Assembly: GCF_000833575.1 (NCBI RefSeq) | Contig: NZ_CP010827.1 | Location: 934,980 to 998,979 of the forward strand | Length of the DNA: 64,000 nucleotides | Origin: Corynebacterium singulare | Lineage (GTDB): Bacteria; Actinomycetota; Actinomycetes; Mycobacteriales; Mycobacteriaceae | Direction: 5' to 3' | Shown here: in pieces, positions 1-64,000 of the stretch | Numbering within the stretch: position 1 is the stretch's first letter | Layout of the letters: the number at the start of each line of letters is the position of its first letter | Made by a program: the position numbers and the translations under genes | Notes under the pieces: model-generated | Database searches by the model: none | Told to the model about the DNA's origin: nothing | What the model saw: only the letters and a program-made list of their open reading frames with translations

Positions 1-1058
1 AAGGACAAGTCGCTGGGCTGGGAACACGCGCAGTTAATGCGGTGAGCAAATTTAACGAGATGATGGACGGCGTGCGTGAACAGCTGCCGGGCATGACCAA
101 TGAGGTCACCGGCCAGCCGGACCTAGGGGAGCTGCTGAATGCACTGCTTGATGCCACTGGCTACCGCGCCGAACTGGAAAACTCCAACGACCCTCAAGAC
201 GGCGCCCGTCTGGATAACCTCAACGAATTGGTGTCCGTGGCTCGTGAATTCAGCTCAGAGGCAGCCAACCAAATAGCCTTTATGGGGGCGGATGCGCAAG
301 AGACTCCTGAGCTTGCGGAAGGAGAGGCCGCGCCGGGCTCGTTGCAAGCCTTCCTTGAAAAAGTCTCGCTCGTGGCAGACGCGGACCAGATTCCGGACCA
401 CGAATCCGGAGTCGTCACACTGATGACTCTGCACACTGCAAAGGGCCTGGAATTCCCGGTGGTCTTCCTCACCGGCTGGGAGGACGGCCAGTTCCCGCAC
501 ATGCGCTCTTTAGGTGACCCGAAAGAGCTCAGTGAGGAACGCCGCCTTGCCTACGTGGGTATTACCCGCGCTCGGGAACAGCTCTACCTCACGCGCGCGA
601 TTCTTCGTTCGTCGTGGGGCAACCCGGTGACGAACCCGGCCAGTCGCTTCCTCGCCGAGGTCCCGGAGGACCTCATCGACTGGCGCCGTGAAGAACCAGA
701 CAGTTCGCTGTCCGGCGCGTGGGGTGGAGATGATTCCTACCAATACGGGCGTAGCTTTGGCTCCGAGAGCGGATTCTTCCGTTCCCGAAGCGGTGGCAGC
801 CAGGGTGGTTATGGCTCGCGGGGCGCTGCGTCTTCCCCTTCGCAGCGCTCACGCAAGCCAGCGTCAGCATCGTCGATGCCAAAGAATAACCATCTCAATT
901 TAGTTGTGGGGGACCGCGTCAACCACGCGAAGTACGGGCTGGGCACGGTGATCGAGGCCTCCGGAACCGGTGCGCGCGCAACGGTTACCGTGGACTTCGG
1001 TTCAGCGGGCAAAGTCCGCCTCATGCTCATCGGCGGTGTGCCGATGGAAAAGCTCTAA
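1..1058 (+). CDS. pcrA: ATP-dependent DNA helicase PcrA/UvrD, C-terminal part (5' end outside window)
   Basis: This is the last ~350 residues of a superfamily 1A 3'-5' helicase that unwinds DNA in nucleotide excision repair and replication restart. The frame is open from base 3 to the window edge (G-Q-V-A-G-L-G-T-R-A-V-N-A-V-S-K), so the gene begins upstream and the GTG at 42 is only an internal codon. Motif V (VTLMTLHTAKGLEFPVVF) and motif VI (EERRLAYVGITRARE) are intact. A Ser/Gly/Arg-rich linker follows, then the small terminal domain (GDRVNHAKYGLGTV) that in PcrA family members contacts RNA polymerase. It ends 4 bases before the convergent M23 peptidase gene. Identification is secure; PcrA versus UvrD is a naming matter in actinobacteria. 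Confidence 0.95.
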   Translation, partial: GQVAGLGTRAVNAVSKFNEMMDGVREQLPGMTNEVTGQPDLGELLNALLDATGYRAELENSNDPQDGARLDNLNELVSVAREFSSEAANQIAFMGADAQETPELAEGEAAPGSLQAFLEKVSLVADADQIPDHESGVVTLMTLHTAKGLEFPVVFLTGWEDGQFPHMRSLGDPKELSEERRLAYVGITRAREQLYLTRAILRSSWGNPVTNPASRFLAEVPEDLIDWRREEPDSSLSGAWGGDDSYQYGRSFGSESGFFRSRSGGSQGGYGSRGAASSPSQRSRKPASASSMPKNNHLNLVVGDRVNHAKYGLGTVIEASGTGARATVTVDFGSAGKVRLMLIGGVPMEKL

Positions 1059-1062
1059 AGCT

Positions 1063-1815
1063 TTAGATGAGGATGCCGCGCTCGTCGAACCACTCCACTG
1101 GGTCAACAGCTGCGCCGCCGCCTGGGTGAACCTCGAAGTGCAGGTGCGGGCCGGTGGAGTGGCCCTCGTTGCCGATGACGGAAATCTGGTCACCGGCCTC
1201 GACGCGGTCGCCTACGCTGACCAAGAGCTGGTCGCTCGGCATATGGCCGTAGACGGTGATGGTGCCGTCATCGTGCTGGATGCGAATCCAGTTGCCGAAG
1301 CCTTGGGCTGCGCCTGAAGAAATGACCTCGCCGTCCATGACGGCGTAAATCGGGGTGCCAACCGGGTTCGCCACATCGATACCGTTGTGGAAGGAACCCC
1401 AGCGTGGGCCGAAGCCAGAGGTGAACGTACCGGACGTTGGGAACACCACGATGTTGCCGTCAGCATCCTGGCCGCGGGTAGGGGTCAGGCCGGAGTGGTC
1501 GCCCTCAGGGGCGAAGGCCTCCGCGAGGCCGGGAATGCTGGAAGGGTCGAGAACGATGTCATAGCCGTTCTCAGTGGCATTGACCGTGGGGACGGATGCG
1601 CCGTTCAAAGCACCGGCCGTGGAGATGAGGAGCCCAGTGAAAGCCTTGAAAAGGTCGGACTGGGACTCTTCGTTGACGTCTGTAGTGACCGTGCCCTTGG
1701 AGGACCCGTCGGAGACATCTACGCTCGCCGCTGGTTCGGCGGCGAACGCCGGAGCCGTGACGGTAGCGGCGGCGCTAACTGCCACGGCGGCGAGTGCGCA
1801 GAGGGTGCGCTTCAT
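1063..1815 (-). CDS. secreted M23 family metallopeptidase (LytM/peptidoglycan endopeptidase)
   Basis: A 250-residue exported protein predicted to cut peptidoglycan cross-links outside the membrane. Residues 1-26 form a Sec signal peptide ending A-F-A before AEP. After a ~100-residue unassigned linker comes a complete M23 domain with zinc ligands in the usual order: H143-x3-D147 (HNGID), a core His near 191 (YGHM), and HLH at 224-226. It is closely similar to the second M23 gene at 6418-7170, sharing the pattern TSGFGxRWGSFHxGID and the same C-terminal PVEWF/PIPWL block, so the two are paralogues. Its 422-base upstream gap holds repeats and a hairpin, suggesting a long leader. Family calling is firm; endopeptidase versus amidase specificity cannot be read from sequence. 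Confidence 0.9.
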   Translation of the reverse strand: MKRTLCALAAVAVSAAATVTAPAFAAEPAASVDVSDGSSKGTVTTDVNEESQSDLFKAFTGLLISTAGALNGASVPTVNATENGYDIVLDPSSIPGLAEAFAPEGDHSGLTPTRGQDADGNIVVFPTSGTFTSGFGPRWGSFHNGIDVANPVGTPIYAVMDGEVISSGAAQGFGNWIRIQHDDGTITVYGHMPSDQLLVSVGDRVEAGDQISVIGNEGHSTGPHLHFEVHPGGGAAVDPVEWFDERGILI

Positions 1816-1864
1816 AACTTCACGTCCTTATGAACTGCTCTGGCTAGCTGTATCGGCGACTTCT

Positions 1865-1884
1865 GCTGAGGTAGGGCCCTCAGC
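1865..1884 (-). promoter_or_regulatory. hairpin in the leader of the first M23 gene
   Basis: A 7-bp perfect stem (GCTGAGG/CCTCAGC, 6-nt loop) lies 50 bases upstream of the M23 start within the 1816-2237 gap. No run of T follows, so it looks like leader structure rather than a terminator. Function unknown. Confidence 0.35.
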
Positions 1885-2053
1885 ATGAAACCTGTGAGTG
1901 ATGGGCTGCGGTCCTAACAACCGCGGTGCCGCCGCGCGGCCAGCGACACGCCGGCGTCTTAACGCCATCGTGTGAGTCCGTGTGGCAACGAGATACAAAC
2001 TATCCCGGGTTGACCCCCTGTGCAATGTGAAAAATGCAGGTAAACCCAGGAAT

Positions 2054-2074
2054 TGTTCGAAAAATTATCGAACA
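2054..2074. repeat. 7-bp inverted repeat, operator-like
   Basis: Arms TGTTCGA and TCGAACA flank a 7-nt A/T-rich centre. The half-sites resemble those of the actinobacterial LexA box but are in the opposite order to that box, so LexA is not assigned. It lies about 240 bases upstream of the M23 gene start. Confidence 0.4.
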
Positions 2075-2083
2075 GCCCTGCAT

Positions 2084-2124
2084 GTTACGCATGTGACTGA
2101 AGTGAAGATAGTTACAAGGGTAAA
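2084..2124. promoter_or_regulatory. array of five GTNAC-like units at 9-nt spacing
   Basis: GTTAC, GTGAC, GTGAA, GTTAC and GTAAA start at 2084, 2093, 2102, 2111 and 2120, each 9 nt apart. They are most likely upstream of the M23 promoter on the minus strand. The unit resembles the MtrA half-site, but the period here is 9 rather than 11. Confidence 0.35.
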
Positions 2125-2160
2125 GTAGTGGTTTAAAGAATGGGGGTATGAAATGGGGGT

Positions 2161-2186
2161 GCCTCGGACCGGAGGTGGTCCGAGGC
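2161..2186 (-). terminator. terminator-like hairpin of the PadR-ABC operon
   Basis: A perfect 10-bp stem (GCCTCGGACC/GGTCCGAGGC, 6-nt loop) begins 52 bases beyond the stop of the permease gene. The following minus-strand sequence is only weakly T-rich. Confidence 0.6.
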
Positions 2187-2237
2187 GAAGAGGGGGGTCG
2201 AGCTCGTGCTAGCGAGCTGGGGTGGTTCCAGACGCGG

Positions 2238-4925
2238 TTAGGTCAACGACCTGCTCTCACTACGGTCACGAGCTGTGAGCGCAGCTCCTTCCCGCGTGCG
2301 GTTCACGGCGGCGGCAAGGGCTGCAGCGATCAGCGGCACCACAAGCACCGCGAGGAAAGACCACCAGTCGGGGACGAAGTAGTCCTGGCCGCGCAGCGCA
2401 TAGGAAGGCGGATCGAGTAAGTAGCGCGGGTTATCGCAGAAGACATACGTGCCAATGTGACCAGCCAGCACACCGAAGAGCATGCTTGCGGTGGCCACCA
2501 GCCAGGTCTGCCACGCCGACACCCGTGACATGAGCCCCGGGTCAGCGCCGATGGACTGGAACACGTTGTTCTCCTGACGCATGCTCGTGGCGGCATTAGC
2601 GATGATGAGCGCCAGAACCACCAAGCAGACCACACCCATGCCGAGGGCCGGGTAGAAGCGAACGTCCTCAACGGGACCCGAGGCCCAGGCAAGGTAGTAC
2701 TGGGACTGGGAGGCTTGGGCGGCGGCGTCGCTAAGCTCCTCGCGCGTCGTGTTATCCGGAACCTCGTCTAAAGCAATAGCACGTCCCTCATAGAACGGTT
2801 CCATTCCCAAGGCCTCGCCTGCCTGCGGGCTCACAAGAACGATGTCACGTGCCATGGTGGGCAAGGCTTCAGTGATGGGCAGGTCAGCAGACCGTGTGTC
2901 GGTCTTTGCACTGGCAGAAGAATCCTCGAACGTATCCACAGTCACCGTGCCTTCAGTGTGCGTTCCAACATGAGAATTGTGGGCAAGCACAATGCCTCCG
3001 GCATCGAGTGTGCGGGCAGCGGCCTGGCGGTCCTGTTCCGTATCGAACTGCCACAGGTCCAACTGCGCGGAGTCAGCCTGGATGAGGCGGGAATCAGAGA
3101 TCATCGAGTTACTGACGTACATCGTCATCATCTCGTGTGCGCACTCCTCGCGCGCTTCCTCTGATTCATCGGTGCGGCGTCCTTGCGAGTCGATGAACAC
3201 GGCCCTGTCAACCGGCACGGTGATATCAACTTGCTCGCACAAAAAATCAAACTCGGTGCTGAGGTCGTAGATCTCTCGATCTTCCTCTGCCCAGGAGTAA
3301 CCCCCATAGGACGGGTACGTGTAATAGGGGTGAGTGGAGCCTGGGGCGGTGTTGATGACGGCGTCGGCAGCCGCGCGTTCCGCCTCATTCGATTCCTTCA
3401 CAGGATCGCCGTACGTTTCACTCTGGATGAGCGCTGAAGTTCTCGGCATGATGATCTGCTCTTCAGCGCGGTGCTTGGCGTCCTCGGTCATGGTGGACAC
3501 GCCGAACACTGTGGCGACGAACGAGACGGCGACGATGGCGATGGCCGTCGGCAATGCATGCATGCTGCGGCGGGTCAGGCTGCGACCTGCAAGTCGGAGC
3601 GTCAACGGCCCGCGCCGGGCAATCTTTGAGCAGAGGAAAACTAGTGCGGGGGCGGAGCCGGCGATGGCGATCATGCCGAAGAGCACAATGAGAGCGGAAA
3701 ACATCCTGCCAAACGGGGTGAAGCTGAGGAGTAACAGGAGCGGCAACGCCACAGGACCGATGGCCATCCACGGCCGGAAGCGCAGCAGACGGTCAGGAGC
3801 GCCGCCCTGAATAGCCGCGGCCAAGGCGCTGCGTTGAGCCAGCCACGCCGGGACGATGGACACCACCACTGATCCCACGACTGCGACGAGCCAGGCAATG
3901 ATGCCCTCAGCCCATGGCATGTGGACGGGGAAGTCCGGGTACCGCGCCGTCCACGCCAGCCATCCGCCACCCAGTCCCAGGGTCAAGCCGATCGTGGCGC
4001 CGAGGATGCCCATGAAGAAACCGTAGGCCATAACCGCCAGCATGATATGGCGCGGCATTGCTCCTTGACTGGACATGAGTGCATAAAGGCGCGTATTGCG
4101 CCCCATGGCGAGTGTGAATACAGGTGCCAGGAGGAAAAGAATGAGGAGGCCAGCGATGATATAGACGCTGGCGAAGAACACGAAGAAAACGACGGTTTCT
4201 AGTGCTTCCCCGGGGGTGGGCGCGTGTGCTTGGTCGGGGAGAGATTCGCTTAGCTCGGGGCCCCACAGGTCGAGTCCCTGCTGCGCGGCGGCGTCCTCCA
4301 TCTCAGAGGTGAGCTGGACATTGCCGTTGATGACCCACGTAGTGTTGGTCGATGCGTGACCCGGGGGATCTCCTAAGGCAGGGGCGGTGACGAAACTGAA
4401 ATTATCTGGCCCGATGGCGGCTACGGTGGCGTGGCGCTCGCCGTCGATGGACCGCCCCAGGAACGTCACGGTATCGCCCACTGCGGCATCGAGCTCGCGG
4501 GCAGAGCCGCGCGATAGGACGATCTCGTTTGGTCCAAGCCCCAGCTTGTCGACGACCTCCCGCGCCTTCTCCGGTGGATTCTCCGCATCAAACTGCACCA
4601 ACCAGGAACTGGTAGACCGGTCACCTACGAGTACCGACGTGTTGGCGAAGCTGGTGATAGGCGAGACGGTTGCGCCTTCAGGGAGAATCTCAGAAGCGAG
4701 CTCGGGAACGTCAGCGTTGGTGGTCTCCTTCTGGTCGCTACGGACCTGAATGCTGCGCTCGGGTGACAGAAGGAAAGTATTGAACGTGGAGGACGCCGAG
4801 AACAAGGAGAATCCCACCACGAGGGCCACTGGTAGTGCGATAAGGATGATGGCGGCACATGTGCGCCACGGGTGGCGCCATAGGTCGCGCCGGGTAGGGC
4901 GGGTAGCGGCGGTAAGCGCTGACAT
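2238..4925 (-). CDS. ABC transporter permease, FtsX/MacB-like
   Basis: About 895 residues forming the membrane part of an ABC system with the ATPase gene just upstream. The start is placed at MSALTAATRPTRRDLW because that ATG follows the ATPase stop by one base; an upstream Met in frame would run into the ATPase gene. The layout is an N-terminal transmembrane helix, a large extracytoplasmic domain, a cluster of helices around residues 255-480, a second large extracytoplasmic domain (about 500-750) and three final helices, the duplicated FtsX architecture used for lipoprotein or peptide export and bacitracin-type resistance. The substrate cannot be inferred. Control by the PadR gene at the head of the operon suggests a response to a toxic compound. 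Confidence 0.85.
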   Translation of the reverse strand: MSALTAATRPTRRDLWRHPWRTCAAIILIALPVALVVGFSLFSASSTFNTFLLSPERSIQVRSDQKETTNADVPELASEILPEGATVSPITSFANTSVLVGDRSTSSWLVQFDAENPPEKAREVVDKLGLGPNEIVLSRGSARELDAAVGDTVTFLGRSIDGERHATVAAIGPDNFSFVTAPALGDPPGHASTNTTWVINGNVQLTSEMEDAAAQQGLDLWGPELSESLPDQAHAPTPGEALETVVFFVFFASVYIIAGLLILFLLAPVFTLAMGRNTRLYALMSSQGAMPRHIMLAVMAYGFFMGILGATIGLTLGLGGGWLAWTARYPDFPVHMPWAEGIIAWLVAVVGSVVVSIVPAWLAQRSALAAAIQGGAPDRLLRFRPWMAIGPVALPLLLLLSFTPFGRMFSALIVLFGMIAIAGSAPALVFLCSKIARRGPLTLRLAGRSLTRRSMHALPTAIAIVAVSFVATVFGVSTMTEDAKHRAEEQIIMPRTSALIQSETYGDPVKESNEAERAAADAVINTAPGSTHPYYTYPSYGGYSWAEEDREIYDLSTEFDFLCEQVDITVPVDRAVFIDSQGRRTDESEEAREECAHEMMTMYVSNSMISDSRLIQADSAQLDLWQFDTEQDRQAAARTLDAGGIVLAHNSHVGTHTEGTVTVDTFEDSSASAKTDTRSADLPITEALPTMARDIVLVSPQAGEALGMEPFYEGRAIALDEVPDNTTREELSDAAAQASQSQYYLAWASGPVEDVRFYPALGMGVVCLVVLALIIANAATSMRQENNVFQSIGADPGLMSRVSAWQTWLVATASMLFGVLAGHIGTYVFCDNPRYLLDPPSYALRGQDYFVPDWWSFLAVLVVPLIAAALAAAVNRTREGAALTARDRSESRSLT

Positions 4926-4926
4926 A

Positions 4927-5643
4927 CTAGCGTGCCTCCTCACCGGTGAGGCGGCCGTCGCGGACCATGACAACGCGGTCGGCCCAGCCGGCAAAGCGCG
5001 GCTCGTGGGTAACGAGCAGCCCAGAAGCCCCGGCGTCGATGCGGGAGCGCAGTACCTTCATGATGTCCTCACTCGTTGCGGTATCGAGGGCTCCCGTCGG
5101 CTCATCAGCGAGCAGCACCTTGCGTGGCCCGATGAGCGCGCGAGCAATGGCGACACGCTGAGCTTGGCCGCCGGAGATTTCCTCGGGGAAGCGGTCAATG
5201 GTGCCGTCGAGGCCCACCTCGCTTAATGCTTCCTCTGCAGCATCGCGGCATTGTGACGGTGAAAGTCCATCCAGCTCAAGGGGTAGAGCAACGTTCTCAC
5301 CCACGGTCAGGGACGACACCAGGTTAAAGTGCTGAAATACCAAGCCGACATGGCGGCGCCTAGCCAGCGCAGCCTTGGCCTTGGAGAGGTGGGAGGCGTC
5401 GGCGCCGTCGAGAAGCACGCGGCCCGATGTGGGTGGCTGCAAGAGCCCCGCGACATTGAGCAGAGTGGACTTGCCAGAACCGGACGGCCCCATGACCGCG
5501 ACGAGTTCGCCGGGGGAGAGTTGGAGGTTGACTGAGTCCAGTGCGGTGACCTGGCGAGCGCCGCTGCCGAAGACACAAGTGATGTTCTCCAGCTCGAGCG
5601 GGAAGGGCAGGTGCTGTGTTGCTGGCACAGAGGTGGGAGTCAT
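4927..5643 (-). CDS. ABC transporter ATP-binding protein (MacB/LolD-like)
   Basis: A 238-residue ATPase driving the adjacent permease. Walker A is GPSGSGKST (residues 52-60), the Q-loop glutamine is in VFQHFN, the signature is ISGGQAQRVAIARAL near 155, and Walker B is VLLADEPTG near 176, all intact. Its ATG overlaps the PadR stop by 4 bases (ATGA), and its stop is one base from the permease start, so the three genes are one translationally coupled operon. It belongs to the class of small ATPases that pair with FtsX-type permeases. Confidence 0.92.
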   Translation of the reverse strand: MTPTSVPATQHLPFPLELENITCVFGSGARQVTALDSVNLQLSPGELVAVMGPSGSGKSTLLNVAGLLQPPTSGRVLLDGADASHLSKAKAALARRRHVGLVFQHFNLVSSLTVGENVALPLELDGLSPSQCRDAAEEALSEVGLDGTIDRFPEEISGGQAQRVAIARALIGPRKVLLADEPTGALDTATSEDIMKVLRSRIDAGASGLLVTHEPRFAGWADRVVMVRDGRLTGEEAR

Positions 5644-6191
5644 TGTGGGGCCTCCTCAGTATCGGTGGGGGTGGATGGGTTGGCGAGGGATTCCACGCGG
5701 TCGAGCCAGCGTGAGAGGGATTCGAGGTCGAAAATGTGGCGTTCGACGGCGAGGCGCTGGGCGCTGCGTTCCGCGGGGAGTTCAGCGGCCTGGCGGTTGA
5801 GCTCGCGGAGCTGGCGGACGGTGGCGAAGCGCTGGGCGTCCAGCACAGCAATGACGTCCACATCGGAGCGCCGTGCGGCAAGCGTTACTTTGAGGACGAG
5901 TTCGTCGCGCTCGATAGCGTCTTTGTTGGTTGTTGACGTCCACCAACCGGCTAGCTCGTCTCGGCCGGCGTCAGTAAGGGCGTAACTCGTGGAACGCCGC
6001 CCAGTGGGGCCGGTAACTTCGCCGTCGACGGTGATGAGGCCGTCGCGCTCGAGGCGGCTCAAGGTCTGGGCAATTTGGCCCATGTTGAGCGGCCAGAGGT
6101 CATCAAAGGACTCAGCAAAGCGGGTCTTGATTCGGCTGGCGGTGGCGGGTTCCTCACTGAGTAATGCGAGGACGGAATGTTTTACGGACAT
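5640..6191 (-). CDS. PadR family transcriptional regulator
   Basis: A 183-residue repressor-type protein. Residues 1-75 form the winged helix of the PadR family (SVKHSVLALLSEEPATASRI... LSRLERDGLI... GRRSTSYALTDAGRDEL), followed by a C-terminal helical dimerisation domain rich in Arg and Leu. The ATG at 6191 is preferred over the GTG two codons upstream because that GTG lies inside the Shine-Dalgarno GGAGGTG. It heads the operon PadR-ATPase-permease, and a perfect inverted repeat covers its own promoter, so autoregulation and derepression by an exported compound are likely. The ligand is unknown. Confidence 0.9.
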   Translation of the reverse strand: MSVKHSVLALLSEEPATASRIKTRFAESFDDLWPLNMGQIAQTLSRLERDGLITVDGEVTGPTGRRSTSYALTDAGRDELAGWWTSTTNKDAIERDELVLKVTLAARRSDVDVIAVLDAQRFATVRQLRELNRQAAELPAERSAQRLAVERHIFDLESLSRWLDRVESLANPSTPTDTEEAPQ

Positions 6192-6231
6192 GGTCACCTC
6201 CCGGGGGGAGTTATCACTAAAATGCGTTGCA

Positions 6232-6269
6232 TACCCGGTAAGTTACCGGGTAACCATCAGTCGAGTCAA
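6232..6269 (-). promoter_or_regulatory. PadR operon promoter with perfect 10-bp operator palindrome
   Basis: Arms TACCCGGTAA (6232-6241) and TTACCGGGTA (6243-6252) flank one central base. On the minus strand TTGACT (6269-6264) can act as -35, with GTAACT or TAACTT (spacer 17 or 18) as -10 at 6246-6240, inside the palindrome. A protein bound here would block RNA polymerase; the PadR product encoded just downstream is the obvious candidate. Confidence 0.65.
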
Positions 6270-6352
6270 GGGTGTATTAGCTGGGGGTAATGCTTTGGCC
6301 CCGGGGTGAGATCTTCTGCGAGGCGCGGCGGAGGGGAGGCTTTAACGCCAAA

Positions 6353-6384
6353 GGCGGCCCAGAGCGTGAGTGCTCTGAGCCGCC
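6353..6384 (-). terminator. terminator of the second M23 gene
   Basis: A 13-position stem with one mismatch (GGCGGC-CCAGAGC against GCTCTGA-GCCGCC) starts 34 bases past the M23 stop and leads into a T-containing stretch on the minus strand. Confidence 0.65.
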
Positions 6385-6417
6385 GGGGCTGGTGGAAGGT
6401 TGAGAAGAGTTGGGGTT

Positions 6418-7170
6418 CTAGGAGATGACGACTCCGCGCTCTGCCAGCCACGGAATCGGATCTACGGCGCCTTCACCCGTGGGGTGAATTTCGAAGTGAA
6501 GGTGGGAGCCGGTGGAAAAGCCCTCGGAACCCATGCCTGCAATCTTCTGGCCGGCATGCACGCGCTCGCCCACAGCAACGTCGAGGGTCTGCATGTGGCC
6601 GTAGACGCTCATGGAGCCATCATCGTGCTTGATGCGGATCCACTGGCCGAAGCCGGAAGCCGGGCCGGAGTCGATGACGGTGCCGTCCATGACGGAAAGG
6701 ATGGGAGTGCCGACTGCGTTAGCGATATCGATGCCAGAGTGGAAGGAGCCCCAGCGCGTGCCGAAGCCAGAGGTGAATACACCCTCGGCCGGGCGAGCGA
6801 CGGAAGGCGCACGGTTGGCCTCATCGGCCGCGGCGCGGGCATTGGCGGCCTGGATGGCCTTGTCGAGCTGTGCGGAGAGATCTGCAACCGGCTTAGACTC
6901 GGCGATGGCGAGAATCTGGGGTGCGGCATCCTCGATGGACGTCTGAACGTCCTTCAGCGGATCGGTATCTGCCTGAAGGGCGTAGTCGATGGGCTGGGTC
7001 TTAGTCTCCTCAGTGCCGCCGGACTGAATGGTGCCTGCGGCTGCGCCGCCGACACCTGCGGTGGACACGGCGCCAGCAGCGACGGTGACGACTGCAATGC
7101 GCCCCTTCGTGGTCTGCGAGGTGGTGATCTTGCGGTGGCGACCTGCGCTCCGCTGAGTCTTGATTCGCAT
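6418..7170 (-). CDS. secreted M23 family metallopeptidase (paralogue of the 1063-1815 gene)
   Basis: About 250 residues. The start is set at MRIKTQRSAGRHRK because GAAGAAGAG precedes that ATG; a Met seven codons upstream has no ribosome binding site. A basic N-terminus leads to a hydrophobic stretch (IAVVTVAAGAVSTAGVGG), probably an uncleaved or late-cleaved signal. The C-terminal M23 domain keeps HSGID, YGHM and HLHFEIH, the full zinc set. It is a peptidoglycan hydrolase acting outside the membrane. Upstream lies a triple GTNAC repeat typical of MtrA control, which in corynebacteria governs such hydrolases. Confidence 0.9.
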   Translation of the reverse strand: MRIKTQRSAGRHRKITTSQTTKGRIAVVTVAAGAVSTAGVGGAAAGTIQSGGTEETKTQPIDYALQADTDPLKDVQTSIEDAAPQILAIAESKPVADLSAQLDKAIQAANARAAADEANRAPSVARPAEGVFTSGFGTRWGSFHSGIDIANAVGTPILSVMDGTVIDSGPASGFGQWIRIKHDDGSMSVYGHMQTLDVAVGERVHAGQKIAGMGSEGFSTGSHLHFEIHPTGEGAVDPIPWLAERGVVIS

Positions 7171-7236
7171 GAACTCTTCTTCCGTCTTCATTCACCATCG
7201 TCCATCCGGCGTCAACGTTACGTTCTCGGCCGGTTG

Positions 7237-7263
7237 GTTATCCGATTGTGACCTTCCTGTTAC
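7237..7263 (-). promoter_or_regulatory. triple GTNAC repeat, candidate MtrA site
   Basis: GTTAT (7237), GTGAC (7248) and GTTAC (7259) are spaced exactly 11 bases apart; a further GTTAC is at 7217. The motif GTNAC-N6-GTNAC is the published actinobacterial MtrA recognition pattern. It lies 67-93 bases upstream of the M23 start. The rest of the 7171-7558 gap shows no gene. Confidence 0.55.
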
Positions 7264-7558
7264 CAACGAGATGTAACAGTAGCGTCTCAGGAAAGTTAGA
7301 GCAACCCAGTTTGCGGTTTTTCTTGTGTAAGTGCCGTACATCCTAATAGTAATGGTACTGAAGCTAATTGTTGTGATGAGTGTGACTGCCCAACGGGGTA
7401 GTGCAAGAATATTTGCATTTACCTGAGAGCTTGTGTCTGTGGGCTGAGATTTTGCTGTTTGTGTGGGCTGTCTCTGTGTGGCTTCTCGGCCACCACCTGC
7501 GGCCAAGCGATCATTTGGGTCTAGCCCCGCCGCGCCACCCCTGTTGGGGGAGTAGGGC

Positions 7559-9280
7559 GTGGCAAAGTGGACGCCAATGAATAAGAAAACGAGTCCCCAG
7601 TCACGGTCGGCAACCCGGCCGCGCACTCAGGTGCGTGGACATGGCCAGGATGGCGAGCGTTCCAAGCGTTCTTCCCGCCGCGATCGCCGCGCGCCTGCTC
7701 AGCGAATTAAAGGGGTGGAGTCCGCTAAGGCTAAGGCGCGCCGCGCCCAGGGGCCTACGACGCTGCGGGAGCGTATCCGCCGCATGCTCATGGTGGTTGC
7801 CGTCCCCAATCTGGTGGTGGTGCTGGGCATTATTGTCGTGGTCATCGCCGCGCTGTTGCTGACGAGCTCGCCATCCGCATGGTTCAACACCATCGTGGCG
7901 GAAGCCTGGATGGTCTTTAACCTCGCGCCAATTCGTGCTGGAGGCGTTGATCTTGGTTTCTTGCCGGCCTTACCTGCGGTGCTGCTGGCCTGGTTGGTGG
8001 GGTCCCGCGTGCGCACAGCGATTAAGGACAAAGTCAGTATTAATGATCTGATTGTCCTCACCGGCTGTGTCTTTGCCGTACCGCTCGTCTTGACATGTCT
8101 GGCCTGGCTGATGCTGTGGGACGCTGGTAAGGCCTATGACGTGTCCCCACCGGCGCTTTATGTGGTGCTTCCGCGCATGCTTCTCCTGCATTCAGCAGCG
8201 CTCATCGGAGGTATGGGCACGCGTCTGTGGAAGGCGCTGGCTAAGCGGGGCGGGGTGCCGCACGTGCTTGTCGACGCCTCCCGCATCGGTCTCAGCTACC
8301 TCGGATACCTCGTCGTCAGTGGTTTCGTCCTCGTTGTTGTCCTGTGGGCTCTGGGGTGGCCGCGACAGGCTGAGATGCTGGCGCAGTATCCGGCGCTTGA
8401 TGCCCTGGGGACCGCCGGACTGATTTTTGTGAGCATTCTGTACCTGCCTAACGCCGTCGTGGCCGCGGGTTCCGTGCTGAGCGGTTCGGAACTGCACATC
8501 GGGCCGGAGAGTAGCGTGAGCCTGTTTAGCAGTCATATGGTGCCTTTGCCGCCGTTGCCGCTGGCAGCCGCCGTGCCTCCGAGCGTTAGCTCCTGGGCTG
8601 TGGTTCTCCTTGCACTGCCCGCTCTGGCTGCTGCTGTGGCCTTTGCTCGTCGCCGAGCGTTGGTGAACTTCCAGGTGGCCGTCACTGCGGCTGTGGTTGC
8701 TGCCCTTGCTGCGTTGGCTGCCGTTTACGGTGTCTCCGGCACCCTTGGGGCCTACGGCTATACCGGTCCCGAGCTCTGGACTGCGGTGGGGCTCAGCGCA
8801 CTGTGGTGCCTTGTCGTGGGGGTCGGCTTCGCCGCGGCTAATGCGTTGATGGCCTGGCGTCGCGGTGATGGAACCGAAGCCAAGACTGCCGGCGTCAAGG
8901 CCGATGTCGAGAATGCTGCGGTGCCCACTGCGACAACAGAGACCACAACAGGGACCGTCGCAGCTGACTCTACTGAGTCCACTGAGTCGTCTGAATCTAT
9001 TGAACCTGATGTGGTCGAGGCCGAAGTTGATTCTGAAGCCGCGACTGCAGTGCCTGTATCCGCCATGCTCGCTGATGAGACTGATGACGCTGAAGCAGCG
9101 GCAGACCCTGAGGAAGCACTAGACCCTGAGGAGCCGGAGGAGGATGAGACACCGGCGGAGGATGAGACACCGGAAGCTCCAGAAATCAGTGATGCGGACG
9201 AGGACCACGGTGGCGTGAGTGATGAGGGTGATGAGGGGGACGTCGCCAAGCACGTGCACTCGGACCCCACTAAGGAGTAA
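7559..9280 (+). CDS. perM: PerM-like polytopic membrane protein (DUF6350), cell-division associated
   Basis: 573 residues. A basic, Ser/Arg-rich N-terminal tail (about 1-75) precedes roughly ten transmembrane segments between residues 80 and 440, then an acidic tail of about 130 residues with repeats such as DEEP/EDETP. The position directly before purN-purH is the diagnostic context of mycobacterial PerM (Rv0955), which stabilises the divisome protein FtsB under stress. The GTG at 7559 follows GGGGGAG by six bases; an ATG at 7577 is the alternative. The identity rests on topology plus synteny, so the exact role is inferred. Confidence 0.75.
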   Translation: MAKWTPMNKKTSPQSRSATRPRTQVRGHGQDGERSKRSSRRDRRAPAQRIKGVESAKAKARRAQGPTTLRERIRRMLMVVAVPNLVVVLGIIVVVIAALLLTSSPSAWFNTIVAEAWMVFNLAPIRAGGVDLGFLPALPAVLLAWLVGSRVRTAIKDKVSINDLIVLTGCVFAVPLVLTCLAWLMLWDAGKAYDVSPPALYVVLPRMLLLHSAALIGGMGTRLWKALAKRGGVPHVLVDASRIGLSYLGYLVVSGFVLVVVLWALGWPRQAEMLAQYPALDALGTAGLIFVSILYLPNAVVAAGSVLSGSELHIGPESSVSLFSSHMVPLPPLPLAAAVPPSVSSWAVVLLALPALAAAVAFARRRALVNFQVAVTAAVVAALAALAAVYGVSGTLGAYGYTGPELWTAVGLSALWCLVVGVGFAAANALMAWRRGDGTEAKTAGVKADVENAAVPTATTETTTGTVAADSTESTESSESIEPDVVEAEVDSEAATAVPVSAMLADETDDAEAAADPEEALDPEEPEEDETPAEDETPEAPEISDADEDHGGVSDEGDEGDVAKHVHSDPTKE

Positions 9281-9309
9281 GACATTCCCTGTTTAGGCTT
9301 CGCAGCGGC

Positions 9310-9315
9310 TAGGCT
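9310..9315 (+). promoter_or_regulatory. -10 hexamer of purN, leaderless spacing
   Basis: TAGGCT ends exactly 7 nt before the GTG start at 9323 and no ribosome binding site is present, as expected for a leaderless mRNA. Confidence 0.5.
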
Positions 9316-9322
9316 GTAGCGC

Positions 9323-9928
9323 GTGACTACACCGCACCAGCCCGCTACTTCTGCCCGCCTCAACGTCGTGGTTCTCGTTTCTGGAACCGGCTCCTTGCTG
9401 CAGGCCATCCTCGATGGTCAGGACGAACACTACGGCGTAGTCAAAGTCATCGCGGACGTGCCCTGTAAGGGCATCGAACGCGCACAGGCGGCGGGAATCG
9501 CCACCGAGGTCGTGGAAATGGGTGCTGACCGTGCCGAATGGAATAAGAGTCTGGTTGCTGCAGTAGATGCTGCGCAGCCAGACATTGTTGTTTCTGCGGG
9601 ATTTATGAAGATTCTGGGGAAGGATTTTCTGGACCGCTTCGAAGGTCGCACCATCAACACCCACCCGGCGTTGTTGCCTGCCTTCAAGGGCGCGCACGGC
9701 GTGCGCGACGCGCTGGCTTACGGTGCCAAGGTCACAGGCTCCACAGTCCACTTTGTTGATGCCGGTGTCGATACTGGCGCCATCATCGCCCAAGAACCCG
9801 TGCGAGTGCTGCCTGAAGATGACGAAGCCAGCCTGCACGAGCGCATCAAAGTGGTCGAAAGAGAACTCATCGTCACTGTCCTGCGGGCATCCCGCGCGCA
9901 GGATGCGGCGCTGACCATTGAGCTGTAA
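9323..9928 (+). CDS. purN: phosphoribosylglycinamide formyltransferase 1
   Basis: 201 residues, the usual length. It transfers a formyl group from 10-formyl-tetrahydrofolate to GAR in de novo purine synthesis. The N-terminal phosphate-binding segment VLVSGTGSLLQA, the catalytic Asn-His region FINTHPALLPAFKGAHG-like (INTHPALLPAFKG) and the conserved Asp loop (VDTGAIIAQEPV) are present. GTG start; it is followed 40 bases later by purH, with which it forms the purine pair. Secure. Confidence 0.97.
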   Translation: MTTPHQPATSARLNVVVLVSGTGSLLQAILDGQDEHYGVVKVIADVPCKGIERAQAAGIATEVVEMGADRAEWNKSLVAAVDAAQPDIVVSAGFMKILGKDFLDRFEGRTINTHPALLPAFKGAHGVRDALAYGAKVTGSTVHFVDAGVDTGAIIAQEPVRVLPEDDEASLHERIKVVERELIVTVLRASRAQDAALTIEL

Positions 9929-9968
9929 CAACTGCAACAACAGCAAGGAAGGCTAGAGTCCCCACACC

Positions 9969-11501
9969 ATGAGCGAAGATCGTAAGACCATCAAGCGCGC
10001 ACTGATTAGCGTTTACGACAAGACCGGTTTGGAGGACCTTGCCCAGGCCCTCGACAAGGCCGGAGTAGAAATCGTCTCCACCGGCTCGACCGCGAAGAAG
10101 ATTGCGGATCTGGGCATCGAGGTCACCCCCGTGGAGAAGCTCACCGGCTTCCCGGAGTGCCTGGAAGGCCGCGTCAAGACTTTGCACCCGCGCGTGCATG
10201 CCGGCATCCTGGCGGATACCCGCAAGGAAGACCACCTCAACCAACTCTCTGAGCTGGAGGTTGAGCCCTTCCAGCTCGTCGTGGTCAACCTGTACCCCTT
10301 CCGTGAGACCGTAGCGTCCGGCGCGGACTTCGATGGCTGCGTCGAGCAAATCGACATCGGCGGCCCCTCCATGGTCCGCGCGGCCGCAAAGAACCACCCA
10401 TCCGTGGCGGTTGTCGTGGACCCGGCTCGTTACGGCGATGTCACTGAGGCCGTCGCCACCGGCGGTTTCACTCTGGAGCAGCGCCGCGGCCTAGCCCGTG
10501 ATGCCTTCCTGCACACTGCAGATTATGACGCCGCGGTGTCTGCATGGTTCGTTGATCAGCTCAGCGAGGAGCCTACAACCACCTCGCTGCGCTATGGCGA
10601 GAACTCCCACCAAAAGGCGACCGTGACCCGCATCGGTACTAGCGGTTTGGCCAATGCGAAGCAGTTTAACGGCAAGGAGATGAGCTACAACAACTACCAG
10701 GACGCCGACGCCGCGTGGCGCGCGGCTTGGGATCATGATCGCCCCTGCGTGGCGATCATCAAGCACGCTAATCCGTGTGGCATCGCGGTATCTGAAGAGT
10801 CCATCGCGGCTGCTCACCGCGCAGCACACGCCTGCGACCCCATGTCTGCCTTCGGTGGCGTTATCGCCGTCAACCGTGAGGTGACCGTGGAGATGGCCGA
10901 GCAGGTCAAGGAGATCTTCACCGAGGTCATCGTGGCCCCGTCCTACGAGGAGGGCGCCATTGACGTCCTCAAGGCCAAGAAGAACCTGCGCGTGCTGCAG
11001 GCAGAGCACGAAGCGCCGGAGGAGGAAGTTAAGTTCATCTCCGGTGGTGTGCTCACCCAGGAACCGGATACTTACCAGGCAGAGGGCGATAACCCGGCCA
11101 ACTGGACTCTGGCTGCTGGTGAGGCGCTCAACGAGTCCGACCTGGCACAGCTCGAGTTTGCCTGGCGCTCCGTGCGCGCGGTGAAGTCCAACGCCATCCT
11201 GCTGGCCAAGGATAACGCCACCGTGGGCGTGGGCATGGGCCAGGTCAACCGCGTGGACTCTGCCAAGCTCGCCGTCGAGCGCGCCAACACTCTGGCGGAC
11301 GGCACCAATCGTACTGAAGGCTCCTTCGCCGCCTCCGATGCCTTCTTCCCGTTCGCTGATGGCCTCGAAGTCCTCCTTGAGGCAGGCGTCAAGGCCGTTG
11401 TTCAGCCCGGTGGTTCCATCCGTGATGAGGAGGTCATTGAGGCCGCGAAGAAGGCCGGTGTGACCATGTACTTCACCGGTACGCGCCACTTCTTCCACTA
11501 A
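9969..11501 (+). CDS. purH: bifunctional AICAR formyltransferase/IMP cyclohydrolase
   Basis: 510 residues covering the last two steps of IMP synthesis. The N-terminal MGS-like cyclohydrolase domain (about 1-190: [35 protein letters not shown]) is followed by the formyltransferase domain (KHANPCG lysine-histidine motif, [19 protein letters not shown]). The start at 9969 has a GGAAGG element 14-19 bases upstream; a TAGAGT hexamer also lies 9 bases before the ATG, so a promoter of its own is possible. Ends before a strong hairpin. Secure. Confidence 0.98.
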
Positions 11502-11547
11502 ATTCCCTGAAAGCTTTGTCCTGACGGTATGCGCAGGACCTGACAAA

Positions 11548-11589
11548 GCCGCCCCTCAGCTCGGTGCAGCGCACTGGTTGAGGGGCGGC
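11548..11589. terminator. bidirectional terminator between purH and the bitopic protein gene
   Basis: An 11-bp perfect stem (GCCGCCCCTCA/TGAGGGGCGGC) with a 20-nt loop sits between two convergent genes. A second, longer-looped stem CTTTGTC/GACAAAG lies just upstream. Confidence 0.7.
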
Positions 11590-11608
11590 CTGCGTGGTAT
11601 GCGGGTTA

Positions 11609-12520
11609 TTACTGCGCGTGCAGTGAGGCCACCGCGAAGCCGGTGTTCTCAGCAGGATTGCCGGCGGAATCCTTGTAGGTAAAGGTAAAACGCAGTGTCT
11701 GGTGATTCGCCACGTTGATAGGCATTTCCACTGCTTCCTCGACGGGGACCTCGAAAGATGCAAGCTCTGCGCCATCACTTCCATTGACGGTAACTGTAGC
11801 GCTGGCAGCCTTGGAGTTCTCACGATTATCAATAAACCCAAAGACTGCGATGAGTTGGCGCTGCCCCTCAGCCAGGTGCACATCAGCAATATTTGTGCTG
11901 CCTCCGTGGGAGACATAGGAATCCGGAAACAGAGTGCGTGCGATAACCGCATCCTGTTCGGTGAGATCCGTGTCGATGCTGCCATGCGTGCTAATCGGAG
12001 TGCCGGCAAGCGCGGCTGTCGACGTCTGCTCCGAGGACGCCCCCGCCTGTGCAGCATCGGCGGAGTCACGGCCCCAGATCAACCACGCGCCAACACCTAA
12101 AACAATGGCGAGGACAACGAGGAGGGCAATGAGCGCGCCGATCGCGCCGCTGAACCTGCCTTTTCCTTTGCCGGCGCCTTGCGGGGACGTCGGGGCGGAG
12201 TACTGCGGTGTCTGCGGCTGCTGCGGGGGCTGGTTCGGGGCGTGGAACGACGACTGTGGTTGGCCCGACTGGGCATGACCCGGGGGAGGCGTCGACCCGC
12301 CACCGAAAACGGGCTGCGCGTTGGCGCTACTACCGCCAGTAGGAGCACCCGGATACGACCCCGGGCTCTGGGGGCGGCTGCCGAAGGGCGGCGGCCCACC
12401 ATGGCCGGAACCCCCAGAACTCCCGGCAGGAGAACCAAAGCCGGGACGAGGGGTACCGAAACCGGAGTTACCTCCTGAGCGTCCAGATGGTGTGCCCGAG
12501 GGGCCAGAAGGAAATGTCAT
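11609..12520 (-). CDS. bitopic membrane protein with Pro/Gly/Gln-rich cytoplasmic tail
   Basis: 303 residues, no named family recognised. Residues 1-120 are low-complexity Gly/Pro/Ser/Gln. Basic residues (GKGKGRF) then precede one transmembrane helix (about 126-149), and a ~150-residue exported domain follows that looks beta-rich (ATVTVNGSDGAELASFEVPV, TLRFTFTYKD). The start MTFPSG is preferred over a Met eight codons upstream since GGAAAGG precedes it. The architecture is shared with the products at 12759 and 14556 in the same island, next to a Ser/Thr kinase gene; the Ser/Thr-bearing tail could be a kinase substrate, which is inference. Confidence 0.75.
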   Translation of the reverse strand: MTFPSGPSGTPSGRSGGNSGFGTPRPGFGSPAGSSGGSGHGGPPPFGSRPQSPGSYPGAPTGGSSANAQPVFGGGSTPPPGHAQSGQPQSSFHAPNQPPQQPQTPQYSAPTSPQGAGKGKGRFSGAIGALIALLVVLAIVLGVGAWLIWGRDSADAAQAGASSEQTSTAALAGTPISTHGSIDTDLTEQDAVIARTLFPDSYVSHGGSTNIADVHLAEGQRQLIAVFGFIDNRENSKAASATVTVNGSDGAELASFEVPVEEAVEMPINVANHQTLRFTFTYKDSAGNPAENTGFAVASLHAQ

Positions 12521-12758
12521 GGGTCCGTACCCGCCTTTCCGCATGCGTGAGAGGTGTCTCTAACAACTTAAACCGTATCCGCCTAATCCCGCGCGGTGCT
12601 CGCCACTTTTGAGGGATATTCCCCGCGCTCTCGTGACTGCGCTAAGAAATTGAGCAAGATATCCGTCACCACTGTGCAAAGATGGAGGCACTGTACTCGC
12701 TGTAGCGGCAACCACTCCAGACATCGACGCTGCAGGCACTGTAGAAACGGAGGTTTCG

Positions 12759-13625
12759 GTGACTGACTCAGAACGCAACCATGGATTCGGCGCGCCCCAC
12801 CCTCAGGAACACGGCGGCCAACCGCACTCGTCGCGCAAGGATACCCACCCGGAGACTGTGGACTTTGAGCCCCAGTCAGGCCCTTTGAGCCAAAATCGTC
12901 AGTACTCCAATCCCTTCGCACAGCAGGGCGCTGCCCATCCGACCCAGCAGTTTCCTACACAGGAACAAAACCCAGGTCAGCAGGGCTGGCAAGGACAGCA
13001 GAACCAGTGGGGACAGCAGACAGTGCCCGCTGGTGGTTCGCCTGCCGCATACCCGCAGCAGGCTACGGCACACTCTAGCTCCTCCAACGGCGGCAAGATG
13101 GTTCTCATCGCCGTTCTGATCCTCGCCGTTCTCCTCGTCATTGCTGCGCTGGGCTACCTCTTCTTCTTTAAGAACTCCACCTCTGGACATCAGGCCCAGC
13201 CGCCACTGACCACGGGCGTGCAGGCAACCGAGGAGGCCACAGGCGATGAGGGCGAAGCAAACTCTACAGCGGGAACCGCGGAGTCACCGACCTCTTCGGA
13301 ACAGACTACGAGCTCCGAACCGAAGAAACGCCCTGAGCACCCTGAGCTCCCAGCTGGTGCTGAGCCCGTGAACGACGCTGCCCGCAACAACGAACCGGGC
13401 GGAAACTTTAACAGCATATACCGCGGTTCCACGGTTACCTCCGAGGCCTTTGCCAACATCGTGCGCGATGAATACGTGAAGCACTATGTCGATACCAAAG
13501 AACTCAACGCGACGATTTCCGCCTACAGTCCGGTGACCAAGCAGACCTACACGATGGACTGCTCCGATAACGGCAAATTTGTCACCTGCACTGGTGGCAA
13601 CAACGCGATCGTGTACATCCTCTAA
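12759..13625 (+). CDS. bitopic membrane protein with Gln-rich cytoplasmic tail and small disulphide-type exported domain
   Basis: 288 residues. The tail (1-112) is rich in Gln, Pro and Asn. A transmembrane helix spans about 114-137 (MVLIAVLILAVLLVIAALGY). After a Ser/Thr/Glu linker, a C-terminal domain of about 80 residues ends with two cysteines (YTMDCSDNGKFVTCTGG) and N-N-A-I-V-Y-I. This cysteine-bearing terminal module recurs in other corynebacterial exported proteins as I remember them, but has no function. The GTG start follows GGAGG by six bases. Its stop overlaps the next start (TAATG), so it is coupled to the lipoprotein gene. Confidence 0.75.
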   Translation: MTDSERNHGFGAPHPQEHGGQPHSSRKDTHPETVDFEPQSGPLSQNRQYSNPFAQQGAAHPTQQFPTQEQNPGQQGWQGQQNQWGQQTVPAGGSPAAYPQQATAHSSSSNGGKMVLIAVLILAVLLVIAALGYLFFFKNSTSGHQAQPPLTTGVQATEEATGDEGEANSTAGTAESPTSSEQTTSSEPKKRPEHPELPAGAEPVNDAARNNEPGGNFNSIYRGSTVTSEAFANIVRDEYVKHYVDTKELNATISAYSPVTKQTYTMDCSDNGKFVTCTGGNNAIVYIL

Positions 13626-14530
13626 TGCGCCGAATGTTGACACTGCGCGATTCCGCGCTTGCTACCGCGACCGTCGTGTCGGTAGCGCTGCTCAGCGCCT
13701 GCACGATTGGGGACGTCTCCTCCCATGACTCTGCCGAGGATCCGTCAGCACTCGGCCCCTCGACTCCGCAGCCTACGCTGCCGGAAACCTCATCCGCCCC
13801 CGACACGATGGAGGACGTTCCCGTGATTGAGGCGGCTAGCCCCCAGGAAGCCCTCGACGCCATCGCGGCGGAGAACCCCGGAACCGGCATCGCCGTGGCC
13901 GGTGCTGACGAAGTCTTTGCCGCGGGAATCACCGACCCAGTGGCCGCATGGTCGACGTCGAAGGTTCCCCTCGCCATCGCCGCTGAGCGTGCCGGGGTAG
14001 CTGATTCCGGTGCTGTGTCTCAAGCAATCACGTATTCCGATAACGCTGCTGCTGATTCGCTGTGGTCCGCACTCGGTGGGGGCGAGAAAGCAGCACAGGC
14101 AACGCAGGCCGTCATCGGAACGGTCACGGTGCCGGCCATTCCGCCGCGCGAAGGTTTTAGTTCCTTTGGACAAACCCAGTGGTCGGTGGTCCAACAAGCT
14201 GAGTTCGTGGCCGCACTGGGCTGTATGGATGGCGCGGAGGCAGTGCTCGCGGCGATGGGGCAACCCGATCCGGCGCAAAACTATGGCCTTGGAGGCGTTG
14301 AAGGTGCAGTGAAGAAAGGTGGATGGGGCCCAGCCACCGATGGTTCCTATGAGGCCCGCCAGATGGGTCTTATCACCCTTGGCGGCCGCACGGTAGCCGT
14401 GGCTATCTATGCCGAAGCTGAATCTGGGCAGTACGGCGATGCCCAACAGATGCTCACTCGCCTTGTGTCTCAGCTGGAGTCCGCTGACGTGGAGTGGCCT
14501 TCGGCCGGCTGCCAGCAGGGAGCGGTATAA
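13625..14530 (+). CDS. lipoprotein with class A beta-lactamase/penicillin-binding fold
   Basis: 301 residues. A lipobox (LLSAC, Cys26) follows a hydrophobic signal. After a Pro/Thr linker, the catalytic motifs of a serine acyl-enzyme fold appear in order: S110-T-S-K113, S138-D-N140 and K231-G-G233. The omega-loop glutamate motif of true class A beta-lactamases is not evident, so a DD-peptidase-like or catalytically altered sensor role is as likely as beta-lactam hydrolysis. Translation is coupled to the preceding bitopic protein through TAATG. It is surface anchored and sits in the kinase island; whether it senses or modifies peptidoglycan is open. Confidence 0.75.
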   Translation: MRRMLTLRDSALATATVVSVALLSACTIGDVSSHDSAEDPSALGPSTPQPTLPETSSAPDTMEDVPVIEAASPQEALDAIAAENPGTGIAVAGADEVFAAGITDPVAAWSTSKVPLAIAAERAGVADSGAVSQAITYSDNAAADSLWSALGGGEKAAQATQAVIGTVTVPAIPPREGFSSFGQTQWSVVQQAEFVAALGCMDGAEAVLAAMGQPDPAQNYGLGGVEGAVKKGGWGPATDGSYEARQMGLITLGGRTVAVAIYAEAESGQYGDAQQMLTRLVSQLESADVEWPSAGCQQGAV

Positions 14531-14555
14531 CGTCGAGTCAGAAGCTCGCCCACCC

Positions 14556-15221
14556 TTATTTTGGCCAGTACACGTCAAAGACTCCGGTATCGCCGTCGAT
14601 GGCATAGTCCTTGCCGCGGATAGTCAATACTGAACCAGTGGTGGCGCCACTTGCGGGATCCACAATGGCAGCGCTGAAATCAGTGCCGTTGCCTCTTGCC
14701 GGTCCAAAGGCAGCGCCGCTTGACCACACACCGCGGTAGACGAGGGAATCGTGACTCTCGCAGATAACAATGTGTGAATTCGGGTCGGAGCCAGCTGCTG
14801 CGAAGACCATCGATTCACGGTTCTGACAGCGTGCCTCCGGGAAATCGGACCAACCGGCGGCAGTCAGGCCGGGCGGAACCGCAGCAACGTCGGAAGCATC
14901 CGCCGCGGCGTCATTATCCGCCGCGGCGTCTGTGATCGGTGAGGCCTCTTCCGCAGCACTGTCCTTGGGCTCAAGCTCTGGATCTTCCGAGGCCACGGCA
15001 GTGTCGGAGTTTTCTCCTGCCACAGGTATTTCTTGGCTGGTGGAGCGCACGTCGTTCCAAATAACGATTCCGGAGATCATGAGCGCGACGAGGATGGCGA
15101 TCGCGCACATGATCGGCACATTATTGCGCTGTTCAGAGGCAGCAGAAGCCGGGTGAGCAGAAGCCGGGGTGAGGTCGTGCTGCTCGGAATAAGAGTTCGT
15201 GCCAAATCCTGGGGTAGTCAT
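14556..15221 (-). CDS. bitopic membrane protein, exported domain with a Cys pair
   Basis: 221 residues, no recognised family. A short cytoplasmic tail (1-34) precedes a transmembrane helix at 36-55 (IMCAIAILVALMISGIVIW), then an acidic Ala/Asp-rich stalk (about 65-120), then a ~100-residue exported domain containing Cys residues in ARCQNRES and IVICESHD. The start MTTPGFG is chosen because AAGGAC lies 5-10 bases upstream. It is divergent from the kinase gene with 144 bases between the starts, so the two may share a control region. Confidence 0.7.
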   Translation of the reverse strand: MTTPGFGTNSYSEQHDLTPASAHPASAASEQRNNVPIMCAIAILVALMISGIVIWNDVRSTSQEIPVAGENSDTAVASEDPELEPKDSAAEEASPITDAAADNDAAADASDVAAVPPGLTAAGWSDFPEARCQNRESMVFAAAGSDPNSHIVICESHDSLVYRGVWSSGAAFGPARGNGTDFSAAIVDPASGATTGSVLTIRGKDYAIDGDTGVFDVYWPK

Positions 15222-15322
15222 AAAGTCCTTGGAAAGACGATTGAGAACAACAGCGATCATAACGAGCATGCCCGAACCGGCATCAACCGAGGGGAGTACC
15301 CTCCATTCGGGGGAGACGGGAC

Positions 15323-15373
15323 ATGGCAGACTCAGCGCACTCTTTGCATATGGTGCAATGGTCAGGTGACTAG
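15323..15373 (+). CDS. possible 16-codon leader ORF overlapping the kinase start
   Basis: ATG at 15323 has a strong ribosome binding site (GGGGGAGACGGG) and encodes MADSAHSLHMVQWSGD before TAG at 15371. The kinase GTG at 15366 lies inside its end in another frame and has no ribosome binding site of its own, so the small ORF may deliver ribosomes to the kinase start. A frameshift separating a true N-terminus is the alternative. Confidence 0.35.
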   Translation: MADSAHSLHMVQWSGD

Positions 15374-16643
15374 TTCCTATTTCGTTCAGTGGCTTACCCA
15401 GCATAAGCGCTACACCACCGTGTACCTGTTGGGTGAAGGCGGCATGGGGCAGGTCTTTCATGCGACGGATCCAGATCTCTCCCGAGAACTAGCGGTCAAG
15501 GTGCTGCTTGATGATGTCCGTGATGAAGCCTCACGCGCCCGCTTCCACAACGAGATGAAGGCGCTGACCCGTATCGGAAGCCATCCCGGCGTGGTTCAGT
15601 TCTACTCCAAGGAATCAACTCCGCGTGGTGACGACGTTATGGTCATGGCCTTTATTGACGGTGGCACTCTCGCGCATGCGATTAAGGATCGCGCCCGCAC
15701 TGGACGAGGCTTTAGCGTGAATGAGGTTGTCTATTACCTCAAGCCGATTGCCTCGGCATTGGACTACATGCACCACGAGTTACATCCTGGCTGGGTACAC
15801 CGCGACGTCAAGCCGGCGAATATTCTGCTTCGGAAGCGTCCAGGTAGTCTCCCGCCAGCTGTCCTCACGGACTTCGGCATCAGCATTCAGGAAGGCCAGT
15901 CCCGCCTGACAAGGATTGGGCACATCGTAGGAACAGAAAAGTATTTGGCCCCCGAGAACAATGGCCGAGCTTATGGCGATGATGATCTTTCGGCCCGTGC
16001 AGACGATTACGCCTTGGCACTCATCGCCTTTGAAATGTTGACTCTGCATCATCTCAAAGACACGATGCCCCGCAGCGAGTGGATAGGGGAGCGTCGCCTC
16101 CCCGATCTGACGAGTGCGGCCTTTGCCGATTTCCTAGCTCCGGAAACCGCGCGAGTGGCTAGCCACGTACAGAAGGTATTAGATAAAGCCCTCGATGGCG
16201 TGCCCATGCGCCGCTATGCCACGGCGCAGGAGTTCATCTCGGCTCTCGACAAGGCAGCGAGCTCGACCTCGTCTCCGGCCGCACTGCCTAGGCAGCACGT
16301 GCCCACACCAGAGGCCCAGTCACAACCGGGGCCAGAGGCCCGTGTGACACCACCCTCGCAACCCGAACAGCAATCTCCGCTACCGCGCATATCGCAGCAG
16401 CAACAGCAGCTGTGGCCAGAGCCGTCGGGGCCGACAGAACACAGTCGGCCAACCGGATTTTTCACACCGGCAAACCCCATCTCGTCAACGGAGCACATTG
16501 ATCCTTCAACGCCTGTAACTCCGGCGGTGCCGTCAGGTTCACGCATACCGGACAAGAAGGACAACACGAATGCACTTTTCATCGCTGCGACCGTCGTGGT
16601 AATCTTCCTTATTTTCCTGGTGACCTGGGCAGTTGTGGCTTAG
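15366..16643 (+). CDS. membrane-anchored serine/threonine protein kinase without sensor domain
   Basis: 425 residues from the GTG. The Hanks-type kinase domain fills residues 14-295: Gly loop GEGGMGQVF (23-31), catalytic Lys45 in AVKVL, HRDVKPANIL at 145-154, DFG at 169-171, and APE at 196-198, all intact. A Pro/Gln-rich juxtamembrane linker (about 300-400) leads to one transmembrane helix (404-423) and almost no extracellular part, so unlike PknB it has no PASTA repeats and must sense through a partner or internally. An FHA-like gene follows 97 bases downstream, giving a kinase/phosphothreonine-reader pair. The start is uncertain; the GTG is the only start codon just before the domain in frame. 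Confidence 0.88.
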   Translation: MTSSYFVQWLTQHKRYTTVYLLGEGGMGQVFHATDPDLSRELAVKVLLDDVRDEASRARFHNEMKALTRIGSHPGVVQFYSKESTPRGDDVMVMAFIDGGTLAHAIKDRARTGRGFSVNEVVYYLKPIASALDYMHHELHPGWVHRDVKPANILLRKRPGSLPPAVLTDFGISIQEGQSRLTRIGHIVGTEKYLAPENNGRAYGDDDLSARADDYALALIAFEMLTLHHLKDTMPRSEWIGERRLPDLTSAAFADFLAPETARVASHVQKVLDKALDGVPMRRYATAQEFISALDKAASSTSSPAALPRQHVPTPEAQSQPGPEARVTPPSQPEQQSPLPRISQQQQQLWPEPSGPTEHSRPTGFFTPANPISSTEHIDPSTPVTPAVPSGSRIPDKKDNTNALFIAATVVVIFLIFLVTWAVVA

Positions 16644-16740
16644 CGGAAGGCTCTTTCAGAAGCTCCATAGGAGTTGGCGCTAGACTGAAAGACAATTTTC
16701 CGGGCATGATTGCCAAGTTGTGCCCCCGACGGAGGTGACT

Positions 16741-17421
16741 ATGAGCACGCAACAACCACATACGCTTCAGGAAGCGGAACGCGGCCCGCGGCTGCGGATT
16801 GATGATCTCATTGGTGGCGTGAGGATCGTTGCACCGGGGGAGGAAGTCGTTGTCGGCCGCGCCGGTGATTTTCGTGTGGGCGAAGGTGATCTCACCCTGC
16901 ACCGTCATCTCTTCCAGCTGTGGTACGCCGGCCAGGGCTGGATGATTTGTAACGTGGGCAGCCACATCCCGTTACGCATCGAGCTGCGTGGGGTTAAGGG
17001 GTTCTCGCGAATCGACCTCGGCCCGCGGGCAGTGGCCGCCGTTCCGCCCGGACCATCCCGTATCACTTTTGAGACCCCCGAGTGCCCTTATGAGCTCTAC
17101 ATTGACGTGGAGAATAGCAATTATGCTCGTCGCACCAAGCGCGAGCAGGTGCAGGAAGAAGAACGCACCCGAACTCGCCACGTACCTAACGATGAGCAGG
17201 AGGAACTCCTGCGGCAGCTAGCGAGTTACCTCAAGAAGCCCGGCTCAACGGATGCTGATATTCCATCCGTGCGCGAGATTGCGGACGCCCTGGAATGGAC
17301 GGAAAAGAAGACGAACCACAAAATGGATCGACTCGTTGACAACCTCAAAGCCGACGGTGAGAAGGTCTACAAACCCTATAAGACGTTTCTGGCGCACTAC
17401 GCCATTCGTCACGGACGCTGA
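16741..17421 (+). CDS. FHA-like domain protein with C-terminal helical/winged-helix-like region
   Basis: 226 residues. Residues about 25-120 match the FHA pattern: VVVGRAGDF with the conserved Gly-Arg, an LHRHLF segment where the family has Ser-x-x-His, and CNVGSHIPL with the conserved Asn. FHA domains bind phosphothreonine peptides; here the Ser of the binding loop appears replaced, so affinity may differ. A charged linker follows (REQVQEEERTRTR), then a C-terminal helical module (about 150-226, VREIADALEWTEKKTNHKMDRL) that resembles a DNA-binding winged helix. The ATG at 16741 follows GGAGG. It lies just after the kinase gene, so it is probably its reader or effector. Confidence 0.7.
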   Translation: MSTQQPHTLQEAERGPRLRIDDLIGGVRIVAPGEEVVVGRAGDFRVGEGDLTLHRHLFQLWYAGQGWMICNVGSHIPLRIELRGVKGFSRIDLGPRAVAAVPPGPSRITFETPECPYELYIDVENSNYARRTKREQVQEEERTRTRHVPNDEQEELLRQLASYLKKPGSTDADIPSVREIADALEWTEKKTNHKMDRLVDNLKADGEKVYKPYKTFLAHYAIRHGR

Positions 17422-17436
17422 AGGCGCCGAGGGCTA

Positions 17437-18153
17437 CTAGCGTGCGGCCTTCTTGCGGTCGGCGGCGGCAGCAGCGGCTGAAGAGATGGAGTCATTGCGG
17501 TTCTTGAGCAACTCCAGGGTCGTGGCCTCTGCGGCGTCGGGAGGAGTGGTGCCGAGGACTGCCAGTGCGGCATCCGCCAGCATGGCGGATTGCTCCGGCA
17601 CGCGCTGGGACGCATCGAACGGTGCTGTGCCATCATTGGGGCGCATTTCAATGACGGATAGGGCGATGTGGAAGGGGAGCTCAACGCGCGGATCATCTTC
17701 ACCGACAATCCCGGCGGCAGCCGAGCGGAAATGCTCCTTCAGACGGTCACGCTGCTCGTGGTACTCCCCAAACTCCGGGGAGTTAGCCACCGGAAGCTGA
17801 TATAGCCGGCCCACATTCCACGCGGAAGTCAGCAAGAGGCGCGACTCTGCCGCAACGAGAGACCACAAGCGCTGGGCCGGTGCGGCGTCTGAGTTAGCCA
17901 ACTCTTCTGCGAGCTCGAGGGAAGGTTCGATGGTGGAGTTGAGCAGGGTAAGGAAAATATCCGTCTTGGACGGAAAGTGATAATACAGCGAGGCCTGGCG
18001 AATACCCACGGCATCAGCGATCTGGTGGGTTGAAGTCGTGGCAAACCCTTGTGTGGTGAACAGCTCGGACGAGGCGTCTAAGATCTCCTCGCGCGCGGTG
18101 TTGCCACGGCGGCGTGGGCTGTTCTTACGCGGCCTGCCAACGGTACCTGCCAT
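17437..18153 (-). CDS. amtR: nitrogen-control repressor AmtR (TetR family)
   Basis: 238 residues. The N-terminal helix-turn-helix (REEILDASSELFTTQGF, TSTHQIADAVGIRQASLYYHF) is nearly identical to my memory of C. glutamicum AmtR (MAGAVGRPRR...), as are the segments NVGRLYQLP and ELPFHI. AmtR represses ammonium transport, glutamine synthetase and related genes under nitrogen sufficiency and is released by adenylylated GlnK. The C-terminus carries an Ala/Lys-rich extension beyond the usual 222 residues. The neighbour upstream (18239-19033) is also the conserved C. glutamicum partner, with an 85-base gap. Confidence 0.95.
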   Translation of the reverse strand: MAGTVGRPRKNSPRRRGNTAREEILDASSELFTTQGFATTSTHQIADAVGIRQASLYYHFPSKTDIFLTLLNSTIEPSLELAEELANSDAAPAQRLWSLVAAESRLLLTSAWNVGRLYQLPVANSPEFGEYHEQRDRLKEHFRSAAAGIVGEDDPRVELPFHIALSVIEMRPNDGTAPFDASQRVPEQSAMLADAALAVLGTTPPDAAEATTLELLKNRNDSISSAAAAAADRKKAAR

Positions 18154-18238
18154 CAGGCGGACTCCCTTCGATGAGCGTCACTCACTAATTATTTTCAATT
18201 CAACTATCGTACTCCGCACAGCGGGAAGGGCTTAATTC

Positions 18239-19033
18239 CTACCCTTTAGTTGTGCCTACCACACTACCGTGCCGCGCAACGATGGATTCTACAGTTGCAG
18301 AAACAGTGCGGCAGGCAGAGCCATAGGCGGTGCGATCGAGTGGGGGAAGGTCACCAAGAACAACGCCGTGCTTGTCGACGCCCTCGTACCACCTTCCGAG
18401 CTCAAGTGCCACGCCCGTGCCCCAGGCGAGGCTGAGCCCCTCGGCCTCGCTGGCGGTGAGCAGCTCGCGTTCTACTCCGATGGCCAAACGATCCGGAGTA
18501 GGGCGAGGGGCGGGCGCTGCCCAGCGGGCAATGGCGGAGACAGGGGCCAGCAGAGTCGGGCGGATGGCGACGTCAGCGGAACGGTCCGGCAGGCCATCGA
18601 CGAGCTTCAGCGGAGCTGGGCGCTTGGCTAAGACATCCGTGTAGAGGTCCTCTTCGCCGCCAGCGCCCAATGGGAGGCCGGCATCGGCACGGGTGGCGGC
18701 AGATGCTTCAACCGCGGCGCAGTTAAGGCCAGCATCGGCGATTACCTGCTCCAGCTGAGGGTCTTCTCCTAGCCACGTAATGCGCATGGATGGTAAGAGA
18801 TCGCCCCGGGCGGCAGGCCCAGTGAGACGTACAGGGCTGCAGAGGCCCGGAGAGCGCACGAGATCTGTGACCACGCGGGCAAACCACGCTGCCAGCTCGA
18901 CGCCATCCGCGCGGTGCGCAGCAGCATTGCGGATGAGGTCCTGGGCCTCTTCCAGCAGGCCACGGGCGTGCGCGGGGGAGTGGCAGTGTGCGGCGAGCTC
19001 GCTTAGATCAGTTAAGGATTCGTGCAGCGACAT
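18239..19033 (-). CDS. conserved protein with degenerate nucleotidyltransferase-like region (amtR neighbour)
   Basis: 264 residues, soluble. The N-terminal half is helical (LTDLSELAAHCHSPAHARGLLEEAQDLI). The segment RLTGPAARGDLLPSMRITWLGED resembles the Gly-Ser/Arg-Gly-Glu-x-x-x-x-S-Asp active site of the DUF294 nucleotidyltransferase group, but the catalytic acidic residues look changed, so it may be inactive. This is the gene that accompanies amtR in C. glutamicum; it may be cotranscribed with it. No direct role in nitrogen control is shown by the sequence. Confidence 0.65.
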   Translation of the reverse strand: MSLHESLTDLSELAAHCHSPAHARGLLEEAQDLIRNAAAHRADGVELAAWFARVVTDLVRSPGLCSPVRLTGPAARGDLLPSMRITWLGEDPQLEQVIADAGLNCAAVEASAATRADAGLPLGAGGEEDLYTDVLAKRPAPLKLVDGLPDRSADVAIRPTLLAPVSAIARWAAPAPRPTPDRLAIGVERELLTASEAEGLSLAWGTGVALELGRWYEGVDKHGVVLGDLPPLDRTAYGSACRTVSATVESIVARHGSVVGTTKG

Positions 19034-19152
19034 AGGTTCTCAGGCCCCTTCCTGTCAGGGTATTTCTCGTTCTTCAATCTAGCAGTACAGCCACCGATGG
19101 CCATGTGGCGGGTGGTGCGAGGTTACGTCAGTTGTAGCGGTGAAAACGAGGA

Positions 19153-19192
19153 CCGCCGCCCCAGCTCCTCTGAATGAGGAACGAGGCGGCGG
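19153..19192 (-). terminator. terminator of the rpmB-rpmG-rpsN-rpsR operon
   Basis: An 8-bp G+C stem (CCGCCGCC/GGCGGCGG) encloses a second small stem; on the minus strand it is followed by CGTTTTC. It lies about 75 bases after rpsR. Confidence 0.65.
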
Positions 19193-19268
19193 CCTGAAAG
19201 CTCTTTTGTCCTGTCCTAGTGAGTCACGAGTACAGCGGCAAAAGTGCGCTGTTGAAACCAGCTAGTGT

Positions 19269-19523
19269 TTAGCGGGACGTGAACGGCAGGAGAGCCATTT
19301 CGCGTGCGTTCTTGACGGCAGTAGCAACCTGCCGCTGCTGCTGCGGGGTCAGACCGGTGACGCGACGGGAGCGGATCTTGCCACGATCGGAGATGAACAG
19401 ACGCAGAGTCTTGATCTCCTTGTAGTCAACCTTCTCAATGCCCTCGGCCTTGAGCGGGTTCTTCTTCGGGCGACGGGTCTGCTCCATACGGAACTTCTTG
19501 TGGTTATTACGCTTGACAGCCAT
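19269..19523 (-). CDS. rpsR: 30S ribosomal protein S18, zinc-ligand-free form
   Basis: 84 residues. It contains the S18 core ([51 protein letters not shown]). The N-terminus ([15 protein letters not shown]) has no cysteines, so this is the form that does not bind zinc. It is last in the operon rpmB-rpmG-rpsN-rpsR with 15 bases after rpsN, and part of the small-subunit platform. Secure. Confidence 0.97.
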
Positions 19524-19538
19524 TGTGTGGTTACCCCT

Positions 19539-19844
19539 TTACCAGCTGGACTTGCGAACGCCCGGCAGCTCACCACGGTGAGCCATGCCGCGCATACGGA
19601 CACGGGACAGACCGAACTTGCGGAGGTAACCGCGCGGGCGGCCATCGGCAGCGTCGCGGTTACGGACGCGAACGCGTGCGGCGTCGCGCGGCTGACGGTT
19701 CAGCTCGAACTGCGCCTCGAGGCGCTCGTCGTCCGGGGTGTTCGGGTTCTTGATGATTGCCTTGAGCTCAGCGCGACGCTCCGCATAGCGGGCGACGATT
19801 TCCTTGCGCTGCTCGTTCTTGGCGATCTTAGACTTCTTAGCCAT
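19539..19844 (-). CDS. rpsN: 30S ribosomal protein S14, long zinc-independent type
   Basis: 101 residues, the length of the long S14 type without the CxxC...CxxC zinc ribbon of the short type. [20 protein letters not shown] and the terminal [21 protein letters not shown] are classical. It assembles into the 30S head. Third gene of the operon, three bases after rpmG, so translation is probably coupled. Confidence 0.97.
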
Positions 19845-19847
19845 AAA

Positions 19848-20012
19848 TTATCGCTCCTCGCGGAATTCGACGTGCTTGCGGACAACCGGATCGAACTTCT
19901 TGAGGGTGATGCGATCCGGGTTGTTGCGCTTATTCTTGCGGGTCACGTAGGTGTAACCGGTGCCCGCAGTGGACTTCAGTTTGATGATTGGACGGATGTC
20001 ATTACGTGCCAT
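19848..20012 (-). CDS. rpmG: 50S ribosomal protein L33, zinc-ligand-free form
   Basis: 54 residues read directly from the minus strand ([20 protein letters not shown]... [20 protein letters not shown]). No cysteine is present, unlike zinc-binding L33. Its start is 2 bases after the rpmB stop and its stop is 3 bases before rpsN, so all four genes are tightly packed. Secure. Confidence 0.95.
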
Positions 20013-20014
20013 CT

Positions 20015-20251
20015 TTAGATCTTCTCCCCACGTGCGCGAATCTTGGCCACGACGGACTCGATGCCGTCACGGTCGATGATCTTCATGCCCTTGGTGGAAA
20101 CATTCAGGGTGATGGTACGGCCCTCGGAGGGCAGGTAGTACCGACGACGCTGCACGTTGGGGTTCCAACGGCGCGAGGTGCGGCGGTGCGAGTGCGAGAC
20201 CTGCTTGCCGAATTCCGGCTTGCGGCCCGTTACCTGGCAAATAGCCGACAT
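20015..20251 (-). CDS. rpmB: 50S ribosomal protein L28
   Basis: 78 residues, first gene of the rpmB-rpmG-rpsN-rpsR operon. [32 protein letters not shown] is the standard L28 start; the paired cysteines of the zinc form are reduced to one (Cys5). AGGAGAAAGAAG precedes the ATG. The operon promoter must lie in the 20252-20864 gap, where a stretch GTAAAACGATTACTTTGACA (20381-20400) could be a degenerate Zur-type site, which is only a suggestion. Confidence 0.96.
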
Positions 20252-20706
20252 GGGTCTTCTTTCTCCTAGCCGCCCACATCGAAAGCGACTAACGGAGTGC
20301 CTAATCCGCGGTGAGGCGCGGCGCTCGAAAAGTGAGGTTGAGCAGGAGGCTTAATCCGTTGAACACCAGTTGATGAGGGCGTAAAACGATTACTTTGACA
20401 ACAGCAAGGGGAAATCTTACATGCCAGCCAGCTCAGAACCTAATCGCCGATCAGTTGAGCCATCGAGTAGGCGCGTGCGGTTGGCCGCGCTGAGAGGCGT
20501 GCGGACGGGGAGGCGTCGCTAAGCATAGCGTGCCAGCTCTTGCCCTGCTCACCTCGCTGTAAGAGCAGGCGAAACTGGCGACGAGAGCGCATGTGTAGCG
20601 CCCGTCAGGTGTGTAACCTCTGAGGCCCTGTGTGGCTGGAGATATAAAGGAAATGTTGGGCCGTAGCCGCGATTTAGGTTTTGGTACCTCGGCCCTGTAG
20701 GATATT

Positions 20707-20758
20707 CCGAGTTGTCGGCGAGAGCCGCACAGTTTGTAAGCATTGAGACCCAACTCGG
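20707..20758 (+). ncRNA. structured leader of rpmE (L31-type ribosomal protein leader candidate)
   Basis: CCGAGTTG (20707-20714) pairs with CAACTCGG (20751-20758) and encloses an inner stem CGGC-gaga-GCCG, about 110 bases upstream of rpmE. Leader motifs before L31 genes, including one for Corynebacteriaceae, have been described by comparative genomics. No other gene is seen in the 20252-20864 gap; a long minus-strand open frame there looks like a shadow. Confidence 0.4.
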
Positions 20759-20864
20759 GCACGATCCTTACGCACGCTGTGGCGTTGCGACGTGTAGTGA
20801 TGCACCCACGCACGGTGTGGAGAGAGGGAACCGACCCGTAGTTCAACCCTGAGGGAATCGACAT

Positions 20865-21134
20865 ATGAAGAAAGATATCCACCCGGATTACCACCCGGTG
20901 GTCTTCAAGGACGCCGGTACCGGCCACTCCTTCCTGACCAAGTCCACCGCTACCTCCGACCGCACCGTTGAATGGGAAGACGGCAACGAGTACCCGCTCA
21001 TCGTCGTCGACGTGACCGCTGAGTCCCACCCGTTCTGGACTGGTGCCCAGCGCGTCATGGATACCGCTGGCCGCGTTGAGAAGTTCAACCAGCGCTTCGG
21101 TGCAATGGCTCGCCGTAAGAAGAAGAACGCGTAA
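20865..21134 (+). CDS. rpmE2: 50S ribosomal protein L31 type B
   Basis: 89 residues. [20 protein letters not shown] and [21 protein letters not shown] are those of type B L31, which lacks the CxxC zinc knuckle. In most actinobacteria the type B copy is made when zinc is scarce, while a zinc-binding copy lies elsewhere. GAGGGA precedes the ATG by nine bases. It is followed after 15 bases by rpmF, with a very good Shine-Dalgarno between them. Confidence 0.96.
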
Positions 21135-21149
21135 GGAGGATAGGAAAAG

Positions 21150-21323
21150 ATGGCAACTCCTAAGTTTAAGAAGTCCCGCGCGAATACCCACTCTCGCCGT
21201 TCCCAGTGGAAGGCTGACAACGTCGCCCTCCAGGAAGTCACCATCGACGGTCAGACCGTGCGTATCCCGCGCCGTCTGGTGAAGGCTGCCAAGCTCGGCC
21301 TCATCGACGTCGAGCAGTTCTAA
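21150..21323 (+). CDS. rpmF: 50S ribosomal protein L32, zinc-ligand-free form
   Basis: 57 residues: [20 protein letters not shown], then a tail [19 protein letters not shown]. The zinc-binding Cys residues of typical L32 are absent. The ribosome binding site TAAGGAGGATAGG lies directly upstream. Second gene of the rpmE2-rpmF operon, ended by a strong terminator. Secure. Confidence 0.95.
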
Positions 21324-21350
21324 GGCGTTTAAGCCTGCTGCTGTGACAGT

Positions 21351-21393
21351 ATCCCCGGCGTAGTCATTCAAACTGAGTGATTATGCCGGGGAT
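21351..21393 (+). terminator. rho-independent terminator of rpmE2-rpmF
   Basis: Stem ATCCCCGGCGTA / TATGCCGGGGAT followed by TTTTTCT; the loop can pair further (TCA/TGA). A textbook intrinsic terminator. Confidence 0.9.
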
Positions 21394-21496
21394 TTTTCTA
21401 TCTTCACCCCGTCATTGAGCAGCGCGTTTCGGGGTTGAGGAAGGGGGGTATGAAGCCGGAGGGGTGATTTTCGTCCTTAAGGGGGGATTGAAGGGG

Positions 21497-21545
21497 GCGA
21501 AATAATACGTTTCGCTTCGTTAAAATGCCCTTCATAAGTCATAAT
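21497..21545 (+). promoter_or_regulatory. promoter and inverted repeat upstream of the response regulator
   Basis: GCGAAA (21497-21502) and TTTCGC (21510-21515) form an operator-like inverted repeat with a 7-nt centre. CATAAT (21540-21545) ends 7 nt before the ATG at 21553, so the transcript is probably leaderless. Confidence 0.5.
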
Positions 21546-21552
21546 TGGTTCT

Positions 21553-22251
21553 ATGAAGATTCTAGTCGTGGATGACGAGCAAGCCGTACGCGAATCGCTT
21601 CGCCGATCTCTGAAGTTCAATGGTTACGATGTGGCGCTGGCCGCCGATGGTGTTCAGGCCGTCGAAGCAGTGCACAGCGATAACCCTGATCTACTCATCC
21701 TCGATGTCATGATGCCAAACATGGATGGCCTCGAGGTCTGCCGCACTCTGCGTAGTGAGGGCTGGGACCGTCCGATTCTTGTGCTTACCGCCCGTGATGG
21801 TGTCTCGGATCGTGTTGCTGGCTTGGATGCGGGTGCTGATGACTACCTGCCCAAGCCCTTCGCGTTGGAGGAGCTGCTCGCGCGCGTGCGTTCCTTGGTC
21901 CGTCGCGCTGCTGCTGATTCCATTGGTGCAAAGCCGCCGGCTGAAACCCAGCTGAGCTTTGAGGATCTCAAGCTGGATGCAGACACCCGTGAGGTCACCC
22001 GCGGCGGCCGTCAGATCTCTCTGACCCGTACCGAGTTTGCCCTCCTGCATCTGCTTATGGAAAACCCGCGCAAGGTGCTCTCCCGCAACACCATCCTCGA
22101 AGAGGTGTGGGGCTATGATTTCCCCACCTCGGGCAACGCTCTCGAGGTCTACATTGGATACTTGCGTAAGAAGACCGAGGAAGATGGCGAACCGCGTCTC
22201 ATCCACACCGTGCGTGGCGTGGGCTACGTGATGAGGGAGGCTATCGCGTGA
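21553..22251 (+). CDS. cgtR2: two-component response regulator, OmpR/PhoB type (MprA/CgtR2-like)
   Basis: 232 residues. The receiver domain (1-115) has the acidic pair D7-D8, phospho-acceptor D51 (LILDVMMPN) and K101 (DYLPKPF). A winged-helix DNA-binding domain follows (about 130-230: [43 protein letters not shown]). The position between rpmF and an HtrA-like protease is that of C. glutamicum CgtR2 and mycobacterial MprA, which respond to envelope stress and control the adjacent protease. It overlaps the kinase gene by 4 bases. Confidence 0.9.
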
Positions 22252-23801
22252 TTCTCCGAAGGCCCGCGCCTCACGCGGTGCCTTCTGAAGCCTCACCGGC
22301 CGCCGCACAGGTGGCCATGTCCCCCCGCCGCGGCAGCTGGGCTTCACGGGCGCCGCTACGGTGGCGCCTTTCTCTCGTGACAGGCGTTGTCGTCGCTGTA
22401 TCGGTTGCAGTCATGACATTGGTGACCTATTGGCTGGTGGCAGCGTCAATGACGGCGAGCGTGGATAAGCTCATGGCGCAACAGGCCGATGTGCTGATAC
22501 GTCAAGCGCAGGATCCCAGCTTCGTCGGCAATATCGACCAAGAAATCGCGTCCTTCAAGCTGTACAACCCGGAGACACGGGTCTCCATTTCGCCTCCTTC
22601 GGCCACTTTTGCCTACGGTGATGCTCTCCCGGTGGGCGGGGATTTCAAGCGTGACGGTGACACGACGGAAACCTCCATCCGTACGGTGAATGGCGAGCGG
22701 GTGTTGGCTAAATCTCACGATGGCGGCGCCACGGTGGTCGTGGCTAAGAGCCTTAGCGCTACTGAGGAACTAATTTCTGCCGTGGGCTCAGCGCTGCTGA
22801 TTATCGTTGCCTTCGGCGTGCTGCTGGCAATTTTTGCGGGCATGGTGGTGTCGAAGACAGGAATGCAGCCGATCGCGCGCCTGAAGCGCGCGGCAGATTA
22901 CGTTACCCAGACCAATGACCTGCGCCCGATTGAAGTTGTCAGCAACGATGAGATGGCGCAGTTGACGGTGTCCTTCAACCGAATGCTGAGCGCCCTTCAG
23001 CACGCTCGCGTGCAGCAGTCCCAATTCGTGGCCGATGCCGGTCACGAGCTCAAGACGCCGCTAACCTCCATGCGTACCAATATTGAGCTACTCATGATGC
23101 TTAACAAGTCTGGTGGTGGATTCGGCATCAGCGAAGAAGATCGCCGCGACCTCGAAGACGACGTGATGGCACAGATGTCTGAGCTCTCCACTCTTATTGG
23201 TGATCTCGTGGACTTGGCGCGAGAGGACGCAACGGAGAAGGAACCGGAGCCGGTGGAGCTGCATGAGGTTTTGGAGAACTCTCTCAACCGAGCACGTCGT
23301 CGCCGCCCCGATGTGGATTTCCGCGTGAGGTTTATCCCGTGGGTGCTCGATGGCGATCCTTTCGCCTTGGGTCGTGCCACGCTCAACCTCATGGACAATG
23401 CGGCCAAGTGGTCTCCGCCTACCGGTACGGTCCGCGTGTCTATGCGTCAGGTGGCAGCGAACAAGGTGTGTCTGCGCGTCGATGACTCTGGCCCCGGTAT
23501 TGCTCCAGAGGAGCGGGAAAAGGTGTTCGAGCGTTTCTACCGCTCTGCGGAAGCTCGTTCGATGCCGGGCTCCGGCTTGGGCTTGGCCATCGTCAAGGCT
23601 GTGGTTGAGCGTCACAATGGTGTCATCACCATCAAGGACTCCGCGGATGGCGGAACGCGTATGGAAGTCATTTTGCCGGGCCGCCCCACGGAAGGAGATG
23701 CCATGGTGGACGGACTGGAAGAACAGCCTAATGAGTTTCAGGAGGATACCCCCGCTGACCGTGGCCAGATCTTTGCGGAGCGGTGGTTCAACCAAGGCTA
23801 G
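22248..23801 (+). CDS. cgtS2: sensor histidine kinase (MprB/CgtS2-like)
   Basis: 517 residues. A ~38-residue cytoplasmic tail is followed by a transmembrane helix (about 41-65), an extracytoplasmic sensor domain (66-178), a second helix (179-201), HAMP, the H-box [14 protein letters not shown] with phospho-accepting H266, and a HATPase domain (N-box [11 protein letters not shown]1 [12 protein letters not shown]2 [10 protein letters not shown]). The start overlaps the regulator stop (GTGATT/TGA). Partner of the upstream regulator; in mycobacteria the homologue is held by DnaK and senses misfolded exported proteins. Confidence 0.92.
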
Positions 23802-23898
23802 CCAGAGGCTAACATCCCAGTTCATGGTATACAGGAAACGTTCAGCTTCTAGTAGCAGAATTGCAGTGCACTAACAGATCCGCATCAGCGCTGTAGTG

Positions 23899-23904
23899 CA
23901 CACT
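23899..23904 (+). promoter_or_regulatory. -10-like hexamer of the HtrA-type protease gene
   Basis: CACACT ends 7 nt before the ATG at 23912. This favours the leaderless ATG over the internal ATG at 23933. Confidence 0.4.
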
Positions 23905-23911
23905 AGATGAC

Positions 23912-25453
23912 ATGAACGTGAGGAACTCGAACATGGATAACTCGCAGGAACCCCGTAACACTCAGGCGGGGAGCGAGTCGACTGGCTGGAACCAGCCGCG
24001 CTCTGCGGCACAGACCCCGCAAGGCTTTGGGAACCGTCCCAGCCACAACCCTGAGCAGAAAGGGTCCAATGACGCTTCGGGGGCGTCGGCCCCGTATGTG
24101 CCTCAGGCACCGCACTCTCCGTACACCGGCCAGGAATCCATGGGCGGGGAGACGTCGTATAGCGGCGGCAGCTCCTATGGTTTTGGTGGCCCGCGGCCAC
24201 GCAACGGCTACAACGCGCACAGCACTCAGCAGCAGCAACCCTATGCCGGACAGCGAGCGTTCGGCACCGCTGCCAGCACTGGTCACAACCCCCAGAATCA
24301 GCCAGTGTTCGGCGGCCAACAGAATGCTGGTGTTCACATGGTTCCTACTGACAAGCAGTCCACACCCAAACGCACAGTTGGCTTAGGCACCGCGTTGGCG
24401 ATGCTGGTAGGTGCCATCGCTGCGGGTGGTGTGACCGGCGCTGTCGTCGGCGCGATGAACAATGACAAGGATTCGACGTCGACGGTCAATGAGGTGTTGC
24501 AACAGCAACCCGTGGTCAACAGCACGGGCAAAGAGCCTGCCGATGGCTCCGTGGAGGAGGTGGCCTCGAAGGTGCTCCCAGCAGTGGTGTCGATTTTTAG
24601 TATGACGCGCTCGGGTGGTGCTGAGGGCTCTGGGTCAATCATTTCCCCGGATGGCTATGTTCTCACCAACCACCACGTGGTCGCGGGAGCGGATCAAGGC
24701 GGGCGCCTTGAGGTAACGATGAATGACGGCTCGCATCATTCCGCAACCTTTGTGGCCTCAGATGCCACGACAGACGTTGCCGTAATCAAGATCGATGATG
24801 CGAAAGACCTGCCGTTCTTGCAGTTCGGCGATTCTGATTCCGCCGCAGTGGGCCAGGAAGTCGTCGCAGTAGGCTCGCCGCTGGGACTCAATGCGACGGT
24901 GACGTCCGGCATTGTGTCAGCAAAGAACCGTCCAGTGCGCGCTTCACAGGAAGGCGGGGAGTCTTCGCTTATCGACGCCATCCAGACCGACGCCGCGGTA
25001 AACCCCGGAAACTCCGGCGGACCACTGGTCGATATGGAAGGTAATATCATCGGCATGAACTCGATGATCGCCTCCCTGTCCAGTGGCGCTAACGCTGAAG
25101 GTGGCTCCATTGGGTTGGGCTTTGCCATCCCGTCCAACTTTGCTAAGCGCATGGCTGATGAGCTCATTAACAACGGCAAGGTCAAGCACCCCACGTTGGG
25201 AGTGAAGGTGCGCGCGCAAAGCACTGTCTATGGTGCAGAAATCGTCGAGGTGGAACCCGACAGCCCCGCTGACAAGGCAGGCTTGAAGGACGGCGATATT
25301 GTCACCCGAGTCAACGATCGCCTCATTGAGAGCTCCGATTCGCTGATCGCGGCCACACGTTCTCAGGAGTTCGGTGCGACCGTCACCCTTGAAGTGACGA
25401 CCAAGGACAGCGAAGATTCGCGACAGGTAGAGGTAACGCTGGCGAGCGAGTAA
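23912..25453 (+). CDS. membrane-anchored HtrA/DegP-type serine protease with PDZ domain
   Basis: 513 residues (506 if the ATG at 23933, preceded by GAGGAA, is used). A long cytoplasmic tail rich in Gln, Gly and Pro (1-150) precedes one transmembrane helix (about 156-182). The trypsin-like domain carries the triad: His in LTNHHVVAGAD, Asp in TDVAVIKID, and Ser in NPGNSGGPL. A C-terminal PDZ domain follows (GAEIVEVEPDSPADKAGLKDGDIV). It degrades or refolds damaged exported proteins. It follows the two-component genes as pepD follows mprAB in mycobacteria and is likely their target. Confidence 0.93.
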   Translation: MNVRNSNMDNSQEPRNTQAGSESTGWNQPRSAAQTPQGFGNRPSHNPEQKGSNDASGASAPYVPQAPHSPYTGQESMGGETSYSGGSSYGFGGPRPRNGYNAHSTQQQQPYAGQRAFGTAASTGHNPQNQPVFGGQQNAGVHMVPTDKQSTPKRTVGLGTALAMLVGAIAAGGVTGAVVGAMNNDKDSTSTVNEVLQQQPVVNSTGKEPADGSVEEVASKVLPAVVSIFSMTRSGGAEGSGSIISPDGYVLTNHHVVAGADQGGRLEVTMNDGSHHSATFVASDATTDVAVIKIDDAKDLPFLQFGDSDSAAVGQEVVAVGSPLGLNATVTSGIVSAKNRPVRASQEGGESSLIDAIQTDAAVNPGNSGGPLVDMEGNIIGMNSMIASLSSGANAEGGSIGLGFAIPSNFAKRMADELINNGKVKHPTLGVKVRAQSTVYGAEIVEVEPDSPADKAGLKDGDIVTRVNDRLIESSDSLIAATRSQEFGATVTLEVTTKDSEDSRQVEVTLASE

Positions 25454-25579
25454 GTTTACACATAGCCAAGCGGTTGAGTGGGCGCCGTGTTCGGGGCCGC
25501 ACAGAGACCGCCGCACCTAGACCACGCAGAGAACACCCCACGGACAACACTGAGCCTTTGGCCTTAAGGAGACACTCCC

Positions 25580-26173
25580 TTGGCAGAGAAAACCGATACC
25601 ACAGACATGCTGGGACGCGACGCCTCATACGAGCTTGATGACGTCAACGAACCCGATGACGCCTTCCTTTTTGCCAGTGAACAGGAGCAGAGCGTGCAGG
25701 CGCCACGTCGTGCGCTCGTCGTCATCGTGACGGATCACCCAGATGACACTGCGCAGGATACTTCCCGCCTCGCGGGCGAGCTGCTGTCGGAAGCAGAGTT
25801 TACCGTTGATGGTGCTGTGATTGTCCGTTCGAAGAAGTCCAAGATCCGCCAAGCCATCGAAACAGGTGTCGTAGGTGGCGTGGACCTCGTGCTCACCATC
25901 GGCGGTACCGGCGTGGGGCCGCGCGATAAGACTCCGGAGGCCACTCGCGCAGTGCTGGATCAGATGGTCCCCGGTGTGGCACAGGCGCTGCGGTCCTCCG
26001 GCCAGGCGTGTGGTGCGGTGGATGCATGCACGTCCCGCGGTATCTCCGGTGTCTCCGGCTCGACGGTGATTGTCAATGTCGCAGCGTCGCGTGCCGCGGT
26101 CCGTGACGGCATGGCTACGCTGACGCCGCTGGTACACCACCTCGTTGACCAGCTGCAGAAGTCCAGCGTCTAA
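25580..26173 (+). CDS. mog: MogA/MoaB family molybdopterin-binding protein
   Basis: 197 residues. The start is TTG at 25580, supported by AAGGAGA seven bases upstream. After a ~50-residue acidic extension, the MogA/MoaB fold shows VIVTDHPDDTAQDTSRLAGELL, then the molybdopterin-binding GGVDLVLTIGGTGVGPRDKT-type loop (LTIGGTGVGPRDKTPE). The family adenylylates molybdopterin before metal insertion. In corynebacteria this copy stands in the HtrA-mscL region and near the MoeA-like glp gene rather than in a moa cluster, so a cofactor role is not certain. Confidence 0.88.
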   Translation: MAEKTDTTDMLGRDASYELDDVNEPDDAFLFASEQEQSVQAPRRALVVIVTDHPDDTAQDTSRLAGELLSEAEFTVDGAVIVRSKKSKIRQAIETGVVGGVDLVLTIGGTGVGPRDKTPEATRAVLDQMVPGVAQALRSSGQACGAVDACTSRGISGVSGSTVIVNVAASRAAVRDGMATLTPLVHHLVDQLQKSSV

Positions 26174-26421
26174 TGGCTGAATCAGATCGGCGTCCTGCAC
26201 GTCGTCGCCGCCGCGTACAGCGCCCGTCCACTGCGCAGAATTATGACCGTAGCTTTGATGCACCCAGCACGGATTTCCGCGACACCGCAGGGAACGTGGG
26301 TGATGACGAGCTGCGCAGCGTCGCGCTCGACAATGACTCCGTCGTCGGAAACGACGATGAGCCCACCGGTGAGGCCTTCTACCGCGAGAATATGCCGCCG
26401 CATTTCGGGGCTACCCAGTAG
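26173..26421 (+). CDS. small conserved hypothetical protein
   Basis: 82 residues, no family recognised. A strongly basic N-terminus (RRPARRRRRVQR) is followed by an acidic middle and the terminal motif GEAFYRENMPPHFGAT. The ATG overlaps the mog stop (TAATG), so it is translationally coupled to it; the same pair occurs in C. glutamicum as I recall. Probably cytosolic and largely disordered. Confidence 0.7.
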   Translation: MAESDRRPARRRRRVQRPSTAQNYDRSFDAPSTDFRDTAGNVGDDELRSVALDNDSVVGNDDEPTGEAFYRENMPPHFGATQ

Positions 26422-26452
26422 AGCAGGCGGCCGTAGGCAGTGCATGAAAAAA

Positions 26453-26484
26453 GGGCCGGCCTTCCTCCTCGGAACGGCCAGCCC
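26453..26484. terminator. bidirectional terminator between the small hypothetical gene and mscL
   Basis: GGGC-c-GGCC pairs with GGCC-a-GCCC, flanked by an A-run (AAAAAA) upstream and GTGTTTT downstream, serving both convergent genes. Confidence 0.7.
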
Positions 26485-26503
26485 TCCTTGTGTTTTATGC
26501 CCT

Positions 26504-26935
26504 TTACTTCTTGGTGGCGTTGGCGTTCGGGCCCGTAGCACCACCGTTCTCAGCAGCGAGCAGGTCACGAATCTCCGCGAGAAGCTGCTCGCTGGTCGGT
26601 GCAGCCTCTTCAGGATCGACACCCTGGCGGCGCTTGGCGCGCTGCGTCAGAGCATCGATCGGCGCAATGACTCCGAAGTAGACCACAGCGGCGATGATGA
26701 GGAAATTGATGACGGCGGTGATGACGGCGCCGAAGTCCAGGAAGGTTTCCGGGCTACCGGTGATGCTGAACCCTAGGCCGCCCATATCCGGGGAGCCGAA
26801 GGAATTGATGAGCGGCTGGATGAGGTTATCTGTCACGGAGGTGACGATGGCGGTGAACGCCGAACCAATGATGACTGCGACAGCTAACTCAATGACGTTT
26901 CCGCGCATGATGAAGTTTTTAAAACCCTTGAGCAT
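26504..26935 (-). CDS. mscL: large-conductance mechanosensitive channel MscL
   Basis: 143 residues. The start MLKGFKNFIMRGNVIELAVA is the standard MscL N-terminus, preceded by AAGGAC; longer in-frame extensions are artefacts. TM1 (NVIELAVAVIIGSAFTAIV) and TM2 (AVITAVINFLIIAAVVYFGV) are clear, followed by the cytoplasmic helix. It opens under hypo-osmotic membrane tension and in corynebacteria also affects glutamate efflux. The 315-base gap upstream (26936-27250) contains only a short GCACGTT/AACGTGC stem and no gene. Confidence 0.95.
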   Translation of the reverse strand: MLKGFKNFIMRGNVIELAVAVIIGSAFTAIVTSVTDNLIQPLINSFGSPDMGGLGFSITGSPETFLDFGAVITAVINFLIIAAVVYFGVIAPIDALTQRAKRRQGVDPEEAAPTSEQLLAEIRDLLAAENGGATGPNANATKK

Positions 26936-27250
26936 ATGAATGTCCTTTTCTAATGAAAACCTCGATCGCCTTACAACCTTCCTCGCATGGATGTCGGTGC
27001 AGTGCGCCATACGTAGCGTGCCCACCGCGATGTATTCGATGCTGTGGTGGGCTAACGGGAAAGAGGGGCGAGACGGAGCGGGAAACTACTGCGATGAGAG
27101 GCCACTGACTGGCGCACTGCCGGCAGCTCCCTGTGGGCTAGTGGGCTGTGGCGCCTGAGTGGACATAAACACACTAATCCGCGCACGTTAACGGAGGCAA
27201 CGTGCAGAGACAGGTATCCGAGAAAAGGCGCCGACAAACACAGAACCTGA

Positions 27251-27919
27251 CTATGTGTGAGCGCGGTCTCCAACAATGATCACCGTGAGCGGTTGCGCCA
27301 GGGACGCGGCGGCGACGGCTTCAGCAGCCTGCGCGGGTAGTGCGACGAGGAGTGTGCGTGTGCGGGCGCCAGCGTCCGGCGCGTCAACCGAGACGACGCG
27401 TGCGCCGCTGGCGATTGTGGCGCCTTGTGCAGAGGAACCATAATCATCGAGAGCGACCGCGTCATCCACATCGCGGGAGTCTGTGCCGCCGACGATATTA
27501 ACGGTATCGCCGTGATGCAGGTTGGATGCGATCTCCGGTTCCGCCAAGGTCAAAGGGATGAGGTGGGCATCTGACATCCCGAAGTCCGCGACGAGGTCGG
27601 AGCTCAGCAGCCGCGTAGTAGTGAGGATTTCACCTGCGCCAGCCGATGCCACGAGAACTCGGCCGACAGCCTCCTCCGGGTTACTTCCCAGGGCTGTGGC
27701 GGGAAGAAGAGACGAGGGGACACGAGCCACCGCAACATCACCCTGGGCAAGTTTCTCGCCCGCAGCTACCTCGCGTGCCATGACCACGGTGCGAGGCTGC
27801 TCACGAGTAGAGGCTAGAGCGCTCACGGCAGCAGCCACGAGCAGCATGCAGGCCAGAGTTCGCCGAATCAGCACGCTGCGTCGGTGCCCTGGTGTGCGCA
27901 GGATATGAACGAGTTCCAT
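27251..27919 (-). CDS. SAF-domain (CpaB/RcpC-like) membrane-anchored protein
   Basis: 222 residues. A basic start and a single transmembrane helix (about 20-38, LIRRTLACMLLVAAAVSALA) precede a SAF domain (VVMAREVAAGEKLAQGDVAV... LVASAGAGEILTTTRLL), then a region resembling the Flp-pilus assembly RcpC/CpaB domain (LHHGDTVNIVGG). No tad pilus genes are in the window; the same orphan gene stands here in C. glutamicum. An extracytoplasmic role is inferred from topology only. Confidence 0.75.
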   Translation of the reverse strand: MELVHILRTPGHRRSVLIRRTLACMLLVAAAVSALASTREQPRTVVMAREVAAGEKLAQGDVAVARVPSSLLPATALGSNPEEAVGRVLVASAGAGEILTTTRLLSSDLVADFGMSDAHLIPLTLAEPEIASNLHHGDTVNIVGGTDSRDVDDAVALDDYGSSAQGATIASGARVVSVDAPDAGARTRTLLVALPAQAAEAVAAASLAQPLTVIIVGDRAHT

Positions 27920-27961
27920 ATCTTCTTAGACTGTGCAGAGCTCCGTGCGGTTCCCAGGTCG

Positions 27962-28528
27962 CTACATCCAACTCATTCCGCGCTCAGTGAGGATGCCATC
28001 GACGGGACGATCGTGGTCCTCAAAGGGAACCTCACGTACTTCGGTGGAATGCACGAGAGCCACCACAGGCGGCTGGCCAGTCGTGAGGGGAGCCAAGGCG
28101 CGGTCGTAGTAACCGGCGCCCTTTCCCAGGCGCATGCCTGATGGGCTCACGGCCATGGCGGGCGCCAGAATGAGATCAAGGTGTGCCAGCACCGCGCTGG
28201 TGTGGCGTTTGCCAACCGGTTCCGCAATGCCCAACGCGCCGGGACGCATGGCTTCTGGGCCGTCGTAAAGCGTCCACAGCAGCTGACCATCGGTGCCGGA
28301 AATCGGCAGATAGACCTCGCGACACGCAGCAGCAATGCTGTCCACCAGCTCTGGGCCACCCGGCTCAGTGCCGAGCGGGTGGTACGCTGCGACCCGCATT
28401 GCAGGCGTGAGAAGTGCACGAACCCCGGCGCACCACGCCTTGTTATCTTGAGCGCGCTGCTCGGGGCTGCGCGCTCGGCGCGACTGAAGAAGCTGGGCCC
28501 TGAGAACAGCCTTAGGGGAGGTTGTCAT
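27962..28528 (-). CDS. fthC: 5-formyltetrahydrofolate cyclo-ligase
   Basis: 188 residues. It converts 5-formyl-THF to 5,10-methenyl-THF with ATP. Evidence: N-terminal helix KAVLRAQLLQSRRARSPEQRAQDN, the strand VAAYHPLGTEPG, and the C-terminal substrate/ATP motif MRLGKGAGYYDRALA, characteristic of the family. It is divergent from galU with 70 bases between starts. Confidence 0.93.
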   Translation of the reverse strand: MTTSPKAVLRAQLLQSRRARSPEQRAQDNKAWCAGVRALLTPAMRVAAYHPLGTEPGGPELVDSIAAACREVYLPISGTDGQLLWTLYDGPEAMRPGALGIAEPVGKRHTSAVLAHLDLILAPAMAVSPSGMRLGKGAGYYDRALAPLTTGQPPVVALVHSTEVREVPFEDHDRPVDGILTERGMSWM

Positions 28529-28585
28529 GGATATAAATCATAGATCGCTGGCGTAGCGCACCGCGGAGCTGTGGTCGGCGCATTG

Positions 28586-28591
28586 TAAACT
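28586..28591 (+). promoter_or_regulatory. -10 hexamer of galU, leaderless spacing
   Basis: TAAACT ends 7 nt before the ATG at 28599; no ribosome binding site is visible. Confidence 0.55.
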
Positions 28592-28598
28592 GGAATCT

Positions 28599-29528
28599 AT
28601 GGCTATTGCACATGAGGATTCCCCCACTGGGATCGCCACGGTTGTTGTCCCCGCAGCTGGCATGGGCACCCGCTTTTTGCCCGCCACCAAAACTGTGCCG
28701 AAGGAGCTGCTCCCTGTCGTCGATACGCCGGGTATTGAGCTGATTGCGGAGGAAGCCGCATCCGTAGGCGCACAGCGCCTGGCCGTCATCACCGCACCTA
28801 ATAAGCAGGAAGTGATGCGCCATTTTGAGGAATTTCCCGAGCTGGTTGAGACTCTTGACGCTCGCGGCAAGGATGAGCAGGTGGGCAAGGTTAAGCGTGC
28901 CGCTCAACTGATTCACCCCATCTCCGTTCCACAGGAGAAGCCCCTTGGTTTGGGGCATGCAGTCGGCTTGGCTGAGTCCGTTTTGGACGAGGACGAAGAC
29001 TTCTTCGCCGTGATGTTGCCAGATGACATCGTTCTACCCGCGACCGTCATGGGTGAGATGGCTCGCGTACGTGCAGCGCTCGGCGGCAGTGTGCTGTGCG
29101 CGTTCGAGGTATCCCGAGAAGAAACCTATAACTACGGCGTCTTTGACGTAGAGGACACCAATGTCCCTGGCGTGAAAAAGGTCGTGGGCATGGTGGAGAA
29201 GCCGGAGCCGGAGGACGCTCCGTCCAATCTGGTCGCGACAGGCCGCTACCTGCTGGACCGTAAGATTTTTGATGCCCTGCGTCGCATTAAACCGGGTAAG
29301 GGCGGTGAGCTGCAGCTGACCGACGCCATTGAGCTTCTCATCAAGGAAGGCCACCCGGTTCACGTCGTGGTTCACCAAGGCAAGCGCCATGACCTGGGTA
29401 ACCCGGGTGGATATATTCCCGCAAACGTGGATTTCGGCCTGCGTGATGAGAAGTATGGCCCTGCGCTGTACAAGGCCCTCAAGCACATCATGGATGAGTA
29501 TGAGGCGGAGAACGGCCTGAAGGGCTAG
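28599..29528 (+). CDS. galU: UTP-glucose-1-phosphate uridylyltransferase
   Basis: 309 residues. It makes UDP-glucose for trehalose, glycogen and cell-wall sugars. The nucleotide-binding N-terminus VVPAAGMGTRFLPATKTVPK, the VMLPDDIVL strand, the metal/substrate region GGELQLTDAIELL and RHDLGNPGGYI are all as expected. UDP-glucose is also the precursor used by SqdB encoded at 62.4-63.6 kb. Secure. Confidence 0.96.
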   Translation: MAIAHEDSPTGIATVVVPAAGMGTRFLPATKTVPKELLPVVDTPGIELIAEEAASVGAQRLAVITAPNKQEVMRHFEEFPELVETLDARGKDEQVGKVKRAAQLIHPISVPQEKPLGLGHAVGLAESVLDEDEDFFAVMLPDDIVLPATVMGEMARVRAALGGSVLCAFEVSREETYNYGVFDVEDTNVPGVKKVVGMVEKPEPEDAPSNLVATGRYLLDRKIFDALRRIKPGKGGELQLTDAIELLIKEGHPVHVVVHQGKRHDLGNPGGYIPANVDFGLRDEKYGPALYKALKHIMDEYEAENGLKG

Positions 29529-29589
29529 CCTCCGCACATTAAGCTTTAGTCCATCCCCCCACAGACTCCACAGCGAAGGTAGGCGGTGT

Positions 29590-30882
29590 ATGCGTTCGGT
29601 CGATGACCAGATGGCGTTCATTCTTGATGCGGCGGTGACCCCGGAGCCGGTGCGCATAGCCATCGCGAATGCCCTGGGACTCAAGTGCGCTGAGGAAGTG
29701 CAGGCGAATCAGCCGCTGCCGGGCTTTCCGCAGGCAGCGATTGATGGATATGCAGTGCGTGCAGTTGATGTCGGCGGGGAGAAGGCACTTAAGCCCCGCC
29801 CGCGGCCGGCAGAGGATGAGGCGGGTGATCCTGCCTCAGAACCGGAGACTGAACGTTCCCTACCTGTGGTCGGTGAGGTACCGGCAGGTTCGCGTCAGCC
29901 TTTGCGCCTTCAGCCTAAGCAGGCAGTGCGGGTGTACACGGGTGCACCTTTGCCGACGCTTGCCGACGCTGTCCTGCCCCTCGAATGGTCTGATCGCGGA
30001 CGCAAGCGCGTAACCTCGCACCGTCCAGTGCGCTCGGGTGACTTTGTCCGCCGCGTGGGCGATGACATTCAGCCGGGTGACGTTGCAGTGTCCTCTGGGA
30101 CCGTCCTGGGGCCAGCACAGATTGGCCTACTCGCTGCGGTAGGCCGCTCCAAAGTTTTGGCCTATCCTCGTCCGCGCGTGACCATCGTGTCCTATGGCAA
30201 AGAGTTGGTCGATATTGACCGTGAACCGGGCTTGGGTCAAGTCTTTGACGTGAATTCCTATGCCTTGGCGGCCGCAGCGAAGGAGGCCGGCGCCGACGCG
30301 CAACGCGTGGGCATTGCTGCTGGCGAGCCTCGCCGTGTGCGCGAAGCTCTGGAAACCCACCTCGCGCGTAGTGAAGTTCTCGTCATTTCCGGTGCCGTGG
30401 GTGGCGCAGGCGCAGACGAGATCCGTGAGGTTCTCGATGAGCTTGGTGACGTCGATACCTCACGTGTAGCCATGCACCCAGGCTCGGTTCAGGGCTTTGG
30501 CTTGCTGGGAGAGGAACGTATCCCGACCTTCCTGCTGCCCTCGAACCCGGTCTCTACGCTGGTCATTTTTGAGGTCTTTGTTCGCCCGCTTATTAGGCTA
30601 TCCCTGGGCAAGCGAAGCGGACAGCGCCGAGTGGTGCGCGCTCGTGTGCTCAACCATGTTGAGTCTCGCCCGGGCCGGCGTGGCTTTATCCGTGCGCGTT
30701 TGATGCGTGACGCTGAAACCTCTGACTACCTTGTGGAAGGGCTCGGTGGGGCCGCGGGCGCACCTGCTCACCTGCTTGCTGGTTTGTCAGAGGCCAACGC
30801 CATGATTCGTATTCCGGAGGAAGTCACGGAGATCCGACCAGGCGATGTGGTTGACGTTTTGTTCTTGACCCAGCGCAGCTAG
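29590..30882 (+). CDS. glp: gephyrin-like molybdotransferase Glp (MoeA family)
   Basis: 430 residues with MoeA domains in order: N-terminal domain I/II (QPLPGFPQAAIDGYAVRA, RVYTGAPLPTLADAVLPLEW, SGDFVRRVGDDIQPGDVAV), the MogA-like catalytic domain III (VTIVSYGKELVD, VLVISGAVGGAGADEIREVLDEL, FLLPSNPVSTLVIFEVF) and the beta-barrel domain IV. In C. glutamicum a MoeA paralogue in this neighbourhood, Glp, joins the divisome by binding FtsZ and the membrane receptor GlpR; the receptor gene is two genes downstream here. A long acidic insert (about 60-95) is noticeable. Molybdotransferase activity may or may not persist. Confidence 0.88.
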   Translation: MRSVDDQMAFILDAAVTPEPVRIAIANALGLKCAEEVQANQPLPGFPQAAIDGYAVRAVDVGGEKALKPRPRPAEDEAGDPASEPETERSLPVVGEVPAGSRQPLRLQPKQAVRVYTGAPLPTLADAVLPLEWSDRGRKRVTSHRPVRSGDFVRRVGDDIQPGDVAVSSGTVLGPAQIGLLAAVGRSKVLAYPRPRVTIVSYGKELVDIDREPGLGQVFDVNSYALAAAAKEAGADAQRVGIAAGEPRRVREALETHLARSEVLVISGAVGGAGADEIREVLDELGDVDTSRVAMHPGSVQGFGLLGEERIPTFLLPSNPVSTLVIFEVFVRPLIRLSLGKRSGQRRVVRARVLNHVESRPGRRGFIRARLMRDAETSDYLVEGLGGAAGAPAHLLAGLSEANAMIRIPEEVTEIRPGDVVDVLFLTQRS

Positions 30883-30886
30883 GCCC

Positions 30887-31597
30887 ATGCTGGATCCCTT
30901 TGGAAATGCCGCTGGGCGGCTGTCGAGCCCTGCGAGCGGTGAGGTTAACCCGAATCATCCTGGTTGGCCTGAGGCCACTCCCGTCGTTCGCATGAGACCA
31001 ACTCCGGCGTTTCCACACGGACTGTCTGTGCGTTTGCGGCCGCTCATGCGCGGTGATGGCGGAGCTTGGCGGCAGCAGCGAATTGAGGATCGTGAGTTTC
31101 TCAAGCCGGTGGAACCAACCCTGCCCACTTCTTGGAACTCCGCGCATTCTCAGTCCGCGTGGTGGAACCACCTGATGTTCCTGCGTGATTCAGCCCGCTC
31201 CGGCACCGTGGTCCCCCTTGTTATCGAGGTTGACGGCCAGTTTCGTGGTCAGTTGACCTTGGGAAACATCCAGCACGGAGGAGTCAGTGAATGCTGGGTG
31301 GGCTACTGGGTACATTCAGGGGTACACCGCGCGGGTATTGCCACTGCGGCCTGCGCATTGGGGGTAGATCATGCTTTCCACCGGGTTGGTCTGCACCGCG
31401 TGACCGCGACCTATCTTCCGGGCAATCCCGCTTCCGGCAAGGTCCTTCACAATAACGGTTTCCGTGATGAGGGTTTCCTTCGCCGCAATTTGCATATTGA
31501 TGGTGCGTGGCGTGATCACCACTTTTTGGCGCTCAATCGAGAGGATTTTGCATCGAGTGCCGTCGAGCGCCTGCGTAGTAGTGGTCGTATCGCATAA
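30887..31597 (+). CDS. rimJ: GNAT N-acetyltransferase, RimJ-like
   Basis: 236 residues. After an N-terminal extension of ~50 residues, the domain shows LRPLMRGDGGAWRQQRIED, CWVGYWVHSGVHRAGIATAA with the acetyl-CoA loop, and the C-terminal LHRVTATYLPGNPASGKVL signature of RimJ/RimL enzymes that acetylate ribosomal protein N-termini. It starts 4 bases after the glp stop and lies between glp and glpR, the same order as in C. glutamicum. The substrate is unproven. Confidence 0.88.
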   Translation: MLDPFGNAAGRLSSPASGEVNPNHPGWPEATPVVRMRPTPAFPHGLSVRLRPLMRGDGGAWRQQRIEDREFLKPVEPTLPTSWNSAHSQSAWWNHLMFLRDSARSGTVVPLVIEVDGQFRGQLTLGNIQHGGVSECWVGYWVHSGVHRAGIATAACALGVDHAFHRVGLHRVTATYLPGNPASGKVLHNNGFRDEGFLRRNLHIDGAWRDHHFLALNREDFASSAVERLRSSGRIA

Positions 31598-31739
31598 AGG
31601 CCGTCGACCTCTGCTTTCACTTAAGTCACAACCTTGTAATTTTGGGGCCGACAATGCCCGAATCGGGTAGTAGGGAGGCTAAAGTGGGGGCCTAGTTGTA
31701 CTCCCTTTTCGTCGACCCTGGAAAGTGGGAACCTTCCTC

Positions 31740-33071
31740 ATGATGACCACTGTGCCCATCATCCTCGTCATTGTGGTGTGGCTTTTCATTCTTGCTCCGT
31801 GGCTGCTGCGCTCCCAGCGTCCCATGAGCCACACCGGTGAGGCCTTCGAGGAGACCCGCGTGCTCTTTGAAGGCGACTCTGGCTCCGTACCGGGCCGCCG
31901 CAAGCCACGATTGGGTAAGGCGGATATCCGGCCCAGCGCCCGCGTCTCTGCCGAGGACCCGGATGCCGAGTATGAGCTGGTGCTGGCTGATGATGCCTCG
32001 GATGAGCATTCCAGTACTGCTGATGCCGCCTCCAGTAAGGGTCCCGGTGAGGGGACTGAGGGCCATGTCGTGGCGGACACGATCGACGGCGAAGTGGTCG
32101 AGACCCCTGAGGGCGCCACCACGGCTGCTTCTGTGGCGGCGGTCCCCGTCGGTGCTGAGAATGCTGCATCAGATGCAGACGCGGCCGAGGACACCAGTGA
32201 TGACGACGTTGAGGATGACGTCATCGTGGAAGAGGAACGCATCCAGGAGCCCGACGCAGACGTCGATCCCGTTGAAGCTGAGGTCTTTACCACGCCGGCC
32301 CACACCTCAGTGGCAGAGGATGCCTACGACTTCGATGAGACCTTCACGTCCCCGGTTGATCTCCTTTATCCGGGGGCTATCGATGCCCCGGCTGCCGCGA
32401 GTGCTGCTGTCACTGATGAGGGTACGGCTGATGCTGAGGAGACTGATGCTGAGGACTCCGCAGAGTTCGATGATGCCGTCTCTTCCGGATCAGCTGCTGT
32501 TCCCATGAGCGAGGCCGTTGACGGGGAAGAAGAACCGGAGCGCAACCCACACACCGATACCGAGCTTTCCGCTGAGGAGCTTGCCTTTGCACAGCGCCGC
32601 CTCGGACGCGGCGGCTGGGATCCGGTAAAGGAGAAGGAAGCATCCGCAACCCGCTACCAGCGCCGCCAGCGCACGCTTATAGGCTTGGCCGTGGCCGTGG
32701 TTGCCACGGTTTGTCTCGGCATCGTCTTTGGCGGCTGGGCTTGGTGGCTCGCCGGAATCGCCGGTGTCATCACCACTGTGTACCTCGTCGCATTGCGCTC
32801 CCAAGTGCGCCGCGAGCAGGAGTTGCTGCGCCGCCGCGTCTACCATTTGCGCCGTGCACGCCTTGGAGTGCGTAACGCAGAAAACCCAGCTGAATCGTTG
32901 CCGCCAAACCTGCGACGCCCAGGTGCCCTCGTCCTCGAGATTGATGATGAGAGCCCTGACTTCGATTACTTGCCGGTCTACGACGAGGATGACACTGACG
33001 GTGATTTCGACGGCCCGCACAGCTCTCCACGTCAGCGCCGCGATGACCTTGCGGCGCGCCGTGTGGGCTAG
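31740..33071 (+). CDS. glpR: GlpR/SepX-like membrane receptor for Glp, cell division
   Basis: About 443 residues. One transmembrane helix at the very N-terminus (VPIILVIVVWLFILAPWLL) is followed by a long acidic cytoplasmic region (about 30-275), then two adjacent C-terminal helices (LIGLAVAVVATVCLGIVFGGWAWWLAGIAGVITTVYLVAL region, about 295-340), a basic stretch and an acidic tail. This topology and the location near glp fit the GlpR receptor that links Glp to the divisome and polar growth, and actinomycete SepX. ATG 31740 is preferred; an in-frame GTG at 31725 is possible. It ends adjacent to the convergent tag gene. Confidence 0.82.
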   Translation: MMTTVPIILVIVVWLFILAPWLLRSQRPMSHTGEAFEETRVLFEGDSGSVPGRRKPRLGKADIRPSARVSAEDPDAEYELVLADDASDEHSSTADAASSKGPGEGTEGHVVADTIDGEVVETPEGATTAASVAAVPVGAENAASDADAAEDTSDDDVEDDVIVEEERIQEPDADVDPVEAEVFTTPAHTSVAEDAYDFDETFTSPVDLLYPGAIDAPAAASAAVTDEGTADAEETDAEDSAEFDDAVSSGSAAVPMSEAVDGEEEPERNPHTDTELSAEELAFAQRRLGRGGWDPVKEKEASATRYQRRQRTLIGLAVAVVATVCLGIVFGGWAWWLAGIAGVITTVYLVALRSQVRREQELLRRRVYHLRRARLGVRNAENPAESLPPNLRRPGALVLEIDDESPDFDYLPVYDEDDTDGDFDGPHSSPRQRRDDLAARRVG

Positions 33072-33689
33072 TTAGGCCGGCCAGATACCGGAGGTGCCGC
33101 GGCGGTGTGAGCCCACCAAGTGGGCATCCACCATGCCGATGGCCTCCATGAGGGAGAAACAGGTCACCGGCCCTACAAACTTGAATCCTGCATTTTTCAA
33201 AGCTTTGGACATGTCTTCAGCTTCCTGCGTGTATTTGGGAATATCTTCCTCGCATTCAGGAGCGATGGTGTCTTCTGGCAGGAAGCTCCAAATGAACTCA
33301 TCGAGCCCGCCCTCCTCGCGTAATGCCACCGTGGCCTTAGCGTTGGTGAGGGTGGCCTTGATTTTTAAGCGATTGCGGATAATGCCGTCATTTTCCATGA
33401 GGCGTTCGATTTCTTCCTCCCCAAAGCTGGAGAGCAGATCCGCATCAAAACCGGCAAAGGCTTCGCGGAAAGCATCACGCTTGCGCAGCACGAGCTCCCA
33501 GTTCAACCCTGCTTGAAATCCTTCGAGGCACAGTCTCTCCAAGAGAGCGGACTCTTCGTGAACGGGCATACCCCATTCAGTGTCGTAATAGTGGCGTAGC
33601 AGCGGCGAGGTCATCGCCCATGCGGGGCGCCCCAATCCCTCCGCGTCGTACACAGGCCCAGTATCGTTCGTCATTTCCGTAACAGTCAT
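33072..33689 (-). CDS. tag: DNA-3-methyladenine glycosylase I
   Basis: 205 residues. It removes 3-methyladenine from alkylated DNA. Conserved segments: YYDTEWGMPVHEESALLERLCLEGFQAGLNW, KRDAFREAFAGFD, RNRLKIKATLTNAKA, GFKFVGPVTCFSLMEAIGMVDAH (each within the family core) and HLVGSHRR at the end. Start preceded by AAGAAGG. Together with the next gene (ogt, 24 bases upstream on the same strand) it makes an alkylation-repair pair. Confidence 0.95.
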   Translation of the reverse strand: MTVTEMTNDTGPVYDAEGLGRPAWAMTSPLLRHYYDTEWGMPVHEESALLERLCLEGFQAGLNWELVLRKRDAFREAFAGFDADLLSSFGEEEIERLMENDGIIRNRLKIKATLTNAKATVALREEGGLDEFIWSFLPEDTIAPECEEDIPKYTQEAEDMSKALKNAGFKFVGPVTCFSLMEAIGMVDAHLVGSHRRGTSGIWPA

Positions 33690-33713
33690 ACCTTCTTAGA
33701 CTGCGCAAACCTC

Positions 33714-34250
33714 TCAGCGGTTCCCGCTCTGCGCCATCCTAGCGTGGTGTTCTTCGTGTTCTAGGAGGAAAGCCTTGGCTTCGGCGCCGCCGCGGTAGGA
33801 ACCGATAAGCCCGTCGGCGCGCACTACTCGGTGACAAGGAACCACGATCGGCAGCGGATTGGACGCGCAGGCGCTGCCGGCTGCCCGAACCGCACGCGGG
33901 CTTCCTGCGGCCTGTGCTAAGTGCGCATAACTCCACCGATGCCCATAGGGAATGAGGCCGAGAGCTCGGTGGGCGCGATCACGGAAGGACAGCGGGGGAG
34001 TAGGCAGGGCGAGTTGCACGTCGAAATGGTGGCGGGTGCCGCCAAAGTATTCGATGAGTTGTTTCGTTGCGGAGCAGAGCACGCGCTCGGGTACGCAGGT
34101 AGACCTAGCCGCTGATGTTGCGCGTGGGGATTGCGGGACCGCATCCAGATCAGGGCTCTCAGTAGGAAAATAGACATGGGTTAAGCCGTCGTCGCTGGCG
34201 ACGAGGGTCAGTGAACCCAGCGGTGAATCTACGGCGGTCCAGATGCTCAT
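33714..34250 (-). CDS. ogt: methylated-DNA--protein-cysteine methyltransferase
   Basis: 178 residues; the start MSIWTAVDSPLGSLTL is chosen because AAGGAC precedes it and longer frames run into the doxX promoter. It repairs O6-methylguanine by irreversible alkyl transfer to the Cys of the intact motif IVVPCHRVV; the helix-turn-helix segment GHRWSYAHLAQAAGSPRAVRA and the Asn hinge are present. Probably cotranscribed with tag. Confidence 0.95.
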   Translation of the reverse strand: MSIWTAVDSPLGSLTLVASDDGLTHVYFPTESPDLDAVPQSPRATSAARSTCVPERVLCSATKQLIEYFGGTRHHFDVQLALPTPPLSFRDRAHRALGLIPYGHRWSYAHLAQAAGSPRAVRAAGSACASNPLPIVVPCHRVVRADGLIGSYRGGAEAKAFLLEHEEHHARMAQSGNR

Positions 34251-34289
34251 GGCGCGGGAGTCCTTTCGTAGGGCAGTGGGCATCCAGGG

Positions 34290-34295
34290 TAGTCT
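34290..34295 (+). promoter_or_regulatory. -10 hexamer of the doxX gene, leaderless spacing
   Basis: TAGTCT ends 7 nt before the ATG at 34303. Confidence 0.5.
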
Positions 34296-34302
34296 ATGAA
34301 TC

Positions 34303-34716
34303 ATGAATCGACCCGCTGTTCGCGATGCCGCGTTGCTCATCTTCCGTGCAGTGCTGGGCGTCATCTTCGTGGCGCATGGCGTGGACAAGATGTTCTTTGC
34401 TGGCATGGACGAAACCACCGGGCAGTTCTCTGCGTGGGGAATCCCGCAGCCGCAGCTATCGGCCTATTTGGCCAGCGTTGCGGAAATGATTGGTGGTGCC
34501 GCCTTGGTCGTCGGCCTGTTGACCACCTTCGTGGCCGGCGCATTGGCGCTGCTCATGGCATGTGCTCTTTACTTTGTGCATTTGAGCAATGGCCTCTTCA
34601 CTGCGGACGGTGGTATCGAGTATCCGCTGGTGCTCATGGTGTCCTTACTCATGATTGTCGTGTTTGGTTCGGGTCGCGCCAGCGTAGATGGGGTGTTGAA
34701 CCGTGCTGAAGCATGA
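34303..34716 (+). CDS. DoxX family membrane protein
   Basis: 137 residues with four transmembrane helices. The N-terminal RAVLGVIFVAHGVDKMFFAG and IPQPQLSAYLASVAEMIGGAALVVG are DoxX hallmarks. Mycobacterial DoxX works with superoxide dismutase and a thiosulfate sulfurtransferase in redox defence; those partners are not here. It overlaps the next gene by 14 bases. Confidence 0.88.
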   Translation: MNRPAVRDAALLIFRAVLGVIFVAHGVDKMFFAGMDETTGQFSAWGIPQPQLSAYLASVAEMIGGAALVVGLLTTFVAGALALLMACALYFVHLSNGLFTADGGIEYPLVLMVSLLMIVVFGSGRASVDGVLNRAEA

Positions 34717-35392
34717 GCAGGTGCAGGCGGCAATCTCCGCGCAGTTGGATGGTGAAGTGCCGCAGCTTGCTCCGGATGTTATCGATGCCCACCTTTCCGG
34801 ATGCCCGGAATGTGCGGCCTTCCGTGATAAAGCAGCTGCGCTGTCTCATTCGTTGAGCCAGGTCCAACCTGCAGGGCACCCCCCTCGGGACCTCTCAGAG
34901 GTCATCCTTGCGGGCGTGGAACCGGAATGGCAGCGGGCCTCGAGCGCACGTCAAGCTTCCGTGGCTCTTGCGAGAATAAGCCTGTCAGTACTGTCCGTGG
35001 TCTTTCTTGTGTGGGCAGTGGTGGTCGTGGTGAGTGCATCTGGGCTGACCACCACCGGCAGTGAAGGAACTCTGGCAGAAGGTGCGGATCCGGAACGCGC
35101 ACGCCTGCTCATGGAAGCAGCTGCGTTGCGATTCGGACTAGCCAGCGGTCTCGGTTTTGCCGCTTGGCGGCCAGCATCAGCGCCTGGCCTGCTGCCGGTC
35201 GCCTGTACCATGTTCGCCTTCCTCTGTGGCTTCACCATGCGGGATTTCGCTTTGGGAACGGTAGGAGCCGGCCAAATCTACATCCTTGTGGCCACGGGAT
35301 TGGCTGCAGTGGGCCTGGGCTGGGCGTGGGCTGCAGACAGGGGATTTGTGCTGCGGGACGTTTATCGCGCCCTGACTGCGAGTCCTCGTTAA
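34703..35392 (+). CDS. zinc-finger (zf-HC2-like) membrane protein, anti-sigma-factor-like
   Basis: 229 residues, GTG start inside the doxX end. Residues 1-50 form an anti-sigma-type zinc finger with the His-x3-Cys-x2-Cys core in DAHLSGCPECAAF. Several hydrophobic helices follow (about 85-110, 135-155, 160-180, 190-210). No sigma factor gene is adjacent, so the finger may regulate a distant factor or have another role; coupling to DoxX hints at redox response. Confidence 0.72.
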   Translation: MLKHEQVQAAISAQLDGEVPQLAPDVIDAHLSGCPECAAFRDKAAALSHSLSQVQPAGHPPRDLSEVILAGVEPEWQRASSARQASVALARISLSVLSVVFLVWAVVVVVSASGLTTTGSEGTLAEGADPERARLLMEAAALRFGLASGLGFAAWRPASAPGLLPVACTMFAFLCGFTMRDFALGTVGAGQIYILVATGLAAVGLGWAWAADRGFVLRDVYRALTASPR

Positions 35393-35427
35393 GCGTTAGG
35401 GGAACAGATACATCCTGTGAGGTGGGA

Positions 35428-37032
35428 TTAGCTCCACGATGGCAGCCACATCATCGACTGATACCACGATTCAGGGATGAGAAATCCGTACAGAATGGGG
35501 GAGAAGTACGCGAACATGGCGACCACGAGCGCCGCGTAGCACACGGTGAGGAAGGTACCCAGTGGCATCGTTGAACCGAAGATCGAGCGGAGCCATGGCC
35601 ACCTGAGTTCCGGCCCACGGCCGATCATCTGGCCACACGCGAGAGCAATGAGCACGATGACAAAGGGGATGAAGGCCGTGGCGTAGAAGAAGTACATCTG
35701 TCGGTCAAAGACCATGAGCCAGGGGAGGAAACCGGCAGCTGCGCCCACGAGTGGGATGAGGAAAGCACGGTTGCGTCGCACGAGCAGCGACCACAGGCCC
35801 CACAACACGGCCGGAATGACGAGCCACCAGATAGCGGGGGTGCCGAAGAGATAGAGCATCTTGCGGCAGTCACCACCATTGGGGCAGGTGAGATCGGTAG
35901 AGGAGTAATAGAGAATAGGGCGCGCTGCCACGAGCCACGCCCATGGCTTGGAATCCCACGGGTGGCTATGGCCGCCCGAGGAGGTTAATGAAGCGTGGAA
36001 CTCCAAGACCGAGCTGTGATAGTAGAACCAACCTGCAATAGGTTCGGGGAGATTGAGGAGCCACGAACCTTCGTCGATCGTGCCGTCCACCTTAGCGTGG
36101 CGGTACACGGCGGTTTCATCGGCAAACCATGCACGCCAGGACCAGGCGTACAGGGCAATGGGCAGCACGACGATGGAGGCGAGAGCTGCCGGAGTGTCAC
36201 GGATGAGGGTGCCAAGGACGTAGCGGCGCACACCGTACATGCGGCGCAGAGCAAGGTCAGAGAAGACGCTCATGAGGCCGAAGAACATGATGTAGTACAG
36301 GCCGGACCACTTCACGGACAACGTCAGTCCCAAGAAAACACCGGCCGTAAAACGCCACCAGCGGAAGCCAAAACGGGGACCGAAATCAGATGTACCCATC
36401 GCCCCCGTGATGAAAGCGGTGTGGAGGCGCTCACGCATCTGCTGGTGGTCACGGGCAAGCGCCCAAGCGGCGGCGACAACAAAGAAGACCTGGAAGATGT
36501 CCAGCATGCCAAACTTCGAAGAGACGAGAAGTACGCCATCGCAAACGGCGATCAGTCCAGCTAAGAATCCGACGTGCCAGGAACCCGACAAGCGGCGAGC
36601 CAGGGCCATCGTGAGTAGTACAGTGCCCACACCGAAGAGGGCGGTCATGAAACGCCAGCCCATCGGGGTATAACCAAAGACAGACTCGGAAAGAGCGACA
36701 ATCTGCTTCGCCAGCGGTGGGTGAACCACGAGACCGTAGCCGGGGTTGGACTCGATTCCGCCGAGGAACAGGTTGTGCCAGCTGCTCACCATGTCCCAGG
36801 CCTGCGGCACGTAGTGCTTCTCATCGAAGACCGGGGTGCCTTCCGATACTGGACTGGTGAGGCCTACGAAGCGCGTGATGAAGGCCAGCACAGCGATAAT
36901 GGCGGTGCTAATGGTGTCGGAACTGGTCCAGACGTAGGGGCGGGGCGCAGGCGGCGCCGGCCGGGTATGGCGGCCGGGCGCGGCGGTGTGGCCCTTCCGG
37001 GCAGGTCGGGCGATGGACGTTGCGATACTCAC
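35428..37032 (-). CDS. pmt: protein O-mannosyltransferase (GT39)
   Basis: 534 residues, polytopic. It transfers mannose from polyprenyl-phosphate-mannose to exported proteins. The first extracytoplasmic loop has the catalytic Asp-Glu in VFDEKHYVPQAWDM; further family marks are HPPLAKQIVALSE, WRFMTALFGVGTVLL and GIPY/PETWY-like C-terminal helices (IPESWYQSMMWLP). A basic N-terminal tail precedes the first helix. The position beside rsmI matches C. glutamicum pmt, and the two are divergent with 38 bases between starts. Confidence 0.94.
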   Translation of the reverse strand: MSIATSIARPARKGHTAAPGRHTRPAPPAPRPYVWTSSDTISTAIIAVLAFITRFVGLTSPVSEGTPVFDEKHYVPQAWDMVSSWHNLFLGGIESNPGYGLVVHPPLAKQIVALSESVFGYTPMGWRFMTALFGVGTVLLTMALARRLSGSWHVGFLAGLIAVCDGVLLVSSKFGMLDIFQVFFVVAAAWALARDHQQMRERLHTAFITGAMGTSDFGPRFGFRWWRFTAGVFLGLTLSVKWSGLYYIMFFGLMSVFSDLALRRMYGVRRYVLGTLIRDTPAALASIVVLPIALYAWSWRAWFADETAVYRHAKVDGTIDEGSWLLNLPEPIAGWFYYHSSVLEFHASLTSSGGHSHPWDSKPWAWLVAARPILYYSSTDLTCPNGGDCRKMLYLFGTPAIWWLVIPAVLWGLWSLLVRRNRAFLIPLVGAAAGFLPWLMVFDRQMYFFYATAFIPFVIVLIALACGQMIGRGPELRWPWLRSIFGSTMPLGTFLTVCYAALVVAMFAYFSPILYGFLIPESWYQSMMWLPSWS

Positions 37033-37070
37033 TCGGAAGAGTTTAGCGTGCGTGTGCCATGCTGGGGTGT

Positions 37071-37919
37071 ATGAGTCTTCAGCTTGATCCTTTGCCGCGC
37101 GGTGTCATCCTCGCTGCGACGCCCCTAGGAAATCCTGGCGATGCCTCCGCACGCCTCATGCAAGCCTTGGGGCACGCCGATGTCATCGCCGCGGAAGATA
37201 CCCGCCGCGTACGCAACCTAGCCCAAGCATTGGGCGTGGACATTCGAGGCAAGGTGGTCTCCAATTTTGATCACAACGAGGCGGAACGCTCACGAATGCT
37301 GGTCGACGCCGCGCGAACCGGGACGGTTCTAGTCGTGTCCGACGCAGGAATGCCGTTGGTTTCTGATCCAGGTCATTCCATCGTCGATGCGGCCGTGGAG
37401 GCAGGTGTGCCCGTCACCTGCTTCCCTGGACCGTCCGCGGTGCCCACGGCCTTGGCGCTCTCAGGCTTGGGGGTGGGGCACTTTCTCTTCGATGCCTTTC
37501 CTCCGCGTAAGCCTGGTCCACGCAAGGCGTGGTTGGAGTCGTTGGTAGGGGAGCGTCGCGCTATTGCCTTCTTCGAGTCGCCGCACCGGCTGGCGCAGAC
37601 GCTTGGCGACGCCTCCACGATCCTCGGCGCCGAACGCCGCGCTGCGGTGTGCCGCGAACTCACCAAGACCTATGAACAGATCAAGCGCGGAACGTTGGGT
37701 GAGCTTGCTGAATGGGCAGAAGAGAATGCGCGCGGCGAAATCACCGTGGTGATTGAAGGTGGTGCTGCTGAGCCCGCGTCGCTAGAGGAGCTACTTGCTG
37801 AGGTCCGTGCTGAGGTGGAGCGCGGCGTGCGCGCAAAGCAGGCCTGCAAGCAAGCAGCCGCGGGGACTGAATGGTCGAACCGTGAGTTGTACGACGCGTA
37901 CCTCGCTGCCCGCGACTAG
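37071..37919 (+). CDS. rsmI: 16S rRNA (cytidine(1402)-2'-O)-methyltransferase
   Basis: 282 residues from ATG 37071; an upstream Met at 37059 is possible, but CATGCT ending 7 nt before 37071 fits a leaderless start there. SAM-dependent tetrapyrrole-methylase fold: ILAATPLGNPGDASARL, AAEDTRRVRNLAQAL, VVSDAGMPLVSDPGH, GPSAVPTALALSGL, and RELTKTYEQIKRGTL. It methylates the decoding-centre cytidine. Confidence 0.95.
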   Translation: MSLQLDPLPRGVILAATPLGNPGDASARLMQALGHADVIAAEDTRRVRNLAQALGVDIRGKVVSNFDHNEAERSRMLVDAARTGTVLVVSDAGMPLVSDPGHSIVDAAVEAGVPVTCFPGPSAVPTALALSGLGVGHFLFDAFPPRKPGPRKAWLESLVGERRAIAFFESPHRLAQTLGDASTILGAERRAAVCRELTKTYEQIKRGTLGELAEWAEENARGEITVVIEGGAAEPASLEELLAEVRAEVERGVRAKQACKQAAAGTEWSNRELYDAYLAARD

Positions 37920-38005
37920 CCTGCCGCCGTTCCCGCGCAGTGGGGGAATGTGTGGTTGTGCAGCATCGACGTTGTGTGGTGACCGCTGTCTCTCTTTCCC
38001 TAATC

Positions 38006-38021
38006 GTTATCGTATCGTTAC
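38006..38021 (+). promoter_or_regulatory. GTNAC-N6-GTNAC, candidate MtrA site of betP
   Basis: GTTAT at 38006 and GTTAC at 38017 are 11 bases apart, about 210 bases before betP. MtrA binding at betP is documented in C. glutamicum. The rest of the 37920-38228 gap shows no gene. Confidence 0.55.
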
Positions 38022-38228
38022 GTGATCGATCTGTGAGTACGCGGTGAGACGGTCTAAAATCCTCTGTCAGCTGCGCAGTCCCAGTTCGGGACAGGACCGC
38101 GGTGGGGAAAGGGGGACGTCGGAAAGCACGGGCTCCTGCCTATTTTTCTGCGGATATGTGCGATACGGTGCACCTTTAGCGCGCCTGCAAGTTGACTAGT
38201 TGGTGGCAGGGCAGCAAGGTCTGAGGCT

Positions 38229-40070
38229 ATGACAGACTCGACCAATGCAGACAACGTAAAGGACACGGGGGTCTCGTCAGCCGTGCCGAGCGGGACAAGC
38301 TCGCAAAGCACGGTCGATGAGTATCGCACTGTCGATGAGCGCCTCGAGGCAGCCTCGGCCACGAGCCAGCTCCAGGACATGATCACCAACAAGGCCTTCA
38401 ACCCGGGGACCTACTCGGTGCCCGCAGAGGACAAGGAAACCGAGGAGTTCGGCCCCGGCGGCATTGATTCGCCGATTGACTGGTCCATTGTTGGCATCGC
38501 CGGTCTTCTTGTGGCCGCCATCGTGGCCTGGGGCCTGGCCGCACCGGATAACTTCGGTGCTTTCGCAAGTAACGCCCTGAATTTCGTCGTCAATGACTTC
38601 GGCTGGGCCTACGTGCTGTTTGGCACCATCTTCGTCGTCTTCGTGATCTTTATCGCGATGTCGAAGTTTGGCACTATTCGCTTGGGGCACATCGATGAAG
38701 AGCCCGAATTCTCCACGGTGTCCTGGATTGCCATGATGTTCGCTGCCGGTATGGGCATCGGCCTCATGTTCTACGGCGCTTCCGAGCCGCTCAACTACTT
38801 CAAGAACGGCGTGCCCGGCCACGGCGAGCACGAGGTGGGGACCGCCATGGCCACCGCGATGTTCCACTGGACCCTGCACCCCTGGGCCGTCTACGCCATC
38901 GTGGGCCTGGCCATTGCCTACTCCACTTTCCGTATCGGTCGTAAGCAGTTGCTTAGCCAGGCCTTCGTGCCGCTCATTGGTCAGCGTGCCGCTGATGGTG
39001 CTCTGGGCAAGCTCATTGACATCCTGGCCATCTTCGCCACCGTCTTCGGAACCGCCTGCTCCCTGGGCCTGGGTGCTACCCAGATCCAGGCAGGACTTGA
39101 GGCCTCGGGCCTGATTGACAACCCCTCCCAGGGCGTTGTCATTGGCATCGTGCTTGTTCTGACCCTAGCCTTCATCTTGTCCGCTATGTCCGGCGTGGGC
39201 AAGGGCATTCAGTACCTGTCCAACGCCAACATGATTTTGGCCGCGCTGCTGGCCATCTTCGTGTTCATCTTGGGCCCGACGGTCACCATCCTTAACCAGA
39301 TTCCGGGTTCGATCGGTAACTACCTGGCCAACTTCACCGAGATGATTGCCCGTACCGCTGAGTCCAACAACGGTGAGGCAGCTGAGTGGCTGTCTACTTG
39401 GACCATCTTCTACTGGGCGTGGTGGGTGTCCTGGTCCCCGTTCGTGGGCATGTTCTTGGCGCGCATTTCCCGTGGCCGCTCCGTTCGCGAGTTCTGCATC
39501 GGCGTGCTTCTCGTGCCGGCTGGCGTGTCCACCGTGTGGTTCGCCATCTTCGGCGGCACCGCTATCCACATGGAACAGAACGGCAACTCCATCTCTGGTG
39601 ATTCCGCAGAGCAGGAACTCTTCAATCTTCTGCAGAACCTCCCGGGAGGCTTCATTGCCGGCATCGTCGCTGCAATCCTCCTGGCCACGTTCTTCATCAC
39701 CTCGGCCGACTCCGCGTCCACGGTCATGGGCTCCATGTCCCAGTCCGGCGCCACCACCGCCAAGCCGTGGCTGTCCGCCACGTGGGGTGTGCTCACCGCG
39801 GCCGTTGGTCTGACGCTCCTGCTGTCCAGTGAGGACTCCCTGTCCAACCTGCAGAACGTCACCATCGTTGCGGCACTGCCGTTCCTCTTCATCGTCGTCG
39901 GCCTCATGTTCGCGATCTACAAGGACCTGAGCAACGACGTTATCTACTTGGAGTACCGTGAGGCCCAAGCCTTCCAGCGCAAGCTAGCCCGTGAGCGCCG
40001 CCTGCACCGCGAGTTCCAGCGCGAAGAGGCCTACAAGGCACGCCGCCGTCAGCGCATGCACAAGCACTAG
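38229..40070 (+). CDS. betP: glycine betaine transporter BetP (BCCT family)
   Basis: 613 residues. It is a sodium-coupled betaine importer activated by hyperosmotic stress. A ~75-residue acidic N-terminal tail precedes 12 transmembrane helices. Characteristic segments are [29 protein letters not shown] and the Trp-box [20 protein letters not shown]. The basic C-terminal tail ([20 protein letters not shown]...) is the osmosensor of C. glutamicum BetP and is retained. The protein matches my memory of C. glutamicum BetP over almost the whole length, unlike LcoP or EctP. Confidence 0.95.
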
Positions 40071-40111
40071 TCGCGCCCGGTAAGTTCGTGCCGGACAGCG
40101 AACACTCATTG

Positions 40112-40145
40112 ACACCCCCTCACTGCACGTACGGTGAGGGGGTGT
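40112..40145 (+). terminator. terminator after betP, directly upstream of the metG promoter
   Basis: A perfect 12-bp stem (ACACCCCCTCAC/GTGAGGGGGTGT, 10-nt loop) sits 42 bases after betP and 17 bases before the metG start codon. Confidence 0.75.
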
Positions 40146-40149
40146 TCGA

Positions 40150-40155
40150 TAGAGT
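40150..40155 (+). promoter_or_regulatory. -10 hexamer of metG, leaderless spacing
   Basis: TAGAGT ends 7 nt before the ATG at 40163, immediately after the betP terminator stem. Confidence 0.55.
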
Positions 40156-40162
40156 AGGGGCC

Positions 40163-41995
40163 ATGACTGAGACAGTTGTCGTTAATGTTGCTTGGCCCTA
40201 TGCCAACGGACCCCGCCACATCGGACACGTGGCGGGCTTCGGCGTTCCCTCCGATGTGTTTGCCCGCTTCCAGCGAATGCGCGGCAAGGATGTCCTCATG
40301 GTCTCCGGCACGGACGAGCACGGCACCCCGCTGCTGGTTCAGGCGGACAAGGAAGGCGTTACCGTTCGTGAACTGGCGGATCGCTACAACCGTCAGATCG
40401 TGACCGACTTGGCGGGCCTCGGACTGTCGTATGACCTTTTCACCCGCACCACCACCCGCAATCACTACGCGGTGGTGCAAGAACTCTTCAAAGGCCTCTA
40501 CGAGAACGGCTACATGCTCAAGGAGACCACCCAGGGTGCTATCTCGCCATCGACGGGCCGTACCTTGCCGGACCGCTACATTGAGGGCACCTGCCCGCTG
40601 TGTGGCGCCGATGGTGCCCGCGGTGACCAGTGCGATAACTGCGGCAACCAGCTGGACCCGGTAGACCTCATCAACCCAGTGTCCAAGATCAACGGGGAAA
40701 CGCCGGAATTCATCGACACCGAGCATTTCCTGCTGGACCTGCCTGCGGTCAAAGACGCCCTCGAGTCGTGGCTGAAGACCCGCGAAGAGTGGCGTCCCAA
40801 CGTGCTGAAGTTCTCCCTCAACCTGCTGGAGGATATGCGCCCGCGTACCATGACCCGCGATATTGACTGGGGTATCCCGATCCCGGTTGAGGGCTGGGAG
40901 GACAACGGAGCGAAGAAACTCTACGTGTGGTTCGATGCGGTTATCGGCTACCTGTCTTCCTCCATTGAGTGGGCACACCGCACCGGCAACCCTGAGGCAT
41001 GGAAGCACTACTGGCAGAACCCGGAGGCCCGCCACTATTACTTCCAAGGCAAGGACAACATCACCTTCCACTCCCAAATCTGGCCGGCGGAGCTCTTAGG
41101 CTACGCGGGCAAGGGAGCAAAGGGTGGTCAGCTGCACACCTACGGTGAGCTGAACTTACCCACGGAGATTGTCTCCTCGGAATACCTGACTATGTCGGGG
41201 TCCAAGTTCTCCTCCTCCAAGGGCGTGGTTATCTACGTCAAAGACTTCCTCAAGGAGTTCGGCCCCGATGCCCTGCGCTACTTCATCGCAGTGGCCGGTC
41301 CAGAGAACAATGACACCGACTTCACCTGGGATGAGTTTGTCCGCCGTATCAACAACGAGCTGGCCAACGGCTGGGGCAACTTGGTCAACCGCACGGTGTC
41401 AATGGCGTTTAAGAACTTCGGCGAGGTACCGGCCCCGGCTGCTCTGGAGCAGCCGGACAAGGATATTTTGGCACTGGCGGAGGACACCTTCGCCACTGCC
41501 GCGGACTTCCTTGAACAGTCCAAGTTCAAGCAGGCTATGACTTCCATCATGCACGTCGTGGGTGAGGCCAATGCCTACGTTGCCGCAATGGAACCATGGA
41601 AGCTGGCCAAGGATGAGACGCACCGCGAGCGCCTCGCCACCGTCCTGTGGACGGCACTTCAGGTGGTGTCTGACTGCAACGTCATGCTCACCCCCTTCCT
41701 GCCTTTCACCGCGCAAAAGGTACACGAGACCTTAGGGCGTGAGGGCGTATGGGCCGCACAGCCACAGGTTGAGGACGTTGTCGATGACATGCCGGTCGAG
41801 GTCGTGGGTGTGAACCTTCCGCCGGAGAACCACCCGTATCCGATCATCACTGGTGATTACACCGCACAGCAGGCGGCGTGGAAGCGTATCGACGTCACGC
41901 CGGGCACCACGCTGCAGAAGCCGAAGCCGCTCGTGGCCAAACTTGATCCAGTGCTCGGTGAGACCGGCCCAGAATGGGCCCCGGTACAGAAGTAG
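40163..41995 (+). CDS. metG: methionyl-tRNA synthetase
   Basis: 610 residues from [16 protein letters not shown]. Class I HIGH motif in PRHIGHVAG; zinc-binding [20 protein letters not shown]; the KMSKS equivalent is [10 protein letters not shown]. An anticodon-binding helical domain occupies the last ~200 residues, and there is no C-terminal tRNA-binding appendix. The longer frame to 40088 would start before the betP terminator and is rejected. Essential; secure. Confidence 0.97.
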
Positions 41996-42000
41996 GTTCT

Positions 42001-43194
42001 GTGGGGCAGCGCTTCCGGCGCACACTCGCGCCTGCCTTGCTGTTCACCGTCGTGTGCCTCACGGCGGTGAATTTGCGATCCGGCATTGCCTCGGTAGCGC
42101 CGGTTCTCGGACAGATTCAGGGATTCTTTGGTATCTCGTCCGGTGCAGCCGGACTGCTCACCGCGCTGCCAGGCCTGTGTTTTGCGGTCATGGGCTTGGC
42201 TGCTGTTCCCATCGCGCGTCACGTAGGGCTGAGCCGCACCTTGGCGGCCGGCACGGTAGCACTCGTTGCCGGATTGGCGCTGCGCCCATGGGTCAGCAGC
42301 TTTTCGCTCTTTGTGGCCCTGACAGTCTGCGTTGTCGCCGGCATCGCGCTGGCCAATGTCCTGCTTCCAGCGTGGATTAAACAACATGGCTCGGGACGCA
42401 CCCTAGTGGCGCTCATGACGACGTACACGACGATGCTGGGGGTATCGAGTGCTCTGGGGCCGCTTTCGGCGGTCACCCAGAACACGTGGCAGGGCGCGCT
42501 GTGGGTGTGGTGCCTGCCCGCCATCGCGCAACTCATCGCGTGGATGGTCGTGCTCCCGCGCACTGGACGCGATGTGGCTCAGGGAGCCGTCGATGGTGCG
42601 GCAGCTCCGCGCCCTATGTACACCTCGCCCACGGCCGTGGCCATGCTTTTCTTCTTCGGGCTGCAATCCACCATGGCGTATGTCCAAATGGGATGGCTGC
42701 CTCGCATGCTTGTGGAAAAAGGCGTGGGGGAGAACACCGCGAGCGTGGCGCTGGCCGTCATCGGTGTCTTCAACATCCTCGGCGGAATTGTCATGCCGTG
42801 GTTGATTTCGCGTCTCGATCGCCTTGCCCCTGTGCCCGTCGTGCTTGCGCTTTGTACCTGCGCTGGGTGGGCTGGGGTGCTTCTTGCAGCCGATAGTGCA
42901 CCGTTGGCATGGGCCACTCTCATGGGGATAGGCGGCATGTGCTTCCCACTGGTCCTTGCTTTGTTGACCGCCCGCACGCGCACCGCGCTGACCACCGCGC
43001 GTCTTTCCGGCTTCGTCCAACCCGGCGGTTATGTCCTCGCCGGCCTCGTACCACTACTCGTTGGCGTAGTGCGCGGTGCAACCGGAAACTGGACCGTCGT
43101 GCTCGTCGGTCTCATGGCGCTGTCGCTGTGCATGCTTTTCGCGGGTTTGCGCGCCACGACGCGGGTATACATCGACGACGAGCTTGTTGGCTAG
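42001..43194 (+). CDS. MFS transporter, CynX/NimT-like
   Basis: 397 residues, 12 transmembrane helices. The CynX-like signature is LRSGIASVAPVLGQIQGFFG with the short loop LGLSRT-like (RHVGLSRTLAAG) after helix 2. The family exports cyanate, nitroimidazole-like or other small molecules; no substrate can be assigned. The GTG at 42001 begins five bases after the metG stop; an in-frame ATG at 41974 inside metG is the alternative. Confidence 0.85.
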   Translation: MGQRFRRTLAPALLFTVVCLTAVNLRSGIASVAPVLGQIQGFFGISSGAAGLLTALPGLCFAVMGLAAVPIARHVGLSRTLAAGTVALVAGLALRPWVSSFSLFVALTVCVVAGIALANVLLPAWIKQHGSGRTLVALMTTYTTMLGVSSALGPLSAVTQNTWQGALWVWCLPAIAQLIAWMVVLPRTGRDVAQGAVDGAAAPRPMYTSPTAVAMLFFFGLQSTMAYVQMGWLPRMLVEKGVGENTASVALAVIGVFNILGGIVMPWLISRLDRLAPVPVVLALCTCAGWAGVLLAADSAPLAWATLMGIGGMCFPLVLALLTARTRTALTTARLSGFVQPGGYVLAGLVPLLVGVVRGATGNWTVVLVGLMALSLCMLFAGLRATTRVYIDDELVG

Positions 43195-43243
43195 CGAATT
43201 CAGAGCTGACAAGATACCTTTTTAGCTACAATGAAGAAGCATT

Positions 43244-43274
43244 TGACGCCTTGCGTTATTGACGCGAGGCGTCA
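43244..43274. promoter_or_regulatory. interrupted 12-bp palindrome, higBA operator
   Basis: TGACGCCT-t-GCGT, a 5-nt centre, then ACGC-g-AGGCGTCA. A -35-like TTGACG (43259-43264) lies within it, and TAGGGT (43283-43288) could be the -10. HigA autorepression is expected here. Confidence 0.6.
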
Positions 43275-43294
43275 TGGGGGGATAGGGTGAAGCA

Positions 43295-43576
43295 GTGATC
43301 CAGTCGTTTGCGGACAAGGTGACCGAGCGTTTATGGAATCGTGAGAAAGTACCTTCCATCGACCCGCGTATTCACACGGTTGCTCTCCGTAAGTTGAGGC
43401 AGCTGGGTTATGCCCAGAGGCTGGATGAGCTCCGAATACCTCCGGGAAACAGACTCGAAGCGTTGAAGGGTGTTCGGCAGGGTCAGTACAGCATTCGCAT
43501 CAACAGTCAATGGCGGATCTGTTTCCGATGGACCGCCGCAGGGCCACAGGAGGTTGAGATCGTTGACTACCACTGA
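43295..43576 (+). CDS. higB: HigB-type mRNA interferase toxin (RelE/ParE superfamily)
   Basis: 93 residues. The pattern FADKVTERLWNREKVPSI, RKLRQLGYAQRLDELRIPPGNRLEALKG and the terminal QYSIRINSQWRICFRW...VEIVDYH is the plasmid-maintenance killer (HigB) family. It cleaves translated mRNA on the ribosome. GTG start; the antitoxin reading frame starts 14 bases before its stop, toxin first as in all HigBA loci. Intact, so probably active. Confidence 0.92.
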   Translation: MIQSFADKVTERLWNREKVPSIDPRIHTVALRKLRQLGYAQRLDELRIPPGNRLEALKGVRQGQYSIRINSQWRICFRWTAAGPQEVEIVDYH

Positions 43577-43871
43577 GAAGCTCCCCCCAGTGCATCCAGG
43601 TGAAATTCTTGTGGAGGATTTCCTTAAGGAGATGGGGATAACCCAACACAAGCTCGCCGTATCGATTGGAGTTCCGCCTCGTCGGATCAATGAAATTGTC
43701 CACGGCAAGCGGGCTATCACCGCTGATACTGCACTGCGGTTGGCCAAGTTTTTCGGAATGACTCCGCAATTTTGGCTAGGTCTCCAGTCGCACTACGACT
43801 TGGATGTCGCGGAAGATAAAATCCTCTCTGAGTTAGAGGAAATTGAGCCGCTCACACCGGCTTCAGCCTAA
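43563..43871 (+). CDS. higA: HigA-type antitoxin, helix-turn-helix
   Basis: 102 residues starting at a TTG preceded by AGGAGG and overlapping higB. The protein begins MTTTEKLPPVHPGEILVEDF and contains the HTH ITQHKLAVSIGVPPRRINEIVHGKRAITADTA and the family mark PQFWLGLQSHYDL. It neutralises HigB and represses the operon through the palindrome at 43244-43274. Confidence 0.92.
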   Translation: MTTTEKLPPVHPGEILVEDFLKEMGITQHKLAVSIGVPPRRINEIVHGKRAITADTALRLAKFFGMTPQFWLGLQSHYDLDVAEDKILSELEEIEPLTPASA

Positions 43872-43907
43872 CGACTCGGCATAGCCAACGGTGGAGCGGT
43901 CAACGCG

Positions 43908-44411
43908 CTAGGAGCGGTCGAAGTCGCGCTGCAGGTGCACTAACCCCAGGCGCACGCCGTCCTTGGTGTGAATATTCGGCATGCGGCCGGTCTCTACAAA
44001 GCCAAACTTTTTGTGCAGCGCAATGGAGCCCTCATTGGTGTCCACGATGTAGGTAATGATGGTTTCCACGTACTCATTCTCGGCGGCATGATCCATGAGC
44101 GTGGCCATCAGTTCGCTGCCGACACCCCTGCCGCGCGCGGACTCAGCGATGTAGATGGAGTCTTCAGCGGTGCCGTAGTAGATGGCGGGGGTCACGAACT
44201 GGAAATATGCTGCCCAGCCGACGATCTCCTCGTCGTCCACAGCGACATAAACCGGGTAACCTTCTTTCTCCATCTGTGTAAGCCACTGCTCGCGGTCTTC
44301 CACGGTTTCCTGCCAGGTGACGAGGTTAGCAGCCGGCGTTGCAGCGGAGGCGGAGTTATAGATGGCGGCGATGGCGGGGGCGTCGCCAAGCACTGCGGGA
44401 CGAACGTGCAT
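43908..44411 (-). CDS. GNAT acetyltransferase, phosphinothricin/methionine-sulfoximine type
   Basis: 167 residues. The order IAAIYNSASAATPAANLVTWQE, YYGTAEDSIYIAESARGRGVGSELM (acetyl-CoA pyrophosphate loop) and SIALHKKFGFVETGRM matches the Pat/MnaT subfamily, which detoxifies phosphinothricin or acetylates methionine analogues. Start follows AAGGATC. A relic of a second, similar enzyme lies 10 bases upstream on the same strand. Confidence 0.87.
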   Translation of the reverse strand: MHVRPAVLGDAPAIAAIYNSASAATPAANLVTWQETVEDREQWLTQMEKEGYPVYVAVDDEEIVGWAAYFQFVTPAIYYGTAEDSIYIAESARGRGVGSELMATLMDHAAENEYVETIITYIVDTNEGSIALHKKFGFVETGRMPNIHTKDGVRLGLVHLQRDFDRS

Positions 44412-44420
44412 GATTGATCC

Positions 44421-44552
44421 TTAAACCATGAGTTGCAAATGGGTGAGGTCGGGCCAGCGCCCAGCCTTGCAGGTCACTTTCTTGAACGTACCTACAGTGG
44501 CAAAGCCGAACTTCTCATGCAACTTGATAGAGGCCGTGTTCTCCGGAAAGCC
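44421..44552 (-). pseudogene. C-terminal relic of a second Pat-like GNAT acetyltransferase
   Basis: The reading frame ends FPENTASIKLHEKFGFATVG and then FKKVTCKAGRWPDLTHLQLMV, the typical last 40 residues of this acetyltransferase group. Upstream of about 44552 the homology stops without acetyl-CoA loop or start codon. The relic stop lies 10 bases before the intact GNAT gene, so the original arrangement was a tandem pair. Confidence 0.75.
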
Positions 44553-44623
44553 CGGTTGAGGGCCGATGTTATCGCGGGGGACAGTGGAGTCCGTCGCTGT
44601 GCGGATTCTCATGCGCGCTCGAC

Positions 44624-44629
44624 TACACT
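44624..44629 (+). promoter_or_regulatory. -10 hexamer of tatD, leaderless spacing
   Basis: TACACT ends 7 nt before the ATG at 44637. The promoter lies next to the broken acetyltransferase. Confidence 0.6.
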
Positions 44630-44636
44630 CGCAGCC

Positions 44637-45461
44637 ATGTCTAAGAAGAAGCCACGCCCCACGCCCGTGCCCGCCGAAGGTCTGAGCCAGCTTATCGACG
44701 CCCACACGCACCTCGCCTCGTGTCGCGACTCTGACGCCGACTTAGTTGCCCGCGCCCGTGCTGCCGGGGTGGAGCGCATCGTCACCGTTGGTGATGGTTT
44801 GGCTGAGGCTGAAAAAGCCCTGGCTGCCGCCCACGAGTTCGATAACGTGTATGCCGCGTGCGCAATTCACCCGACAAAGGCTGGTGAGCTCGACGAGGCC
44901 GCCCGTGCTCGCCTGACTGAGATGGCTGCGGACCCGCGCTGCGTGGCCATCGGCGAGACCGGCCTGGACACGTATTGGATTCATCACGAACCGGAGAGCA
45001 CCGCACCGCTTGAGGTGCAGGAGGAAGCGCTGCGCTGGCACGCGGAGCTGGCGGCCAAGGTTGGTAAAACCCTTATGATTCACAACCGTGAAGCTGACGA
45101 GGACCTCATGCGAGTGCTGGGGGAGTGCGCTCAGGCGCCGACAGTGATGCTGCATTGTTTCTCCTCCCCGCTGGAGGTGGCCAAAGAAGCGCTCGACCGC
45201 GGCTATATCCTCTCTTTCGCCGGCAATGTGACTTTCAAGCGCAATGAAGAGATGCGTCAGGCGGCGGCACTGGCACCAGCGGGTCAGCTACTTATTGAGA
45301 CGGATGCTCCCTACATGACCCCGGAGCCTTTTCGCGGGGCGCGCAATGAGCCCTCGCTTATCGGACATACCTATCGTTGTGTCGCGGAGGCCCGTGGACA
45401 GCAGGTGGAAGAACTTGCTGCGGAGGTGACGGAAACTTTCGCCGCAACCTTCGGGGTGTGA
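44637..45461 (+). CDS. tatD: TatD family metal-dependent hydrolase (DNase)
   Basis: 274 residues from MSKKKPRPTPVP. Metal ligands: LIDAHTHLAS (HxH), AIGETGLDTYW (Glu), KTLMIHNREADEDL (His), VMLHCFSS (His) and LLIETDAPYM (Asp). The family comprises 3'-5' DNases used in oxidative-damage repair and DNA turnover. It stands before rpf2-ksgA-ispE, as in mycobacteria and C. glutamicum. Confidence 0.95.
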   Translation: MSKKKPRPTPVPAEGLSQLIDAHTHLASCRDSDADLVARARAAGVERIVTVGDGLAEAEKALAAAHEFDNVYAACAIHPTKAGELDEAARARLTEMAADPRCVAIGETGLDTYWIHHEPESTAPLEVQEEALRWHAELAAKVGKTLMIHNREADEDLMRVLGECAQAPTVMLHCFSSPLEVAKEALDRGYILSFAGNVTFKRNEEMRQAAALAPAGQLLIETDAPYMTPEPFRGARNEPSLIGHTYRCVAEARGQQVEELAAEVTETFAATFGV

Positions 45462-45538
45462 GGATCTTCACTTTTGCTAAACCTCCTGCTCAGAGGTGGC
45501 AGGCGTGTTTGTTGTGACGAGTGTTCTGCCAGTGGTAG

Positions 45539-46843
<1,305 letters not shown>

Positions 46844-46864
46844 AGCTTTAAGTGCTCGGCGTAT

Positions 46865-46870
46865 TAATCT
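46865..46870 (+). promoter_or_regulatory. -10 hexamer of ksgA, leaderless spacing
   Basis: TAATCT ends 7 nt before the ATG at 46878. Confidence 0.55.
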
Positions 46871-46877
46871 GGATGAC

Positions 46878-47720
46878 ATGACACAACCCCTCCTGCTGGG
46901 CCCGGTGGAGATACGCGAGCTTGCTGCCGAGCTCGACGTGACACCGACAAAAAAGCTGGGCCAGAATTTCCTGCATGACCCCAACACCATTCGGCGCATC
47001 GTTGCCGCCGCGGACCTTGACTCCGAGGATCGCGTGGTGGAGGTTGGGCCGGGTTTGGGATCACTGACCCTGGGCCTACTAGGAGAGGTCGAACATGTCA
47101 CGGCCGTGGAAATCGATCCGCGCCTGGCTGGCAAGCTTCCGGGAACCGTCGCTGAGCGTGCTCCCGAGCAAGCGGATCGCCTGACCCTCGTAGAAAAGGA
47201 CGCCCTCGCCGTTGAGGCCGGGGAGCTGGGGGAGCCCACCGCACTCGTGGCTAACCTCCCGTATAACGTTGCCGTTCCGGTTCTCCTGCACCTGCTTGAG
47301 CTTTATCCTTCGATTCGTCGCGTACTCGTTATGGTTCAGCTCGAGGTGGCCGAGCGTCTTGCTGCCGCGCCCGGCAGCAAGGTTTATGGCGTGCCCAGCG
47401 TGAAGGCCTCTTTTTATGGGCCGGTGCGGCAGGCCGGGACGATAGGCAAGAACGTGTTCTGGCCCGCCCCCAAGATTGAATCGGGCCTGGTGCGTATCGA
47501 CTGCACCCGCCCCTATGACGAGGCCCTCCGCCCGCGTCTCTTTGCGTTGGTTGATGCTGCCTTTGCACAACGCCGTAAGACCCTCCGCGCCGCACTAGCC
47601 GGGTTCTACGGCTCCGCCGCGGCGGCAGAAGAAGCCCTGCGTGCAGCGGATATAGATCCGCGCCTGCGCGGTGAGAAGCTTGGTGTGGAGGACTTTGTCC
47701 GACTGGCGGAAGTCTCATGA
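46878..47720 (+). CDS. ksgA: 16S rRNA (adenine(1518)-N6/adenine(1519)-N6)-dimethyltransferase
   Basis: 280 residues. [18 protein letters not shown], the SAM-binding [16 protein letters not shown], and the catalytic NLPYNVAVP motif are intact. It dimethylates two adenines at the 3' end of 16S rRNA. It overlaps ispE by 4 bases (ATGA), a classical rsmA-ispE pair. Confidence 0.97.
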
Positions 47721-48664
47721 GCAATCCTATGACAACACCCCCGCACGTGTGGCAGGCCCGTGCCCATGCCAAGGTGAACCTGCACCTCGGGGTTGGCCAG
47801 GCGCGCGAGGACGGCTTTCACGAGCTCGCCACCGTGTTTCAGTCCCTCGACGTGCACGATCGAGTGAGCTACCGCTGGGCCGAAGACACCACCGTGGAGG
47901 TCACTGGACTTCACTCGGCGGGGGTGCCGGCATCCATCGACAACTTGGCCTGGCGTGCCGTGGAACTGGTGGCGCAGCGCCTCATGGTGCCGGCGACTGG
48001 CACCCTCACGATGGAGAAAAACATCCCCGCTGCCGGCGGCATGGCGGGCGGATCTGCCGATGCTGCTGCGGCTCTGCTCTTGGCCAATCATGCGCTGAGC
48101 ACCGAGTTCGGCCGCGAACCCGTCACCGAGGAGATGCTTTTCGAACTCGCCGCCGAGTTGGGCTCTGACGTGCCCTTTACGCTCATGGGCGGCACCGCAC
48201 TAGGCCGCGGCCGCGGCGAATTGCTCACGCCGATGCTGGCGCGTGGCCGCTACATCTGGGCCATCATCACCAATTCCGAAGGCCTATCCACCCCGACGGT
48301 CTTTCACAAGCTTGATGAACTGCGAGCTGCCGGCCGAGGAAGCGCACCGCACCTCGATACGGAGGCTGTGGGCCAAGCACTCGTCAGTGGCAACCCGCGG
48401 GAGCTCGCCGCTGCCGTGCACAACGACCTTCAACCGGCAGCATTGTCCCTACGCCCAGACCTGCGCAAGATTCTGGATACTGGTGAGGCTGCCGGCGCGC
48501 TCACAGGCATTGTCTCTGGTTCTGGCCCGACCTGTGCCTTTCTATGCGAGGACGAGGAGACGGCGGCTGAGGTCGTTGCCAGTGTGTGCGCTGATAACCG
48601 CGGGACTCGTGGACTTGTGACCACGGCTCCTGCCGCGGGCGCAAGTCTCGTCGATCTTTCCTAA
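47717..48664 (+). CDS. ispE: 4-diphosphocytidyl-2-C-methyl-D-erythritol kinase
   Basis: 315 residues, GHMP kinase fold, fourth step of the MEP isoprenoid pathway. Motifs: [13 protein letters not shown], the ATP loop [20 protein letters not shown], and [17 protein letters not shown]. Coupled to ksgA. Products feed polyprenyl carriers for the cell envelope. Confidence 0.96.
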
Positions 48665-48696
48665 TTGATACTGCCACCCACTAGGATGAAGGCGTT

Positions 48697-50580
48697 ATGG
48701 CGAACCTCATCAACCTGGAAAATGTAAGCAAGTCCTTTGGACTCAAGACCCTCCTGAACAGGGTCTCTCTCGGTGTTCAAACCGGTGATCGTATCGGTAT
48801 CGTCGGCGTCAACGGTGGTGGTAAAACCACGCTGCTGGAGGTCCTCACGGGCATTGAGCCGCCGGACTCGGGGCGAGTATCGCACAACTCGGATCTACGC
48901 ATGGCGGTGGTGACGCAGCGCTTTGAGGTGGAGGAGTCGCTCACCATTGCCCAGGTCATTATCGAGCCCCTCGGTTTGGAAACCTTCGAGTGGGCCTCCA
49001 ATGCCAAGGTGCGCGATGTCCTCGGCGGGCTCGGTATCGTCGACCTCGGCCTCGATACCCCGGTGGGATCCCTTTCCGGTGGCGAACGCCGCCGCGTGAA
49101 TCTTGCGGCCGCGCTGGTGCAGGACCTTGATGTGGTGGTGCTCGATGAGCCAACGAACCACCTCGATGTGGAAGGCGTGCAGTGGCTGGCGAAGCACCTG
49201 CTTGCCCGCAAGCTGGCGGTCATCGTTGTCACCCACGATCGCTGGTTCCTCGACACCATTGCCACGACCACGTGGGAGGTTCACGATGGCGTGGTTGATG
49301 CGTACGAGGGCGGTTACAATGACTGGACTTTCGCCCGCGCTGAGCGAGCCCGGCAGGCCGATGCCATGGAGCAACGCCGCCAGAATCTGGCGCGCAAGGA
49401 GCTCGCGTGGCTGCGCCGCGGTGCACCGGCGCGAACCTCGAAGCCGCGCTACCGCATCGAGGCCGCTGAGGCACTCATTGCGGATGTTCCCGCACCGCGC
49501 GACAAAGTTGAGCTCATGGCCTTCTCCAAGCAGCGCCAAGGGCGCGTTGTCATTGAACTCGAGGATGCCACAGTTACGACGCCGGATGGTCGCACGTTGG
49601 TGGATCACCTCACGTGGCGCCTCGCCCCAGGTGAGCGCATTGGGCTTGTCGGTGTCAACGGCTCAGGTAAGACAACGTTGCTGCGGGCGCTCGCAGGTGA
49701 GGTGGAGCTGGCCGCAGGTAAGCGTATCGAAGGTAAAACCGTGCGCCTTGGTTGGTTGCGGCAAGAGCTTGATGACCTCGACCCAGAACGCAGGCTTCTC
49801 GACGCCGTCGAGGACGTCGCCACCTATGTGCATCTGGGAAAGAAGGAACTCAGTGCTTCTCAGCTGGCGGAACGCCTGGGATTTTCCGCCAAGCGCCAGC
49901 GCACTCCAGTGGGTGATCTGTCCGGAGGTGAGCGCCGCCGACTGCAGCTGACCCGTGTGCTTATGGCGGAGCCGAACGTGCTGCTTCTCGATGAGCCCAC
50001 GAACGACCTTGATATCGATACCCTTCAAGAGCTGGAATCCCTCTTGGATTCTTGGCCGGGCACGATGGTGGTTATCTCGCACGATCGCTACCTCATCGAA
50101 CGCATCGCGGACAATACCTATGCGCTCTTCGGCGATGGCAAGCTCACCAACCTTCCCGGTGGTATCGAGGAGTATCTCCGGCGCCGCCAGCAGATGGAGG
50201 CCACCGCGTCTCGCGGTGTTATTGATCTTGGGGAGAAGTCTTCGGAACCTGCCGCGGACGCTGCCTCCAGCTCAGCAGCAGATTCCGCGCAAGGACCGGC
50301 ACGAGGTTCTGCCGCCGCAGCCCCCACCAAGCGTCTCAGCTCCCAGGAAGAGCGTGAACTCACCAAGAAGATGAATTCACTCGAGCGCAAGATGGCCAAG
50401 CTTGATGAGAAAACCTCACAGTTGAACGAGAAAATGGCTGCCGCCGCCGAGAAAATGACCTCTGGGCAGGGTGATTCCGCAGAGCTGTCGACGCTGGACG
50501 CAGAACTCAAGGCCGTTGCCGCCGAGCGTGAGGAGCTCGAGATGGAATGGCTGGAGCTGGGAGAGAAGCTCGAAGGATAG
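48697..50580 (+). CDS. ABC-F family ATPase (ribosome-associated, Uup/EttA-like)
   Basis: 627 residues with two ABC cassettes and no membrane segment. First: GVNGGGKTT, LSGGERRRVNLAAAL, VVVLDEPTNHLD. Second: GVNGSGKTT, LSGGERRRLQLTRVL, VLLLDEPTNDLD. A linker lies between them and a C-terminal coiled coil (about 540-625) is rich in Glu/Lys. ABC-F proteins act on ribosomes; the C-terminal coil suggests the Uup type. TAGGAT 9 nt before the ATG may be its -10. Confidence 0.93.
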   Translation: MANLINLENVSKSFGLKTLLNRVSLGVQTGDRIGIVGVNGGGKTTLLEVLTGIEPPDSGRVSHNSDLRMAVVTQRFEVEESLTIAQVIIEPLGLETFEWASNAKVRDVLGGLGIVDLGLDTPVGSLSGGERRRVNLAAALVQDLDVVVLDEPTNHLDVEGVQWLAKHLLARKLAVIVVTHDRWFLDTIATTTWEVHDGVVDAYEGGYNDWTFARAERARQADAMEQRRQNLARKELAWLRRGAPARTSKPRYRIEAAEALIADVPAPRDKVELMAFSKQRQGRVVIELEDATVTTPDGRTLVDHLTWRLAPGERIGLVGVNGSGKTTLLRALAGEVELAAGKRIEGKTVRLGWLRQELDDLDPERRLLDAVEDVATYVHLGKKELSASQLAERLGFSAKRQRTPVGDLSGGERRRLQLTRVLMAEPNVLLLDEPTNDLDIDTLQELESLLDSWPGTMVVISHDRYLIERIADNTYALFGDGKLTNLPGGIEEYLRRRQQMEATASRGVIDLGEKSSEPAADAASSSAADSAQGPARGSAAAAPTKRLSSQEERELTKKMNSLERKMAKLDEKTSQLNEKMAAAAEKMTSGQGDSAELSTLDAELKAVAAEREELEMEWLELGEKLEG

Positions 50581-50588
50581 GGAATGCC

Positions 50589-51503
50589 CTAGCCGAAGAG
50601 AGCCGCGATACCCAGCATGGCTGGCAGTGAGAGGAACGTGGTGAGGAAAACCGTATCGCGCGCTACGGTCTCACCAGTCTGGTAGGTTGCGGCGTAGTTG
50701 TACACGTTTTGTGCCGTGGGCAGCGCCGCCAAGATGAGTGCGGCATAGAGCTCGCTACCGCTTAAGCCAAAGGCTAGGCCTGCAGCAAGGGCGATGGCCG
50801 GCATGGCGATAAGTTTGAGCACTGTCGCGGTGATGGTAGGAAGCCGGTCATTGTCCAGAAGTGAGTCTCCTTTGAGGGAAGCACCAAAGCTCATGAGGAT
50901 CATCGGAATGGATGCCCCGCCTAGGATCTCCAGAGGCGCCATGATGACGTCCGGCACGGTCCATCCCATGGCCGAGACGATGAATCCCAGAACTGCCGCG
51001 ATGACGACCGGCGCGGTGAGACCTGAGGTCACTGAGCGGGTCACAGAACGGAAGCTTGTTCCTTGTGCATTGAGTCCCGCGATGATGAACGGGGACAGCA
51101 CCGCCATTTGAAGCACGAGGGCGGGGACGACGAAGGTGGCGTCACCGATCACGTAGGTAGCGATGGGGAGACCGATGTTGACCGAGTTGTAATAGCTTGA
51201 GGCCGCGGCTCCCGCCATCGTCTCTGAGCCGCTGCGACGGAAGAACAGCAGGCTCAGCAGCCCGTATAGCCCCATCGTCGCTACCGAGGCAACCGCAATG
51301 ACCGCCACGACAGGAGAAGCAAACGCTGAGGTATCTGACTGTGCCACGCTGGAGAAAACTAGCGCCGGGGTTGCAGCCCAAAATGCAACTCGGTTGAACT
51401 GCAGCCGAGCTTCGCCTTTACCGATGACACCTTTATGCGCCAGCACGAACCCCACAGCGATAACGACGAAGATAATCGCAAACCCCGTCACAACATCCAG
51501 CAC
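50589..51503 (-). CDS. AEC family transporter (auxin-efflux-carrier type)
   Basis: 304 residues, about ten transmembrane helices in two inverted halves. The segments YNSVNIGLPIATYVIGD and LKLIAMPAIALAAGLAFGLSG... AALPTAQNVYNYAATYQTGE contain the family mark PTAQN. Substrates in bacteria include malate and other carboxylates; none can be assigned. Convergent with the abcF gene. Confidence 0.9.
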   Translation of the reverse strand: MLDVVTGFAIIFVVIAVGFVLAHKGVIGKGEARLQFNRVAFWAATPALVFSSVAQSDTSAFASPVVAVIAVASVATMGLYGLLSLLFFRRSGSETMAGAAASSYYNSVNIGLPIATYVIGDATFVVPALVLQMAVLSPFIIAGLNAQGTSFRSVTRSVTSGLTAPVVIAAVLGFIVSAMGWTVPDVIMAPLEILGGASIPMILMSFGASLKGDSLLDNDRLPTITATVLKLIAMPAIALAAGLAFGLSGSELYAALILAALPTAQNVYNYAATYQTGETVARDTVFLTTFLSLPAMLGIAALFG

Positions 51504-51615
51504 TACTGCTCACCCTTTCGCCTACGTCTCGGAGGATAACAATGCCATATCGAATTTCCTGTGAGTCCGGAAGGTTAGTTCTCAGACACGGGGATTCTAT
51601 GGCACGGTAGTAGGC

Positions 51616-52173
51616 ATGAATGCATTCCGTCGTGTTTCTCGCCTGTCCGCCACCGCTGTTCTGACCACAGCCCTCGCGGTGTCCGGCGCATCAGCCGCCC
51701 AGGCACAGGATATTAACCAGCTGTCCTCCCAGGCCACTGAGCAGATCAATTCTCTCCAGATCGAGCTGCCTGCCCAAGCATATGATGTTGCGAAGCAGCT
51801 CAATGTCCAGCTGCCGGCTTTCATCAAGAAGCCGACTCCCGCCGTGGCTCATGAGCTCGTTGGAGCTACTCACGCTCACCTGCTGAAGCAGGGCCACCAT
51901 GCTGATGGGAACGCCAAGAACATCGCCCAGGAATGGGCGGACCAGGCAGCTGCCGGCAAGGTCACCTTCCATGAGAACGCCGGTGACGGCCTGACGCACC
52001 TAGAAGAAGGCAGCGGCAATATCTACAAGCTCACCGAGTCTGAAGCGAAGGACCGCGTGAATTGGCTTAACCGCGATGTCCCCGTGACCAAGACTGACGG
52101 CACTGGCTTCGGTGTTGCCCAGTCCTACGACGGCACTTACGTCTATGTGGCGGAGTACTTCTTCAACAAGTAG
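51616..52173 (+). CDS. secreted protein with CAP/SCP-like domain
   Basis: 185 residues. A signal peptide ends ASAAQA before QDINQL. The C-terminal ~110 residues resemble a CAP domain (KNIAQEWADQAAAGKVTFHEN, later VNWLNRDVP and GFGVAQSYDGTYVYVAEYF): alpha-beta order, a His in the middle and the terminal aromatic strand fit, although no catalytic claim is made. It has its own strong terminator. The domain call is moderate. Confidence 0.65.
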   Translation: MNAFRRVSRLSATAVLTTALAVSGASAAQAQDINQLSSQATEQINSLQIELPAQAYDVAKQLNVQLPAFIKKPTPAVAHELVGATHAHLLKQGHHADGNAKNIAQEWADQAAAGKVTFHENAGDGLTHLEEGSGNIYKLTESEAKDRVNWLNRDVPVTKTDGTGFGVAQSYDGTYVYVAEYFFNK

Positions 52174-52210
52174 CCCCCACAAAATAACCCCAACAAAGAC
52201 CAGTGAACGA

Positions 52211-52234
52211 AGCCCTGCCGTTGTAGGCAGGGCT
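52211..52234 (+). terminator. rho-independent terminator after the CAP-like gene
   Basis: AGCCCTGCC/GGCAGGGCT 9-bp stem, 6-nt loop, followed by TTCT. Confidence 0.8.
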
Positions 52235-52259
52235 TTCTGCACGTTTTCGGCCAGCGCGT

Positions 52260-52265
52260 TACTGT
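52260..52265 (+). promoter_or_regulatory. -10 hexamer of the monooxygenase gene, leaderless spacing
   Basis: TACTGT ends 7 nt before the ATG at 52273, which therefore is preferred over the in-frame GTG at 52264 lying inside the hexamer. Confidence 0.6.
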
Positions 52266-52272
52266 GGGGCTC

Positions 52273-52596
52273 ATGATTTTGATCAACGTACAGTTCCACG
52301 TCAAGCCTGAGTACGCCGAGACCTTCCTCGATGAAATCGACTGGTACACCAAGGCATGCCAGGCCGAGCCCGGTTGCATCGACTTCAAGTGGTTCCGCGA
52401 TCCGGAAGACAAGCAGCGCTTCCTGCTGTTGGAGTCCTACAAGGACGGCACGGATGTCGACCACGTCAATACCGAGCACTTCAAGCGTTCTTGCGAAGAG
52501 CTCCCTAAGTACCTAGTGGAAACCCCGGACATCATCAACACCAAGATTCAGGGTAAAACCCAATGGGATAAGATGGCCGAATATCAAATAGCGTAA
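52273..52596 (+). CDS. ABM-type (antibiotic biosynthesis monooxygenase) quinol-oxidase-like protein, 3' end replaced by insertion
   Basis: 107 residues from MILINVQFHVKPEYAETF. Small ferredoxin-like dimer of the ABM family, with KACQAEPGCIDFKWFRD, RFLLLESYKDG and VNTEHFKR as family marks; such proteins oxidise quinones or degrade haem-like substrates without cofactor. The reading frame runs into a mobile element at 52567: WDKMAE is native, and the last four residues YQIA come from the element. The original end, DKMAEFSVD, is found at 55171-55200 on the far side. The protein is probably still functional. Confidence 0.88.
   Translation: MILINVQFHVKPEYAETFLDEIDWYTKACQAEPGCIDFKWFRDPEDKQRFLLLESYKDGTDVDHVNTEHFKRSCEELPKYLVETPDIINTKIQGKTQWDKMAEYQIA
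52567..52582 (+). repeat. attL core repeat
   Basis: GATAAGATGGCCGAAT, identical to 55171-55186. The flanking bases differ on both sides, so 16 bp is the full identity. Confidence 0.82.
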
Positions 52597-52639
52597 TCGC
52601 ATAAGACAAGCAAATAGGAATACCCCGGCACTTGGCTGC

Positions 52640-52697
52640 GAACTGCTCCCCATAAGTTGGACTGAGAAATCAGTAGCCTACTAGTGGGGAGCAGTTC
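52640..52697. repeat. 58-bp IS3/IS150-like paired ends (MITE-like)
   Basis: GAACTGCTCCCCA and TGGGGAGCAGTTC are perfect 13-bp inverted ends around 32 bases that include the small stem ACTGA-gaaa-TCAGT. The left half with AAGTTGGACT resembles IS150-group termini. No transposase remains between them. Confidence 0.55.
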
Positions 52698-52823
52698 ATT
52701 CAGGAGTCAGGTCCGTTCTTTGGTACCGGTAAATTTCGGATGACCGTCATACTAGCTTCGTCGTCTACGACGGCGAAGGAAAGCCTTATCGTTATCTGTG
52801 TTGACGTCGACTCGAATCATAAC

Positions 52824-53312
52824 CTAGGGGATTTCCGGCAACCTCCAGATGCGGTCACCTATCGTTGTTACCCGCACGTCTGGTCGAATCTTGATGATGA
52901 AGTCTTCATCCGATTCCGTGCGGGGGACGTAAGCGAAGCCAGGAGTATTAACGATTCCTGGTATCGCGGGGTAAGCGGGGTTGTAGTCGATAACTTGCCG
53001 GAACACGATTAGACGCTCGGCAAGACGTTGGGCCTTGCGGCGCGAAGTCTTTGCATTCACGAACGCATCCTCACCCTCTAGGTTGTAGTGGGCGATTAGC
53101 CTAAGCGACTGGTACAAAGAATTTTTCTGAAAGTCCGAGTCAACCCTCCACGGGAGATTATCGTTGATAATCGTCATCGAAGATATGTACCCGGATTGTT
53201 TGGCTAGCTTACTAACGTACTGGCGAGAAACGCCGTACTCTCTAGCAATATCCGACTGTCGGTAACCTTCCTTAATCATCGTCATCACGATGTCGTGAGT
53301 GAGTCCGCTCAT
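52824..53312 (-). CDS. helix-turn-helix protein of the integrated element
   Basis: 162 residues. The N-terminal HTH is KEGYRQSDIAREYGVSRQYVSKLAKQSGY. The rest shows no recognised family; it is mixed helical with RRKAQRLAERLIVFRQVIDYNPAYP and an acidic end. The position beside a serine integrase suggests a phage-type repressor or excision regulator. Codon use and composition differ from the host genes. Function not assigned. Confidence 0.65.
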   Translation of the reverse strand: MSGLTHDIVMTMIKEGYRQSDIAREYGVSRQYVSKLAKQSGYISSMTIINDNLPWRVDSDFQKNSLYQSLRLIAHYNLEGEDAFVNAKTSRRKAQRLAERLIVFRQVIDYNPAYPAIPGIVNTPGFAYVPRTESDEDFIIKIRPDVRVTTIGDRIWRLPEIP

Positions 53313-53465
53313 ACTATTGGTGGGTCCCGCTTTAGCCCGTACATGCCTTTCCCTAAACGGCGGTGAGTTTATAGCTATACCTTAGACGTTCGTCACCCGA
53401 GGACTTAAACTGCGAGGATTGGGGTTGCTCGCAAATCGTGGACACGTAGTGGAGCTACCTAGTGG

Positions 53466-53699
53466 TTAGGCAGCTTTTTCTTTTCTGCTGGTGGTCGAAC
53501 CGGTGTGGTTCTCAAAGTCGACAGGGCTGACCATACCGAGTGCTTCAGTGTCGGCGTCGACGGTTGTAGATGGCTTCAATCCAGTAGGCAACGGCCTTGC
53601 GTGCGGCATCACGGGTCGCCCAGCGCTTACGGTCGTAGAATTCGGTTTTAAGTGTCGACCAGAAGGACGCTTCACTGTTGTCGTGTCGTTTTCGTCTTC
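53466..53699 (-). pseudogene. IS3 family (IS150-type) transposase OrfB C-terminal relic, frameshifted
   Basis: Minus-strand translation gives DNSEASFWSTLKTEFYDRKR, then ATRDAARKAVAYWIEAIYNR, an RRRRH then a stop/frameshift, then ALGMVSPVDFENH in another frame: the last ~75 residues of an IS150-type integrase-like transposase. It lacks the DDE acidic residues. It abuts the serine integrase stop codon at 53700, and minus-strand sequence just beyond its stop (GTGTCCACGATTTG) resembles an IS3 right end. Confidence 0.75.
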
Positions 53700-55136
53700 C
53701 TAGGTTTGTAGTCGGTCTTTTAGTTGCTGGGGTATGCAGAACTCTGTTTCTAGGATTCCTGGAGTTTTCCAGGAGCTCTTAGTTAGCTGGCGTACCCTAA
53801 CACTAACTTCGTGCCTGAGCATGAGAAGGCGCTTTCCCTCTTCGTTTAGCTCGTTCCACTCGTCGATGTATCTGCGTCCGGTGGATACCCACTCCCTAAC
53901 TGTTTTGTCTGGGATGGACTCTAGGTTCTTTATTCGTTCGCTTATCTGGTTCAGCTGTTGATGCAGCAACCTACGAGCGTTCTTATTGAGAGCAGAGCTC
54001 AGGTACCCGGACAGCTCCTCGTAGGCTTGGTTAGCTTCTGCTAGCTCCTCCGAGGTGTCTCGTCCAGAGATGATTCGGTGTTCCATAATCTCGTGGTCAC
54101 CTAGTTCTTGTTCGAACAATTCGTACACGCGTTGCTTCACAGGTTCTCCTGAGACAGCGTGAGGCAGGTGTTCTTGTGGACAGTAGTAGGCTTCGTTGAC
54201 TTTGCCTCCGGCCATCTTCTGACGTCTGATGTGCATGTTTTGTCCGCAATCCCAGCATTTTAAAACCCCGAGCAGGGGAGAGGTATCCCCGCCGGTAGGG
54301 CGGTTGCTCCTAGAGCGTAGGAGTTCTTGAATCCGATTGAAATCCTTTGCGCTGATACTAGGCTCGCACTTCTCTACCGGGTTACCTACGGCATCGAGAA
54401 CCAGAGACTTCTCGTGCGTCGTCCAACCTAGGTAGGCTTTGTTACGAAGCATCTGCCTTACCGTTTCACCCTGCCAACCCTGGGTTTTCTTTCTCCACCG
54501 TGATTCTGTCGCTGTGGGGATTTTTTCGTTGTTAAGCCATTTAGCAATAGCCCAAGCTGATACTCCGTCCAGGGCCATACCAAAAATCTTCTGAACCACC
54601 TCTTGTTCTTCGGGTTCTTTTTCCAGCTTCCACCCTTCGAGGTACTTGACAGGAACATACCCGTACGGTGGTTTGCCTCCGAACCATTTACCGTCTCTGC
54701 GCATCTTCTCCTTAGTGGCCTTGGTACGCTCTCGGATAGCTTCCAGCTCTCCCTCGGCAACACCAGAGATGGCACTAGCCACCATTCGCCCTACCCAGGT
54801 TCCTAGGTCGATGTTCTCGCTGATGCACACCAGGGTTTTGTCTTGCTCGATAATCCATGCGAAAAGCTTGTGCGTGTTGATTGAGTTACGAGCTAGTCTG
54901 TCCAGCTTCCAAGCCACGAGGATTTCCCACTCCGCGCTGAGTGGCTCTTTAAGGTACGGCCCGAGCTCCAGGGCGTCGAACGGGGAGATAGAGCCTGAGA
55001 CATCCAGGTCCTCTGCCCAGGCTACGATTTCGTGGTCGTTTTCTTGTGCCCAGTTCTCGATGAGCTCTCGTTGCCTAGCGATACTGGTTGATTCTTCGGT
55101 TGACCTGCTGATTCTGGTTCTGGCTAGCACTCGCAT
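53700..55136 (-). CDS. large serine recombinase (site-specific integrase)
   Basis: 478 residues. The catalytic domain (1-140) has the nucleophile region RTRISRSTEES (Ser10) and the invariant VAWKLDRLARN with its arginines. A recombinase domain follows (GKPPYGYVPVKY... VSAWAIAKWLNNEKIPT), then a zinc-ribbon (LKCWDCGQNM... YYCPQEHLP) and a coiled coil (about 365-410). The start codon is 35 bases from attR, as usual for phage-type serine integrases next to their attachment site. It should catalyse insertion into the monooxygenase 3' end. The frame is intact. Confidence 0.92.
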   Translation of the reverse strand: MRVLARTRISRSTEESTSIARQRELIENWAQENDHEIVAWAEDLDVSGSISPFDALELGPYLKEPLSAEWEILVAWKLDRLARNSINTHKLFAWIIEQDKTLVCISENIDLGTWVGRMVASAISGVAEGELEAIRERTKATKEKMRRDGKWFGGKPPYGYVPVKYLEGWKLEKEPEEQEVVQKIFGMALDGVSAWAIAKWLNNEKIPTATESRWRKKTQGWQGETVRQMLRNKAYLGWTTHEKSLVLDAVGNPVEKCEPSISAKDFNRIQELLRSRSNRPTGGDTSPLLGVLKCWDCGQNMHIRRQKMAGGKVNEAYYCPQEHLPHAVSGEPVKQRVYELFEQELGDHEIMEHRIISGRDTSEELAEANQAYEELSGYLSSALNKNARRLLHQQLNQISERIKNLESIPDKTVREWVSTGRRYIDEWNELNEEGKRLLMLRHEVSVRVRQLTKSSWKTPGILETEFCIPQQLKDRLQT

Positions 55137-55170
55137 GAGACCGTTTATACATTAACCGAAAACCGAGTGT

Positions 55171-55186
55171 GATAAGATGGCCGAAT
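55171..55186 (+). repeat. attR core repeat
   Basis: GATAAGATGGCCGAAT, second copy; followed in frame by TTTTCCGTCGACTAA, the original end of the monooxygenase gene. Confidence 0.82.
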
Positions 55187-55240
55187 TTTCCGTCGACTAA
55201 TTCGCTGCTACCGACTTATCTGGGCTTACCCCACACGACA

Positions 55241-55262
55241 AGCGCCGCTTCCGAGCGGCGCT
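55241..55262 (+). terminator. displaced terminator of the monooxygenase gene
   Basis: AGCGCCGCT-TCCG-AGCGGCGCT, 9-bp stem, followed by GTTGGCGTTTTAT. It sits 40 bases beyond the original stop codon, now 2.6 kb from its gene. Confidence 0.7.
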
Positions 55263-55310
55263 GTTGGCGTTTTATAGGGAGCAACCAGGCTTACCTCCGC
55301 TGGGAGTGGC

Positions 55311-58004
55311 TCATGCTTCGCATGCGGTCGTGAGAGTTTTGTCGTCGTTGACGTATTGTTCGAGAGCTTCCTCAAAGGCGTGGGCGTACAGGCTCGCGCC
55401 TTCGGCCAGCGGATGAACACCATCGTCATACAGCAACGCCGGGTTCTCTTGTGCGGTGCCACACCAATCCGCCAGGTAGACGTTGTCGCGCTGCGATGCT
55501 GCCTCGACCATCTCCGCGCGTGCTTGGCCCATCCACTCGCGGTCACCATACGGTAGGGCGAGGATGACGGTTCGCTCGGGGCCGATAGTATCGAGTAACT
55601 CATCCAACTGCCCGTCAGCGGCCGCGCCATTGGTGCCAAGTCCTACAAAGACGGTGGAACGCAGCTGGCCGGACTCACTCAGGGATGACACCTGGGGGAG
55701 TGCAGCGGAGTAGTGGCGGGAGACCTCCGCATCTATGTAGATACCGGGGAATGCAGCATTGAGCGCCTCTGAGGAGGCAAGCATGACGGAATCACCTATC
55801 GCCGTAATCTCCGCGCCAGTGGGAAGCTGTCGCTTCTCCTTCGGCTTCTCTGAAGCCGTAGGCGTTGCTGCGGCAGACGCTGCCGCCTCTTCGTTGGACT
55901 GCGCCATGCGCTCCAACTCACGCTCAAGTTCCGTCTTGTCACTGGAAGTCACTACTCCGTAAATCACTCCCACGACAGAAAGCACGACGAGGGCTGGGAC
56001 GGCGGGCCACATGGCCTTGCCAAAGCCCTCCTTCATCTCATGCAAGGAGGGGCGTGCTGCCCAGTAATTGTGCCATGTCTTGAGGTAACCACCGCGGCGG
56101 AAGGGGTTTTCCACAAACTGATAGGTGATCTCTGCCAGTACGAAGGAGAGCGGCAGGGCAAGAATCCCCAGGGCCCACGCGGGTGCATCGGAGACAGCCA
56201 GCAGAATCATGATGATGGGCCAATGCCACAGGTACAGGGAAAAGGACCTCTGTCCCAGCCAACGCATGGCGCGCGTGCGGAACAACCAGGTCAGTGGCCC
56301 AGCTTCGCGCACCACGCCCCATATCATGGCAGCACCGAGCACACTGGTGAGCACAAGTCCGCCCCGGTAGGTGAACTCGCGGTCCGCGCCCATCCATACC
56401 AGCTGCGCCAGATAAGCCACACAAGCCAGGGTTCCCACGGTGCCGGCGATTGCGCCTTTGCTTGATGACGCCCACGAGTCCGCCCCCGCATCCTTCGTCG
56501 TCGTGGTGAGCACGAAGGACAAAAGCGCGCCGATGAGGAGGCCGAAGGCGTGCGTATCGGTTCCATAGTAGACGCGGGTAGGGTCCTCGCCGGGTGTGAA
56601 GAGGAACGCCATAGCGAGGGCAGAGGCGATAGCGAGCAGCAGTGTCACCGCGATGGGGAGTCGCTTGGGTTTCGCGCGTGAGATGCGGAAGACACCGATC
56701 ATAAGAAGCGGCGATAGCAGGTAGAACTGCTCCTCCACAGCAAGGGACCAATAGTGTGCAAAGACCTGAACTTCATTGGGCGCGAAGTAGGTTTGGCTGG
56801 TGGCAATTTGGGTCCAGTTGTTGACAAAGAACAAGGTGCCCAGGAATTGCTCACGGATGCCAACGGCCAGGTCACCTCCTATCGCTGCGACTAGTGCAGT
56901 GCACACACAGAGCACGATGAGCGCCGCCGGTAGGATGCGACGGAAACGTCTGATCCAGAAATCCTTGAGGTTAATGCGTCCGGTGACGTTGTACTCGCGG
57001 ACAAGCAAAGAGGTAATGAGGAAGCCAGACAGGACGAAGAACATGTCCACGCCCAAGTAGCCGCCTGGCACAAGGTCACCGAAGAAGTGATACAGCACCA
57101 CGGCTAGGACTGCGAGGCCACGAAGGCCGTCGAGCCCCGGTACGTGGCGCAGGCGTGCGCGCCGCTCCCGCTTAACGGTGGCGGATTCCTTCGGCACAGC
57201 CAACACGTCAGTAGCGTGCTCGTTCCCATTCTGGCTGACTGCTACAGCAGATGATTCAGCACGTTGATCGGCGCGGACCTGTTCCTTATCGGTCAGCTTG
57301 CTATCTTCCGCTGTGGTTGCGGCCCGCCGCTGTTCACGGGAGGGGTGTGCCGGCTTGAGCTGTTGCGCGGTCGGTGTGCCCACGGGCTGGGAGCGGCGAG
57401 CCAAGGCGCGCGCAATCTCGTTGTCTGATGTTTCAGTGACCGGCTTTGTCGTGATAGCCGGGCTCGAGGTGGTCTTCTTCGGCGTGCTCGGCTCTGGCGA
57501 TGGTTGCACTGGACTAGTGGGAACCGCGGGAGCAGTGGGTTTTGCCTGTTGTGCAGCAGCGGCCCCTGGCTGAATCTTGACAGCACGCGGGAGCGGGCGG
57601 CGGCGTCGCGAGGGTGTGTCCTCGGCATCTTCGCGGGCCTTAGTAAGTTGTGCCTTGCGCACAGCGGACGCTTTGGGGAGGGACGCCGAATCTAGCTCAA
57701 GGGAGGTGTTGTCGCTCCTCCGGGGACGTAGGCGGCCAGATTTCGGTGCGGGCTTCGGCGCCGGTTTAGAAGCTGGCTTGGGCTTCGGCTCTGGCTTGGG
57801 CTCAGGCTCGGACACTGGCTTCGGCTTAGGCTCTGCCTTGGGCTTAGGCTCGGACACTGGCTTCGGCTTAGGCTCTGCCTTGGGCTCTGGCCTCGGCTCG
57901 GGTGCGGCCGATGGCGGGGAAGAAGGGGAGGGCGTCGAGGGACTTGAGGAAGACTTCTCACGCTTTGTCGAACGTGACAACAACGACCGCACAAACTTCT
58001 TCAC
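55311..58004 (-). CDS. OafA-type acyltransferase with C-terminal SGNH domain and long disordered N-terminus
   Basis: About 897 residues. The GTG at 58004 (VKKFVRSLLSR) has CGGAG upstream; a GTG five codons further up is possible. Residues 1-280 are disordered and basic, with Pro-Lys-Glu repeats (EPKPKPVSEP). Then a complete acyltransferase-3 membrane domain begins (PGLDGLRGLAVLAVVLYHFF, GYLGVDMFFVLSGFLITSLL; about ten helices), followed by an extracytoplasmic SGNH esterase-like domain with GDSVMLASSEAL and DGVHPLAEGASLYA. Such fused proteins O-acetylate surface glycans or lipids. Confidence 0.9.
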   Translation of the reverse strand: MKKFVRSLLSRSTKREKSSSSPSTPSPSSPPSAAPEPRPEPKAEPKPKPVSEPKPKAEPKPKPVSEPEPKPEPKPKPASKPAPKPAPKSGRLRPRRSDNTSLELDSASLPKASAVRKAQLTKAREDAEDTPSRRRRPLPRAVKIQPGAAAAQQAKPTAPAVPTSPVQPSPEPSTPKKTTSSPAITTKPVTETSDNEIARALARRSQPVGTPTAQQLKPAHPSREQRRAATTAEDSKLTDKEQVRADQRAESSAVAVSQNGNEHATDVLAVPKESATVKRERRARLRHVPGLDGLRGLAVLAVVLYHFFGDLVPGGYLGVDMFFVLSGFLITSLLVREYNVTGRINLKDFWIRRFRRILPAALIVLCVCTALVAAIGGDLAVGIREQFLGTLFFVNNWTQIATSQTYFAPNEVQVFAHYWSLAVEEQFYLLSPLLMIGVFRISRAKPKRLPIAVTLLLAIASALAMAFLFTPGEDPTRVYYGTDTHAFGLLIGALLSFVLTTTTKDAGADSWASSSKGAIAGTVGTLACVAYLAQLVWMGADREFTYRGGLVLTSVLGAAMIWGVVREAGPLTWLFRTRAMRWLGQRSFSLYLWHWPIIMILLAVSDAPAWALGILALPLSFVLAEITYQFVENPFRRGGYLKTWHNYWAARPSLHEMKEGFGKAMWPAVPALVVLSVVGVIYGVVTSSDKTELERELERMAQSNEEAAASAAATPTASEKPKEKRQLPTGAEITAIGDSVMLASSEALNAAFPGIYIDAEVSRHYSAALPQVSSLSESGQLRSTVFVGLGTNGAAADGQLDELLDTIGPERTVILALPYGDREWMGQARAEMVEAASQRDNVYLADWCGTAQENPALLYDDGVHPLAEGASLYAHAFEEALEQYVNDDKTLTTACEA
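57805..57888 (-). repeat. 42-bp tandem repeat coding for Lys/Pro-rich linker
   Basis: Two near-identical 42-base units (57805 and 57847) encode the repeated PVSEPKPKAEPKPK block of the acyltransferase tail; weaker copies flank them. Copy number may vary between strains. Confidence 0.65.
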
Positions 58005-58099
58005 GTAAACACTCCGCACGTGGGGATCAGAGGGCTAGGGAACCCGGGTAATGCTACTCCGCGGGCATGGTTGAACCGGACAGGATACCTGGGAGCGTG

Positions 58100-58888
58100 T
58101 TAGGAGCTAAGAAGCTTACGCAGAACCACGCTGACACCATTGTCTGTATTGGCTGGGGCGATGATGTCTGCCACCTCCTTGAGCTGTGCGTGCGCGTTGT
58201 CCATGGCAACGGCAGTACCCGCAACGCGCAACATCTCCAGATCATTGAGATAGTCGCCGAAGGCAACTGTGGCAGAAACAGGAACCCCAGAGAGTTCTGC
58301 CAGTGTGGTGAGCGCGGCACCTTTATCAACGCCACGGGCCATCACATCGAGCCACATCTTGCCGGACACCACGACGTTATCGTCGGGCACAGCTCTCCGG
58401 ATGGGCTCATAAACGTGCGCCTCGGTACCGGATTCACAGAAGATAGCGATTTTGATGATGTTGGTATCGGGGACGTCGCCAAGCACAGGCACCCATGTGA
58501 CCGCCTTGTAGTACGTGGAAATTTCCTCGCGGGCGGCTGCCGGTACATCCTCGGAGGCGAAGGCCGTCTCCGGCGTGCACAGAACAGTGGCGTGCGGCTC
58601 GGTGATGGCATCCGCGGCGGCGCGAGCGGCGCGCACAGTTTCTTCCCCGATAGGCGAGGTAGCGATAATCTCCCCGCCACGCACGACCACAGAACCATTC
58701 TCCGCAATGAAGGTACCAAGGTCAGGGAACATCTCCGTGAGCGTGGCAAGCTGACGGCCCGACGCCGGAACCAGTTCGCAGTGTTGCGCGGCGGCCAACG
58801 CGCGGAGTTCAGGAAAATCGGCGGGCAGCTGGCCGTGCGGATTGAGGAGCGTGCCATCCATATCGAGGGCAACGAGCTGTGGAAGCAA
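58100..58888 (-). CDS. HAD superfamily hydrolase, Cof/YbiV type
   Basis: 262 residues if translation begins at the TTG at 58888, just before the first motif (LVALDMDGTLLNP, nucleophile and acid Asp). Motif II is LVPASGRQLA, motif III Lys is in ARGVDKGAALTTLAE, motif IV is VAFGDYLNDLEML. The C2 cap lies between. It is a small-molecule phosphatase, perhaps for sugar phosphates. There is no good ATG after which motif I would remain complete, so the start is uncertain. Confidence 0.85.
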   Translation of the reverse strand: MLPQLVALDMDGTLLNPHGQLPADFPELRALAAAQHCELVPASGRQLATLTEMFPDLGTFIAENGSVVVRGGEIIATSPIGEETVRAARAAADAITEPHATVLCTPETAFASEDVPAAAREEISTYYKAVTWVPVLGDVPDTNIIKIAIFCESGTEAHVYEPIRRAVPDDNVVVSGKMWLDVMARGVDKGAALTTLAELSGVPVSATVAFGDYLNDLEMLRVAGTAVAMDNAHAQLKEVADIIAPANTDNGVSVVLRKLLSS

Positions 58889-58945
58889 GAAAGAACACCG
58901 TTTCTGTAATCGTAAAATTCGGTGGCCGAAAGATTTGTGATGTGG

Positions 58946-58951
58946 AACACT
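58946..58951 (+). promoter_or_regulatory. -10-like hexamer of the enoyl-CoA hydratase-family gene
   Basis: AACACT ends 7 nt before the ATG at 58959, supporting that start over the GTG at 58953. Confidence 0.4.
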
Positions 58952-58958
58952 GGTGCGT

Positions 58959-59993
58959 ATGACTACGACTGATCCAGTGCTCGTTTCTGTCCGCAACCAT
59001 ACCGGAGTCCTTGAGCTCAACCGACCTAAGGCACTCAACTCGCTGAACCCAGAGATGATTGACATCATTCGCCGCAGCCTCGAGGAGTGGGCAGAGGATG
59101 ATTCCATTGAACAGGTCCTCATTCACTCAGCGAGCGAGAAGGCATTCTGCGCTGGTGGCGATGTTCGTCATGCGCGTGAAGGGATTGCTGATGACAGACT
59201 CGAGGACGTCGATGCTTTCTTTGCCTCCGAGTATCTCACTAACGGCGACATAGCTGAATTTCCAAAGCCCTACATTGCGGTGATTGACGGCGTTGTCATG
59301 GGCGGTGGCCTGGGCATTTCACTTCACGGTTCGCATCGAGTGGTGACGCAGCGCGCGTTTGCTTCTATGCCGGAGATGAACATTGGTTATGTCACCGACG
59401 TCGGTGTGGCCTATGCAGCTCAGCGTATGGTGGGCACCCGTGGGGTGGCATCACCTGGTCTGGCTAAGTTCTGGGGAATCACTGGCTACCGCATGTATGC
59501 CGCCGATATGCTGTGGACTGGCGTTGCTACGCACGTGGTGAAAGATGCTGCTCAACTCATCGAGGCAGCCATCGAGCGCGGGATCGACGCTGCCTTGGCC
59601 GACCTAGCCCTTCCTGCACCGCAGGAACCAGCACCGCTGGAGCAGGTAGCGAAGGACTTGGAGGAGACCTTTGCGCTGTCGACGTGGGAGGAGATTTCCA
59701 CAGAACTGGACAAGCGCCCGATGATTGCTGGTGAAGTGAAACGGCTCATGTCCGCGGCATGCCCAGCGGCGATCATTGCTGCCAACGAGCTTTTTGAGGC
59801 CGAGGCGAAGGTCGATGACATCCGCGAAGCTCTTTTGTTGGAGCTCAAGTTAGGCATGCACATGTACCGCCGTCCGGATTTTTCGGAAGGAGTACGGGCG
59901 GTTCTCGTGGACAAAACCCAGGATGCGCAGTTTAACCCGAGCACGGTTGAGGATGTTGACCCAGAGGAATTCCGCGCAATCCTCACCTCTTAG
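58959..59993 (+). CDS. enoyl-CoA hydratase/isomerase family, 3-hydroxyisobutyryl-CoA hydrolase-like
   Basis: 344 residues, the length of the HIBYL-CoA hydrolase branch rather than of ordinary crotonases (~260). Marks: GVLELNRPKALNSLN, the oxyanion-hole segment KAFCAGGDVRH, GVVMGGGLGISLHGSHRV, and FASMPEMNIGYVTDVG with the catalytic acidic residue. It probably acts in valine catabolism or on a related acyl-CoA. Monocistronic, convergent with the next gene. Confidence 0.9.
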   Translation: MTTTDPVLVSVRNHTGVLELNRPKALNSLNPEMIDIIRRSLEEWAEDDSIEQVLIHSASEKAFCAGGDVRHAREGIADDRLEDVDAFFASEYLTNGDIAEFPKPYIAVIDGVVMGGGLGISLHGSHRVVTQRAFASMPEMNIGYVTDVGVAYAAQRMVGTRGVASPGLAKFWGITGYRMYAADMLWTGVATHVVKDAAQLIEAAIERGIDAALADLALPAPQEPAPLEQVAKDLEETFALSTWEEISTELDKRPMIAGEVKRLMSAACPAAIIAANELFEAEAKVDDIREALLLELKLGMHMYRRPDFSEGVRAVLVDKTQDAQFNPSTVEDVDPEEFRAILTS

Positions 59994-60000
59994 TCAGAAG

Positions 60001-61185
60001 CTAGAACCCGCGCTGGCGCCGGTAGGCCGCGCGGGCGCGCTGCTCATCAACACCTTGGGGTACGGGGATGCGCACCGTGGCGTCGATGGCGGCCGGCGTG
60101 GGTGCAGGCAGGCGGAAAGCGGGGGCGTCGGACAGCGCGAGGCCGTGGCGCCCATCCGGTAGGCGCACTGGCAAAAGCGTCCATAGGCCGAGGATAGGCA
60201 TGGCCAGCTGTGGCAGACGGGCCTTACGGGCATGGGCAATGGGGACTCGAGCCCGGACAAGCTCAGGGATGGCTTGGTCGTAGGCGAAGCGCCGCACATT
60301 GCTTACTGCCTGTGCCGACGGGGTGGAGGCGAGTTTATCCGCCCAAGCCCATGTAAAGGTTCCAGCTGGTTCATCGAGCGTAGCGATAAGGTGTGCGGGA
60401 ACCGTCAACGAGCCATAGGCGGTGGTGACCACGGTCCTTGACGTTTCAGGGTCGAGGTCTGCGTGGAGGTTGGGGAAGCGCCCATCGAGGAAGAAATTGT
60501 GCTCGGCGGCGAGGTAATGCGCATCCGCAAGAATATCTTGCGCAGTGAGGAAAGACTGCCCAGAGGGATGCGGGAGAGCAACAATGCGGGAGCCTTCAAA
60601 CTGGGCGAGTGCGTCGGGATTATTGCTGGGCACGTTCATGTAGGACGCGAGCTCGGCGGTAGCAATACGCTCATCGACGCCTCCCTCGATCTCACCGCTC
60701 CGCTCCAACCCGGCGAGGATGACGGCAGTGGGATTCGGGGCGAGTTCCACGAAATCCACGGCGATGAGAGACTCGCCCGCAGCCTGGGGAACGCGCACGA
60801 CAGGACGGTCACCAACGAGGCGGCGCGCGAGGCCGCGCAGGAGAGCAGTATCCGGCTGCGGGCCGTGGAACTCGGGGATATCAGAGTGCTCAGCCAATTC
60901 CGTGGCCCAGTGGAATTGGCCATCCTTCATGGTGGCTAGGCGCAGGCCTTCACAATCGTAGGTGCCGTTGGTGGTGGTGAAACGCACGGTTGCGCGCTGA
61001 TCCAGAACAGGTCGATCCTCTTGCTCAGGCTGCTCTGTTTGCTCGACATTCTCTGCCTGATGCGGCTGGGCGGGAACGAAGTTGACCTCGACATCACTGA
61101 CAGCGCCGAGGCGGCGAGCGAAGGCGGCGTCAATGCCGGCCTGGATAAATGCGCCGGCGGAGTACAGGTTCTTCGCTGAGTCCAT
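60001..61185 (-). CDS. hypothetical protein, DUF6882-like, third gene of the sqdB operon
   Basis: 394 residues, soluble, no firm function. The middle has FTTTNGTYDCEGLRLATMKDG, the second half shows GSLTVPAHLIATLDEPAGTFTWAWAD followed by helical ANVRRFAYDQAI-type sequence, resembling the DUF6882 group. It begins 23 bases after the sqdX stop on the same strand, so it is likely cotranscribed with the sulfolipid-type genes. Whether it works with them is unknown. Confidence 0.6.
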   Translation of the reverse strand: MDSAKNLYSAGAFIQAGIDAAFARRLGAVSDVEVNFVPAQPHQAENVEQTEQPEQEDRPVLDQRATVRFTTTNGTYDCEGLRLATMKDGQFHWATELAEHSDIPEFHGPQPDTALLRGLARRLVGDRPVVRVPQAAGESLIAVDFVELAPNPTAVILAGLERSGEIEGGVDERIATAELASYMNVPSNNPDALAQFEGSRIVALPHPSGQSFLTAQDILADAHYLAAEHNFFLDGRFPNLHADLDPETSRTVVTTAYGSLTVPAHLIATLDEPAGTFTWAWADKLASTPSAQAVSNVRRFAYDQAIPELVRARVPIAHARKARLPQLAMPILGLWTLLPVRLPDGRHGLALSDAPAFRLPAPTPAAIDATVRIPVPQGVDEQRARAAYRRQRGF

Positions 61186-61208
61186 AAGTGCTCCTTGACT
61201 GTTGCTCT

Positions 61209-62351
61209 TTAGTCCCTGCGGTAGGGATGCTCGATAGCCTCCTCATATGCGGCGAGGAGGGCCTGAGTGGATTCTACCCAGGAATACTTTTCTGCCTCGC
61301 AGCGGGCAGCAGCTCCCATGTTCTCTCGGCGTGCGGAATCCTGAAGCAGCTCAACCGCAGCGTTTGCCCAGGCAGCGTCCCCGGCATCAGGATCGATGAG
61401 GTGTCCGGTGACCCCTTCCTCAATGACGAAGGGAATACCACCTGCTCGCGTGCCGATGACGGGCACGCGTGACGCGAAAGACTCGAGAGCGACGAGCCCT
61501 AGTGTTTCAGTAGCGGACGGGAAGAGGAAGACATCCCCAGTCGCAAACGCCGCGGCCAATTCCTCACCGGAAAGATAGCCGGTGAAGACGGTGAAGGAAG
61601 GATCAAAGGTTTCCTTGAGCTCGTTGAGGAAGGGGCCGTCGCCGACGATGGCTAGACGGGCATCGTCACACTCAGCACGCACGAGACGCATCACGTTGTT
61701 GAGTCGCTTGAGATCCTTCTCCTTGGAGACACGGCCGATGTAAGTGAGAAGCGGCGCTTCAGGGTTGCCATCGGTAAGGCGGGTGCGCATCTCAGCGGTG
61801 GCCCGGGAGGGATGGTAGGTCTCAGTATCCACGGCCTTCGGCCACAACTTCACATTTCGAATTCCTACCTCGCGGGCCGTGTCCACCATGGGGCCAGAGG
61901 TACACAGGTTCACTGCAGCCTGATTGTGGAGATACTTGAGCGCGGCTTCAGTGAGCGGGCGTGTCCAACCGATGCCTAGGGCATCGACATACTCGGGGAC
62001 GTTGGTGTGGAAGCTCGCCACGAGAGGGACGGCATCGCGCTGCGCGGCAAAAACACCGAGGGCGGCGGTCCAAATGGGGTTGACGGCATGGATGACATCG
62101 GGGTCGAAATCCCGAATCTCTCTGAAGAAGTTCCAGGAGGGCAAGCCAAACTTGATCTCTGGATAGACCCAGAGTGAGAGGCTCGGGATACGCGTGACTT
62201 CGAAGCCGGCATAGGTGTCAGGCGCCTTGCCTGTGGCAAAGATGCGGACCTCATGGCCCATTGCCGCCAGCTGATCTAGAGTGCGGGTCAGACGTGTGAC
62301 CACGCCGTCAATTTTGGGCAGAAAAACCTCGGTAACGATCGCGATGCGCAC
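61209..62351 (-). CDS. sqdX: SqdX-like sulfoquinovosyltransferase (GT4 glycosyltransferase)
   Basis: 380 residues, GT-B fold. The N-terminus MRIAIVTEVFLPKIDGVVTR and the segments VNPIWTAALGVFAA, VPLVASFHTNVPEYVDALGIG, NQAAVNLCTSGPMV, LWPKAVDTETYHP, YIGRVSKEKDLKRL and FPSATETLGLVALESFA closely follow cyanobacterial and bacterial SqdX, which attaches sulfoquinovose to diacylglycerol to make SQDG. The adjacent sqdB (7 bases upstream) supplies the UDP-sulfoquinovose donor. A mannosyltransferase of the MgtA type was considered, but the known corynebacterial MgtA differs clearly. Confidence 0.83.
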   Translation of the reverse strand: MRIAIVTEVFLPKIDGVVTRLTRTLDQLAAMGHEVRIFATGKAPDTYAGFEVTRIPSLSLWVYPEIKFGLPSWNFFREIRDFDPDVIHAVNPIWTAALGVFAAQRDAVPLVASFHTNVPEYVDALGIGWTRPLTEAALKYLHNQAAVNLCTSGPMVDTAREVGIRNVKLWPKAVDTETYHPSRATAEMRTRLTDGNPEAPLLTYIGRVSKEKDLKRLNNVMRLVRAECDDARLAIVGDGPFLNELKETFDPSFTVFTGYLSGEELAAAFATGDVFLFPSATETLGLVALESFASRVPVIGTRAGGIPFVIEEGVTGHLIDPDAGDAAWANAAVELLQDSARRENMGAAARCEAEKYSWVESTQALLAAYEEAIEHPYRRD

Positions 62352-62358
62352 GGGCAGA

Positions 62359-63582
62359 TTAGGCCTTTGCTGCGTTATCGGCCGCGTCTACCGCGGTGTC
62401 AGGAACACCTGCGTGCTGCTGCTTGGTCCACAGGGACTGGGCCGGAATCTTAGAGCGATCGACGCGCTCTGCGTATTTGCGAGCAACATCCTCGACCTCA
62501 TGGAGCAAACCTTCCGACAAGGTGGTGGGCTGCAAACCCAGTTCCAAGAAGGTGTCATTGGTAACGTGAAGCTCGTTTTCCGCGGACTCCTTGCGCGGGT
62601 TGGGCACGTAGGCTACCTCGGCGCCGGAAATCTTCGCGAGCAGCTCAGCCAGGTCACGCACGCGGTGGGTCTCAGTCATCTGATTAATGATTTTGACGCG
62701 CTCTCCACGTGCCGGCGGGTTATTCAGCGCGAGCTCGATGCAGCGCACCATGTCACGGATGTGGATGAACGCGCGGGTCTGACCACCGGTGCCGTGCACG
62801 GTAAGCGGATAGCCAATGCCGGCCTGGATGAGGAAGCGGTTGAGCACCGTTCCGTAGTCACCGTCATAGTCAAAGCGGTTGATCAGGCGCTCATCCTTCT
62901 GGGTCTGCTCCGTGTGGGTTCCCCAGATGATGCCCTGGTGCAGGTCCGTAATGCGCAGCTCATCGTTCTTGGCGTAGTAGGCAAAGAGGTGCTGGTCCAG
63001 CACCTTCGTCATGTGGTACACAGAACCCGGGTTGGAGGGGTAGAGGATCTGCTGCTTGACGACGCCACCTTCTGAAGTATCCACCTGTACGTCGAGGTAC
63101 CCCTCCGGGATTTTCATACCGGCGGTGCCATAACCGTAGACGCCCATCGTGCCCAGATGCGCGACGTGAATGTCCTGCTCCGATTCCACGATGGCGGCGA
63201 GCAGGTTGTGGGTGGCGTTGATGTTGTTATCCACCGTGTAGCGCTTGGTGCGCGAATTTTTCATGGAATACGGCGCAGCGCGCTGCTCAGCGAAGTGGAC
63301 GATGGCATCTGGGCGCTCGGTGGTGAGGAACTCCAGCAGGCCGTCATAGTCCTGAGCTACGTCAAGGTTACGGAAGCCAATGGTCTTGCCGGATACCTCA
63401 GTCCATGCTGCCAAGCGCTCCTCGATGGATACGATGGGAGTCAGCGATTCCGCACCAAGTTCCTTATCAATGGCGCGGCGCGACAGATTGTCTACGATGA
63501 TGACCTCGTGGCCCTGGTCGGAGAGATAAAGGGAAGCAGGCCAGCCGCAGAAACCATCGCCGCCGAGAATCGCTACCTTCAT
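62359..63582 (-). CDS. sqdB: UDP-sulfoquinovose synthase
   Basis: 407 residues, extended SDR fold. The NAD loop is GGDGFCGWPASLYLSDQG; further matches to plant SQD1 are VDNLSRRAIDKELGAESLTP, HFAEQRAAPYSMKNS, the catalytic Thr in LGTMGVYG, YHMTKVLDQH (Tyr-x3-Lys), TDLHQGIIWG, RFDYDGDYGTVLNRF and GGQTRAFIHIRD. It converts UDP-glucose and sulfite to UDP-sulfoquinovose, the SQDG precursor. First gene of the operon sqdB-sqdX-DUF6882-like. Very specific family match. Confidence 0.92.
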   Translation of the reverse strand: MKVAILGGDGFCGWPASLYLSDQGHEVIIVDNLSRRAIDKELGAESLTPIVSIEERLAAWTEVSGKTIGFRNLDVAQDYDGLLEFLTTERPDAIVHFAEQRAAPYSMKNSRTKRYTVDNNINATHNLLAAIVESEQDIHVAHLGTMGVYGYGTAGMKIPEGYLDVQVDTSEGGVVKQQILYPSNPGSVYHMTKVLDQHLFAYYAKNDELRITDLHQGIIWGTHTEQTQKDERLINRFDYDGDYGTVLNRFLIQAGIGYPLTVHGTGGQTRAFIHIRDMVRCIELALNNPPARGERVKIINQMTETHRVRDLAELLAKISGAEVAYVPNPRKESAENELHVTNDTFLELGLQPTTLSEGLLHEVEDVARKYAERVDRSKIPAQSLWTKQQHAGVPDTAVDAADNAAKA

Positions 63583-63735
63583 AATTTATCTCTCCAGATC
63601 TCCATCGGGGGTCTTACCTATGGTGCCGCCAACGACGAAGGCAATTCCGTCGCGGCGGCAAACACACTTCGAAATACTTTACCGTTTACAGGCCTCACTT
63701 GTGCCGGAGCTGGGTAAACAGTGAGTGAATGTTTC

Positions 63736-63987
63736 CTAAGGCTGCAGAATGAGAGGTTTACCGAACGAAGCGGTGAAAATGCCTAATGAACCGGTTTGCT
63801 CAGGAGTACACCCAGCCTTGGTCAACGTTGGCTCAGAGCCTTGGTGGAGTGCAACCCTAGCTGCGGCTGCCTGTGACTGCAGGAGAACCGCCATCCTGAA
63901 AGGGGAGTGCTCGGGAAAGCGTGTGTGGCAGGCACTGACTACTTCACAAACAGCAGCTTTGTATGTCTTCTTCTCCTCGCGAGACAT
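63736..63987 (-). CDS. uncertain small ORF at the window end
   Basis: 83 residues (MSREEKKTYKAAVCEVVSAC... PLILQP), no family recognised. It occupies the otherwise empty 63583-64000 stretch upstream of sqdB. No ribosome binding site is visible before its ATG within the 13 bases left in the window, and base use is not clearly coding. It could be spurious or a fragment. Confidence 0.3.
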   Translation of the reverse strand: MSREEKKTYKAAVCEVVSACHTRFPEHSPFRMAVLLQSQAAAARVALHQGSEPTLTKAGCTPEQTGSLGIFTASFGKPLILQP

Positions 63988-64000
63988 ACTGAAATTCTCT

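Follow-up and report, generated by a model that had tools for sequence, protein, structure and literature searches.

A 2.6-kb segment between two copies of a short repeat, at the 3′ end of a small monooxygenase (ABM) gene of Corynebacterium singulare, is in our judgment very likely the remnant of a temperate phage of roughly 40–48 kb related to actinophage cluster A, with a retained repressor that is probably still active in immunity. The anatomy of the element, the homology of its two genes, the gene order of intact relatives, empty sites in other species and debris in the gaps between the surviving parts all bear on this reading. Positions below refer to the window, the whole 64,000-nucleotide stretch of DNA that was analysed.

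Anatomy and attachment site

The element and its surroundings comprise the following features.

52264–52596, + strand: target ABM gene (small antibiotic-biosynthesis-monooxygenase), now with a YQIA end (PF03992, E 6.8e-16; ends of 29 relatives)
52567–52582, no strand: attL core, 16 bp (repeat match)
52583–52596, + strand: phage-derived substitute for the ABM 3′ end, supplying the rest of YQIA and a stop (missing from the 29 empty sites read)
52640–52697, no strand: 58-bp palindrome in the gap between attL and repressor, probably IS-associated (second copy in its own genome, 91%)
52824–53312, − strand: cluster-A-type immunity repressor, 162 aa, open frame (phrog_357, E 1.7e-26; 903 phage records; PDB 7r6r, E 5e-15)
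53420–53668, − strand: 3′ remnant of an IS3-family element in the gap between repressor and integrase (87.5% to an IS3 transposase region of NZ_CP073099.1)
53700–55136, − strand: Bxb1-type large serine integrase, 478 aa, open frame (PF00239, PF07508; phrog_95, E 2.3e-109; PDB 9iu2, E 1.5e-44)
55159–55170, + strand: phage-side copy of the ABM codons upstream of the core (encodes KTEC; 9 of 12 nt identical to host)
55171–55186, no strand: attR core, 16 bp (repeat match)
55187–55270, + strand: displaced native ABM 3′ end (FSVD, stop) and hairpin (relatives' ends; fold)

The core, GATAAGATGGCCGAAT, has two copies in the window and none on the opposite strand. The repeat grows leftward to 28 nt, 25 of them identical (52555–52582 versus 55159–55186), and by our own arithmetic about 0.002 perfect 16-mer repeats are expected by chance in 3.7 kb. 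At the left core the ABM protein terminates in DKMAEYQIA, its last four residues differing from the native FSVD, which is found to the right of the right core with its stop codon at 55198–55200 and then the hairpin. The phage-side KTEC corresponds to KTQW in the host and to KTEW in several relatives. An earlier note on this DNA had described a 16-bp repeat around 2.6 kb with a serine integrase, insertion at the ABM 3′ end with the last four codons replaced in frame, and a native gene end plus host terminator on the right. All three are borne out here. An Rfam scan of 52000–55700 gave no match.

An ABM match is present in 225 of 242 Corynebacterium genomes, a set with one genome per species. 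ABM ends were read at 30 listed loci, including the window's own; the termini at the other 29 (L032–L060) are FSVD, FSV, FAVD, FKVD, YKVDS or YKAE, and none of them is YQIA. With 70 nt downstream of each inspected, we read all 29 as empty sites with native-type ends, as the earlier note had anticipated for relatives. The search it proposed for the integrase at this gene elsewhere in the genus gave no second case of the element: the attP-like junction pattern (≤3 mismatches) is confined to the window's own genome and absent from the 241 others, and a degenerate-pattern search for the same attP in IMG/VR returned 0 matches.

Dyad symmetry is not significant for attP (P 0.77–0.89) and marginal at best for attB (P 0.03–0.13), so that the crossover dinucleotide could not be placed from it, and the core has 16 bp where a short (about 3–8 bp), partly symmetric core is expected of a Bxb1-type integrase. 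The weak symmetry would suit an account with no attachment site at all, in which the changed C-terminus reflects polymorphism in the host and the 16-bp repeat arose as a duplication by coincidence. Such an account is extremely improbable, however, as the repeat begins 34 bases from the start of the serine integrase, the native gene end and hairpin follow directly beyond it, and in the 29 relatives read the arrangement is uninterrupted.

Integrase and repressor

The integrase has the three domains of its class (resolvase catalytic, recombinase and zinc-ribbon, in 450–500 aa), with PF13408 slightly below cut-off (22.5 versus 25.3 bits), and its phrog_95 match spans residues 1–469. The catalytic residues of serine integrases, R8, S10 and the arginines of the DRLxR motif, align to 9iu2, an entry listed simply as Integrase that we take to be the Bxb1 protein. 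R8 and S10 are shared by six of the seven sequences in our integrase alignment; in the remaining one, P0006, these positions are K and N. A single-sequence query of genome and viral contigs found no integrase relatives, and alignment queries were used to recover them from contigs. The best six metagenomic protein clusters are 58–84% identical to the integrase.

Homology of the repressor to known repressors with HTH and stoperator domains is near full length: its phrog_357 match covers residues 3–160 and its 7r6r match residues 9–160, and the phage records matched are of Mycobacterium, Rhodococcus and Gordonia phages. The solved repressor contacts DNA through R45, Q46, W50, D104 and R108; with a deduced 20-residue numbering offset to that protein, its R45 and Q46 align to R30 and Q31 here. 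Because its essential W50 aligns to K35, and because the alignment around D104/R108 is ambiguous, the operator may differ. A scan of 52200–55400 for consensus sigma-70 promoters alone gave one site, where shuffled sequences averaged 1.6, and none upstream of the repressor. Among plasmids, only distant copies of either gene were found (best 34% for the repressor, 29% for the integrase).

The cargo had been described beforehand as one HTH protein plus IS debris. Both are present, but the HTH protein can be recognized as an immunity repressor of phage origin, and the debris belongs to the IS3 family; because the cargo gene is such a repressor, the likely function of the remnant changes. According to excerpts from one study, cloned cluster A repressors confer immunity, and the cluster A lysogens profiled express, besides the repressor, only the integrase or parABS (PMC6550527). 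The two genes remaining here are the pair reportedly expressed in cluster A lysogens in those excerpts.

Relatives and debris

The element shares integrase and repressor families with cluster A actinophages such as HINdeR, Bxb1 and L5 of Mycobacterium, and with the related phage RER2 of Rhodococcus. As in these phages, both genes lie on one strand, and the phage order, once the genome is closed at attP, is integrase, structural genes, repressor, replication genes. The integrase is 42–43% identical to those of HINdeR and RER2, and the repressor about 32% identical to that of HINdeR. When 47 HINdeR and RER2 proteins were compared with the window at E 1e-4, only integrases and repressors matched, and the element contains none of the structural and replication genes of an intact cluster A prophage; judged against relatives, some 37–45 kb of genes have been lost.

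Two serine-integrase prophages, G242 (IMGVR_UViG_2751185912, 47.4 kb) and G243 (IMGVR_UViG_2808606645, 39.8 kb), resemble the element in integrase (44–47%) and repressor (38–48%) but are whole. Their order is att, integrase, structural genes, repressor, replication genes, att, with the integrase near one end, the repressor about 15 or 10 kb away from the opposite end, and cluster A genes in the interval. G242 is inserted at the start codon of an ABC-F-type gene, whose frame is kept by a 17/18 core, and its host genus is judged from the likeness of that gene to the window's. An intact relative closer still probably exists, since an 83% integrase cluster and an 86% repressor cluster, both metagenomic, each give 48,238 bases as the length of their longest contig. 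A second collapsed copy, in genome G129 and in a gene other than ABM, reads integrase, repressor, truncated exonuclease, transposase.

Neither gap holds convincing traces of deleted phage genes, and the lost content is therefore inferred from relatives. The second match to the IS3-family remnant in its own genome is only 29 bp long. The 58-bp palindrome (fold −42.7 kcal/mol, z −6.9) has a 94.7% match on a C. tuberculostearicum plasmid, ending 3 bp ahead of a gene annotated as an IS3 transposase; a further plasmid copy lacks a neighbouring transposase annotation, and the tie to IS3 is that position on one plasmid only. The palindrome may serve as a substitute ABM terminator, although a T tract is absent.

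The earlier note left the choice between a decayed prophage and a satellite. A small autonomous or satellite element, consisting of integrase, repressor and two att sites and drawing a directionality factor and packaging from a helper phage, would explain why both frames and both cores are intact and why G129 has the same integrase–repressor neighbourhood. We nevertheless consider it unlikely. The element occurs in just 1 of the 242 genomes, IS-associated debris lies in its gaps, and its frames include two intact genes only, with no packaging or hijacking gene recognized among them. Moreover, the different target gene and the truncated phage exonuclease kept in G129 are expected of independent decay. 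The gene positions in relatives likewise favour the decayed prophage, and the related integrase and repressor at the predicted positions in the 39.8- and 47.4-kb prophages, together with debris in both gaps, speak against the idea of a purpose-built minimal element.

Proposed integration, collapse and immunity

For the phage remnant, we infer the order of events, the loss of excision and immunity. A Bxb1-type integrase would have recombined attP with attB in the last ABM codons. The attP would have brought along a copy of an ABM 3′ end, 13 codons long and with nine codons in the 28-nt repeat, that has other final residues and a stop. Because attP carries a gene end with a stop, the host gene would have stayed open with only its last four residues changed. 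Later IS insertions and deletions would have removed two blocks, the replication genes between attL and repressor and the structural and right-end genes between integrase and repressor, leaving the integrase, the immunity repressor and both att cores. The remnant should now be locked in, as no recombination directionality factor was recognized. Stoperator-like sites in related incoming phages are probably still bound by its repressor, which would give immunity to superinfection; that such immunity has been retained is plausible.

Reports of a target gene's end being renewed mostly concern tyrosine integrases acting at tRNA genes. The site here does this with a serine integrase and a core of 16 bp, and an attP that contains a copy of the ABM gene end is unusual for a serine integrase. 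Excerpts from work on Mycobacterium abscessus describe attB-8 prophages that likewise insert near a stop codon, swapping seven C-terminal residues for eight phage-coded ones with function thought to be kept; attB-8 is, however, not among the three serine-integrase sites given there, whose cores are 5–8 bp (PMC8092301). Bxb1 itself, in the portions of two reports considered here, uses the same integrase family and a protein-coding target but has an 8-bp core and inactivates groEL1, whereas the ABM gene is left open (PMC9262239, PMC3642061).

Orphan repressors across the genus

The immunity step has a competitor in neutral survival, in which integrase and repressor of the same remnant persist inactive and by chance. 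Its prospects are appreciable, if somewhat short of even: the integrase is also open though it has no obvious use, the debris is still recognizable and decay may be merely recent. Against it, the repressor outlasts the other phage genes sought, being present in 23 of 242 Corynebacterium genomes (full length and unbroken in 19), compared with 2 for the exonuclease at ≥60% identity, both fragments, and 0 for DnaB helicase or terminase at cluster-A-level identity. Repressor dN/dS is 0.11–0.34 in three syntenic pairs, and pN is below pS in all 325 pairwise comparisons of 26 genes.

The dS of the orphan repressor exceeds that of every neighbour gene measured in three syntenic species pairs, and in some sister species the position of the repressor is conserved. 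Among the tyrosine-integrase matches listed for the 23 genomes, none lies within 20 kb of the repressor on the same contig except in G138, where two are found at distances of about 7.5 and 15.5 kb.

Neighbours were taken as frames of ≥110 aa within 5 kb of the 19 repressor loci (155 frames, 154 scanned, a second repressor copy being omitted); PADLOC was run one by one on 30, and the remaining assignments come from tallies and Pfam. Restriction–modification (RM), CRISPR or mad3/LmuB-like genes occur at at least 7 of the 19 loci, which make up five independent cases (L088, L089, L090/L092, L091 and L102/L103). A control set of 102 frames from the window and the G129 flanks also yields matches, including a type III methyltransferase, and we claim no enrichment of defence genes near orphan repressors.

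A broader reading, which we offer tentatively and with more doubt than confidence, is that stray cluster-A repressors form a standing antiphage gene of Corynebacterium: prophages would collapse while the repressor, sometimes with the integrase, is retained, alleles would be recombined to track phage immunity types, and some of the phages would carry a gene-restoring attP for a serine integrase. The high dS and low dN/dS of the orphan repressors, and the location of some beside restriction or CRISPR genes, have been adduced for it. If the repressor still works, the 2.6-kb scar would be a minimal immunity island, and repressors outside prophages would be a type of defence gene that tools for finding prophages and defence systems can overlook; similar lone repressor genes in other Corynebacterium species possibly protect them from related viruses. 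Loci L099 and L091 also hold weak PDC candidates.

Element boundaries and attachment site

The repeat, the integrase and the ABM (antibiotic-biosynthesis-monooxygenase) gene ends described in the earlier note are all found in the window sequence. The element extends from 52567, where the left core starts, to 55186, where the right core ends; at the left core copy the ABM gene finishes with residues YQIA, and to the right of the right copy lie the native FSVD codons, a stop and a hairpin. Core homology stretches leftwards to 28 nt, 25/28 of them identical, and the phage side therefore holds a near copy of ABM codons, which would translate as KTECDKMAEYQIA-stop; the corresponding ABM residues are KTQWDKMAE in the host and KTEWDKMAE in several relatives. 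The left 12 nt of the extended repeat are identical to the host at 9/12 positions, a match with a chance of ~4e-4 at fixed register (hand arithmetic).

The proposed insertion implied that relatives should include empty sites rather than YQIA ends throughout, and it holds up: 29 ABM loci besides the window's have native-type ends followed by different sequence (70 nt downstream inspected), and YQIA ends none of them (0/29). An ABM match is present in 225/242 Corynebacterium genomes, and the phage/host junction pattern in one of the 242, the window's own.

Excerpts of two sources give serine-integrase cores as 5–8 bp, or down to 3 bp, and describe serine-integrase phages of M. smegmatis as avoiding tRNA genes (PMC8092301, PMC9262239); a third, also excerpted, gives the Bxb1 core as 8 bp, in contrast to the 16 bp of the element (PMC3642061). 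Because cores described in these excerpts span 3–8 bp and such M. smegmatis phages do without tRNA genes, a 16-bp serine-integrase core that rebuilds the end of its target gene is unusual. The core of the cluster-A-like prophage G242 (17/18: GGGTTT, one mismatch, CTATGGCGAAC) lies at the start codon of an ABC-F-type gene whose frame is kept, which points the same way, towards gene-preserving serine-integrase sites. As a counter-example, the MFS transporter gene of C. phoceense (G129) seems N-terminally shortened; a search for the far att of that copy found none. The window itself carries an intact ABC-F-type gene (48697-50580) with a start similar to the G242 target, and the site is unoccupied here.

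A lysogenic gene pair

The integrase carries resolvase and recombinase domains in a domain search, matches phrog_95 and the phage integrase structure PDB 9iu2, and is 42–43% identical to the integrases of the cluster A phage HINdeR and the related Rhodococcus phage RER2. In a metagenomic relative (P0006, 75%), K and N replace R8 and S10 (the latter presumed catalytic), both of which are kept in the other six integrases of the alignment; this copy is perhaps inactive. The cargo ‘HTH protein’ of the earlier note is present, with 162 aa, and is more exactly a phage repressor, matching phrog_357 (annotated transcriptional repressor), a solved immunity repressor (PDB 7r6r) and 903 phage records (Mycobacterium 834, Rhodococcus 44, Gordonia 25). 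In profiled cluster A lysogens, the available part of one report names integrase or parABS as the sole genes expressed besides the repressor (PMC6550527), and by this analogy what the remnant retains is the lysogenic gene pair. Cloned repressor makes strains immune, generally less strongly than lysogens, according to the same partial source, and another, likewise partial, records plating down by more than four logs (PMC9283540).

Probable collapse of a prophage

Both genes were found in two IMG/VR prophages.

Prophages carrying integrase and repressor
G242: 47,421 bases; integrase 44183-45580; repressor ~15.4-15.9 kb (converted from locus coordinates)
G243: 39,805 bases; integrase at the end, 12 bases off the contig edge; also repressor, terminase and replication genes

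Along the integrase strand, gene order in both is att-int-structural-repressor-replication-att, and the window has int and repressor in the same order and on the same strand. Beyond the repressor, G242 has exonuclease, DnaB, endonuclease VII and primase; its family A DNA polymerase stops <100 bases from the far att core. The longest contig is 48,238 in both the integrase (83%) and the repressor (86%) metagenome protein clusters, most simply one phage-sized contig. C. phoceense G129 has integrase, repressor and a shortened exonuclease adjoining a transposase-type (rve domain) frame, all inside the MFS transporter gene, and is a second collapsed copy.

No phage gene remains were recognised in either gap of the window's element. 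Positions 53420-53668 correspond to the 3′ portion of an IS3-family element and are 87.5% identical to a region annotated as IS3 transposase on a C. tuberculostearicum plasmid. A 58-bp palindrome (52640-52697) is 94.7% identical to sequence 3 bp ahead of another annotated IS3 transposase gene on the same plasmid; the copy on a second plasmid of that strain adjoins no transposase in the gene table, which is known to be incomplete. The palindrome folds very stably and recurs once in the genome, at C1:2797893; further copies lie on Corynebacterium plasmids and a half copy on an Arthrobacter plasmid. Deletions on both sides of the repressor likely occurred via IS elements, with better support for the int-repressor gap. 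From the intact relatives and the IS-associated gap sequence, we favor the decayed prophage that the earlier note had offered as one option.

The element is most likely a product of prophage decay, an ordinary fate. Less ordinary are a serine-integrase site that renews a gene end and the survival of the lysogenic gene pair amid a genus-wide pattern of stray repressors. Among the matches listed, mostly from non-subscription literature, titles and abstract openings made no such claim for immunity repressors that are orphan or domesticated, for prophage remnants of Corynebacterium, or for serine integrases restoring gene ends; because the search covered few subscription papers, this is weak evidence of novelty.

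Repressors without phages across the genus

The repressor occurs in 23/242 Corynebacterium genomes, full length and unbroken in 19 (23 copies, the window's counted); four (G034, G029, G092 and G010) have broken or partial matches alone. Each species is represented in the database by a single genome, so the counts are of species. When 47 HINdeR/RER2 proteins were compared with 20 repressor neighborhoods (L085-L104), in some of which (L085, L089) the contig ends close to the repressor, the only matches apart from the repressor were an exonuclease fragment of 34–35 residues in L100 and, in L095, a weak match to exonuclease at 24%. Capsid, portal and terminase families were absent among the 25 PHROG families listed per batch for repressor-locus neighbors.

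Control searches of the 242 genomes gave some exonuclease match at E 0.001 in 114, reaching at least 60% identity only in G129 (60%, truncated) and G232 (34 residues, 65%); the best among the other 112 was E 8e-10, 31%. DnaB matched in 215/242 (best E 1.9e-9, 28%), as expected if these are host DnaB. Terminase matched in 37/242, at best 41% over ~500 residues, with one 113-residue piece at 47%, compared with 60–69% between G243 and HINdeR or RER2. After G129 (47%), the top-scoring integrase match was 36%.

pN was below pS in 325/325 pairs of 26 repressor genes, two of which come from phages and one from Mycobacterium. In syntenic pairs (neighbor frames of at least 120 aa, pairs below 60% length ratio left out), repressor dS was 1.08 vs 0.15–0.43 for compared neighbors in G134/G133 (dN/dS 0.11), 0.67 vs 0.02–0.31 in G225/G149 (0.13) and 1.37 vs 0.52–1.11 in G234/G184 (0.34); a fourth pair, G138/G127, had dN/dS 0.57 at dS 0.05 and is too alike to judge. 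Because low dN/dS can stem from an earlier period in phages, and high dS is suggestive of allele replacement, these values support retention of the repressor, short of proof of host function.

Several orphan repressors lie near defense genes: one follows a complete type I restriction-modification operon on the same strand after 52 bases (L089, 2945-9374), and others are near an MmeI-like type IIG enzyme (L090/L092), Cas9 and Cas1 (L091), cas genes of type I-E by tally (cas1 and cas2 in L102, cas1 in L103) and a mad3/LmuB-like gene (L088). At 11/19 repressor loci, singly scanned neighbors gave none, or weak candidates only (for example, L099). We claim no enrichment, because a control set (frames from the window and the G129 flanks) also gave defense-gene matches.

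Two loci hold paired cluster-A-type repressor genes, ~0.8 kb apart with the exonuclease fragment between them (L100:9300-11123) and ~2.5 kb apart (L098:8376-11937). In Mycobacterium fragae, a repressor (L156:10001-10471) is 67% identical to that of HINdeR, and none of the rest of the 47 HINdeR/RER2 proteins was found in the 20 kb of that locus; stray repressors may occur outside Corynebacterium as well.
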